Both the position numbers and the translations under genes were made by a program. Below the pieces are notes generated by a model, which had not been told where the DNA came from, made no database searches, and worked only from the letters and a program-made list of their open reading frames with translations. This document shows positions 1 to 36,994 of a stretch of DNA of 36,994 bases, in pieces (positions within the stretch are counted from its first letter, which is position 1; each line of letters begins with the position of its first letter). Source of the stretch: a virus; the IMG/VR virus record IMGVR_UViG_3300033148_002399, positions 1-36,994 of that record; one strand, 5' to 3'.

Positions 1-114
1 CGAACTCGATCGACTTGCCCACGAAGCGATTGAAAGAGGCGAAACTCTCTGATCTGGTTGTATTAAATATATTTAAAAAATTCCAAGCTGTTTACCTCAA
101 CAAGTGGACTTCAG
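1..114. repeat. Terminal direct repeat, left copy (114 bp)
   Basis: Bases 1-114 are identical to bases 36881-36994. The repeat lies inside coding sequence: it holds the end of the O-like gene and an early part of the P-like gene. Joining the two copies restores one uninterrupted P-like reading frame. The simplest reading is an assembly overlap from a circular or circularly permuted genome. A real packaging repeat inside two coding frames is possible but less likely. Confidence 0.95.
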
Positions 115-416
115 CGCTAAATGGGATTGAAGAAATTGCAATGAATGAATGGGCTCAGGCTTTATCTGGCTTAACCCCTAATGATATTGAAAAAGGGCTT
201 AATGATTTACCTGTAAAGTGGCCACCTACAGTATTTGAGTTTAGAGAATTATGTATCGGTCAGCCTGAAGAAAGAATGTTGGATGCCAGCCATAAGCCTG
301 TTGAAAAAAGGCATGACCATATTCTTGAGTCAGACGAGACAAAAGAAAAACGGAAAGTGGCAGCAAAGTCAGCAGTAGCAGAAATAAGAAAAAATATTCG
401 GAGAGCTCGTGGGTAG
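3..416 (+). CDS. Lambda P-like replication protein (helicase loader), 3' part
   Basis: This is the body of a gene whose ATG lies at 36832 at the other end of the window; across the junction it encodes 154 residues. A start at 15 (TTG) would be an artefact of the cut. The pattern KWTSAL, then EWAQALSGLT, then KWPPTVFEFRELC matches the N-terminal domain of lambda P-type proteins, which end that domain in (F/Y)PPxxxEFxxxC. Lambda P has 233 residues; this protein lacks most of the C-terminal half and ends in a basic Lys/Arg-rich tail. Known role of the family: bind host DnaB and bring it to the O-origin complex. The gene directly follows and overlaps the O-like gene, as in lambda. The next gene begins 8 bases before its stop. 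Function is inferred from family pattern and context; DnaB binding by this short form is uncertain. Confidence 0.75.
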   Translation, partial: NSIDLPTKRLKEAKLSDLVVLNIFKKFQAVYLNKWTSALNGIEEIAMNEWAQALSGLTPNDIEKGLNDLPVKWPPTVFEFRELCIGQPEERMLDASHKPVEKRHDHILESDETKEKRKVAAKSAVAEIRKNIRRARG

Positions 417-786
417 AAAAAAATACAGCGAACACGTAAACGGCAGCGGCCCAGAGAACTCAATTAATGAAGTTCCTCTGTGGCAAAAGCAATGTAGCGT
501 ATCAGGTTGTCATGGTGAAACTACCGTGGCCCTCATAACTGTAGGCACACCAGACTCAGAAAAAACCAGAACAGCAATATTTACTGACGTAGGCATCGTG
601 AGACAAATAAACCATCAGTCAAGATTAGAGCTTAGAGGCAATTATCAATTTATTCGCTGGGTAACTCGATGTGCAACCTGCTTTATGGCTGAATCAATAT
701 CAACAAAATCACAACAATTAAACCTTCCAAGCGATAAGGCTTTCGTTGACAGCCATCGGGAAAATTTACGGAGAGCACAGCAATGA
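409..786 (+). CDS. Hypothetical protein with possible Cys4 zinc site
   Basis: The protein has 125 residues and starts at GTG 409 after a good ribosome site (GGAGAG), overlapping the P-like gene by 8 bases. Two cysteine pairs, C-x4-C near residues 27-32 and C-x2-C near 87-90, could bind zinc. The C-terminus is charged. I do not recognise the family. Its position just after the O/P genes resembles that of the lambda nin-region genes, so an early DNA-metabolism role is possible but only inferred. Confidence 0.7.
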   Translation: MGRKKYSEHVNGSGPENSINEVPLWQKQCSVSGCHGETTVALITVGTPDSEKTRTAIFTDVGIVRQINHQSRLELRGNYQFIRWVTRCATCFMAESISTKSQQLNLPSDKAFVDSHRENLRRAQQ

Positions 787-1208
787 GAAATATCCAGATT
801 AAATATGTAAATGATGATTTTAAGGATCAGGTGAAGCCTAAGTACATCACCCAAAATCAATTTCAGCTAGTGAATTTTAGCCAAGACAGCGTTTCAGTTC
901 GTCCCGGCCAGAATATTCTCGTGAATACCGGCGTGTCGGTTTACATACCCATGCAAGATATGTGTGGTTTAGTCACCATGCACCCTGTTCTCGCCACTGA
1001 AGGTGGTCTTATTTACGGTGGAACCATGATTTTACCAAGCCAATACGAAAAACCGCTGGCTATCCGCATTGAAAATCGTCACCCAACCCAGATGTTGATT
1101 ATCGAGCCCTATGCGCCTGTTGCAATGGTAACGCTAATGCCAACTGAAAAAGGTCGATTCACTGTTGTAGAAAAATTTAAGCCGATGAAAGATGGCGAAG
1201 ATAAGTAA
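783..1208 (+). CDS. dUTPase-like (trimeric dUTPase fold) protein
   Basis: The protein has 141 residues; ATG 783 overlaps the previous stop (ATGA) behind CGGAGAG. It follows the dUTPase/dCTP-deaminase core: a PGQNILVNTGVSVYIP strand like motif II, a GGLIYGG turn near motif III, then a strand with an I-E-N-R-H pattern and a final 'Y.PVAMVTLMP' strand. Family enzymes hydrolyse dUTP to dUMP and PPi and keep uracil out of phage DNA. The catalytic Asp/Tyr of motif III and the Gly-rich C-terminal arm of motif V are not obvious, so it could be a diverged or non-catalytic member, for example a regulatory dUTPase-like protein. The fold call is moderately firm; activity is uncertain. Confidence 0.65.
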   Translation: MRNIQIKYVNDDFKDQVKPKYITQNQFQLVNFSQDSVSVRPGQNILVNTGVSVYIPMQDMCGLVTMHPVLATEGGLIYGGTMILPSQYEKPLAIRIENRHPTQMLIIEPYAPVAMVTLMPTEKGRFTVVEKFKPMKDGEDK

Positions 1209-1233
1209 TTACTAATTAACCGGGAGAATAGTT

Positions 1234-1521
1234 ATGACTGAAGATAAAGCAAAAACTAAACTTTGCCCAAATCGAATATTTGTATCGGAGGTGAACGATG
1301 GTGTGGCTCACGATTTCTCGCCTTGCCTAGCTTCTGATTGCATGATGTGGGAGCCAGAGTATGAGTTGGTAAAAAAAGAAATCGGCGTGGAAGACGAGGT
1401 TCCTGAAGGCTGGGTGGTGCGAAGAGTGAACTTAGCCGAAAAAACGCGGACGATTCAAAGCTGGAGTCAAATTGAAAAAGGTGATTGTGGCCTAAAAGCA
1501 AAAGAGTGTGGGGGCAACTAA
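1234..1521 (+). CDS. Small Cys-rich hypothetical protein
   Basis: The protein has 95 residues, with ATG 1234 after GGGAGA. Cysteines occur as CPN (residue 11), C-LASD-CMMWE (about 31-36) and GDCGLKAKEC near the end. This arrangement resembles small phage proteins with a 'CxxSxCMxW ... GxCGL' signature that are probably zinc-bound. No function is known to me. It overlaps the next gene by one base (TAATG), so the two are probably translated together. Confidence 0.7.
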   Translation: MTEDKAKTKLCPNRIFVSEVNDGVAHDFSPCLASDCMMWEPEYELVKKEIGVEDEVPEGWVVRRVNLAEKTRTIQSWSQIEKGDCGLKAKECGGN

Positions 1522-2072
1522 TGAAACAAGAAGACGTACCCCAAACTGTAAATGAACTCGAGCCCTACGTGGCTTATGCTGGTGAAGTCATGCTAATCGG
1601 TGCCGATTGGTCACATCAAAACGGCCATACTGCCAAATTCATGTTTGAAGACTCAGATTTGGAGTCGAACCCCATGGCAGAGCATACGCTCAGACGTTCT
1701 AAGCGAGCCGGTACGCGATTCCACATAATCTTGATTGAGATACAGGAAGATGAGCAGGTAATCAATCAGGACAAGCGTGACGCTGTGGAGCAGGCAACTG
1801 ATAGCGGCCCCAAAAAGAAAACGAACCGTGTCCGTAATGCAGCCATGCTCTGTCAGGATGAGGGTTTCTTAAAATACCTAGAAAGTTTAGGGCATGTGCG
1901 CGATAGTCAGTCGAGTAAATTTAAAAACGATGTAGCCAGTGAGTTTATTCGCAGAAAAGTGGGCATTCTCAGCCGAGCCGATTTAGGTACAGATGATGCA
2001 GCGTGGCAGCGGTATCAATCTCAAGTTATTCAGCCGTTCCATGAGTGGGAGAGAAACAATGAAACTAGCTAG
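1521..2072 (+). CDS. Hypothetical phage protein, 183 aa
   Basis: The start is taken at ATG 1521, which shares its A with the upstream stop and has a G-rich ribosome site (GTGGGGGC); an upstream TTG at 1485 is less likely. An N-terminal beta-rich part (about residues 15-85) includes FMFEDSDLESNPMAEHT and ends in FHIILIEIQ. A lysine-rich linker follows, then a helical C-terminal part (about 110-180). I do not recognise the family. It overlaps the next gene by 14 bases. Confidence 0.7.
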   Translation: MKQEDVPQTVNELEPYVAYAGEVMLIGADWSHQNGHTAKFMFEDSDLESNPMAEHTLRRSKRAGTRFHIILIEIQEDEQVINQDKRDAVEQATDSGPKKKTNRVRNAAMLCQDEGFLKYLESLGHVRDSQSSKFKNDVASEFIRRKVGILSRADLGTDDAAWQRYQSQVIQPFHEWERNNETS

Positions 2073-2844
2073 ACCCTTCAAAATAAAAGAAGACAGAAAG
2101 GGCCGATTGCAGGTTTTGTCAAGCGGAGGCGGCACACAGTCAAATTGCATGATTGTTCTAATTGCAATGGGGGCTTTACCAAAACCCGATCTCGTTTTAA
2201 TGAGCAATACAGAGCGCGAAGCAAGTAATGTTTTTGAATACCAAAAAGAATTTATAAAGCCAATATGCGACAAAATTGGGCTTGAATATGTGATTGTGGA
2301 TAAAAGCGATTTCACCGATGTAGATGTTACATATATATCAAAAGACGGTGATGAAACAACGCTGCCACCATTTTTTACAGAATATAATGGAAGGGACAAA
2401 AACGACCTTTGCAGCAAGCAAGCTGGGTTCTGTTCCTCAAAATGGAAAAGTGATGTTTTAAATCGCTACTTAAATGATCGCTATGGTGAAAAAGAATTAA
2501 CTAAGCGAGGCGTTGATTATTGGATTGGCATGTCATTCGATGAAAGAAGCCGAGTTAAATATCCAGCAGGCAAATGGCAAAGGCGATACCCGTTGTTTGA
2601 GGCTCAGATATTAAGAGAGCAGTCCATAAAAATTGTTCAAGATTACGGCTTACCTAAACCGCCATTCTCCGCATGTTGGATGTGTCCGAACAGGCATGAT
2701 GATAGGTGGTTATGGATGAAAGAAAACGTGCCGCAGGATTTTGCTGCGGCAGTAAAGTTTGAAAAAGAAATGCAAGTAAAGTTTCCATGGCTCTGGTTGC
2801 ATAGAGCAGGTAAGCCATTAGACACTTTAGACTTTAGGTGCTGA
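2059..2844 (+). CDS. PP-loop ATPase, PAPS reductase/DndC-like
   Basis: The protein has 261 residues, with ATG 2059 behind GGGAGAG inside the end of the previous gene; an in-frame start at 1993 has no good ribosome site. Residues 19-28 carry the adenylating PP-loop (VLSSGGGTQS), and residues 37-49 continue with PDLVLMSNTERE, the strand-acid pattern of the PAPS reductase (CysH)/DndC superfamily. Cysteines cluster at CSKQAGFC (about 113-120) and SACWMC (about 203-208), and could hold a metal or iron-sulphur cluster. Family members activate a substrate with ATP, or reduce PAPS. In phages their role is mostly unknown; nucleic-acid sulphur modification and a metabolic role are both proposed types of function. 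No DndBDE-like partner is visible nearby. Superfamily is sure; substrate is not. Confidence 0.82.
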   Translation: MKLARPFKIKEDRKGRLQVLSSGGGTQSNCMIVLIAMGALPKPDLVLMSNTEREASNVFEYQKEFIKPICDKIGLEYVIVDKSDFTDVDVTYISKDGDETTLPPFFTEYNGRDKNDLCSKQAGFCSSKWKSDVLNRYLNDRYGEKELTKRGVDYWIGMSFDERSRVKYPAGKWQRRYPLFEAQILREQSIKIVQDYGLPKPPFSACWMCPNRHDDRWLWMKENVPQDFAAAVKFEKEMQVKFPWLWLHRAGKPLDTLDFRC

Positions 2845-2896
2845 GTAAATCAAACAAACAGATAGATATTTTTGAGAAATATTGTGATACGGGGAT

Positions 2897-3232
2897 GTGT
2901 TTCGTGTGATTAGCGTTACTCAGCATCATACAAATGTGAGGGCCATGAATTGCCTCATATCAGAACGACCCATTGTGACCCTGCACCATTGTCACGGTGG
3001 CAGCATGAAGCGATTTGGCCAATTACGTGGAACTGGCCAGAAAGTAAGTGAATATTTGGTTATACCCATCCACGCTGATTTCCATGTTGGAGATTTTGGG
3101 TGTGACTCAGGCATGGGCATGATCACATGGGAAATGAAATTTGGTTCACAAGTAACAATGCTTGAGGAAGTCAGTCAGCACCTCGGGTATGACGTATTTG
3201 AATTAGCTGGCATTAAACTAGGAGAATCCTAA
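2897..3232 (+). CDS. Ref/HNH-type nuclease-like protein
   Basis: The core reads VTLHHCHGGSM (about residues 27-37), then RGTGQKVSEYLVIPIHADFH, then GMITWEM. This His-rich HHCHGG ... HAxFH pattern is that of phage HNH nucleases related to P1 Ref (recombination enhancement function) and DUF968-like proteins. Those bind zinc and nick or cut DNA, in Ref's case with RecA. Only one cysteine (CLISER) of the usual upstream CxxC is present. Starts at GTG 2897 or GTG 2906 are both possible (GGGG sits at 2891-2894); ATG 2945 would remove too much. It overlaps the next start by one base. Nuclease activity is inferred. Confidence 0.6.
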   Translation: MFRVISVTQHHTNVRAMNCLISERPIVTLHHCHGGSMKRFGQLRGTGQKVSEYLVIPIHADFHVGDFGCDSGMGMITWEMKFGSQVTMLEEVSQHLGYDVFELAGIKLGES

Positions 3233-4020
3233 TGTTGTTAGAAATAGAAAAGGTGCTCACAAAGATCACCAATGTAAATTTCCGCAAGGAAAATCACGGC
3301 AAAGACCACGTGCTCGCAGCAGACGTGAAGTTTTCAATGCCATTACCTGTCTCGATGATGCACGAATTGGCTGTTGATAGCCCTCCAATCTCGTTCTCTG
3401 AGTTTTTCTATGATGATCCGATTGCGGTTGAAGGCAGCACGATCCCTGATGAAACAACCAGCCGTAAGCGTGAACTGGGTATTAGCAGTATCGGTATCTC
3501 TATGGAGTTCTTCGGCCATAACCTGTCAATACAGACAGATGGTGAGCATACGCCAGCATTAGACTTTTCTGATGTGAAAATTAATGGCTTATCTATCGTG
3601 TTGGAGCAAGAACGCCAGATAACTTTATCAGGCCGATTCCAGTTTGAAGTGCCAAACGATGATGAAATGATTGGCCGATTAGCTGAGTTTATTAAAGCAG
3701 ATGCTAAAATTACCATTACACCACCAGCTCAAGGTGATTTGGTTAATGATGCTGAAGCTGAAAGTAATGTGGTAGATTTTGAAGAAAACACCGATGAAGC
3801 TGATCCACTATATGAAGAAGCTAAAGGATTAGTCATTAATCGCCAGCGTGCCACTATTTCTCTTCTTCAGAAAGAATTGAAGATTGGGTATAACCGAGCA
3901 GCACGACTGATTGAAGCATTAGAAGCGGGTAATGTTGTTGGCCCACATCAAGACAAGGCCCCTCGTGATGTTTTGGTTCATCCAGCAATAGAAGCAATCG
4001 CTGAAGAGTCTGAACTTTAA
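3232..4020 (+). CDS. Phage protein with C-terminal FtsK gamma-like winged helix
   Basis: The protein has 262 residues; ATG 3232 overlaps the previous stop after AGGAG. Residues about 188-248 (DPLYEEAKGLVI, RATISLLQKEL, IGYNRAARLIEALE, GNVVGP, then a basic APRDVLV strand) match the FtsK gamma domain closely. That winged helix reads KOPS sequences and contacts XerD in bacterial FtsK/SpoIIIE. Residues 1-160 form a beta-rich domain without Walker motifs, so there is no translocase motor. An acidic linker joins the two parts. The phage may use it to bind DNA sequence-specifically, to act on host dimer resolution or chromosome segregation, or as a structural DNA-binding protein. The gamma assignment is strong; the function is open. 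Confidence 0.75.
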   Translation: MLLEIEKVLTKITNVNFRKENHGKDHVLAADVKFSMPLPVSMMHELAVDSPPISFSEFFYDDPIAVEGSTIPDETTSRKRELGISSIGISMEFFGHNLSIQTDGEHTPALDFSDVKINGLSIVLEQERQITLSGRFQFEVPNDDEMIGRLAEFIKADAKITITPPAQGDLVNDAEAESNVVDFEENTDEADPLYEEAKGLVINRQRATISLLQKELKIGYNRAARLIEALEAGNVVGPHQDKAPRDVLVHPAIEAIAEESEL

Positions 4021-4027
4021 TAAATCT

Positions 4028-4048
4028 GGGTGGTGCAAGCTGCCACCC
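4028..4048 (+). other. Intergenic hairpin
   Basis: GGGTGG (4028-4033) and CCACCC (4043-4048) form a perfect 6-bp stem with a 9-base loop, just after the FtsK-gamma gene. No T-run follows, so it is not an intrinsic terminator. It could stabilise or space the mRNA before the next ribosome site (CGGAGAACC). Confidence 0.5.
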
Positions 4049-4064
4049 TTAACGGAGAACCAAT

Positions 4065-4313
4065 ATGAAAGAAACAATGGTAAAAGTACCCGGCTCAGAA
4101 AAAATGCTGAAGCAGGTATCGCTTGAGCCTGCTGATTTGGCTCGATACAAGAAGATTCTCGATGAGCATTTGCACTGGCTGGCTGTTGCTCGCGACTTTT
4201 TCCCGGATTCGGCCCACTTAAATCAGGCAATGATTGATCTTACTGCCATAAATAAAGATATTAAGGAGCTGATTCACTATGGCGTGCCAACCGAAGTAGA
4301 GGCTGGGGGCTAA
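4065..4313 (+). CDS. Hypothetical protein, 82 aa
   Basis: ATG 4065 follows ACGGAGAACC. The product is mostly helical (residues 15-70, with LARYKKILDEHLHWLAVARDFF and a second Leu/Ile-rich helix), with no Cys and no membrane segment. I do not recognise it. Its last base is the first base of the next gene, which suggests coupled translation with the nuclease that follows. Confidence 0.7.
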   Translation: MKETMVKVPGSEKMLKQVSLEPADLARYKKILDEHLHWLAVARDFFPDSAHLNQAMIDLTAINKDIKELIHYGVPTEVEAGG

Positions 4314-4678
4314 TGGGCTGGAACCAAAAAAGAAAAGCGATTAATTCTAAAAAATGTGAGTTTAATGGCTTCAAGTTTGACTCTCAGACTGAAATGAGTC
4401 GATACATGGAGCTGATGATGCTGGTGAAGATTGGTGATGTTAGAGATTTAGAGGTTCACCCCTGCATTCGTATTGATGTTGATGGTGTGCATATTTGCAA
4501 GTACAACCCAGACTTTAGATACAAAAACAAGCTTGGTGAAACCATAGTTGAAGACGTGAAGGGCAACTGGAAGAACAAAAAAGCCTTCCATGCAACAACT
4601 AACTGGCAGATATTCAGGTTGAAGTGCAAGATGCTCAAAGCAATTTATGGTATCGAGGTGCAAGTGCATTATGGATAA
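4313..4678 (+). CDS. DUF1064 family PD-(D/E)XK nuclease
   Basis: The protein has 121 residues. An FDSQTEMSRY helix (E27), Y-N-PDF-RY (D67) and VEDVKG (E80/D81, K83) give the DUF1064 pattern and the acid ... D ... (E/D)xK catalytic layout of restriction-endonuclease-fold enzymes. DUF1064 proteins are small phage nucleases, often placed where a Holliday-junction resolvase is expected. Here the RecT/Exo pair is in the other operon and no RusA, RuvC-like or NinG gene is visible, so junction resolution is a fair guess. The fold is well supported; the substrate is inferred. Confidence 0.8.
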   Translation: MGWNQKRKAINSKKCEFNGFKFDSQTEMSRYMELMMLVKIGDVRDLEVHPCIRIDVDGVHICKYNPDFRYKNKLGETIVEDVKGNWKNKKAFHATTNWQIFRLKCKMLKAIYGIEVQVHYG

Positions 4679-4838
4679 AGGTGAAAAGCAGAGAATGTCG
4701 CTGGAACGTGCAATTACGCTACTGAAGGACAAAGCAGAAAACGAACCATGCTCTTGTGATGATTCGCACACGTGCGACTCGTGCAATGCAGACAAGGCTC
4801 TGAGAGAGGCTGACGCCATCATAAGAAGGGCCTTATAG
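4671..4838 (+). CDS. Small Cys-rich hypothetical protein
   Basis: The protein has 55 residues. ATG 4671 lies in the end of the DUF1064 gene with GAGGTG ten bases upstream; ATG 4647 is possible but poorly placed. A short helix is followed by PCSCDDSHTCDSCNADK, a Cys-x-Cys ... Cys-x2-Cys knuckle likely to bind one zinc. Function is unknown. The stop overlaps the next GTG start. Confidence 0.65.
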   Translation: MDKGEKQRMSLERAITLLKDKAENEPCSCDDSHTCDSCNADKALREADAIIRRAL

Positions 4839-5065
4839 TGTTTAAATTGCAACATGATCAGCTCTGCCCGGTATGTGAAAGCCACACAATTACCTATAAT
4901 CGTGGAACGGCGATTGAAAACAGAACGATATTGTCCTGTGGAATATGTGGCCACCATTACAGCGTGCTCCATGGCACAGAAGATGACGATGTTGGGATGA
5001 TAGGTGGCTGGGTGTACCTTAAAGCGGTATGGATAAAAGGGGATTTTTTAGTATGCCTGTTGTGA
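4838..5065 (+). CDS. Small zinc-ribbon protein
   Basis: The protein has 75 residues, with a GTG start overlapping the upstream stop (TAGTG) behind GAAGGG. CPVC (residues 10-13) and CGIC (about 34-37) flank a strand pair, giving a rubredoxin-like zinc ribbon; HHYSV follows. Such small ribbons are common among phage early proteins and bind nucleic acid or other proteins. No specific role is supported. Confidence 0.7.
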   Translation: MFKLQHDQLCPVCESHTITYNRGTAIENRTILSCGICGHHYSVLHGTEDDDVGMIGGWVYLKAVWIKGDFLVCLL

Positions 5066-5169
5066 AATACAAGCGAATTGATTGGTGGCAAGTTATCGGT
5101 AACATATTGATTGCAGTATGTTTTCATGTGTTATTCGGTGCAATTTCTGCTATAGTTGATATGGTTTAA
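5053..5169 (+). CDS. Tiny single-pass membrane protein, 38 aa
   Basis: ATG 5053 has GGGG at 5039-5042 as its ribosome site and overlaps the previous gene's end. A basic N-terminus (KYKR) and paired Trp precede one long hydrophobic helix (VIGNILIAVCFHVLFGAISAIV). It fills the space to the next gene exactly and looks like a real coding frame. Function is unknown; it should sit in the inner membrane. Confidence 0.6.
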   Translation: MPVVKYKRIDWWQVIGNILIAVCFHVLFGAISAIVDMV

Positions 5170-5181
5170 CGGAGAACCCAG

Positions 5182-5526
5182 ATGATAAAAAATATATATG
5201 GATCACCTCGTTATGAGGTCGAATTTAAGAATGGTGAAATACTGCCGTTCCCAAATGGTTACAACGACCACCGAGTAAAGGCTGTCACTGTCGATAATAC
5301 GGTAGTCCTCACTCACCCAGCTCACCCCCCAGTAGCCCTGAAGAAGAATGGCTGGGTTGAAATACACCCAGACCTCACCACCACCCAGAAAAACTTTATC
5401 TTTCCAAGAGCAAACGGAAGGAACGAGGTTTATGGTGATATGTCAGGCCCATTCAAAACGGTTGTGTGGTTCGCTCTAGGTAATAACCCCAACAACCCTA
5501 AAGATACGAAGTGGGCAAGACCATGA
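5182..5526 (+). CDS. Hypothetical protein, 114 aa
   Basis: ATG 5182 follows AACGGAGAACC. The protein is beta-rich and rich in Asn and Pro, with a Pro/His stretch (THPAHPPVAL) near residue 50. There are no catalytic motifs, membrane segments or cysteines. I do not recognise it. It overlaps the DUF551 gene by four bases (ATGA). Confidence 0.7.
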   Translation: MIKNIYGSPRYEVEFKNGEILPFPNGYNDHRVKAVTVDNTVVLTHPAHPPVALKKNGWVEIHPDLTTTQKNFIFPRANGRNEVYGDMSGPFKTVVWFALGNNPNNPKDTKWARP

Positions 5527-5723
5527 GCGCTTGGATAGATGTAAAAGATAAAAAGCCGCCGACAGATGAGCCAATTGTTTATGTAAAACCAAAGGACGGA
5601 GAAAGATTTTGCGTTGGAATAGCTTACTGGACGGTGAGTAAAAAATGGAAGCCTGAAATGGAGAGCACACAAAACCTTTCTGGATTCACTCACTGGATGC
5701 CGTTGCCGGAGCCACCACTATGA
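5523..5723 (+). CDS. DUF551 family protein
   Basis: The start is ATG 5523, overlapping the previous stop; GTG 5511 is less likely. The 66 residues begin AWIDVKDKKPPTDEPIVYV and end THWMPLPEPP, the beginning and end signature of DUF551, a short family widespread in enterobacterial phages and prophages. Its function is unknown; it is typically encoded among early accessory genes, as here. Confidence 0.85.
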   Translation: MSAWIDVKDKKPPTDEPIVYVKPKDGERFCVGIAYWTVSKKWKPEMESTQNLSGFTHWMPLPEPPL

Positions 5724-5950
5724 GCTTATTAATATCAGCCAGTGCGCTCATGCACATTCAGCAGCAGTTTGGGGATAAAGCAAGGTGCGAAGTTACCTTT
5801 AGAGATAACGAGGCAACCATTGTTGTTGATGATGGGGTTAGACGGTACCAAAGAATTTACGATAGTAAGGAAGTTTTCCAGATGTCATCAGGGCAAATAC
5901 TGATGGACTTCGAGAAAGCCGCAAAACACTATTTTGCAGGTAGCGAATAA
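5720..5950 (+). CDS. Hypothetical protein, 76 aa
   Basis: ATG 5720 overlaps the DUF551 stop (ATGA). A helix, a three-stranded segment (ARCEVTFRDNEATIVVDDG) and a C-terminal helix suggest a compact alpha/beta fold. The family is not recognised. It is the last gene before the terminase small subunit, five bases away. Confidence 0.65.
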   Translation: MSLLISASALMHIQQQFGDKARCEVTFRDNEATIVVDDGVRRYQRIYDSKEVFQMSSGQILMDFEKAAKHYFAGSE

Positions 5951-5955
5951 CGACA

Positions 5956-6483
5956 ATGGCAACTAGCACCCCAGAGCTTGATAAGATAAAAAATGCAAGA
6001 CATCGACGGTATGTATTAGAGTTCGCTGCACTTGGATTTAAGAACCAAACTCAGGCTGCAATCGCTAGTGACTACGCAAAAGGCTCAGCTCATGTAAGAG
6101 CAAACAAGATTATGGCCCGTATTGAGATTCAGACTGCAATACAAGAGCAAAAGGAATTTCTATTATCTAAAATCGAGTCCGAGCTGGACATGGAGGCCAC
6201 TGACATTATGCGTGAAATGGCCATAGTCGGTGGAAGCTCAATAGCAGACTACTTATCTTTCAATAAAGAGGGGGTAGAGATTAAAGACTCTAATGATATT
6301 AACCCTCACAAATTAAGGGCTATTAAATCAGTCAAAATAAAGAAAAATAAGAATGGCTCAGAAATAGACTTAGTTCTTCACGATAAAGTGAAAGGATTGG
6401 AGCAATTAGCCAAAGCAAAAGGCATGTATTCAGATGTGGATACGTCGATTAAAGTTGAATTAGTAATTACTGGGAGAGAATAA
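5956..6483 (+). CDS. terS: Terminase small subunit
   Basis: The protein has 175 residues. The N-terminal part (about 15-60) has RRYVLEFAALGFKNQTQAAIASDY, a helix-turn-helix like that of the Terminase_2 family, which recognises the phage packaging site. A central coiled helix with Glu/Lys (QEQKEFLLSKIESELD) fits the oligomerisation region, and the C-terminal strands include LVLHDKVKGLEQLAKAKGMY, a recurrent TerS ending. It would form a ring that loads DNA onto the large subunit. Seven small genes (6484-8426) separate it from the large subunit, which is more than usual. Confidence 0.82.
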   Translation: MATSTPELDKIKNARHRRYVLEFAALGFKNQTQAAIASDYAKGSAHVRANKIMARIEIQTAIQEQKEFLLSKIESELDMEATDIMREMAIVGGSSIADYLSFNKEGVEIKDSNDINPHKLRAIKSVKIKKNKNGSEIDLVLHDKVKGLEQLAKAKGMYSDVDTSIKVELVITGRE

Positions 6484-6621
6484 ATGATATACACGAAAAG
6501 CATATATTTTCTTCTGGCGCTTAATGTTGGGATGCTGATTCTTGTTTTAGTAAATCCGCCACCAGCAAAGAAATGTAATGTCAACCAAGTATGTGAATGT
6601 CAACTAACCGGGAGAGAGTGA
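6484..6621 (+). CDS. Tiny membrane or secreted protein, 45 aa
   Basis: ATG 6484 directly follows the terS stop, with GGGAGAG upstream. One hydrophobic helix (SIYFLLALNVGMLILVLV) is followed by PPPAKKCNVNQVCEC, with three cysteines on the presumed outer side. Its stop overlaps the next ATG (TGATG). It could be an inner-membrane anchored peptide with disulphides; the function is unknown. Confidence 0.6.
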   Translation: MIYTKSIYFLLALNVGMLILVLVNPPPAKKCNVNQVCECQLTGRE

Positions 6622-7145
6622 TGAGTGATTCAGTATTAATACCAAAAGATGAGTGGATGAAGAAGCGTGGGTTTAGCCTTATGGGTGCCACCGCCTTCGA
6701 TAAGCTATGGGGTGAGTATGAGATTCAGACTGAAGCGTTGCTAAGAATGCAGCGTGCTGTTCTTGAGCGACCAATTACAGCCACGGAAATAAAAGAGCGT
6801 GAGCGTTTGTTTTTTGCCAATGAGGTAGCGTTATCGACAGTAAACAAAGGCGAATATGAAGATGGCCTCATGTGCGAGCGTTCTGGTAAAAATACTGAGA
6901 GCATGGAACGATGTGAATTGATTGCCTTTATTGGAATGCTTGATGGCTTAGCTACAGACAGACAGCATGGCCTCGACAAAGCCATTGAATTACTCGAAGC
7001 ATGCACTGAAGACCTGTTCATTGAAGGGTGCGATAAGCAGCTTGAAGATGCTGTTGATAAGTTCCTGAGTGAGAACAGCAAATGCTCAACTAATTGCACA
7101 GAATGTAAGAATTGCCCTACATCATTGAAAGAGCAGGCGGTGTGA
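6621..7145 (+). CDS. Hypothetical protein with C-terminal Cys knuckle, 174 aa
   Basis: The start is ATG 6621 with GGGAGAG close upstream; an in-frame ATG at 6597 lacks one. The body is helical and Glu-rich, with two possible long helices (about residues 15-75 and 95-155). It ends CSTNCTECKNC, a tight four-Cys cluster likely to bind zinc. I do not recognise it. Confidence 0.7.
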   Translation: MSDSVLIPKDEWMKKRGFSLMGATAFDKLWGEYEIQTEALLRMQRAVLERPITATEIKERERLFFANEVALSTVNKGEYEDGLMCERSGKNTESMERCELIAFIGMLDGLATDRQHGLDKAIELLEACTEDLFIEGCDKQLEDAVDKFLSENSKCSTNCTECKNCPTSLKEQAV

Positions 7146-7146
7146 T

Positions 7147-7422
7147 ATGGGTTTCGAGGAGTGGTACAAGAAAGAAACAAACGATGATGGGCATGATGAT
7201 TTCTGGACTAAAGCTGGGTTAGAAGGCGCGTGGAATGCGGCAATCGCTGAAGCTGTTGAAATGACGTGCTGTAACTGTGAAGGCGATACGTGCGAAGTCC
7301 ATAGAAAGCTCAAAGAACTTAATCGCTCAACCGAATGCAGGCATGGCGAATCAATGGAAGGCTGCTGTAATGCCTGTGCTGATTCAGGTAATGATCCACG
7401 GAACGGTCCTACATCGGCCTAG
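7147..7422 (+). CDS. Small Cys-rich hypothetical protein, 91 aa
   Basis: ATG 7147 lies just after the previous stop. The N-terminal FEEWYKKE and GLEGAWNAAIAEA resemble small phage proteins with a 'W...A' helix pattern. CCNCEGDTCEVH (about residues 39-50) and CRHGESMEGCCNAC (about 61-74) give nine cysteines and several histidines, enough for two zinc sites. Function is unknown. Confidence 0.65.
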   Translation: MGFEEWYKKETNDDGHDDFWTKAGLEGAWNAAIAEAVEMTCCNCEGDTCEVHRKLKELNRSTECRHGESMEGCCNACADSGNDPRNGPTSA

Positions 7423-7435
7423 ATAGAGGAAAAGA

Positions 7436-7543
7436 ATGATGACTGACTTCGAGAGAGGCGTATGTGTTGGGGTTATTGCCGGGTTAATAGTAGCAGCAGC
7501 ATGTTTGATTGTATTTGCCAGAGCTTATTTGACCGTTGCCTGA
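7436..7543 (+). CDS. Tiny single-pass membrane protein, 35 aa
   Basis: Two adjacent ATGs (7436 and 7439) follow AGAGGAAAAG. Nearly the whole product is one transmembrane helix (VCVGVIAGLIVAAACLIVFA) with an acidic N-terminus (TDFER) and a short Arg-containing tail. It fits the gap between larger genes. Function is unknown. Confidence 0.55.
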   Translation: MMTDFERGVCVGVIAGLIVAAACLIVFARAYLTVA

Positions 7544-7649
7544 TTGGTTGACCCATTGGCTCTGGGAGTGGGGTGATATCGCCTCATTCATAGCATTATG
7601 GGTATTGTGTGCCATTATATTGAATGCAATCTTTAGGAGAGCCCAATGA
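7536..7649 (+). CDS. Possible Trp-rich membrane peptide, 37 aa (TTG start)
   Basis: An open frame from TTG 7536 to TGA 7649 overlaps the end of the preceding gene and the ATG of the next (CAATGA). The product has five Trp in its first 22 residues, then one hydrophobic helix (IASFIALWVLCAIILNAIF) and a basic end (RRAQ). This follows the 'aromatic belt plus helix plus basic tail' layout of small membrane proteins. There is no clear ribosome site, so translation may rely on coupling with the previous gene. Confidence 0.35.
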   Translation: MPDWLTHWLWEWGDIASFIALWVLCAIILNAIFRRAQ

Positions 7650-8005
7650 ACAACAACAAGATAATCAACATAGCCAACCACAACATCAAGAAAGCTCACG
7701 ATGATGTAAGTGAACGCTTACTGAAGGCAAAGAATAGCAAGAAAGAAATGCCACCAGCCAGAGTGACCGTATTCACCCGTGATGGCATTGTGTACCTGTC
7801 ACATCAGAACATGATTATGGGATTCACCCCAGAGGATGCCATTGCAATTAGCGAAGCGGTAATGACCGCAGGCTGGGAACTTAAAACTGAAATGGAGAAT
7901 GAAAATGTCGAAGAACGAGAAAACACCACCAGAGGCGGTGAAAAGTCTGGAGAACCTACTGAAAATGAAGGTTGCAGCGAAGGACAAGAACAGAAAGAAG
8001 ATTGA
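7646..8005 (+). CDS. Hypothetical protein, 119 aa
   Basis: ATG 7646 follows AGGAGAGCCC. Residues 1-40 are basic and helical. The middle (PARVTVFTRDGIVYLSHQ, then GFTPEDAIAISEAVMTAG) looks like a small alpha/beta fold. The last 35 residues are Glu-rich and low in complexity, and are exactly the part that overlaps the next gene in another frame. Function is unknown. Confidence 0.65.
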   Translation: MNNNKIINIANHNIKKAHDDVSERLLKAKNSKKEMPPARVTVFTRDGIVYLSHQNMIMGFTPEDAIAISEAVMTAGWELKTEMENENVEERENTTRGGEKSGEPTENEGCSEGQEQKED

Positions 8006-8426
8006 AATTAGCCCAGACTTCCGTGTAAGCGTGAATGATGGTCGTAATGGTGCGGTCCACATGATGATTCATGCTGATGGCCATGATGGTGACACGCTGG
8101 ATTTCACTGTTGTCGGTAATAAAGTTATCCCGTGGTTCACAAATGTTGATGCTTCAGGCATGAATTTAGCTGAGGCTCGTGACTGCTTGCTTCGCGGTGA
8201 TCGTGTTGGTCGTGAAGGATTGGGTGGCGTGTACATAGAAGCTCAAATGCCAGATGAGAACTCTAAGATGACTGACCCGTACATCTTCATTAAAACGGAA
8301 GATGGCTCTACTATCCCATGGGTGTGCAGTCAGGCCGATTTCTTTGCCGGTAATTTCGTGATTATTCTTGAGAATGATGACAAACCAGCTGGTACGCAAG
8401 GTACAGATGGCTCAGACCCCAAGTAA
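7905..8426 (+). CDS. Hypothetical protein, 173 aa
   Basis: The start is ATG 7905, placed seven bases after GGAGA; ATG 7899 is too close to it. The first 34 residues (Lys/Glu-rich, helical) are encoded in the 101-base overlap with the previous gene. A beta-rich domain follows (about 40-165), containing VSVNDGRNGAVHMMIHADGHDGDTLD broken by loops and a GVYIEAQMPDE strand. I do not recognise it. It may be an accessory of packaging, since it lies directly before the large terminase. Confidence 0.65.
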   Translation: MSKNEKTPPEAVKSLENLLKMKVAAKDKNRKKIEISPDFRVSVNDGRNGAVHMMIHADGHDGDTLDFTVVGNKVIPWFTNVDASGMNLAEARDCLLRGDRVGREGLGGVYIEAQMPDENSKMTDPYIFIKTEDGSTIPWVCSQADFFAGNFVIILENDDKPAGTQGTDGSDPK

Positions 8427-9912
8427 TGAAGTAAAAACGCACCGCATTAGTTACGACTATGCGGATGCGCCAACCCTTCTGGCTTTCTCTAAGGATGAGA
8501 CAGCGGTGCGTGGCATCATGGGGCCGTTTGGTTCTGGTAAGTCATCAGCGTGTGTCATGCAGATTGTCATTGAGAGTCAGGAACAGGAGCCGGGGCAAGA
8601 CGGTATACGTCGAACCCGGTGGGCCTGTATAAGAAACACCTATAAGCAGCTTGAAGATACAACGATTAAGACGTTCTTCGAGTGGCTGCCACCGATGTTC
8701 TGTGGCAAATACGACAAGACTCGACACAACTACCTCATCACCTGCTTTGCTGGCATGGAGATTGAGATACTGTTCCGAGCATTGGATAGACCCGATCATG
8801 TATCCAACCTGCTTTCCCTCGAATTAACATCAGCATGGGTGAATGAGGCCCGTGAAGTGCCTTGGGCATTGATTAAAGCATTGAGAGGCCGTATTAATCG
8901 CTATCCTTCAAGACGTGATAATGGCCCCGGTGCAACTAAACCAAGAATGATAATGGACACTAACCCACCCACCCCGCGTTCATGGTGGTATCAGGTGTTC
9001 GAGGTTGACAAGAAGCCCAACACAAAACTCTTTAAGCAGCCCGGTGGTATTGATAAGAATGCTGAGAACACATCACATCTTGGTCCTACTTACTACAAAG
9101 ATATGGCTGATTTGTACGATGAAGACGAATTAAAGGTCTATCGTGATGGTGAGTATGGCTTTATTAAGTCAGGCAAGCCGGTATATCCAACCTATCGAGA
9201 CAATTTGCACTCTCGTATTGGATTATCTCCGATACCGGGCATCACTATCATACGAGGCTGGGATTTTGGTCTAACGCCAGCTGTAGTATTAACTCAAGTC
9301 ACACCTATGGGCCAGCTTCGTGTTCTCCGTGAGTACATTACGACACGAGCAGGCATTGATGATTTCTCTGATGAAGTCATTAAAGATATGAATGTTAGGT
9401 ACAAGGATTATGATTTTGAAGACTACGGTGATGAGACTGGCCGTAATAAGAACGATAACAATGAGACAAGCTGCTTCGATGTGCTGGATGCCAAGGGTAT
9501 ATTCGTCATTCCTGTAAGTAATGTCCTACAAAGAAGGCTTGAATCAGTACGTCGAGGCTTGAACACGCTGGTTGATGGTGAGCCTGCTCTGGTTGTTGAT
9601 AAAGAGAACTGTCCTACTATCCGTGAAGGTTTCACAGGTGGCTATAAGTACCGTAAAATATTAACAAGTGGCGGTAACGATGAGCGGTTCCAAGAAGAGC
9701 CCTTGAAGAATGAATACTCTCATCCCCATGATTGCCTGCAATATATTTGTGTGATTGTGTTTGGTGATTACCTTGAAGGAATAGTAAAACAACACGAAGT
9801 CAATAGTAGAATTGACAATAATCGCGCTCATGGTCAGAATGATGACGTATGGACTGATAATGACTATACTGACGAGCAACAGGATACCGATTTCGATCCA
9901 TTTCAATTCTAA
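8407..9912 (+). CDS. terL: Terminase large subunit
   Basis: The start is taken at ATG 8407 (AAGGT upstream), giving 501 residues; ATG 8368 is an alternative. An N-terminal ATPase carries a Walker A motif (GPFGSGKSS, residues 39-47), an acidic Walker B-like strand (LLSLELTSAWVNEAREV, about 133-149) and a coupling-like segment (MIMDTNPP). A C-terminal RNase H-like nuclease follows, with RGWDFGLTP (Asp about 286), DYGDETG (about 339-345) and HPHDCLQY (about 439). The enzyme pumps DNA into the prohead and cuts it at the ends. It works with the small subunit at 5956-6483 and the portal at 10233-11900. All key motifs look intact. Confidence 0.93.
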   Translation: MAQTPSNEVKTHRISYDYADAPTLLAFSKDETAVRGIMGPFGSGKSSACVMQIVIESQEQEPGQDGIRRTRWACIRNTYKQLEDTTIKTFFEWLPPMFCGKYDKTRHNYLITCFAGMEIEILFRALDRPDHVSNLLSLELTSAWVNEAREVPWALIKALRGRINRYPSRRDNGPGATKPRMIMDTNPPTPRSWWYQVFEVDKKPNTKLFKQPGGIDKNAENTSHLGPTYYKDMADLYDEDELKVYRDGEYGFIKSGKPVYPTYRDNLHSRIGLSPIPGITIIRGWDFGLTPAVVLTQVTPMGQLRVLREYITTRAGIDDFSDEVIKDMNVRYKDYDFEDYGDETGRNKNDNNETSCFDVLDAKGIFVIPVSNVLQRRLESVRRGLNTLVDGEPALVVDKENCPTIREGFTGGYKYRKILTSGGNDERFQEEPLKNEYSHPHDCLQYICVIVFGDYLEGIVKQHEVNSRIDNNRAHGQNDDVWTDNDYTDEQQDTDFDPFQF

Positions 9913-9924
9913 GAGGACAAGACG

Positions 9925-10233
9925 ATGGCGTTAGGTGCAATGATAGCGACAGGCTTGGGTTCATTATATACAGCCAGAGAAACAAGAAAGCAGCGCAAGG
10001 GTGTTGAGGCAGAAAGAGAAGAAACTAGAGTCAAGCTAAAGGCTGACGAAGCAAAGATGGAAGCCGAGATAGCAGAGCAAACAGCTCAACAAGCAAAAGA
10101 TTTGGAACTTCAGAAGGCAAAAGAAACCCGCAAAGCTAAGCGTGGTGCCAGTGGTTACGCTGGTTCAGTGCTAACATCAGGCATTAAGCCTGAGTCTGCC
10201 GTTACTCGTCGAGCCACATTAGGGGTAGGATAA
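9925..10233 (+). CDS. Small coiled-coil structural or assembly protein
   Basis: ATG 9925 lies after AGAGGACAAG. A short Gly/Ala-rich N-terminus is followed by a long charged helix (about residues 15-75, rich in Lys, Glu and Ala). The C-terminus, GASGYAGSVLTSG then TRRATLGVG, resembles a motif (RG-R-AS-TLLTG ... TLLG) seen in small proteins next to portals in several podoviruses. It overlaps the portal start by one base. It is probably a minor head or connector component. Confidence 0.6.
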   Translation: MALGAMIATGLGSLYTARETRKQRKGVEAEREETRVKLKADEAKMEAEIAEQTAQQAKDLELQKAKETRKAKRGASGYAGSVLTSGIKPESAVTRRATLGVG

Positions 10234-11900
10234 TGGGTAGCACTCGCGCTAATGGTGAACAGATTGTCCAAGGTTATAATCATTTAACTGGTGCTAAGGA
10301 CTCACTCACCAGTCATTTTCAAGATATTACTGATTTCGTTGTTCCATCTAAGACAGATGTAACGAAAACAAACAGCACGCCTAACACCCGCACATCACGC
10401 AGACGCTACGATTCCACAGCAGTACACTCGAACATACTTTTATCTTCATCTATCCATGGCAACCTCACTAGTGATGCGAGCCAGTGGTTCTTGATGACGT
10501 TGGGTGATCATGTGCTTGCTGAGCATAAAGATGTAAGAGACTGGCTAGAAGATTGTAGTAAAAAGCTATTCTATAACTTGAATGGCTCATCATTCAGCAA
10601 TGAAATGCAAGAAGGGTACGAATGCCTTACAGGTTATGGCACTACCGCTATCTTTGCTGGTGAGAAAATTGGTGACAGAGGCATTGTGAAGCACACCTTT
10701 GAGACAATCCCAATGCGCCAATATGTCTTCTCAGAAGGTGACGATGGCGTATCAGATAGGTTTTATCGAAAGTACCCACTAACAGCGCATCAAGTTTTCG
10801 GTAAGTGGGGCAATCACCCGTTCTTCAAAGGCTTAACTGATGAAATGCGTAAGGCAATCGAGTCAGATAAGCCAGCAGACCGTGACAAGACATTCGATAT
10901 TGTTGTTTGCATTATGAAGCGCGAGCAATATGACCCTAACGCCAAGATTTCCCTTGACTTTGAATACATGCACGCCGTTGTAGACCAGAAAACCAAGAAG
11001 GTATTGGTTGAGTCAGGCTTCCATGAGAACCCAGTCATGGTTCCACGTTGGAGAAAGACAGCTGATGATAATGGTTGGGGTACAGGTGTGGGTGCTACGG
11101 CATTGCCTGACATTCAATCTCTAAATGAAGCCAAGCGTTTAGGTTTCCAAGCATGGGCTAAAGACTTAAATCCTCCGTTAGTAGCGACTCACAAAGGCGT
11201 AATTGGTTCAATTCGAACCGGTGCTGGTGGTGTTATCTATAAACGCCGTGGTGCTGAGTTAGCTCCATTACAGTCTGGTGCTCGTTGGGATACAACTCAG
11301 TTTAACTTTGAAGAGTTACGCAGACAGATTCGAGGCTTGTTCTATACCGATCAGCTTCAACTCCATGAATCACCCGCCATGACTGCGACTGAAGCACAGA
11401 TTCGCTATGAAATGATGATGAAGATACTCGGCCCAACCTACGGACGCTTGAAGAAAGAGCTTTATAACCCGTTATTGTATCGTTCATTTAACATTTCGTT
11501 ACGTGCAGGTCACTTCTTGCCGCCACCTGAAGTATTAGTGCAGGCAATGGGGCAACCTAACCCACCAAAACTTGATGTTGAGTACCGTTCACCAATGGCT
11601 AGAGCTCAAAGAGCTGATGATATTATGGCTATTGAGCGTGTTTACGGTATCGCTGGCCAGATATTCGCTGTGAAACAAGACCCTGCAATATGGGATCAGC
11701 TTAATGATGATGAAGCCGTTAAGTTAGGCGCTGAGATTTCTGGGTTACCTTCAAAAGTGTTGAATGGCGAAAAAGTTGTGAAAGGCAAGCGTGATGCTCG
11801 TGCAGCAGCAGCGAGTGAAGTGGCAGAAGATGAGCGTAAAACAAGCGACTTAGATAATGCAGGTAAGGTTGTGGATATTCAGACCAGAGCGCAGGCATAA
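10233..11900 (+). CDS. Portal (head-tail connector) protein, T7 gp8-like
   Basis: At 555 residues it is close to T7 gp8 (536). Supporting regions are an N-terminal helical segment (VQGYNHLTGAKDSLTSHFQD), the SSSIHGNLTSDASQWF stretch around residues 72-87, a GYGTTAIFAGE strand near 130, DIQSLNEAKRLGFQAWAK around 292, and MTATEAQIRYEMMM near 385, which corresponds to the 'T.(A/V)..R..E' clip/crown helix of this family. Twelve copies form the ring through which DNA enters and leaves. The C-terminal 40 residues are charged and helical. It lies between the terminase and the scaffold, as expected. Confidence 0.9.
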   Translation: MGSTRANGEQIVQGYNHLTGAKDSLTSHFQDITDFVVPSKTDVTKTNSTPNTRTSRRRYDSTAVHSNILLSSSIHGNLTSDASQWFLMTLGDHVLAEHKDVRDWLEDCSKKLFYNLNGSSFSNEMQEGYECLTGYGTTAIFAGEKIGDRGIVKHTFETIPMRQYVFSEGDDGVSDRFYRKYPLTAHQVFGKWGNHPFFKGLTDEMRKAIESDKPADRDKTFDIVVCIMKREQYDPNAKISLDFEYMHAVVDQKTKKVLVESGFHENPVMVPRWRKTADDNGWGTGVGATALPDIQSLNEAKRLGFQAWAKDLNPPLVATHKGVIGSIRTGAGGVIYKRRGAELAPLQSGARWDTTQFNFEELRRQIRGLFYTDQLQLHESPAMTATEAQIRYEMMMKILGPTYGRLKKELYNPLLYRSFNISLRAGHFLPPPEVLVQAMGQPNPPKLDVEYRSPMARAQRADDIMAIERVYGIAGQIFAVKQDPAIWDQLNDDEAVKLGAEISGLPSKVLNGEKVVKGKRDARAAAASEVAEDERKTSDLDNAGKVVDIQTRAQA

Positions 11901-11915
11901 CACCCGGAGAACCCA

Positions 11916-12176
11916 ATGGATACTGAAGAAAAGGCGATATTTAAAGCCTATGAAATGACGTTCAATCGTAAGGAAGGCAAGCTGGTATTAATGGATTTAG
12001 AGGCCGCGTATCTCGATAGCCATAATCCAGATGTTTTAGCCCAGCTTGAGGATATTCCTCATCCGTACAAAGAGTACGTGCTTAAAGGCACTCGACTTGT
12101 TGTGCGGAACATAAAGGCAGCCATGGAACTATCAAAACAGCCAGTGGAGACAGAAGATGGCGGTAATTCATCTTAA
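11916..12176 (+). CDS. Bbp19-like small phage protein
   Basis: The protein has 86 residues, with ATG 11916 after CCCGGAGAACCC. The pattern FNRKEGKLVLMDLEAAYL ... VLKGTRLVVRNIKAAMEL matches the short Bbp19-type family (F.t..Gk.vL.dL...f ... (E)G.R.vv..I..ml), found between portal and scaffold or capsid genes in podoviruses. Its exact role is unknown to me. It overlaps the next gene by 20 bases. Confidence 0.65.
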   Translation: MDTEEKAIFKAYEMTFNRKEGKLVLMDLEAAYLDSHNPDVLAQLEDIPHPYKEYVLKGTRLVVRNIKAAMELSKQPVETEDGGNSS

Positions 12177-13074
12177 ACATCGTGTAGGTCAGCCCCAGCG
12201 TTATTCCTGTCTTACAACAGATACGTTCCCAACCGAAGGCACTGAAAATGAGCTTGAGCCGGGTGCTTTACTGTATGTCATTAATGTAACAACCCAAGAA
12301 TGTGATCATTACGAGTGGACGAGCCTTAAATGGCAGCGAACCCATTATCGTGGGTCAGCTAATATCCATGACGCAGACGTGCATAACTCACCAGTAAACG
12401 AATATTTCCATGAGCATACAGGCATAATCAGCACGCTATCAGTCGCAACCGTTGGAAACGAACATCAAATCACAGTAGCAAATGGCTCGCTATATTCAGC
12501 GGGTGATGGGGTTCAAATCGGGAACGGCATTAGAGAGCTTACCCACCCCATTATCACCAATATCGCAACCAATGTGCTTACGCTCGACAGGCAAATTGAC
12601 TTTGTTCATGCCGTTGGGGTTGAGGTTGAGATTGTAGAAAAAGATATGAATGTGCTTGGCACCATGGCATCACCAAGGAAATTCAAGCTGATACCAGAGC
12701 CGGGCTCAGTTTTTCATATCACAAGAATATTAATAACCATCACTCATACAACAGCTAGTGATTTAGGGTTGTTTGGAAATCTATCAAGATTAGCTAATGG
12801 TGTAGTCCTTAGAGTGTACGTTGGAGGGCAATACTACACTTTCACAAACTGGAAAGCGGCTAGTGAAATAAAGGATGACATGTTTGATGTTGAGTTTGAT
12901 ACCCGCTCATCAGGTGGTGGAACTTATGGTACGTCATGCCGTGGCTCGTTCGATAGAATTAAAGTTGCAGTAAGATTAGACGGTAGTGACAGCGATTACA
13001 TGGAGGTATATGTGCAAGACGATCTCTCGACATTGCTTTCGTTTAATATCAAAGGCCAAGGCCATTTTGAATAA
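12157..13074 (+). CDS. Virion-associated beta-rich protein, 305 aa
   Basis: ATG 12157 lies within the previous gene's end, behind GTGGAGACAG. The N-terminal 70 residues include a YEWTSLKWQRT strand. A middle part has EYFHEHTGII and repeated short beta strands, and a C-terminal sandwich (about 190-305) holds GVVLRVYVGGQYYTFTNW, a Gly/Ser loop, and LLSFNIKGQGHFE at the end. The profile is that of a minor head or decoration protein rather than an enzyme. No convincing family name. Confidence 0.6.
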   Translation: MAVIHLKHRVGQPQRYSCLTTDTFPTEGTENELEPGALLYVINVTTQECDHYEWTSLKWQRTHYRGSANIHDADVHNSPVNEYFHEHTGIISTLSVATVGNEHQITVANGSLYSAGDGVQIGNGIRELTHPIITNIATNVLTLDRQIDFVHAVGVEVEIVEKDMNVLGTMASPRKFKLIPEPGSVFHITRILITITHTTASDLGLFGNLSRLANGVVLRVYVGGQYYTFTNWKAASEIKDDMFDVEFDTRSSGGGTYGTSCRGSFDRIKVAVRLDGSDSDYMEVYVQDDLSTLLSFNIKGQGHFE

Positions 13075-13111
13075 CGTGATACAATTAATAAAACCAACTA
13101 GGAGAACCTAA

Positions 13112-14041
13112 ATGAATATAATTAAATACCGATTAATGGATGAAGAACCCGGAGCAGGTGGTGGCGAAGGTGGGGAGCCAGCAGCAGCGGCACCCGATTG
13201 GCGTGAATCTATCCCGGCTGAATACAAAGACTCAGCTATGTTTGCTGAAGATCAAGTAAAAGATTTGCCAAGCCTGATGACTCAGTTTGCTAACTCTCAG
13301 CAATTATTGGGTGATTCAATTCGGATACCCGGTGAGAACGCTGATGATGATGCGCTTAACCGTTTCAATGAAAAGCTCTCTGGTGTTAAAGGTGTAACTC
13401 GTATCCCCGGCATGGATGCGTCCGAAGCTGAAGTGAGTGAGTTCTTTGCCAAGCTAGGCGTGCCTGACACAGCGGCTCAATACGAAATGTACGCACCAAC
13501 AGATGAAGAGGTGCCTCAAGGTTTAGAGCTTGATAACCGGCTTGAGAATGGGTTTGGTGAGATTGCACATAAGTTGAATCTTACACCCGGTCAGGTGAAA
13601 GGGTTGTCTGAGTGGTTCACCAAGGACACCATTGAAACCGCTAAAGGCCAGATGGAAGCTAAAAACACTATGCTTGCAGAGCTGCAAAAAGAATACGGCA
13701 ATAACTTTGAAGCGCGCATGTCATTAGCTACCACTGTTATCGAGAAGTTTGGTACCAAGTATGCTCTCGAAGATTTGAAGGGTGACTTAGGCAATAATCC
13801 CGGCTTAGCTATGATGTTGGCTGATATTGGGCTGGCTACCACTGAAGACGGTATGATGCGATTAACCCCTGAAGGCGGTGAAATCACGAAGTCAGCAACA
13901 GAAGTGCAGATGGAAATTGATGAGTTAATGTCTGATAAAGCATACGCAGACAATAAAGCTGATAACCATAATGTTGTAGTTGCCAAGGTTAAGAAGTTAT
14001 TTGAACAGCAAGAGCTCATCAAAAAGCAGGCTCAAGCTTGA
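13112..14041 (+). CDS. Capsid scaffolding-like protein
   Basis: The protein has 309 residues, with ATG 13112 after AGGAGAACC. A disordered Gly/Ala/Pro/Glu N-terminus is followed by a 'W(R)xSIPxEYK ... L..qf.nsq.llg..IRIPGE' block (about 30-75), then long acidic helices up to a Lys/Gln-rich C-terminal helix (about 285-309). This layout matches scaffold proteins encoded just before the capsid in many podoviruses. It would shape the prohead around the portal and then leave. Its stop codon overlaps the -35 box of the capsid promoter. Confidence 0.82.
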   Translation: MNIIKYRLMDEEPGAGGGEGGEPAAAAPDWRESIPAEYKDSAMFAEDQVKDLPSLMTQFANSQQLLGDSIRIPGENADDDALNRFNEKLSGVKGVTRIPGMDASEAEVSEFFAKLGVPDTAAQYEMYAPTDEEVPQGLELDNRLENGFGEIAHKLNLTPGQVKGLSEWFTKDTIETAKGQMEAKNTMLAELQKEYGNNFEARMSLATTVIEKFGTKYALEDLKGDLGNNPGLAMMLADIGLATTEDGMMRLTPEGGEITKSATEVQMEIDELMSDKAYADNKADNHNVVVAKVKKLFEQQELIKKQAQA

Positions 14042-14066
14042 CAGTAACCACTAACTGGCATATAAG
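14038..14066 (+). promoter_or_regulatory. Strong sigma70-type promoter for the capsid gene
   Basis: A perfect -35 (TTGACA, 14038-14043), a 17-base spacer and a -10 TATAAG (14061-14066, five of six consensus) are visible. Transcription should start near 14073, giving a leader of about 200 nt before the capsid ATG. The -35 box overlaps the scaffold stop codon. This is the best promoter match I see for the late genes. Confidence 0.75.
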
Positions 14067-14072
14067 TTGTTT

Positions 14073-14276
14073 TACAAATCCCTTCATTGGATTGTAGCTG
14101 GATAAAGAGAGCGGTTCCTCCCGGGGCCGCTCTCAATGTTCAATCAGGTAGCCGCAAGGTCTGACAAGCTCACCGATGACGTTAGCTAGCGAATAGCTAG
14201 GATAGTCCGAATTACCGGGTAGCTTCCGAAAAAAGAATGGGCATAGTGCCTTAATTAACTTTTTTGGAGACTACTA
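14073..14276 (+). promoter_or_regulatory. Structured 5' leader of the capsid mRNA
   Basis: No gene is seen in this stretch. Four stem-loops are visible in order. (1) GAGAGCGG (14107-14114) pairs with CCGCTCTC (14127-14134), an 8-bp GC-rich stem with no T-run after it. (2) TCAG (14144-14147) pairs with CTGA (14161-14164), enclosing CC-GCAA-GG. (3) TAGCTA (14183-14188) pairs with TAGCTA (14194-14199) around a GCGAA loop. (4) CTTCCGAAAAAAG (14223-14235) can pair with CTTTTTTGGAG (14259-14269), using all 11 bases of the second arm with two bulges on the first; the small GGCA/TGCC hairpin (14240-14250) is nested inside. Arm two of stem 4 contains the GGAG ribosome site of the capsid gene. The element could control capsid translation or mRNA stability. 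It matches no RNA family I can name. Confidence 0.55.
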
Positions 14277-15176
14277 ATGAGTTATTCCATACCCGAAAAT
14301 CATGTGCAGCAGTTTAAAGCGAACCTTCGCCTGTTATCACAACAAAAATCTTCCCGCTTACGCCGTACCGTCCGTGACGATGGTGACATTGTAGGTGACC
14401 GCGTGCATTTTGACCGTTTAGCGGCTTCTGAAGCACAACGCATTACTGACCGTCATTCTGATACTCCGTTGAACAACAGTGATCACTCACGCCGTTCCGC
14501 GTTTATGTATGACTATGACTGGGCTGAATTAGTTGATAAGCCTGACCGCTTAAAGACGTTATATTCTCCTGATAACTACTACGCCATGAATGGCCGCGCA
14601 GCATTAGGTCGTGCTCAAGATGATGAGATTATCTCAGCTTTAGGTGGCAACGCTTATGGCGGTAAAGATGGCTCAACAACAATCGCATTTAAAGCAGCTC
14701 AAGTGGTTGCTGTAGATGATCACACGTATGACTCTGCTTCTGGTAACGCAGGCATGAGTATCACTAAATTAATGGTGGCTCGTGACATTATCTATGGTGC
14801 TGATGTTGATGAAGACCAAAAACTTTATTGTGCATTGACACAGAAAGCATTGTCTTCACTTCTTTCAGGTGACAGCTATCGTGCTGCAAACATCGACTTC
14901 GCGGCAGTTAAGGCTCTCGTGAATGGCGAAATCAATACTTTATTGGGTATTGAGTTTGTTCGCATTGAACGCCTTATCGCTGACGCTAACACTCACCGCG
15001 AGTGCTTTGTGTACACTGAGACTGGCATTGGTGCTGGCACACCAGCTGACATTACAGTGGATATTGGCCCTCGTCGTGATAAGCGTAACTCAACACAGAT
15101 TTACGCAATGATGAGTTGTGGTGCTGTTCGTGTTGAAGATGAGCACGTAGTTAAGATTCTTTGCGCTAGCAACTAA
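14277..15176 (+). CDS. Major capsid protein
   Basis: The protein has 299 residues, with ATG 14277 after TTTTTTGGAGAC. The pattern 'V.QFKANLRLLSQQKSSRLR..V' at the N-terminus, DRLAASEAQRITDRHSDTPLN, YDYDWAELVDKPDRLKTL near residues 79-95, and GRAALGRAQDDEIISAL near 105-121 match the phage capsid family of short-tailed phages (HK97 fold, Phage_capsid_2 type). It is shorter than T7 gp10A but normal for this family. It has its own promoter and leader and sits after the scaffold and before a decoration-like protein. Its expression is expected to be the highest in the genome. Confidence 0.88.
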   Translation: MSYSIPENHVQQFKANLRLLSQQKSSRLRRTVRDDGDIVGDRVHFDRLAASEAQRITDRHSDTPLNNSDHSRRSAFMYDYDWAELVDKPDRLKTLYSPDNYYAMNGRAALGRAQDDEIISALGGNAYGGKDGSTTIAFKAAQVVAVDDHTYDSASGNAGMSITKLMVARDIIYGADVDEDQKLYCALTQKALSSLLSGDSYRAANIDFAAVKALVNGEINTLLGIEFVRIERLIADANTHRECFVYTETGIGAGTPADITVDIGPRRDKRNSTQIYAMMSCGAVRVEDEHVVKILCASN

Positions 15177-15183
15177 TCTGGTT

Positions 15184-15201
15184 CCCGGTGTAAGAGCCGG
15201 G
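15184..15201 (+). other. Hairpin after the capsid gene
   Basis: CCCGG (15184-15188) and CCGGG (15197-15201) form a 5-bp stem with an 8-base loop. Outer bases GGTT and AACC may extend it, and CTTTTT follows some ten bases later. It could be a leaky terminator or an mRNA 3' stabiliser that sets the capsid-to-decoration ratio. Confidence 0.4.
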
Positions 15202-15230
15202 TACTTTGAACCCTTTTTAGGAGAATTATC

Positions 15231-15713
15231 ATGGCAGTAGTAGATCAAGATTCCACCCAAATCGCTAACGAGTCAGCAACACCGCCCGTTAAAAACGATT
15301 CGTGTGATGACCGTGGCCGCTTACGTGTAAAGCGTTTCGACCTTGTACAAAGTGGCGCTGGTGATGCAACCAGTATCCAATCAGTTTTTAAGATTCCACC
15401 CGGTAAAGTGAATATTCACTTAGCCTTATCTCGCATTGCGTTCAGTGCCTTTGGTGCTTCTCGTGTGCTTGATATTGGTCATAGTGGCTACACTGAGCCA
15501 GATGGTGACGTAATTGCAGCAGCAGATGCGGCATTCGCAAATGATATTGATGTATCAGGTGCGGGTAATGCAAATCCAACAGGCGTTGTTGGTGGTGATG
15601 AAATCTTCCAAGTTAATTCAAAAAATGGAACGACTATCATCTGCACTGTAGCTGGCGGCACTATCCCGGATGCAGCAACCTTAGACGGTTGTTTCTATAT
15701 CTCGCAAGACTAA
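15231..15713 (+). CDS. Head decoration-like structural protein
   Basis: The protein has 160 residues, with ATG 15231 after TTTTTAGGAG. It is beta-rich with a distinct SRIAFSAFGASRVLDIGHSGYT stretch (about residues 66-87), then an Asp/Ala-rich segment and IICTVAGGTIPDAATLDGCF near the end. It shares the capsid transcription unit and lies between the capsid and a strong terminator, the usual place of capsid-stabilising or decoration proteins. The role is inferred from position. Confidence 0.6.
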   Translation: MAVVDQDSTQIANESATPPVKNDSCDDRGRLRVKRFDLVQSGAGDATSIQSVFKIPPGKVNIHLALSRIAFSAFGASRVLDIGHSGYTEPDGDVIAAADAAFANDIDVSGAGNANPTGVVGGDEIFQVNSKNGTTIICTVAGGTIPDAATLDGCFYISQD

Positions 15714-15743
15714 GGGTTCTCCGATTCTTGTCTGCAAGGTGGA

Positions 15744-15778
15744 GGGTAGTAGGGAGTAAGCCCCTTCTACCCTTTTTT
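15744..15778 (+). terminator. Intrinsic terminator after the capsid unit
   Basis: GGGTAGTAGGG pairs with CCCTTCTACCC: ten base pairs with one T-T mismatch around a short loop. Six T follow directly (15773-15778). It ends the unit started by the promoter at 14038. The tail genes that follow must be read by read-through or from a promoter I do not see. Confidence 0.85.
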
Positions 15779-15795
15779 AAATTTGGGAGAGTGAT

Positions 15796-16407
15796 ATGGC
15801 CTCTGATAGTGAAGTTTCAATCTGCAATGGTGCATTACTGTTGCTCGGTGCCGACCCAATAGGCTCAATAGATAGCCCTGAAACCGATAAAGAACAAATC
15901 TGTGCTCAGATGTACCACAGCACTCGTAATACCGCGTTACAAGCCTACCCATGGAATTTTGCTGTAAAGCGTGCAACCCTCACCAAAGATGCCGCAGCAC
16001 CCGATTATGGGTTTGCCTATCAATATGATTTACCTAATAACCCCTATTGCCTTCGTGTATTAAGATGCCATGAACCTGAGATTGTCTTTCGTGTTGAAGG
16101 TCGTAAGCTATTATCTGATAACAGTGCGATTAAGATTAAATACATTGCCCGGATAACCTCTGTGGCTGAAATGAGCGCTATGTTCCGTGAAGCCTTCGAA
16201 CATTTACTGGCTTGGAAGATGTGCTATGCCGTTACGGGCTCAACATCATTACGAAAAGATTTAATGGTTTCATATAAGGAAATCCTGATTGATGCTGAAG
16301 ACATTGATACTCAGGAAGGTGTGAATGATCCAAATGAAGAATATGGTGAGTTCAATGATTTATTAGATGTTCGAATTGGTGGCGGCGTAGGCCGTAGTCA
16401 TACCTAA
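15796..16407 (+). CDS. Tail tubular protein A (T7 gp11-like)
   Basis: The protein has 203 residues (T7 gp11 has 196), with ATG 15796 after GGGAGAG. The family signature is clear: VSICNGALLLLGADPIGSI at the N-terminus, Y-STRNTALQAYPWNFA (about 39-54), LPNNPYCLRVL, and MFREAFEHLLAWKM. The protein forms the adaptor ring between portal and nozzle. Its stop overlaps the start of tail tubular protein B (TAATGG). Confidence 0.92.
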   Translation: MASDSEVSICNGALLLLGADPIGSIDSPETDKEQICAQMYHSTRNTALQAYPWNFAVKRATLTKDAAAPDYGFAYQYDLPNNPYCLRVLRCHEPEIVFRVEGRKLLSDNSAIKIKYIARITSVAEMSAMFREAFEHLLAWKMCYAVTGSTSLRKDLMVSYKEILIDAEDIDTQEGVNDPNEEYGEFNDLLDVRIGGGVGRSHT

Positions 16408-18656
16408 TGGCCAGAGTCGCACCCATACAGAACAGCCTTGTCGGGGGTGAAATATCCCCCCGTCTTTATGGTCGAAGTGATACCGAGAAGTATCATGCAG
16501 CTGCTAAAGCGGTAGCGAATGCGATTGTTGCCCCCCATGGGGGTGCTTACAGTAGACCCGGCTTCTCATTTGTTCACGAAACGAAAGATTCTACTAAATT
16601 CTCCCGTTTAATTGATTTCGAATTTTCAGATCAGCACGCTTACGCCATTGAAATGGGAGAGGGTTACTTCCGCTTCTATAGGGATGGCGGCATTATTGTT
16701 GATGGCAGCAGCGTTATTGTTGAGGTTGCCAATACTTACCTAGAAGCTGATTTGCGTGATATTCAGTACGCTCAAACAGCCGATCTTATTTATTTGGTGC
16801 ATCCAGATTACCCGGTGAAAGTATTATCTCGATTCAGTCATATTAGCTGGACGTTCACAGATGTTGCTTTTGTCGATGGTCCTTATAACCCAAGAAATTA
16901 TGATGGCACCTTTATTCTGACTACTACCGGCACATATACTGTGGGTGGTACTTGTACAATTACAGCTACCGGGACTGGATTCACTCCATTCACCGCTGCA
17001 AATGTGGGTGAGCCCATCCGATTACAGGATGAGGCTGACACTTCAAAGTTCTTCTGGGCTGAGATTGTGGGCTTTACCAGCTCCACCATTGTTACTGCTA
17101 CCGTCAAAGTCGCTGTTCCAACAGAATTACAGGCCAAGCCATCGTATAAGTGGAATATGGATGCGTTTACCGCAGCAAATGGATACCCAGCCACCGTGGG
17201 CTTGTCGGGTCAGCGTGTATGGTTTGGTGCAACAACAGCAAAACCTCAAACATTCTGGGGCTCTGTGCTTGCTGATCTCAATACGTTCTCATTGGGTACT
17301 GATGCAGATTTATCTATCGTTTTTACATTGGCAGCTAAGAAGCCTCACAAAATCCAATGGATAGCTGGCTTAGGTCGTGGCTTAATGGTTGGGACTCGTG
17401 GTGGTGAGTGGAATATTCACGGTGGCGGAAGCCCTATTACCCCAACAAACATTCAGGCAGACCCAGAAACATCACGCGGATCAGACAGAATCCAGCCTAT
17501 TGAAGCCGGTTATGCTTTGTTAATGGTGCAGAAGTTTGGCCATAAGCTGCGCGAACTGAAAACAGACTTCGAAACCTCTGGCTACATTGCGCCTGATTTA
17601 ACGATTATGGCTGAACACCTCGCTAGAACATCAAAGATTGTCGATATTGCTTACCAAGCAGAACGTGAGTCTGTTGTCTGGGCTATTTTAGATGATGGCA
17701 GCTTGATTGGTATGACGTATGAGCCAGAGCAGAAGGTAGTCGCATGGCATCATCACGATACTCAAGGCACCTTTGAAGCAATCACCTCTATTCCCGGCAC
17801 TGATGCTGATGACGTTTATGTGGTTGTGAATAGAACAATTAATGGCACAACCAAACGATTCGTTGAGCTAATGATGCCAACTGTATTCGATGGCATCCAC
17901 AATGCCTTTTATGTGGATTCTGGTCTGACTTATACCGGCCCCGTTTATACTGTTACTGCTATTTCTGTTGCTAATCCTTGTGTTGTTCGTATTGATATTG
18001 GCTCTGAAGCCTACTCATTTACAGGTGATGGCGATCAATCATTGCAATTCTCTGATGTAGAGGGAATGACTGAAGTAAATGGTGATACTTACACCATTCA
18101 ATCTTCATCTTTAGTGGGTGGCACTGTTTATGATGTGACATTGAACCTAGATTCAACTGAATATACCGCTTATACCAGCGGTGGCGCTGCCCAATATGGC
18201 ATTAAAACTGTGACTGGCATGACTCACCTTGAAGGAATGGAGGTGGTCATCTTGGCTGATGGTGGCGTTGAAGATACTCAGGACGTGAGTTCTGGGTCCG
18301 TGACATTAAGCGAGCCTGCTGCCGTAGTTCATGTAGGCTTGAGTTATACGCCTAAGATTGAGTTCCTAGAGCCTGATTCTGGGGCTCAGAATGGCACCTC
18401 CATGGGTAAGATAAAGCGATATAACAACATTAAGGTATTATTATCTGAGTCAGCTGGGTGTAAAATCAACGATCAAGAAATCCCATTCCGTAGAATTAAC
18501 GATGAAATGGGCAAGCCGGTTGAATTATTTAGCGGCATCAAAAGTGTGGAGAACTTGGGATGGGACAGAGAAGCGTTAGTAACAATAGAGCAGCCCCAAC
18601 CATTGCCAATGAACGTATTGATGATGACTGGAACCCTAACGACAAGCGACTCCTAA
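16407..18656 (+). CDS. Tail tubular protein B / nozzle protein (T7 gp12-like)
   Basis: The protein has 749 residues (T7 gp12 has 794). The N-terminus reads QNSLVGGEISPRLYGRSD, then AIVAPHGGAYSRPGF, the opening signature of nozzle proteins ('GE.SP.l.gR.d ... GG..rRpG'). The rest is beta-rich, with a propeller-like middle and inserted Thr-rich strands (about 165-260). It forms the hexameric tail nozzle that touches the fibres. Its last 97 bases overlap the next gene in another frame. Confidence 0.88.
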   Translation: MARVAPIQNSLVGGEISPRLYGRSDTEKYHAAAKAVANAIVAPHGGAYSRPGFSFVHETKDSTKFSRLIDFEFSDQHAYAIEMGEGYFRFYRDGGIIVDGSSVIVEVANTYLEADLRDIQYAQTADLIYLVHPDYPVKVLSRFSHISWTFTDVAFVDGPYNPRNYDGTFILTTTGTYTVGGTCTITATGTGFTPFTAANVGEPIRLQDEADTSKFFWAEIVGFTSSTIVTATVKVAVPTELQAKPSYKWNMDAFTAANGYPATVGLSGQRVWFGATTAKPQTFWGSVLADLNTFSLGTDADLSIVFTLAAKKPHKIQWIAGLGRGLMVGTRGGEWNIHGGGSPITPTNIQADPETSRGSDRIQPIEAGYALLMVQKFGHKLRELKTDFETSGYIAPDLTIMAEHLARTSKIVDIAYQAERESVVWAILDDGSLIGMTYEPEQKVVAWHHHDTQGTFEAITSIPGTDADDVYVVVNRTINGTTKRFVELMMPTVFDGIHNAFYVDSGLTYTGPVYTVTAISVANPCVVRIDIGSEAYSFTGDGDQSLQFSDVEGMTEVNGDTYTIQSSSLVGGTVYDVTLNLDSTEYTAYTSGGAAQYGIKTVTGMTHLEGMEVVILADGGVEDTQDVSSGSVTLSEPAAVVHVGLSYTPKIEFLEPDSGAQNGTSMGKIKRYNNIKVLLSESAGCKINDQEIPFRRINDEMGKPVELFSGIKSVENLGWDREALVTIEQPQPLPMNVLMMTGTLTTSDS

Positions 18657-19108
18657 GACGTTATCAGTACGGTGACGAGAAGTTGTTAATAGGCGTTATG
18701 GGTATTCGGGGCGAACAAGCCTGTGCAATAACCAACGATATTAAATTTAATGTGGAAATGGGAACGAGTTATACGCTTATTGTTGATAACACCATTCTTG
18801 CGATTGCCGGCGTATTAGTTGTAAGGGCCGGGGTTGGTGAATTGTGGAGCATAGGCACCAGCGAGATAGTTAGAAACCCGAAGTTTTACCTTAAAGCCTC
18901 AAGATGGGGTATCGAGGACGGTTTTGAGCAACTAGGGTTAAGAAGACTACAAACAGTTTGCGGGCGAGAAGATTCTATTTCCTACAACTGGCAAAAGAGA
19001 CTAGGCTTTGAGTTTGAAGGTATAATGAAATCATATAATGACGATGGCACCGATGCTGTCAGGATGGCTATGACATGTGGACAAAGAAAGACACCGGCTA
19101 CAGCTTAA
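18560..19108 (+). CDS. GNAT-like internal virion protein (T7 gp13-like position)
   Basis: The protein has 182 residues, with ATG 18560 after GGAGAAC. Residues about 35-165 follow the GNAT acetyltransferase pattern: strands around EQACAITNDIKF, AIAGVLVVRAGVGELWSIG, a helix EDGFEQLGLRRLQTVCGRE, then YNWQKRLGFEFEGIMKSY. T7 gp13 occupies the same position and is also GNAT-like; it is needed for morphogenesis rather than known catalysis. Both the fold and the position point to an internal or assembly protein. A true enzyme is not excluded. Confidence 0.78.
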   Translation: MGQRSVSNNRAAPTIANERIDDDWNPNDKRLLRRYQYGDEKLLIGVMGIRGEQACAITNDIKFNVEMGTSYTLIVDNTILAIAGVLVVRAGVGELWSIGTSEIVRNPKFYLKASRWGIEDGFEQLGLRRLQTVCGREDSISYNWQKRLGFEFEGIMKSYNDDGTDAVRMAMTCGQRKTPATA

Positions 19109-19530
19109 CCGCTCTGGGCTCAATGTTTGAAGAGTATGGGGTGGTTAGTGCGTCTGAAAGCATGACTCAGATCAATCAATCTAATGTTGAGTCACGCATG
19201 GCTGATGTTAAGCAATTAACCAAATCAATGAGTGATAATGTAAAAACGCTTATTCGTGGTTCACGTCGAGCATCAGGCAAACTCAAGCTGGCTGTTGCTG
19301 CTAGTAATTTGGTAATGGAAGGCTCACCTTTAATGGCTGCTGAAGAATTATACCAGCGTGGCTCTGAAGATGTTAAGGCAGTACAGGAGAAGGCTAGATT
19401 CCAGTTTGCCGGTATCCAGAAGCGTATTGAGATGGATTACATGAAAACCATATCTGAGCTAAAAGGTCAACAAACAGCAGCGATTGGCCGCACTATTAGC
19501 ACGATTGGCGGCTACTACGGGGGCAAATAA
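19075..19530 (+). CDS. Internal virion protein (T7 gp14-like position)
   Basis: The protein has 151 residues; ATG 19075 lies inside the end of the GNAT-like gene. An N-terminal helical segment (SLTALGSMFEEYGVVSA) is followed by a central Gly/Ser/Ala-rich part (RRASGKLKLAVAASNLVMEGSP) and a long C-terminal helix ending in Gly/Tyr. The size, amphipathic helices and position agree with gp14-type ejection proteins that form a pore in the outer membrane. The assignment rests mostly on context. Confidence 0.65.
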   Translation: MWTKKDTGYSLTALGSMFEEYGVVSASESMTQINQSNVESRMADVKQLTKSMSDNVKTLIRGSRRASGKLKLAVAASNLVMEGSPLMAAEELYQRGSEDVKAVQEKARFQFAGIQKRIEMDYMKTISELKGQQTAAIGRTISTIGGYYGGK

Positions 19531-21026
19531 TGGAATTAAAGATACCAGAACGCCGAGTAATGCAGGTTGAGCAAGCAGGCCAACCCGTATTTGACCCTCA
19601 TTCATTGCAGGCTGAGCACATTGGAATGCAAAAAGCAGGCAGGCAGCTTGCCCAAGTCGGCACCGCTATCTCAGATAAAGCATTGCAAGCCGAGCGTGTT
19701 GCCAAGAGCGTTTCTTCTGTTAATGAATACCGGCTTGAAATGGATCAGTTTGTTCAAGAGCGTGGCCAGAGAGCGGGTGATTATGCGTCATTTGAAACCG
19801 ATTTCTCTGATAAGCAAAAAGAACTCTTCGATAAAACCATAGATAGTATTGACGATGAGACAGTGAAAGCCTCTGTTTCAACAAAGCTCGGCCAGCTTGG
19901 CACAGATTACCAGCTCAAAGTTCGCCACTCTGCTCGTAAGCAACAAATCGGTTTCGCGCAAATATCTACAACAAAAGCATTAAGCACGCTGTCACGGGCT
20001 GCTGTTGAGTCAGGCACCGATTATGACCTTGACACTTCGCTCAATGAAATGCGGTCGCTAATCGAAGTTCAGACTAATGCGGGTATTTATACCCCAGAAA
20101 CAGCAAATAGATTGCTCGCTGATACTCGGAACGATGTTTATACGTCACGCATAAAGCGAGATATGGCAGCCGATCCAGAGCAGACCTACCATGATTTGCT
20201 TGATGAAGATTATTACCCCGAGCTTCCTGAAGACAAACGTGCAACTCTGACCGAGACAGCCCGTAAGCGAATGGAAACAAAGGCCAAGGCTGACGCTCGA
20301 AAGCTAAAGAAAACTCATACCGAAGAAGATAGATTGCTGAAAATTCGACAAGATAAAACATCTGGCTTTGGGTATAGCTTATTACAAGAAAATGAGCTTG
20401 ATGAAGAATGGCTTGAAACTATGCGTGAGAACCGCAGTCTGAAGGCTTCTGACTACACAAAGCTAAAGGATTCTCTGAACAACGCACTCAAAAAAGGTGG
20501 CGTAACAGATCCCAGCGTTTATTATGCGGCCATGAATCAGGTTTATGGTGGGGCTGTCACGATTGATATGCTCTATCGACAGGTGGGTGAAGGACTAACT
20601 TACGATGATGTGAAGGAATTACAAACCATCCTCCAAGAAGGTAAGCCGATATTTAAAACAAAAGAATATCAAGAGGCTCGCAGTTTTGTTCGTGAATCAA
20701 TGGGCATCACCGGCTTCGGCTTTATGAAAGAGTCTGATGGGCCAAAGGTTGCCAGTGCATCACGCGAACTTTATGAGCGAGTTAAGAACGGCTCAAACCC
20801 GATGACTGCGGCTGATGACATTATTGGCCGATACAATAAACGCCAGCAAGGATTGCCAAGTACCCGCGCATATCCTGATATTCCAAAGGTTGATTTACTG
20901 AAAATGTTGCGTGGTGGTATGATTACTACGCAACAGTACAACACTGAAGTCGGATTAATTGAAAAAGAAGCCAAGCGTGCTGCATATAAAGCCGCTGAAG
21001 CTGCAAAACAAAAGGTTACTGAGTAA
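19530..21026 (+). CDS. Internal virion / ejection protein (T7 gp15-like position)
   Basis: The protein has 498 residues (T7 gp15 has 747), almost all helical, with many charged coiled stretches. Regions include EQAGQPVFDPHSLQAEHIGMQKAGRQLAQVG-type opening residues, a Met/Glu-rich body, and a Lys/Ala-rich C-terminal helix (EKEAKRAAYKAAEAAKQK). Such proteins form the periplasmic part of the DNA ejection conduit. Assignment is from composition and order; it overlaps both neighbours by one base. Confidence 0.7.
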   Translation: MELKIPERRVMQVEQAGQPVFDPHSLQAEHIGMQKAGRQLAQVGTAISDKALQAERVAKSVSSVNEYRLEMDQFVQERGQRAGDYASFETDFSDKQKELFDKTIDSIDDETVKASVSTKLGQLGTDYQLKVRHSARKQQIGFAQISTTKALSTLSRAAVESGTDYDLDTSLNEMRSLIEVQTNAGIYTPETANRLLADTRNDVYTSRIKRDMAADPEQTYHDLLDEDYYPELPEDKRATLTETARKRMETKAKADARKLKKTHTEEDRLLKIRQDKTSGFGYSLLQENELDEEWLETMRENRSLKASDYTKLKDSLNNALKKGGVTDPSVYYAAMNQVYGGAVTIDMLYRQVGEGLTYDDVKELQTILQEGKPIFKTKEYQEARSFVRESMGITGFGFMKESDGPKVASASRELYERVKNGSNPMTAADDIIGRYNKRQQGLPSTRAYPDIPKVDLLKMLRGGMITTQQYNTEVGLIEKEAKRAAYKAAEAAKQKVTE

Positions 21027-24000
21027 TGAGCGAAACCTTATTCCATGACAAGTATTCTGAACGTGCATTGTTGAACTCGCCTGCTGTTAAGGATTCACAA
21101 GAAGCACCTGTCTATCCTGAGTTGTCCGATCAGAAAGCTATGCGACAAAAAGCTTCTGAGTGGTATGGCCAAGCTGATGCCCTCACCTCACCTGATGAAG
21201 ACCCGGAACACGAAGAAAAGATCAGAGCTATGGGGCCAGCCCCTACCGATGCTTTTGGTTTTGCTGTTGATAACAACGGTGAGCGATTACCTGATAGAAA
21301 CGCAGGTATGAGCCAGCAAGAACGCCTTAGCACCTTATCTACCGTTAAACCCAGCGAAGTTGAACCTCAGAATGTGCAATATGCAATGGATAACCATGCA
21401 AAAAGCAAAAAGGCAGCTTATCGTGATGGTGTAATGACAGATTTGATGGGTGCTCAAATGGAGAAAGATCCCATTTCTGGTGTATGGCGGCCTCCTGTTC
21501 CTGATTACGGTAAAGTGTTTGCAGCAGACAAAGTGAAAAAAGGCGAGCCCCTACTGTCTAAAGAAGAAATTGAGGCAATGCCAGCATGGTTCGATAGAGC
21601 ATTAAGCCAAGTAGCCGGTGGCGGTATTGATGCCATGGTGAATATTGGTAGAACAATGGCTATGGGTGCTGCTTATAGTCTGGGAAAATTCGGCACCAAA
21701 GAAAGCAGAGAGAAAAATGAAAAGATATTCAACCAGCTTAATGATCCGAATGTAGATTCTTACGAATTGCTCGGTGGCTTGGGTCAAGACATTAAAATTG
21801 ACCATGATGGCACGCTGTCAGGTGGCTTAGTTCGTGGCTTTTCACAGTTCCTTCTCCCGTTTACTGCTGCATTAAGAGCGACTAGCGCCATAACTAAAGG
21901 GCATGGGTTATTGCGTGCTGGTGCTGCTGGATTCGCTACTGACTACACCTCATCCCAAGCCTCAGACGGTAATCTCGCTGATTTATTCTTGATGTTGGGT
22001 GCAGATAATGACGCTCTGAAGTTTATGTCAGCAAGCCGGGCATCCACACAAGCTGAAGCAAAACTTAAAATTGCTATTGAAGGCGGCATCATTGGTGAAG
22101 GTATTGGCCTCACCATGAAAGGTGGTGGCTGGCTACTGACGAAAACCAAGGATAAAAAACTATTAAAAGCAACCGCTGACTTCCTGATTGATTTGTCAAA
22201 AGCGGCCCGTCGAACCAATGAAGTGCAAGTCGCAGCTATAGAGAGTGATGCCAGTGAAATTATTAGTAATCATTTGCTTGAGCAATATGACGTTCAACGT
22301 GCAGCCACCCCCCCTACCCCAGCCGATGCTCCACGTGGAACAGCCGGTGAACCGGGTGAGATTCCCGTGGGAAAAGAGGGAGAGCAAAAACCAGAAGACG
22401 GTGCGCCACCCAAGCCAGATGAAAAGAAACAAGAGCAACAACCACCAGCACCAACTTACACGCCCAGCCCAGAAGTTAGGGAGGCGTATGCTCAGTTTGC
22501 GCTTGCCAAGATACTCAAGGATGACATGACACCTGATGAGTGGATGAAGTCCATGAAGGGCAAAGGCAACCCTGAATTACTAAAACAATCTTACACTCAC
22601 GCTAAGAAATACATTGATAACGATGGCAGGGCTCAGGCTTATTACCATCGTACTGAACGTGCCGTGATTGAAACACCTGACACAAAGAAAGGCCGTACTG
22701 CTGAACAATGGTTACAAGAAATCGAAGGTGCCAGCCAAGGCAAAGGTCAAATGGGTAAACTCCCTGCTGATGTTCGACCTAATGCGACTGATATGAAGTG
22801 GTTGGGTGTCGATACTTTCCTTAAAGAAAATAAAGGCAAGAAAGTCACTAAAGACCAGCTTATTGAGCACATCAGATCCAGTCGTGTTGAGATTATGGAT
22901 ATTGATAAGGGTGCCGGTGAAGGTGCTGCTGATGTTGAGTCTGACGAGTTCATGGAAGCGTTAAATGATGCTGAATATGACCGCCTACCTACCCGCGATA
23001 ATGAGCCCGAAATTGATCCAGATGAATTTGAGAGCTATGTCGAACAGGAAAAAGAATATCATCTTGACGAAAATAAGGATGAATGGTCTGAAGGGTTCCG
23101 TGGAGAATTAGAAGACGAATACACTGATGAGCATGGAGAAATTAATGAAGAAGGTCTGGAAGATGCAATAAATAGCGCGGTTGATGATCGGGCAGAAGAA
23201 TATGCTCGTGGCTCAGCAGAAGAATCAGCCCCACAAAAAGTCACTTTCTCTGATCCTGATGGAAACTTTGAGTACACCGCTATAGGGCGTGATGATTACG
23301 GTTGGACGGTACGCGATCCGAGTGGTGATTTAGTTGGAAATAATGATATTTATGATATTGATGGCATTGATGATTTGATACGAGATCACTCAAGAGAATG
23401 GGATAATTACGATTCTAGTGCCGCACACGAAGAAGCTCTTGAAAATACAGGCAGAAGCGGTGGTGGCACACGTCACGAAGATTACAACCTTGAAGGCCCG
23501 TATTTAGATTACAACGAAGTTCTCCTGACTATGCCTAAACTCAATTACGGCACCGTAGAGTCAGGCCACTTCGATGAAGAAAATGTAATTGTTCATACTC
23601 GCTTCAATACCCGCACCGATAAGTCTGGTGCTGAGCTAATGTTCATCGAGGAAGTTCAGAGTGATTATGCGAAGATTGGCCGTAAGCAAGGGTTTGAGTC
23701 ACAAAAGCTCACTGACCCAGAAGAGATTGCTAAATCTGAAGAAGCAAGAACTACACAAATAAATCAGAAAAAAATGGCAAGCGCGGGATTGCGTGATGCT
23801 AAAAAAGAGCTTGAAGAATTGAAGCTGCTTAAATCAGTCGATGAAGATCAGGTGCTTGATAGTGAAATAAATGCAGTTCAAGAGCGTATCGCCTTCCTTG
23901 ATGATGAGTTGGAAACGATAGAAAAAGGCTTAAAGAAAACAAAAGTTGAGGTTGGCACTAGCCAAGTACCTGATGCTCCAGTTCAGAAAACTCAAGAGTG

Positions 24001-24592
24001 GGCTGGTATGGCAATGCGTAGACTGATTCGTTACGCCGTTGATAGTGGCCATAAGAAAATTGCTTGGACTACTGGTGATATGCAGGCTAATCGGTGGAGC
24101 AAAAAGATGGGTGATGCTGCCAAAGAAGTTATTTGGGAGCCTGCTACTGGCACACTCAGCACATTAAAGCATGACGGTGAATTGGTTAAGGTTCAATCTG
24201 GAATCTCTAAAGACAAATTAGCTGATTATGTTGGCAATACTGGCGCTCGCAAACTAAACCAAGCTGCTATCCATGATGGTACAGGTCGAGTTCCGGGTGA
24301 TCAGATGATTGTTGCTGAAGAAGCACGCGGTTATCGTACTGTTTATGATGCTGAGATACCTAAATCTGTTGAGAAGTATGTTAAACAGTGGAAGGGTAAA
24401 ATCACTCGGACAGAAATTAATGTTGGCACAGCCATGGAACCAGAGTGGGAAACGGTCATGGCGATTGAGTTTCCTGAAGAAATGGTAAAATCTGCCCGTG
24501 GTGGCGTTCCTTTGCTACAATTAACCCCAGCGGTTATGGGTGCAGGTGCAGCAGCAGGTCAATTACTAGAGGTCGAGGATGATAAACTCTAA
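21026..24592 (+). CDS. Giant polyvalent ejection protein, 1188 aa
   Basis: The gene lies where T7-like phages encode the large core protein gp16. Several segments are recognisable: a hydrophobic helix region (about 195-305), a Pro/Glu/Lys linker (about 425-490), a 'RPNATDMKWLGVDTFL ... KVTKDQLIEHI' segment (about 573-615) and a very acidic region (about 630-790). From about 815 onward comes a domain with GPYLDYNEVLLTMPK, VIVHTRFNTR, MFIEEVQSDYAKIGRKQG and HKKIAWTTGDMQANRW. The two latter blocks are typical of large polyvalent proteins of phages and mobile elements, which carry effectors into the new cell. No lytic transglycosylase motif is obvious. Its biochemical activity is unknown. Confidence 0.78.
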   Translation: MSETLFHDKYSERALLNSPAVKDSQEAPVYPELSDQKAMRQKASEWYGQADALTSPDEDPEHEEKIRAMGPAPTDAFGFAVDNNGERLPDRNAGMSQQERLSTLSTVKPSEVEPQNVQYAMDNHAKSKKAAYRDGVMTDLMGAQMEKDPISGVWRPPVPDYGKVFAADKVKKGEPLLSKEEIEAMPAWFDRALSQVAGGGIDAMVNIGRTMAMGAAYSLGKFGTKESREKNEKIFNQLNDPNVDSYELLGGLGQDIKIDHDGTLSGGLVRGFSQFLLPFTAALRATSAITKGHGLLRAGAAGFATDYTSSQASDGNLADLFLMLGADNDALKFMSASRASTQAEAKLKIAIEGGIIGEGIGLTMKGGGWLLTKTKDKKLLKATADFLIDLSKAARRTNEVQVAAIESDASEIISNHLLEQYDVQRAATPPTPADAPRGTAGEPGEIPVGKEGEQKPEDGAPPKPDEKKQEQQPPAPTYTPSPEVREAYAQFALAKILKDDMTPDEWMKSMKGKGNPELLKQSYTHAKKYIDNDGRAQAYYHRTERAVIETPDTKKGRTAEQWLQEIEGASQGKGQMGKLPADVRPNATDMKWLGVDTFLKENKGKKVTKDQLIEHIRSSRVEIMDIDKGAGEGAADVESDEFMEALNDAEYDRLPTRDNEPEIDPDEFESYVEQEKEYHLDENKDEWSEGFRGELEDEYTDEHGEINEEGLEDAINSAVDDRAEEYARGSAEESAPQKVTFSDPDGNFEYTAIGRDDYGWTVRDPSGDLVGNNDIYDIDGIDDLIRDHSREWDNYDSSAAHEEALENTGRSGGGTRHEDYNLEGPYLDYNEVLLTMPKLNYGTVESGHFDEENVIVHTRFNTRTDKSGAELMFIEEVQSDYAKIGRKQGFESQKLTDPEEIAKSEEARTTQINQKKMASAGLRDAKKELEELKLLKSVDEDQVLDSEINAVQERIAFLDDELETIEKGLKKTKVEVGTSQVPDAPVQKTQEWAGMAMRRLIRYAVDSGHKKIAWTTGDMQANRWSKKMGDAAKEVIWEPATGTLSTLKHDGELVKVQSGISKDKLADYVGNTGARKLNQAAIHDGTGRVPGDQMIVAEEARGYRTVYDAEIPKSVEKYVKQWKGKITRTEINVGTAMEPEWETVMAIEFPEEMVKSARGGVPLLQLTPAVMGAGAAAGQLLEVEDDKL

Positions 24593-27446
24593 TTTACAGC
24601 AGACAGGCGTTTCATTTACTGATGAGCTTTCGCCTGATGTTATCGAAGAAGCCAACCCTTTGTTCATGGGTGAGCAGAAAGAACCTATTGAATTAGAACC
24701 AGAAGTTGAGGGTGGTGAGCCAGTTATGCTTGCAGGCTTAAGTTCTGCATTCACCAAGGGCTTAAAGCAGTCATTGGACAAACAGGCCATCCCATCCATT
24801 AAAGTCACTGACGAGCCTTCTGAGGTCACTGAAACCTTCATTGAAAAACACCAAATGGATATTGAGTTGCCTGATAAAGCAGTCAATATCAATCTTAATT
24901 ACATGGATGCCCCCGATAAAGTAAACCAAGTTATTGTCGATATGGCTGAAATCATGCCAAAGCAGGTCGATGAGGCACGTCGAGGCGTGCAGGGTTGGGA
25001 TCAAACTAAGTTACTGGCCAATGAATTAGGCTTAACTGAAGAAGAATTATTAGCCCGTCCTATTGGTGAGGCTTGGAATGCTGAAAAGATTACCGCTGCT
25101 CGTTGGGTTTTAGGTGACACCAGAGACAAAGTTGCTGCTCTCGCTGAAAAGATTGCAGCAAAAGATGCGACTGATATTGAAAAGGCTGATTTCCGTGGTT
25201 TGCTTTCTAAGTACGCTGGCATTCAAATGCAGATTCACGGCATGGCAGCAGAAGCAGGTCGAGCATTAAACGCATTTAAAATTGTTTCTCAGTCTGGTGA
25301 ATTACGAAAAGCTGAGATTGACAACCTATTAGTTAGGCAAGGTGGTGACATTAATCGGCTGGCAGAAGGCTTTATTGGTCTGGATAATGCAGGCTCACAA
25401 GCGAAATTTGCTCGTGATATGGCAAGACCCGGCGCTTACCGTATGTTTTTAGAGTATTGGATTAACGCTTTACTCTCTGGCCCAACTACCCACATGGTAA
25501 ATACGACATCAAACGCTATTGTATCCATGGCCCAACTCCCAGAAACGCTAATGGCATCAGGCTTCGGCAAGATATTCTCAGATGGTAAAGGGGTTCAAGC
25601 CGGTGAAGGCATGGCCAGAATGTACGGCCTTTACTCTGGCATGAAAGATGGCTGGGTGGCCGCCGCTAAAGCGTTCAAATCTGGCGAACCATCGGATGCA
25701 GCACAAAAATTAGAGGTTCCTGATCATACTGCGATTACAGGAAAGAACGTGGAAGCCGCTATACAACGAGGGGCTGAATCAATCAATTACCTCATCCCCG
25801 GACAAGGTATCGACCCTAGCAGTATTAACTTGAGCGACCCCGTACAAGCTGCGATTGATCACATGGGTACATTCATGCGGCTGCCAACCCGATTCTTATT
25901 GACTGAAGACGAGTTCTTTAAAGGCATTAACTATCGGATGGAGTTGAACGCTCAAGCCTATCGAGCAGCCAAAGCAGAAGGGCTCGAAGGTCAGGAAATG
26001 GCTGAGTTTCTAACAGAATTTATAGATAACCCACCAGAGAATGTGAATATTGCAGCGATTGAATCTGCTAAATATCACACTTACACAAATGAATTAGGCC
26101 AACCCGGTCAGAAATTTGCTGGCGCATTAAACAGCTTTCCGATTTCTCGATTGATTATCCCGTTTTTCCGTACACCTGTGAATATCCTTAAATACTCAGC
26201 AGAGCGAATGATACCCCCTATACCGGGCATTTCTACTCGATTGAAAGATGACTTGCTTAGTGGCGATCCTGTCCGTAGAGATATGGCTATGGGCCGTATG
26301 AGCATGGGTGCAATGGTGTGGGCTTCAGTCGTTCCGTTGATTTCAGAAAACTTTGATTGTGAAAAAGAAATGTGCATTACAGGTGGCCCACCTTCAGACC
26401 CTAAGCTTCATGCAACATTGAAGCGTACTGGGTGGAGAGAATACTCACTTAAAATCGGTGACAAATATTACAGCTACAGCCGGTCAGATCCGTATGGTCA
26501 GATGATTGGTATAGCCGCTGATGCAGCACGCATATTGCCGCAATTAGGTGATGAAGATGCCAGCGAATACGCTACTGGTTTAGTGATGGCCGTATCAAAT
26601 AACGTAATAAACAAGACTTACATGAGCGGTATTTCTGATGCTATGGAAGTTTTCAGCTCCAACGACAAAGAGAAATGGCTTAAATACGCCCGTAGGTTTG
26701 CAGCAAGCACAGCAGGCTCGGCCATTGGTCAGCTTGAACGAGCAGTAGACCCAACATTCCGCGTTGCTGATAATTTACACGAGAAGTTCTTGGCAAAAAC
26801 ACCGGGGCTTTCTACAGTGTTACCCCCATATCGTGACCTCTGGGGTAGACCTCAGCTTAATAGTGTATGGGGTGACGAAATTACTCAATACATGGCTATT
26901 GTGTCACCGATTAAAACCAGCCTTTCCAAGCCTGAGCCCATTGATAAAGAGCTGTATCGACTCGGTTATGCTCCGGGCCGTATCCGTAAAATCATGGATG
27001 GTGTTGAATTGGAGCCAAAAGAGTACGATTACTTGGTTCGCATGGCTGGAAACGACTTAAAAGCACCAACTGACACCATTATTTCTGTTTATAACCCGGT
27101 AACTGGCGAAGCTGATGACATAGATATTTCAGGTAAAGGCACAATGAACGCTTTAAATGCGTTGATTCGCTCACCTGTTTACAAAACGCTATCCGACTCC
27201 GTTGACCCACCGGGCCAAAAGGTTCGCTTGCTCCGTAGTGTTGTTGATCAGTTTCGTGATTTGTCAAAATTAGCTACAATCAAGAAACATGAGCGGTTAA
27301 TGGATGCTATTATCGAGTCTAAGTCTGAAGATTTACGTGCTATCGGTGCACCAGATGAAGACGTTGATGAAGCAAACACAACAATGCGAATGGAGTACCG
27401 GGATACATTCGATGCCCTTAACGATATTGATTTAACAGGCGATTAA
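24579..27446 (+). CDS. Large internal virion / ejection protein, 955 aa
   Basis: ATG 24579 follows CGAGG and overlaps the previous gene by 14 bases. An acidic N-terminus leads to helical repeats (about 130-290). A conserved-looking block, MFLEYWINALLSGPTTHMVNTTSNAI (in pieces, about 289-314), is typical of large phage virion proteins of this class. Hydrophobic helices occur near 555-590. CEKEMCI near 599-605 may form a disulphide. It probably enters the host with the DNA and helps build the conduit; no enzyme motif is seen. Confidence 0.72.
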   Translation: MINSNLQQTGVSFTDELSPDVIEEANPLFMGEQKEPIELEPEVEGGEPVMLAGLSSAFTKGLKQSLDKQAIPSIKVTDEPSEVTETFIEKHQMDIELPDKAVNINLNYMDAPDKVNQVIVDMAEIMPKQVDEARRGVQGWDQTKLLANELGLTEEELLARPIGEAWNAEKITAARWVLGDTRDKVAALAEKIAAKDATDIEKADFRGLLSKYAGIQMQIHGMAAEAGRALNAFKIVSQSGELRKAEIDNLLVRQGGDINRLAEGFIGLDNAGSQAKFARDMARPGAYRMFLEYWINALLSGPTTHMVNTTSNAIVSMAQLPETLMASGFGKIFSDGKGVQAGEGMARMYGLYSGMKDGWVAAAKAFKSGEPSDAAQKLEVPDHTAITGKNVEAAIQRGAESINYLIPGQGIDPSSINLSDPVQAAIDHMGTFMRLPTRFLLTEDEFFKGINYRMELNAQAYRAAKAEGLEGQEMAEFLTEFIDNPPENVNIAAIESAKYHTYTNELGQPGQKFAGALNSFPISRLIIPFFRTPVNILKYSAERMIPPIPGISTRLKDDLLSGDPVRRDMAMGRMSMGAMVWASVVPLISENFDCEKEMCITGGPPSDPKLHATLKRTGWREYSLKIGDKYYSYSRSDPYGQMIGIAADAARILPQLGDEDASEYATGLVMAVSNNVINKTYMSGISDAMEVFSSNDKEKWLKYARRFAASTAGSAIGQLERAVDPTFRVADNLHEKFLAKTPGLSTVLPPYRDLWGRPQLNSVWGDEITQYMAIVSPIKTSLSKPEPIDKELYRLGYAPGRIRKIMDGVELEPKEYDYLVRMAGNDLKAPTDTIISVYNPVTGEADDIDISGKGTMNALNALIRSPVYKTLSDSVDPPGQKVRLLRSVVDQFRDLSKLATIKKHERLMDAIIESKSEDLRAIGAPDEDVDEANTTMRMEYRDTFDALNDIDLTGD

Positions 27447-27447
27447 T

Positions 27448-29163
27448 ATGACTGTTGCAACGACAAACAACCGTAAAATATCTATCACTGATGATGCAGT
27501 CACGTCATTTCCTTTTGATTTCCAGATACTTGCTGAAGGTGATTTCAAGGTAAGGCATTATCCTGATGTGGGCTCACCTGTTGATTTGGTCTTATCGACC
27601 CATTTCACGCTAAATGCTGCCCCATGGCAAGCAGGTGGAACGATGACCACTATCGGCACACCATTAACTGCCGGTGAAGTGGTGATGTACCGAGATATGG
27701 ATTTCGATCAAGGTACAGATTTAGAAAATAACCGCCGATATAACGCGGTAGTTTACGAAAAAGCCTTAGACAACCTAACCCTGCTTGTTCAGCAACTTAA
27801 AGATGGATTAGACCGCTCGGTTGTTCAGGATATAAACGCAACCGTTACAGGATTGACGTTGCCGCCACCATCTGAAGGTCTTGTTATGGTAGGTAATGCT
27901 GATGAAGATGGCTGGGAAGATGGGCCAAGTGCAACTGAGATTTCTAATGCTCAAGGTTATGCTATTGCTGCCGGGGATGCTCAGACCGCTTCAGAAGGTG
28001 CTCGTGACACATCAGTAACGGCAGCCGCAGCCTCCGTAACAGCACGCGATAAAGCTCAAGATTGGGCTGAAGAAGTTGAAGATACTGAAGTTGAAACTGG
28101 CCAATATTCTGCTTTACATCATGCAGCAAAAGCCGAAGCCTCTGCCGCTACAAGTGCTGATATTGCATCTGCTGTAGCGGGAACAGACACCTATACAGCA
28201 ACACTTGGTATTAGCGCGTATACAGCGGGAAAAACATATTATCTTTCGTTTGCAAACACCAACACGATTGCAGCACCAACGATAAATTTTGATGCTAAAG
28301 GCGCAAAAACAATAAAGAATTTAGATGGCGCTGCATTAGCTATCGGCGCAATACCTGATGAGGCGCTTTGTCGTTATGACGGCACTGATATGATTCTGTT
28401 GAACCCTAACCCGGTGCGGCTTGGGTATATTTACGGGCTAATTTTATCAAATGACACAGATGATAACCATGATATTAATATTACATCGGGAGAATGCGCA
28501 GCAAGTACAGGTGAAACATTAAACCTTGCCTCTGAAATAACAAAACAAATAGATGCTACATGGGCCGCTGGTGATGATGCTGGCGGTCTATTCTCAGGCA
28601 CGGTTGCAAATAATACTTGGTATCACGTCTTCTTAATTCGCAAGGATTCAGATGGAACAATTGATGCTGGTTTTGATACCTCAGTTACGGCTGCAAATAT
28701 TCCAAGTGGATACACAGCATTTCGTATTGTTGGCTCAGTATTAACAGATGGCTCAGCAAATATTATAGTGTTCTCACAAAAAGGGGATGAGTTTTTATTT
28801 AGATCTGTTGATGATTTTGCAACAACTAACCCGGGAACAGCCGCAGTCTTACCGACACTATCTACACCGCTAGGCATTAAATGTTTAGCAATAATAGATT
28901 TTCATATCTTCGATAATACGGCTAGTAGCCCAGCATCACATTTATTAATTACATCACCAGATCAAGCAGATCAAGCTCCATCATCAGCTGTATTCACATC
29001 GAAAATAGTAGCGGCTGGGGCTGATGACGGCAGTCAAGATATTTCTAAAAAAATAAGGACAAATACAACCAGCCAAATACGCTACAGGCTTGATGCTAGT
29101 AATGCTGACATAAGTGTTAGATGTACAACACATGGCTTCGTTCATCCAAGAGGGCAATACTAA
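27448..29163 (+). CDS. Tail fibre protein with T7 gp17-like N-terminus
   Basis: The protein has 571 residues. Residues 1-150 (TDDAVTSFPFDFQIL, LSTHFTLN, GEVVMYRDM, NRRYNAVVYEKALDNLTLLVQQLKD) match the T7 fibre N-terminal domain that docks to the tail. An Ala-rich, coiled shaft (about 170-245) follows, then beta-rich distal domains that should bind the receptor and set host range. The distal part has no recognisable enzyme motif and is the part most likely to vary between relatives. The next gene begins at its stop. Confidence 0.9.
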   Translation: MTVATTNNRKISITDDAVTSFPFDFQILAEGDFKVRHYPDVGSPVDLVLSTHFTLNAAPWQAGGTMTTIGTPLTAGEVVMYRDMDFDQGTDLENNRRYNAVVYEKALDNLTLLVQQLKDGLDRSVVQDINATVTGLTLPPPSEGLVMVGNADEDGWEDGPSATEISNAQGYAIAAGDAQTASEGARDTSVTAAAASVTARDKAQDWAEEVEDTEVETGQYSALHHAAKAEASAATSADIASAVAGTDTYTATLGISAYTAGKTYYLSFANTNTIAAPTINFDAKGAKTIKNLDGAALAIGAIPDEALCRYDGTDMILLNPNPVRLGYIYGLILSNDTDDNHDINITSGECAASTGETLNLASEITKQIDATWAAGDDAGGLFSGTVANNTWYHVFLIRKDSDGTIDAGFDTSVTAANIPSGYTAFRIVGSVLTDGSANIIVFSQKGDEFLFRSVDDFATTNPGTAAVLPTLSTPLGIKCLAIIDFHIFDNTASSPASHLLITSPDQADQAPSSAVFTSKIVAAGADDGSQDISKKIRTNTTSQIRYRLDASNADISVRCTTHGFVHPRGQY

Positions 29164-29516
29164 TGAAAGTGTTATGCAATAAAACCACCAAAAAAATTGA
29201 AGCCTTCTCTCGCTGGGATGATATTGAACATAATACAAATACGCATGTTTTAATTATTGTTGATCATGTGCCTGATTTTAAAACAGAGCGATTAAATGAT
29301 ATTGAAAATGATATTCGTCCTGTTACACAAGCTGAGCTTGATGCTGATGCTGATGCTGAGAAGGACGCTCAATCAGATATAGAAACAAGCATTGGTGGTG
29401 CGGATAGGGCTCTCGCTCTTGTGTTTTTCGCTGAAATTAATCTTCTTAGGGTTGAGGCTGGCTTACCTGAAAGAACGCTTGCACAGCTTAAAAGTGCAGT
29501 TAAGGCTAAATTATAA
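29163..29516 (+). CDS. Small fibre-associated protein, 117 aa
   Basis: The start is ATG 29163, right at the fibre stop, with AGAGGGC upstream; an in-frame ATG at 29121 is less likely. An N-terminal strand region (KVLCNKTTKKIEAFSRWDDI) and THVLIIVDHVPDF precede an Ala/Asp-rich helix (about 55-85) and a C-terminal helix pair. Position and coupling suggest a fibre assembly chaperone or minor fibre part, but no family match is certain. Confidence 0.6.
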   Translation: MKVLCNKTTKKIEAFSRWDDIEHNTNTHVLIIVDHVPDFKTERLNDIENDIRPVTQAELDADADAEKDAQSDIETSIGGADRALALVFFAEINLLRVEAGLPERTLAQLKSAVKAKL

Positions 29517-29737
29517 TGCCAAACAGTAAACTAGAACACGTACCTGCTGTACTAAAGCATCTTGCTGATGCCAGTGCGTGGACTTCAGTTATTATGTCAT
29601 GGATAGTGGCAGTAACACCGCTTCTACAGTTTGGCATAATAGTGCTGGCGCTGGTGTGGGGCTACTATAGGGTTCAAGACATTCGTTTAGCTATTCATTT
29701 GAAGAAGCTAAAGATAAGACGGCACGAGGACGCGTAG
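29516..29737 (+). CDS. Holin candidate, 73 aa
   Basis: A short soluble N-terminus is followed by a hydrophobic region (about 22-52: SVIMSWIVAVTPLLQFGIIVLALVWGYY, one long or two short helices) and a very basic tail (LKKLKIRRHED). This is the profile of small class II or III holins. It lies one base before the endolysin. It is one of two holin candidates in the lysis cluster; the other is at 30154-30504. Confidence 0.6.
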   Translation: MPNSKLEHVPAVLKHLADASAWTSVIMSWIVAVTPLLQFGIIVLALVWGYYRVQDIRLAIHLKKLKIRRHEDA

Positions 29738-29738
29738 C

Positions 29739-30152
29739 ATGAGTTTCAAATTAAGCGTTACATCAAGAACAAGGTTGACTGGCGTGAATCCAGCTCTAAT
29801 TGAGATTGCAAACCTAGCTATTAAAATCACAAAAATTGATTTTGGCATTCCTGAAGATGGCGGTGTGCGTACAGAAATACGTCAAAAAGAGCTGTATCTG
29901 AACGGAAAATCTGAAGCCGATGGCGTGCGTAATAAGTCACATCATCAGTCAGGTGAGGCTCTCGACTTTTATGCCTATATTGACGGCGCAGCCTCATGGA
30001 GAGAAGATCACTTAGCCATGGTTGCCTGTGCACTGTTACAAGCGGCTTCAATCCTTGGGTATAAGCTGAACTGGGGTGGGCTCTGGCGCTCTAAGAAGAA
30101 AACAAATGGTATCTCTTATGGCTGGGATATGGGGCATATAGAACTGGGGTAA
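29739..30152 (+). CDS. Endolysin, M15 family peptidase
   Basis: The protein has 137 residues. The zinc motif H-x6-D (SHHQSGEALD, H69 and D76) and the C-terminal D-x2-H (WDMGHIEL, D130 and H133) identify an M15 L-alanyl-D-glutamate or VanY-like peptidase, as in phage T5 endolysin. WGGLWRS near the C-terminus is also typical. It cuts the peptide stems of peptidoglycan. It has no signal peptide, so it needs a holin to reach the wall. Confidence 0.9.
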   Translation: MSFKLSVTSRTRLTGVNPALIEIANLAIKITKIDFGIPEDGGVRTEIRQKELYLNGKSEADGVRNKSHHQSGEALDFYAYIDGAASWREDHLAMVACALLQAASILGYKLNWGGLWRSKKKTNGISYGWDMGHIELG

Positions 30153-30153
30153 A

Positions 30154-30504
30154 ATGATGGATGAATTAATGGTTTACATAAATAAGTTTTTTACGATACA
30201 ACAGCAAACCGCTTTGCTGGCTGTCACTATCAGCGTAATGATACTAACCCAAGCATTTAAGAATATTTATTTCGGCTTTCACAGAGTAAAGGATAAGAAG
30301 AAGCGCAAGGCTATTATCTGGTTGTTCGCATTATTGGCTGGGTTTGGTGCTGGGATGATAGGCCACTTAACGGCCGTTCCTCCTCAACCAATATTGTTTT
30401 GGGTCTTCAGTGGCGTATCGAGCGGCGGACTAGCCATTGGTGCCTTCTGGCTGATTATCGAAATTGCCTTGCCTCGGTTTAAGCGAGCACCTAAAGATGA
30501 GTAA
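30154..30504 (+). CDS. Multi-pass membrane protein, holin-like
   Basis: The protein has 116 residues, with ATG 30154 after TGGGGTAAA (a second ATG follows directly). Three hydrophobic segments (about 20-40, 52-70 and 80-103) are separated by basic loops (HRVKDKKKRK); the C-terminus is basic and cytoplasmic-looking. This suits a class I holin. It sits between endolysin and spanin genes. Which of the two candidates forms the lethal hole, or whether one is an antiholin, cannot be told from sequence. Confidence 0.65.
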   Translation: MMDELMVYINKFFTIQQQTALLAVTISVMILTQAFKNIYFGFHRVKDKKKRKAIIWLFALLAGFGAGMIGHLTAVPPQPILFWVFSGVSSGGLAIGAFWLIIEIALPRFKRAPKDE

Positions 30505-30940
30505 GTTTTGGGGTGTTATAGTTGTAATTCTCGCACTTATTGTGTATGACAAATGGCGTTCTAGCCAATCTTATGATCAGGGTTTTAATAAATGTACGGC
30601 TGATAACGTAACCTCAGTCAATGAGGCGGTAGCGGCAGATCGCAAATCTGAAAAAGAAAAACAGGATGAAGTCGATGAACAGACACAAACTCAAATTAGG
30701 GAAATTGGCGTTATTAATGCTGGGCTTCTCGATGATATTATCAAGCTGCGGAAGCGTGCCAATCGTAAACAGCAGCCAAGCGGTGCCGAATCTCTCTGCA
30801 AGGGTGCCACTGGGTCAGACCTTTCGTTTGCCGATGCAGAATTTCTTACAAGGGAAGCTGCCAGAGCCGACGAAATTAGGGTCGGATTAGAGGCCTGCTA
30901 CAATTACGCTGACACCGTGACAAAAAAAAGCCCTAATTAA
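30497..30940 (+). CDS. Rz: Inner-membrane spanin subunit (Rz)
   Basis: The start is ATG 30497, within the end of the holin-like gene, giving 147 residues. An N-terminal membrane anchor (FWGVIVVILALIVYDKW, residues 3-19) leads into a charged periplasmic coiled region (about 45-110), with a C-terminal Cys-containing helical end. This is the Rz layout. It pairs with the Rz1-like lipoprotein encoded inside it at 30666-30890 to fuse inner and outer membranes in the last step of lysis. Confidence 0.78.
   Translation: MSKFWGVIVVILALIVYDKWRSSQSYDQGFNKCTADNVTSVNEAVAADRKSEKEKQDEVDEQTQTQIREIGVINAGLLDDIIKLRKRANRKQQPSGAESLCKGATGSDLSFADAEFLTREAARADEIRVGLEACYNYADTVTKKSPN
30666..30890 (+). CDS. Rz1: Outer-membrane spanin lipoprotein (Rz1), embedded in Rz
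   Basis: The protein has 74 residues in a different frame wholly inside Rz. The start is ATG 30666 or ATG 30675. A basic N-terminus (NRHKLKLGK), a hydrophobic stretch and the lipobox LSSC (residues 25-28) show a lipoprotein signal. The mature part, about 47 residues, has several prolines, as Rz1 proteins do. Embedding in Rz is known from lambda. The Gram-negative host inference rests partly on this gene. Confidence 0.75.
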   Translation: MKSMNRHKLKLGKLALLMLGFSMILSSCGSVPIVNSSQAVPNLSARVPLGQTFRLPMQNFLQGKLPEPTKLGSD

Positions 30941-30949
30941 AGGGCTTTT
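30926..30949. terminator. Bidirectional intrinsic terminator
   Basis: AAAAGCCCT (30926-30934) and AGGGCTTTT (30941-30949) form a perfect 9-bp stem with a 6-base loop. An A-run from 30922 gives a T-run on the other strand. It overlaps the Rz stop codon. It ends the rightward late transcript and also the leftward transcript of the secreted-protein gene at 30966-31280. Confidence 0.85.
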
Positions 30950-30965
30950 CCATTTATGTTTTTAT

Positions 30966-31280
30966 TTAACTGAATTGTCTAATGCCAATGGAGTCACCTC
31001 GAACTCCAATTGAATCAGCGGCAGCATTTGAGCGACAAGAATCACAATTAGTCAATGTAATCATCGGTTCATTTTGTTTAAATAAATTCACATTAGAGAC
31101 ATTAGATTGTGATTTCTGATTTACTGCAACAGCAGCAACCACATCACTTTTACCAACATCAATAATTTGATGCGTCACATCTACCTGATAGGAAGGCGCG
31201 CTAATAGTATCTGCTTGAGTTGTGAACGGAATTAAAAATACAGTCATTAATAGGATTGCAAATAATCGTTTGGTCATCAT
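30966..31280 (-). CDS. Secreted small protein, moron-like cargo gene
   Basis: The protein has 104 residues; its ATG (31278-31280 on the plus strand) follows a strong AAGGAGAA site. Residues 1-23 (KR then a long Leu/Phe/Ile helix ending FTTQA) are a Sec signal peptide with an A-D cleavage point. The mature part, about 80 residues, is beta-rich with a CDSC motif (probable disulphide or metal site) and the near-repeat DSIGVR/DSIGIR near the end. It has its own promoter (31318-31346) and lies between two terminators, so it is transcribed alone, against the late genes. That is the layout of phage morons, which alter the host envelope, block superinfection or help the lysogen or host. I know no family match, and no prophage genes are seen. 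Confidence 0.72.
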   Translation of the reverse strand: MMTKRLFAILLMTVFLIPFTTQADTISAPSYQVDVTHQIIDVGKSDVVAAVAVNQKSQSNVSNVNLFKQNEPMITLTNCDSCRSNAAADSIGVRGDSIGIRQFS

Positions 31281-31317
31281 GCTTTTCTCCTTTTTACTTC
31301 GTTAAATAAGCGTTATT

Positions 31318-31346
31318 ACTTTAGTGCAGAAAAGTTTAAGTATCAA
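31318..31346 (-). promoter_or_regulatory. Promoter for the secreted-protein gene
   Basis: Read on the minus strand: -35 TTGATA (plus-strand 31341-31346), a 17-base spacer, and -10 TAAAGT (plus-strand 31318-31323). Five of six and four of six bases match the sigma70 consensus. The leader to the ATG is about 30 bases. It lies just downstream of the terminator of the leftward operon. Confidence 0.55.
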
Positions 31347-31351
31347 TATTT

Positions 31352-31378
31352 AAAAAAGCCCCAGCGATTAACCGGGGC
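31352..31378 (-). terminator. Intrinsic terminator of the leftward early operon
   Basis: On the minus strand, GCCCC (plus-strand 31374-31378) and GGGGC (plus-strand 31358-31362) form a 5-bp GC stem with an 11-base loop, followed directly by TTTTTT (plus-strand 31352-31357). It closes the operon that begins at 35730 and insulates the secreted-protein gene beyond it. Confidence 0.75.
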
Positions 31379-31408
31379 AAACACCTAACTATTGGGACGA
31401 GAGCCAGC

Positions 31409-31660
31409 TTACCAAGACGAGCTCAAGAATGACCACTCCCTAGCTAAGTCTCGATAATATTCACGCTCAGTCTCCACTCTCATAAAGGCTGGTGTTAGGC
31501 TTGCTCTACGTCTAGCTTCAACACGCCTAGCTTCAGCACAGTCATGGTGCATACGTTCTTCAGTGTGATCTAACTCGTCTTTATCCCAAACTGCTCGGCC
31601 ACAGCCCCGGCAAAAGGGCTCCCCCGTTGTTGTATAAAGCTTGTCTTTTCGCACTCCCAT
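31409..31660 (-). CDS. Small zinc-finger-like protein, 83 aa
   Basis: FCRGCGRAVW (Cys 17 and 20) with HHDCAE (His 38-39, Cys 41) suggests one C2-H/C zinc site. An Arg-rich helix follows (EARRVEARRRAS), fit for nucleic-acid binding. No clear ribosome site precedes the ATG at 31660, which lies three bases after the upstream stop, so it is probably translated by coupling. It is the last gene of the leftward operon. Function is unknown. Confidence 0.6.
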   Translation of the reverse strand: MGVRKDKLYTTTGEPFCRGCGRAVWDKDELDHTEERMHHDCAEARRVEARRRASLTPAFMRVETEREYYRDLAREWSFLSSSW

Positions 31661-31663
31661 AAT

Positions 31664-32353
31664 CTAGCGTGAAGTAAGAACAGGGTTGTTGACAGAAGTT
31701 ACACCCAGTATATCCATATCATCCTTCATGGATTTAGCAAGCTTGTTCAGGTGAGGCATATTTGGCATCACACAATCAATATCTGCCTTGCCTTCAGCAA
31801 CCGCTTTACACAATAAACGAATATCAGGCACTTCAGCAGACCATTTATCCGTCATTGTGGTGGTTGCGCCGTACTCGGAACGCACTGTTGACTTATTAAC
31901 GTCATCCTGTGTCTTGTCAGATGCGCTCTCAGCAGCTCCCACTAATTCTTCAGCCGCTTCATTCTTACCATTAGCTTCGAGCTCAGCGGCCTTCTCAAGA
32001 GCTTCAGCTTCACGCTTCTCACGCTCGATGCGTTCATTTTCCTGTGCAATACGGCGAATTTCCATCTTGTAATCAACCATCTTCCGATTTAACTCTTTAA
32101 TTGCCATATCAACCGGGTTGGTAATTAACTTATATTTTGCATTGATTGCTTTCAGTGCGACATTAATTGGCCCGGTAATCGACTTCCGATCATCTTCAGC
32201 GTTGTTTTTGATGTTTTTCAACATCTTCAGCAAATCACCACCCTTATCTTCCGTTTGAGGTGAGTCGATAACTGCTCGACTTACCGCTGAGATTAAATCA
32301 TCAGCTCGCGCCGTGATTTCTGTTGTATCTGGTACTTTATATTCTTGTTCCAT
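31664..32353 (-). CDS. Recombination-operon coiled-coil protein, 229 aa
   Basis: The start is the ATG at 32353 (minus), behind CGGAGAACC. The N-terminal half (RADDLISAV, then DDRKSITGPINVALKAINAKYKLITNPVDMAIKELNRKMVDYK in pieces) is helical. It resembles proteins often encoded beside phage RecT/Exo pairs and described as 'R-xx-I-x-x-P-(I/V)'-type helical proteins. A Glu/Ala-rich coiled coil (about 115-150) separates it from a C-terminal alpha/beta domain (about 165-229). It may assist single-strand annealing; this is inferred from company only. Confidence 0.65.
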   Translation of the reverse strand: MEQEYKVPDTTEITARADDLISAVSRAVIDSPQTEDKGGDLLKMLKNIKNNAEDDRKSITGPINVALKAINAKYKLITNPVDMAIKELNRKMVDYKMEIRRIAQENERIEREKREAEALEKAAELEANGKNEAAEELVGAAESASDKTQDDVNKSTVRSEYGATTTMTDKWSAEVPDIRLLCKAVAEGKADIDCVMPNMPHLNKLAKSMKDDMDILGVTSVNNPVLTSR

Positions 32354-32370
32354 TTTGGTTCTCCGTTTTG

Positions 32371-32541
32371 TTAGCCTTCTTCTAATGGACACCATTCTGG
32401 TATCACACTAATATCTTCAGGCAATAATTTTTCTTTGTGATCGTGTCTGCATTTTGCAGGCACATATCCGGCCATTAACGCAACACCCAGATCGCAATGA
32501 AGGCATTGATTGCACGAATTAATGATGACTTTTTTACTCAT
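32371..32541 (-). CDS. Small zinc-binding phage protein, 56 aa
   Basis: The start is the ATG at 32541 (minus), overlapping the end of the upstream gene. CNQCLHC near residues 10-16, a C-x-H-x-H near 30-35 and IPEWCPLEE at the end match a common small phage protein with one zinc site and a 'IPxWCPL' ending. Function is unknown. Confidence 0.65.
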   Translation of the reverse strand: MSKKVIINSCNQCLHCDLGVALMAGYVPAKCRHDHKEKLLPEDISVIPEWCPLEEG

Positions 32542-32758
32542 TTTCTGGCACCATCCCCGGCGTTTCAAAGCCATTTAACGCCTTGGCTATACATATTTTA
32601 CCTGTTGGCCCCACCGTCTTGCCAATATGCTCAAGCCAGTCGTGAATTTCTCCAATCGTTAAATCCTTCGTTCCAGCCAATACATGCTCCTGACTGATAA
32701 AAGGCCTTACTTGAGCCGTAACAATGACCCGGTAATTTTTCTTATTTGTTGAACCCAT
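32534..32758 (-). CDS. Hypothetical protein, 74 aa
   Basis: The start is the ATG at 32758 (minus) with GGAG six bases upstream; GTG at 32770 is less suitable. An N-terminal strand (YRVIVTAQVRPF) leads to a helix (IGEIHDWLEHIGKTVG), giving a small alpha/beta fold. It is not recognised. It overlaps both neighbours. Confidence 0.6.
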   Translation of the reverse strand: MGSTNKKNYRVIVTAQVRPFISQEHVLAGTKDLTIGEIHDWLEHIGKTVGPTGKICIAKALNGFETPGMVPENE

Positions 32759-32847
32759 GATCTTCTCCACATAGCTCGTTCATTTAATACGCCGCATACA
32801 TACCCAGCAGCAGCCCCGCAAATTGCTAATAAAATTAAATATTTCAT
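32707..32847 (-). CDS. Tiny membrane or secreted protein, 46 aa
   Basis: An exceptionally good ribosome site (GGAGGTGATAT) precedes the ATG at 32847 (minus). A hydrophobic N-terminal helix (YLILLAICGAAAGYVCGVL) is followed by a basic tail (RAMWRRS ... RKI ... RLK). The last 52 bases overlap the next gene in another frame. It is probably an inner-membrane peptide of unknown function. Confidence 0.6.
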   Translation of the reverse strand: MKYLILLAICGAAAGYVCGVLNERAMWRRSWVQQIRKITGSLLRLK

Positions 32848-32907
32848 ATATCACCTCCAAAATGGTAGAAGGGCAGGGGCGTTAATCCTTGCTACATCAG
32901 AGCATTG

Positions 32908-32937
32908 CTAGTGACATGTCATCCGATACCTCACTAG
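32908..32937. repeat. Inverted repeat in the Exo-to-next-gene gap
   Basis: CTAGTGA (32908-32914) and TCACTAG (32931-32937) form a 7-bp stem with a 16-base loop. It sits in the only sizable gap (32848-32969) of the leftward operon, after the exonuclease gene. It could be an mRNA processing or stability element, or a protein-binding site. No T-run follows on either strand. Confidence 0.5.
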
Positions 32938-32969
32938 GGCTACGTGACTACACGCTTCCTTCCGTAAAC

Positions 32970-33626
32970 TCAAAATAAAACAGATGCAGATTTTGGCGGC
33001 AATAACTCTTTGCCAGCCTCTACACATTCATATAATTCAACACAGGACTCTTCCAGTTTCCCGATGTATTCTTGATCTAGATCAACTTCCTGAACATAAA
33101 GTCGATTCTCAACCTCTGCTCTCGGGTCAAAACTAATGAAATACCCCAGATTCATGTGAGTCACCCAAGCATTACCCATTACTTGCGGCTTATGCTTGTC
33201 AGGCATTCCCAACATTAAGGTTTCCTGATGTACTTTTTGGTCGTAAGGGCATTTAACTTCAGCGATTGCAAATGGCTGAGAATCATTATCGTGAACAAAA
33301 CCATCCAGTGAGACACCGATAAACGGGTAATCTTGATGCAATACGAAGCCTGACTTGGTTACGTCCATGTCATAAGCAAGCTCAAAGGCAGCGATAGCGT
33401 ACCCCTCGTGCTTATTACCCCAGTTCAATGAAGGAGCTGTCACGCCCATAATCTTGTCGAGGTGGGCATCTAAGGCAGCCTCATTGCCAGCTAACAGCTC
33501 ACGTTCCTTAATCAATTCCTTGATGTAGGTGTTTTTTACGCGGTTGCTGCCATTGGCCCTGATAAAACAAGACCCGGTGATTATTCCCATCCGGGCAATA
33601 AACCATTCTCTGCTTTGCTGTTCCAT
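32970..33626 (-). CDS. YqaJ/lambda-Exo-like 5'-3' exonuclease
   Basis: The protein has 218 residues (lambda Exo has 226). SREWFIARMGIITGS at the start, NWGNKHEGYAIAAFE (E74), GVSLDGF (D108) and AEVKCP (E123, K125) give the full YqaJ family pattern and the PD-(D/E)XK catalytic set. It would chew one strand of duplex ends and load RecT on the other. Its ATG overlaps the stop of the tiny gene at 33626-33751, which in turn overlaps recT. Confidence 0.9.
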   Translation of the reverse strand: MEQQSREWFIARMGIITGSCFIRANGSNRVKNTYIKELIKERELLAGNEAALDAHLDKIMGVTAPSLNWGNKHEGYAIAAFELAYDMDVTKSGFVLHQDYPFIGVSLDGFVHDNDSQPFAIAEVKCPYDQKVHQETLMLGMPDKHKPQVMGNAWVTHMNLGYFISFDPRAEVENRLYVQEVDLDQEYIGKLEESCVELYECVEAGKELLPPKSASVLF

Positions 33627-33751
33627 TACGGTTTTTCCATTGCTAATATAATGAAAGATGCCGCCATATATGTTGATGCGACTCCGTAGTTGTCCATATA
33701 AAAATGAAATGCAGCAAACCCTATACGGGTTAAAAATATTAAAAAATTCAT
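33626..33751 (-). CDS. Tiny membrane protein between RecT and Exo, 41 aa
   Basis: ATG at 33751 (minus) overlaps the recT stop (ATGA) behind TGGAGAAG. Its stop overlaps the exo start (TAATG). The product is hydrophobic and aromatic: FLIFLTRIGFAAFHFYM, then a second short hydrophobic stretch (ASTYMAASFIILAM). Perfect overlap at both ends argues that it is a real gene. Why a membrane peptide should be coupled between two recombination enzymes is unclear. Confidence 0.6.
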   Translation of the reverse strand: MNFLIFLTRIGFAAFHFYMDNYGVASTYMAASFIILAMEKP

Positions 33752-34656
33752 GGCTTCTCCATTGCGTTCATCACACCAGACCTAAGAGCCTCAAGAGCCT
33801 CATCAAATCTATTTTCTGGTAAGTCTTCAATTTTTTCCTCACCCATGGATTTCGCTAACCGTTCCATCCATTTGGCTGGCTTGGCATCAGGCAGGGAATC
33901 AGAAACCGTTGTGTATAGCTGGTTGGCCTGCTCTTTACTGATCATCATCACTGGCTCAGAGCTATCTTCACGGCCAGCCAGCTCATTGAATTTGATGGTT
34001 TCGTATTTATTCATCACTTCAATCATGCCATCCAGACCGCTTGACTTAGGCCAGTATTTCCATGCACGACGAACTACAGTCTTTCGCCACATTTCTTCTT
34101 CAAAATTCTTCCATGGTGAATAATTTGAGTTTTTAGATTCGCTTTTAGCTTTAGCTCTGCCAATTTGCTCTGCATCCATATAATCAACCAGCATTTCACC
34201 GTCTGGCAGCTTGGCCACGCAATATGCACCAATCATGGCTCCACGCTTAGTAGAGTCAGGGATGATCTTGTGACGTATTTCAGTGGTGGTGCCTTCTGTA
34301 TATTCAAAGGGCTCATTGGAATAAACCACTTTAGCTTTCACCGATACCACATTGCCATCCCGGTTCACGACTTCCATCATGCCCTTGTAGCTTACGAGCA
34401 ACGTGGCCACTTTTCCGCGAGGGATTAAATAAAGATGCTGAAGCTGTGGGCTGAGAGATAAACCAATCATCGACGCTGACATCAATGCCTGCTGCACGCT
34501 TTCAGGCGTGCAATTATTAAACTTAGGCTCTGCTGCTATGATGTTTTTAGCGTGCTCAGCCTCAACAGCAAACTTCATCTTCACCGCTGCTGGCAATCGA
34601 CCACGCCATTTACCTTGAAAACTTTTGTCCGTTAAGACTGCTAGGTTATTGCCCAT
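33748..34656 (-). CDS. recT: RecT-family single-strand annealing protein
   Basis: The start is the ATG at 34656 (minus) behind GGAGGCAG, giving 302 residues (E. coli RecT has 269). AISSL-type leader residues before it are probably not translated. The conserved core is present: TPESVQQALMSASMIGLSLSP, HLYLIPRGKVATLLVSYKGMMEV, then GAYCVAKLPDG and PWKNFEEEMWRKTVVRRAWKY near 190-210. It coats single strands and pairs them with complementary DNA. Together with the exonuclease it forms a lambda Red-like system. Confidence 0.93.
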   Translation of the reverse strand: MGNNLAVLTDKSFQGKWRGRLPAAVKMKFAVEAEHAKNIIAAEPKFNNCTPESVQQALMSASMIGLSLSPQLQHLYLIPRGKVATLLVSYKGMMEVVNRDGNVVSVKAKVVYSNEPFEYTEGTTTEIRHKIIPDSTKRGAMIGAYCVAKLPDGEMLVDYMDAEQIGRAKAKSESKNSNYSPWKNFEEEMWRKTVVRRAWKYWPKSSGLDGMIEVMNKYETIKFNELAGREDSSEPVMMISKEQANQLYTTVSDSLPDAKPAKWMERLAKSMGEEKIEDLPENRFDEALEALRSGVMNAMEKP

Positions 34657-34897
34657 TTTGGTCTGCCTCCACAAGCTCGAAATCGCCATACTCTAAACCC
34701 GACACCCTGAACACCGCGCCGCAGCACTTGCACTCATCGGCCTGAAAATCAATATTTCCATTTACAATAAATCCACCCAATACCCCAATCTGACCGGCCT
34801 TTACGATGCCCATGCCATTTCGGACTTCTCGTGTTAAGCGAACACGCTGGCCAGCCCAATCACCAGCTTTTTTCATGCCCCCGTATTTTTTGCTCAT
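34646..34897 (-). CDS. Hypothetical protein, 83 aa
   Basis: ATG at 34897 (minus) with GCGGAG upstream. A basic N-terminus (SKKYGGMKK) leads to a compact beta-rich domain (GQRVRLTREVRNGMGIVKAGQIGVL, like an SH3/KOW-type barrel by pattern) with one C-x-C-C cluster (CKCC). It overlaps recT by 11 bases. Not recognised; nucleic-acid binding is possible. Confidence 0.6.
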   Translation of the reverse strand: MSKKYGGMKKAGDWAGQRVRLTREVRNGMGIVKAGQIGVLGGFIVNGNIDFQADECKCCGAVFRVSGLEYGDFELVEADQNGQ

Positions 34898-35064
34898 TTC
34901 GCGCTCCGCATTTCCAATAAGGCAATGATTAGGCTGTCAACTTCACTTCTATGGACGCTGATGTGCCAGTCACCTTCTCGGATGATTAATTGTTTAGATG
35001 GTGAGTTGTCGATTCTCACCGTTTTAGCTTTACCTTTGCCCCAACATTTATATTGCTTGCTCAT
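34894..35064 (-). CDS. Hypothetical protein, 56 aa
   Basis: An open frame from the ATG at 35064 (minus) to a stop that overlaps the next ATG (ATGA). The N-terminus is very basic (SKQYKCWGKGKAKTVRI), followed by a strand (QLIIREGDWHISVH) and a C-terminal helix. It fills the gap between its neighbours exactly, with four-base overlaps on both sides, which supports it. Function is unknown. Confidence 0.6.
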   Translation of the reverse strand: MSKQYKCWGKGKAKTVRIDNSPSKQLIIREGDWHISVHRSEVDSLIIALLEMRSAK

Positions 35065-35411
35065 GCTTCCACCCTTTTTTGTAGTTGTGTAATTACTTTC
35101 TCTTCCACGAGCACCATCGGAACATCAGGTGCTTCACCATCAAATGCGTGAGCCCAGAACGAACGTCGAATACGAACCGTGGTACCTGTTTTGCGCTCAA
35201 ACTCATCAACACCAACCAGCTCAATAAAACTGCAATCATCTAGTGATTTTCTCCGTAGAGCATTCAGCGCAGCAATACGGGCCTCGTTTGCTATATTTTC
35301 TTCGTAGGGGGTGATCGGCAACGGTTCCGCACTTTCATAACGTCTGCTGCGGTGCGAGCCAGCAAAACCAAAACCATGAGAGGCGTTTGATGGGAGGTGG
35401 TGTCTACTCAT
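35061..35411 (-). CDS. Hypothetical protein, 116 aa
   Basis: The start is the ATG at 35411 (minus), overlapping the end of the upstream gene; longer in-frame versions up to 35675 would run through that gene. A Ser/His/Arg-rich N-terminus (about 1-35) is followed by helices (NEARIAALNALRRKS) and strands (TGTTVRIRRSFWAHAF). Not recognised. Confidence 0.6.
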   Translation of the reverse strand: MSRHHLPSNASHGFGFAGSHRSRRYESAEPLPITPYEENIANEARIAALNALRRKSLDDCSFIELVGVDEFERKTGTTVRIRRSFWAHAFDGEAPDVPMVLVEEKVITQLQKRVEA

Positions 35412-35730
35412 CAGTCTCAACCTCATCAAGATCGAAAGAGTTAGCCCAAAGCTCAACGGCATAAGAGAGATAAAATACTGCGATACCAGACCATGATTCG
35501 CCTGATTTTGGTGCTGGGATTTCGCCTGTTTGTTCTTCGATATACTCAAGGACTTTATCGCCATGCTCGGCCATCGTTTGTGCTGCACCATAATATTCAA
35601 CTGCTGGCATATAAGAGCCTGATGCACACCCACCTTGCTGGATTGCCTGAATATCATAGTATTCAAGACCGCCATCTATCCATTCTGGGGTTTGTTCTTC
35701 AATAGCTTCGTTAGCTTCTTCGATGTTCAT
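35404..35730 (-). CDS. DUF7222-like early protein, 108 aa
   Basis: ATG at 35730 (minus) after CGGGAGAAC. It has a Glu-rich N-terminus, then GGCASGSYMPAVEYYGAAQTMAEHGD (about 33-58) and SWSGIAVFYLSYAVELWA (about 79-96). This 'CAS..YMPAV.Y..a...m..hGd ... A..Ls.AVElwa' pattern recurs in small phage early proteins (DUF7222-like). Function is unknown. It is the first gene after the leftward promoter. Confidence 0.65.
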   Translation of the reverse strand: MNIEEANEAIEEQTPEWIDGGLEYYDIQAIQQGGCASGSYMPAVEYYGAAQTMAEHGDKVLEYIEEQTGEIPAPKSGESWSGIAVFYLSYAVELWANSFDLDEVETDE

Positions 35731-35770
35731 TTTGTTCTCCCGGTTTATATTTCTTGTCGTGCTTAACTAC

Positions 35771-35799
35771 ACATTAGTTGATGAAAAAATAAATGTCAA
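35771..35799 (-). promoter_or_regulatory. Leftward early promoter (PL-like)
   Basis: On the minus strand: a perfect -35 TTGACA (plus-strand 35794-35799), a 17-base spacer, and a weak -10 TAATGT (plus-strand 35771-35776). It lies 40-70 bases before the first leftward gene. The AAATAAAT direct repeats overlap its -35, as expected for repressor control. Confidence 0.55.
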
Positions 35800-35805
35800 A
35801 TAAAT
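35787..35805. promoter_or_regulatory. Candidate Cro operator: direct repeat one helical turn apart
   Basis: AAATAAAT occurs at 35787-35794 and again at 35798-35805, 11 bases apart. The second copy is next to an AT-rich imperfect palindrome (ATAAA ... TTTAT, to about 35816). The site lies between the divergent promoters and over the leftward -35. It could be where the Cro-like protein binds. In such AT-rich DNA the repeat may be chance. Confidence 0.35.
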
Positions 35806-35824
35806 ATTTTGTTTATCTTCAAGG

Positions 35825-35853
35825 TTGCGTTATATTTATCCCTCGTCTATAGT
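35825..35853 (+). promoter_or_regulatory. Rightward early promoter candidate (PR-like)
   Basis: TTGCGT (35825-35830), a 17-base spacer and TATAGT (35848-35853, five of six) lie just before the Cro-like gene. A second pair, TTGTTT (35809-35814) and TATATT (35831-35836), spaced 16, is an alternative. The leader would be very short (about 13-30 bases). A rightward promoter is required here; which pair is used is unclear. Confidence 0.4.
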
Positions 35854-35872
35854 TCGTCGTAAGGAACCACAA

Positions 35873-36130
35873 ATGAATACATACACATTTTTAAAGTGCC
35901 AGCCTAAAAAGATTGTTGAGCAAGTAGCTGAAAGGGCTGGAACGAACCACGGGTGGTTCAGACAGGTGGCTCATGGTCACGGTAAGTTCTCGCCTACTAT
36001 GGCCATTGCATTAGAAGAAGCTAGCAAGCATTACGCTTTAAGTGAATCTGATGCCATGACCGCTGAAGAAATATTAGGGCTTGATAAGTTAAGAGTTGAT
36101 CGGGCCAAAGAATTAAGAAAGAAGAAATAA
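35873..36130 (+). CDS. Cro-like helix-turn-helix regulator, 85 aa
   Basis: The start is ATG 35873 after AAGGAACC; ATG-like starts further up (35825) would run through the promoter. KKIVEQVAERAGTNHGWFRQVAHGHGKFSPTMAIALEEAS (in pieces, about 9-50) fits the lambda repressor-like HTH, with the second helix at AGTNHGWFRQVAHG. MTAEEILGLDKLR follows, a frequent C-terminal feature of small Cro-type proteins. It is the first gene of the rightward operon. No CI-like partner is present, so it probably acts alone to turn down early transcription. Confidence 0.78.
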   Translation: MNTYTFLKCQPKKIVEQVAERAGTNHGWFRQVAHGHGKFSPTMAIALEEASKHYALSESDAMTAEEILGLDKLRVDRAKELRKKK

Positions 36131-36131
36131 G

Positions 36132-36174
36132 TGTTGACATGTTGTGGACAGATGTAGAAGATAAAAGTCCACAA
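36132..36174. promoter_or_regulatory. GTGGACA-type repeats and inverted repeat upstream of the O-like gene
   Basis: TGTTGACAT (36132-36140) and TGTGGACAG (36143-36151) start 11 bases apart. TTGTGGAC (36142-36149) and GTCCACAA (36167-36174) form a perfect 8-bp inverted repeat with a 17-base spacer. The units resemble DnaA boxes (seven of nine and six of nine matches) and recur inside the O-like gene. They may be initiator or DnaA sites. TTGACA here also equals a -35 box, but no good -10 follows. Confidence 0.4.
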
Positions 36175-36191
36175 GCAATCAGGAAGAAGAA

Positions 36192-36932
36192 ATGGGATAC
36201 ACAAAACTCTTTAATGAAATAATTATGTCAACGGTATGGCGCGAACCCAATCACGTCAGGCTTTTATGGATAACCATGTTGGCATTAAAGGATCAATACC
36301 ACACTGTTAATGCTTCATTGCCCGGTTTGGCAGATGCAGCCAGAATCACGATGGATGAGTGTATTGAGGCATTAACCGTGTTGAAGTCCCCAGACCCATT
36401 CTCAAGAACAAAAGAGAATGAAGGTCGCAGAGTCGCAGAATGTGATGGGGGGTGGCTTATTTTGAATGGTGAAAAGTATCGCCAAAAAATGAATACCGAT
36501 GAGCGCCGTGAATATAAAACACAAAAACAACGCGAATATCGAGAAAGATCAAAGAAGTCTGTGGACAGCAGCGTGGACTCTGGTAGTGAATTGAGGACAG
36601 TGTTGACACATAAAGAAGAAGAAACAGATACAAAAGAAAAGAAGATCAAAACAAAGCGATTTGTAAAACCTTCTGTTGATGAAATAAATATCTACTGTAG
36701 AGAAAGAAAAAATGCCATTAACGCTGAACAATTCTTTGCTCACTATGAATCAAACGGCTGGAAAGTTGGTAAAAATCCAATGAAGAACTGGAAAGCAGCT
36801 GTAATAACTTGGGAAAAACGGGATAACAACAATGGACAAAATCAGCAATCAAGCGGAAGCCGTACTCAACAATTTAACAGCGAACTCGATCGACTTGCCC
36901 ACGAAGCGATTGAAAGAGGCGAAACTCTCTGA
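36192..36932 (+). CDS. Phage replication initiator, lambda O-like position, winged helix
   Basis: The protein has 246 residues, with ATG 36192 after CAGGAAGAAG. The N-terminal domain (YTKLFNEIIMSTVWRE, VRLLWITMLALKD, ASLPGLADAARITMDECIEAL, SPDPFSRTKENEGRRV, GGWLILNGEKYR, about 3-100) is the winged-helix domain of many phage replication/DnaD-like initiators. A Lys/Glu/Ser-rich linker (about 105-160) is encoded by the candidate origin. A small C-terminal helical domain (FFAHYESNGWKVGK, MKNWKAAVITWEK, about 178-213) resembles the DnaT/replisome-organiser tail that meets the loader. A low-complexity Gln/Ser/Asn tail is encoded where the P-like gene overlaps in another frame. Confidence 0.85.
   Translation: MGYTKLFNEIIMSTVWREPNHVRLLWITMLALKDQYHTVNASLPGLADAARITMDECIEALTVLKSPDPFSRTKENEGRRVAECDGGWLILNGEKYRQKMNTDERREYKTQKQREYRERSKKSVDSSVDSGSELRTVLTHKEEETDTKEKKIKTKRFVKPSVDEINIYCRERKNAINAEQFFAHYESNGWKVGKNPMKNWKAAVITWEKRDNNNGQNQQSSGSRTQQFNSELDRLAHEAIERGETL
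36560..36670. other. Candidate replication origin inside the O-like gene
   Basis: Repeats related to TGTGGACAG occur at 36560-36568 (exact), 36572-36580 (CGTGGACTC), 36592-36600 (TGAGGACAG) and 36601-36609 (TGTTGACAC). They are followed at once by a purine- and A-rich, strand-biased tract (about 36610-36665). In lambda the origin lies in the same place: iterons in the middle of O, then an AT-rich unwinding tract. The same repeat is also found upstream of the gene at 36132-36151. Confidence 0.5.
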
Positions 36933-36994
36933 TCTGGTTGTATTAAATATATTTAAAAAATTCCAAGCTGTTTACCTCAACAAGTGGACTTCAG
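36832..36994 (+). CDS. Lambda P-like replication protein, 5' part
   Basis: The true start of the P-like gene: ATG 36832 opens a frame (MDKISNQAEAVLNNLTANS and on) that runs past the window end and continues in the left copy of the repeat to 416. A stop at 36805-36807 bounds the frame and no other ATG is available. The ribosome site is weak (GGGATAA), so coupling to the O-like gene, which it overlaps by 101 bases, is likely. Confidence 0.75.
   Translation, partial: MDKISNQAEAVLNNLTANSIDLPTKRLKEAKLSDLVVLNIFKKFQAVYLNKWTS
36881..36994. repeat. Terminal direct repeat, right copy (114 bp)
   Basis: This stretch is identical to bases 1-114 and contains the last 52 bases of the O-like gene. Merging the two copies gives a closed circle of 36,880 bases. 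Confidence 0.95.

Follow-up and report, generated by a model that had tools for sequence, protein, structure and literature searches.

What are the 235 bases between the scaffold and major capsid genes of this phage for, when they hold no gene? The window analysed here is the whole stretch of DNA presented above, a 36,994-base IMG/VR virus genome that profile matches to its gene content assign to a short-tailed phage, and its head and tail genes encode a terminase, a T7-like head-tail connector (PF12236), a phrog_3742 protein, a major capsid protein (MCP) and tail tubular proteins. It also carries, at 1993-2844, a phosphoadenosine phosphosulfate reductase-like gene (phrog_424), of a family that occurs as a phage auxiliary gene.

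The capsid leader and its setting

The first-pass annotation of this genome described the interval as gene-free, with four stem-loops, the last of which hides the ribosome site (SD) of the capsid gene, and that description holds: from the scaffold end at 14041 to the capsid start at 14277 there is no open reading frame of 60 or more amino acids, and the stem-loops are present at 14107-14134, at 14144-14164, at 14183-14199 and as the SD stem. Two viral contigs, L001 and L002, whose capsid protein is 91% identical to that of the window, both retain the leader. The features of the locus, apart from two hairpins that are introduced below, are as follows.

13112..14041, + strand: capsid assembly/scaffold-like gene (phrog_3742), upstream neighbour of the leader; PHROG match, E 4e-31
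14038..14066, + strand: sigma70-like promoter, TTGACA-N17-TATAAG; from sequence, both hexamers invariant in L001/L002
14107..14134, + strand: stem-loop 1, GC-rich, loop region UUCCUCCC; MFE fold, loop conserved in L001/L002
14183..14199, + strand: stem-loop 3 (UAGCUA/UAGCUA); MFE fold, GCC/GGC instead in L001
14219..14235, + strand: anti-SD arm GUAGCUUCCGAAAAAAG, of which 14219-14227 is common to hairpin P; coevolution, folds
14259..14274, + strand: SD arm CUUUUUUGGAGACUAC, with GGAG at 14266-14269; coevolution, folds
14277..15176, + strand: major capsid protein gene (PF19821, phrog_3437); E 1.3e-72 and 5e-77

The promoter would place the start of the capsid mRNA near 14073. It is absent from the output of our promoter scan because the scan consensus demands a T at the last -10 position, and the leaders of Alteromonas phage ZP6 and Vibrio phage phiVC8 have TTGACA/TTGACT-N17-TATAAT at the equivalent position. 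The terminator scan found no terminator-like site (a GC-rich hairpin followed by a T-run) within 14042-14276. On the far side of the gene, just past the capsid stop codon, 15178-15230 contains a hairpin (CCCGG/CCGGG) and a T-rich stretch; the same scan does not list this site, which may curb readthrough towards the late genes that follow.

The leader folds at -81.4 kcal/mol, against -66.1 +/- 4.4 kcal/mol in dinucleotide shuffles (z -3.45), and none of the 200 shuffles does as well. Its SD stem had been annotated as CTTCCGAAAAAAG (14223-14235) pairing with CTTTTTTGGAG (14259-14269) through 11 pairs; those positions are exact, but the stem has 15 pairs, GUAG at 14219-14222 pairing further with CUAC at 14271-14274 to give GUAG-C-UUCC-(G)-AAAAAAG (14219-14235) opposite CUUUUUU-GGAG-A-CUAC (14259-14274). 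In the computed ensemble of the naked RNA the GGAG at 14266-14269 is almost never free (unpaired probability 0.00-0.13), in agreement with its reading as a hidden ribosome site, and the small GGCA/TGCC hairpin reported inside the stem is there too (14240-14243/14247-14250). The first-pass annotation had looked to relatives for a conserved leader and compensatory changes, and both are found. L001 and L002 keep the hairpin TCAGGTAGCC-NNAA-GGTCTGA, the strand CCGGGTAGCTTCCGAAA and the SD stem, in which AAAAAAG/CUUUUUU has become AAAUAAG/UUUUAUUU.

Comparison of the leader DNA with phage records gave chance matches only, and Rfam 15 yielded no covariance-model match at gathering score for the window and ten related loci, which bears out the earlier failure to place the leader in a known RNA family. 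The RAGATH-7 model (RF03159) reached 16.7 bits against a threshold of 111.8, over model positions 172-208 only; this weak match to its 3' end falls at window positions 14036-14071, on the capsid promoter, and may reflect merely a promoter inside that Rfam model. Readings of the leader as a ribozyme, a terminator or a known riboswitch were rejected because nothing matched, and a search of the open-licence literature returned no published description of it.

A bulge motif in two permuted copies

Two things go beyond the first-pass annotation: a widespread motif sits in the second stem, and the strand annotated as 5' arm of the fourth builds a permuted copy of it as well, at 14200-14227. Comparison of leaders from 160 protein-selected loci reveals a shared internal motif, in which a G-C pair is followed by a GUA bulge of 3 nt and then by a G-U wobble and a C-G pair. 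In hairpin F the order is 5' E-GUA-GC-D loop D'-GU-E', and in hairpin P it is 5' D-GU-E' loop E-GUA-GC-D', so that P is a circular permutation of F.

14144..14164, + strand: hairpin F, UCAG[GUA]GCC-GCAA-GGUCUGA, bulge GUA at 14148-14150; model R2, E 2.4e-6, and covariation
14200..14227, + strand: hairpin P, the permuted copy, GGA(U)AGUCCG-AAUUAC-CGG[GUA]GCUUCC, bulge GUA at 14219-14221; model R1, E 2e-5, and covariation

The covariance models of F and P, whose training set included the window's own hairpins, each have one match in the 37-kb window, both inside the leader. With leaders chosen by protein similarity only, the strict motif occurs 61 times in 300-nt MCP leaders as against 7 times in the rest of the 0.56 Mb of protein-selected loci, both strands counted. 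Among 143 distinct leaders there are 38 strict F and 29 strict P hairpins, where the flanks lead one to expect 0.05 and 0.10, and GUA is the sole enriched bulge of the 64 triplets (67 occurrences, against 3 or fewer for any other). The pattern GGGTAGCTTCCGAAA was rejected as a search handle, its matches alone being mostly unrelated coding sequence, and a single MCP alignment of 13 sequences proved too diverse for scanning the collection, so that clade alignments were used.

Many leaders without GUA share the architecture, with bulges AUA, AGA, AUU, GCA or CUU and with the wobble replaced by A-C or A-U, in what are relaxed and noisier assignments. The relaxed P descriptor finds a hairpin in 80 of 152 leaders but also in about 33 of 152 shuffled ones, hence the strict GUA form alone is secure leader by leader, and it is on the strict form and on non-circular tests that we rely. 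In F, 95.2% of cells are paired against 73.4% when shuffled, with 50 double-change cells against 16.5 (none of 500 shuffles reaches 50), and in P the figures are 92.5% against 77.4% and 28 against 8.3; with the partners shifted one column, pairing falls to about 44-53%. Because the hairpins had been selected with a descriptor that requires pairing, an anchor-only test was added. Under it, position D1 of P is paired in 50 of 59 cases (null 27, maximum 39), and the E4 pair of F, which lies outside every search pattern, in 52 of 78 (30.6, maximum 46), with GC, CG, UA and AU all common. On this comparative footing we regard the capsid-mRNA 5' leader as shown to be a conserved cis-regulatory RNA, which in the window has two copies of the motif, the second strand-permuted.

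The GUA motif is found ahead of capsid genes from no fewer than three families, phrog_3437, phrog_9953 and the epsilon15/GP7 type (phrog_212), and possibly a phrog_10 capsid as well (L056). The phiVC8, VP5 and 23E28.1 Vibrio phages have F and P in capsid leaders of 145-168 nt, part of which the phiVC8 record annotates as a putative terminator; an obvious SD stem is absent from the phiVC8 and VP5 leaders, though both hairpins are present. ZP6, whose capsid protein is just 29% identical to that of the window, has two F copies, and Pelagibacter phage HTVC010P has, by the relaxed and noisier assignment, a variant form with bulge AGA. One locus with an epsilon15/GP7-type capsid (L344) has F, P and a 10-bp SD stem. 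In the epsilon15-like relatives phiV10, BPP-1, Vibrio 1.021.A and a Nostoc phage the gap is only 3-19 nt long, and the leader is missing. The phrog_9953 group, about 20 loci found through the motif itself, has F only; 20 of 85 pattern matches fall 60-107 nt before such capsid genes, far above chance. In the window, the phiVC8-like phages and L344 the leader occurs together with a scaffold of family phrog_3742; a scaffold HMM search found no homologue in the phrog_9953 loci. In bacterial genomes the 118 pattern matches look like chance; 8 are noncoding or otherwise flagged and none is clearly leader-like.

In several phages F starts 4-17 nt past the -10 box, at the extreme 5' end. Some phrog_9953 leaders (L254, L257, L264, L272, L277, L297 and L320) have another conserved stem around F, GCACCC...GGGCAGGCG, which is interrupted by a 1x3 internal loop (A/CAG). 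We also observed that the spacer of the capsid promoter in L169, L170 and L037 is an inverted repeat complementary to the 3' half of F (GAACGGACCAAATG..CATTTGGTCCGTTC in L169), and that in phiVC8, VP5 and 23E28.1 (promoter region of L572-L574) the promoter lies within another inverted repeat. Transcripts reading through would hold both arms of these repeats, which are possible DNA operators.

Hairpin P against the SD stem

Since the 3' strand of P (14219-14227) doubles as the 5' arm of the SD stem, the two are mutually exclusive, and sequence and coevolution show that P and the SD-hiding stem cannot coexist. Over 50 leaders, the P 3' strand forms a duplex with its own SD region of -10.1 kcal/mol on average, compared with -6.71 +/- 0.34 when partners are permuted (0 of 20,000 permutations as good), and the test is non-circular because the SD played no part in picking P. 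With a control strand the corresponding values are -7.18 and -6.37, from which we take it that base composition or descent accounts for part of the signal, and a small part only. This coevolution, together with the compensatory changes in the closest relatives and the strand common to a conserved alternative hairpin, supports the earlier suggestion of a translational switch.

In the window, the fold with F and the SD stem is computed at -71.4 and that with F and P at -67.2. Truncated transcripts ending at 14231-14262 are predicted to fold P, and those ending at 14268 or later the SD stem, and the idea of a timing device is compatible with this to the extent that P forms until the SD is made and the SD stem then wins. 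Locking P raises the computed mean accessibility of the SD over 50 leaders modestly, from 0.26 to 0.37; the gain exceeds 0.2 in 16 leaders, while 2 are clearly closed (Wilcoxon p 1.7e-4). In six leaders (L197, L198, L203, L230, L232 and L234) and their relatives, GRCGA recurs 5-10 nt 3' of P within the 5' arm of the SD stem, which suggests a specific internal loop for the closed state too.

We posit, as the best explanation overall and with somewhat better than an even chance of being right, that the leader is a factor-controlled two-hairpin switch over the capsid SD. Transcribed from its own putative promoter at 14038-14066, the nascent RNA would form P first and leave the SD open; once the SD has been transcribed, the SD stem, more stable by computation, would close the ribosome site. 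A trans factor, most likely a protein, would bind the bulge motif of F and P, and by holding P would keep the SD open and capsid translation on, the leader closing when the factor is missing. We infer the ON direction from the modelled folds, in which the mean opening of the SD is modest, and the phiVC8 and VP5 leaders, with both hairpins but no obvious SD stem, speak against the model.

Candidate partners and alternative readings

It is possible to read the leader as constitutive structure, in which the hairpins, without a ligand, would lend the mRNA stability and reduce or adjust translation of the capsid gene. Hairpins at the 5' terminus do protect mRNA, F sits at the extreme end in several phages, and the equilibrium fold by itself hides the SD. 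Such a reading leaves unexplained both the second, permuted copy and an invariant core (GUA, G-U, C) amid stem pairs that all change, and we think it very unlikely.

Autogenous control, in which the capsid protein or the scaffold binds F and P and regulates its own translation as RNA-phage coat proteins do, is also unlikely in our estimation, if less so. The MS2/R17 coat protein operator is a bulged hairpin near the gene start, and in the leaders of ribosomal-protein mRNAs under autogenous control a protein-binding internal-loop motif governs access to the SD. The capsid leader resembles the former in having a bulged hairpin near the start of a phage gene, with capsid-related control possible, and the latter in combining a candidate protein-binding motif with predicted control of SD access. 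It always stands before a capsid gene, and in the groups named above it keeps company with the phrog_3742 scaffold. Of 28 F-P pairs within one leader, 14 have identical bulge triplets against 5.4 expected, as would follow if one partner reads both hairpins, and on the capsid tree the P bulge changes at least 21 times; such turnover with matching is expected of a coevolving phage protein. The matching may, however, reflect descent, since the test for co-change has just 4 independent pairs on supported branches to work with (sign test p about 0.25). Unlike the RNA-phage operator, the leader belongs to double-stranded DNA phages, has two permuted copies and is common to unrelated capsid families, and the formation of P, more than 30 nt from the SD, exposes the SD instead of occluding it. 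Unlike the ribosomal-protein leaders it offered no rRNA mimicry, which was not sought systematically. Since unrelated capsid families (phrog_3437, phrog_9953, phrog_212/GP7, perhaps phrog_10) have this motif in front of their genes and the phrog_9953 loci yielded no scaffold homologue, and with epsilon15-like phages having the phrog_3742 scaffold but no leader, the partner is probably not the capsid protein itself; the earlier suggestion of capsid self-repression is likewise not favoured, given these families and the exposure of the SD by a held P. A host factor or another phage protein would then be the remaining candidates.

We consider it improbable that a small molecule turns capsid translation on or off through F and P as a tandem aptamer, even with a permuted tandem motif of invariant core and an aptamer strand that doubles as anti-SD. 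In translational ON riboswitches like the adenine-sensing add element of Vibrio vulnificus, the SD region of the free RNA is paired with a 3' strand from the sensing domain, and a held domain therefore releases the SD. By computation, the P strand similarly alternates between its own domain and the SD (14219-14227), but the domain here consists of two small bulged-helix copies, one permuted, in phage capsid leaders, and has no known ligand, unlike the add adenine riboswitch that is the subject of PMC8342710. The core, a 3-nt bulge and three fixed pairs, is small, its bulge varies often between phages, and the motif is missing from bacterial genes. An equally improbable reading makes the nascent RNA with its two hairpins a ligand of host RNA polymerase that would suppress pausing or termination throughout the late operon. 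Its precedent is the put RNA of HK022, about 70 nt with two stem-loops, which acts on RNA polymerase (PMC9378689), and the capsid leader is alike in that a pair of bulged stem-loops lies close to a phage promoter, near the mRNA start. In the capsid leader, unlike in put, one strand coevolves with the ribosome site; neither this nor the position of P, about 45-70 nt before the start codon, would be explained, and in the window no U-tract follows P or the SD stem. The early regions of HK022 examined, in which put itself was not located, held no strict F-P pair. They gave one weak F-type match (E 0.026; L589 6385-6411, - strand, about 26,384-26,410 of the HK022 record, left operon), probably a chance one.

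A dedicated RNA switch over capsid translation is, to our knowledge, no established feature of tailed double-stranded DNA phages, and many marine and Vibrio phages have this leader. We would tentatively give a little less than an even chance to the broader proposal of an undescribed class of phage leader RNA, in which one trans factor acting on a permuted pair of bulge motifs flips the SD stem and turns MCP synthesis on, and which is common to unrelated capsid families, with variants in abundant marine phages such as HTVC010P. Because the motif is an exact handle, with its GUA bulge and compensable pairs, and because cultivable phages carry the leader, one could isolate directly the factor that governs when, or in what amount, the most abundant virion protein is made.
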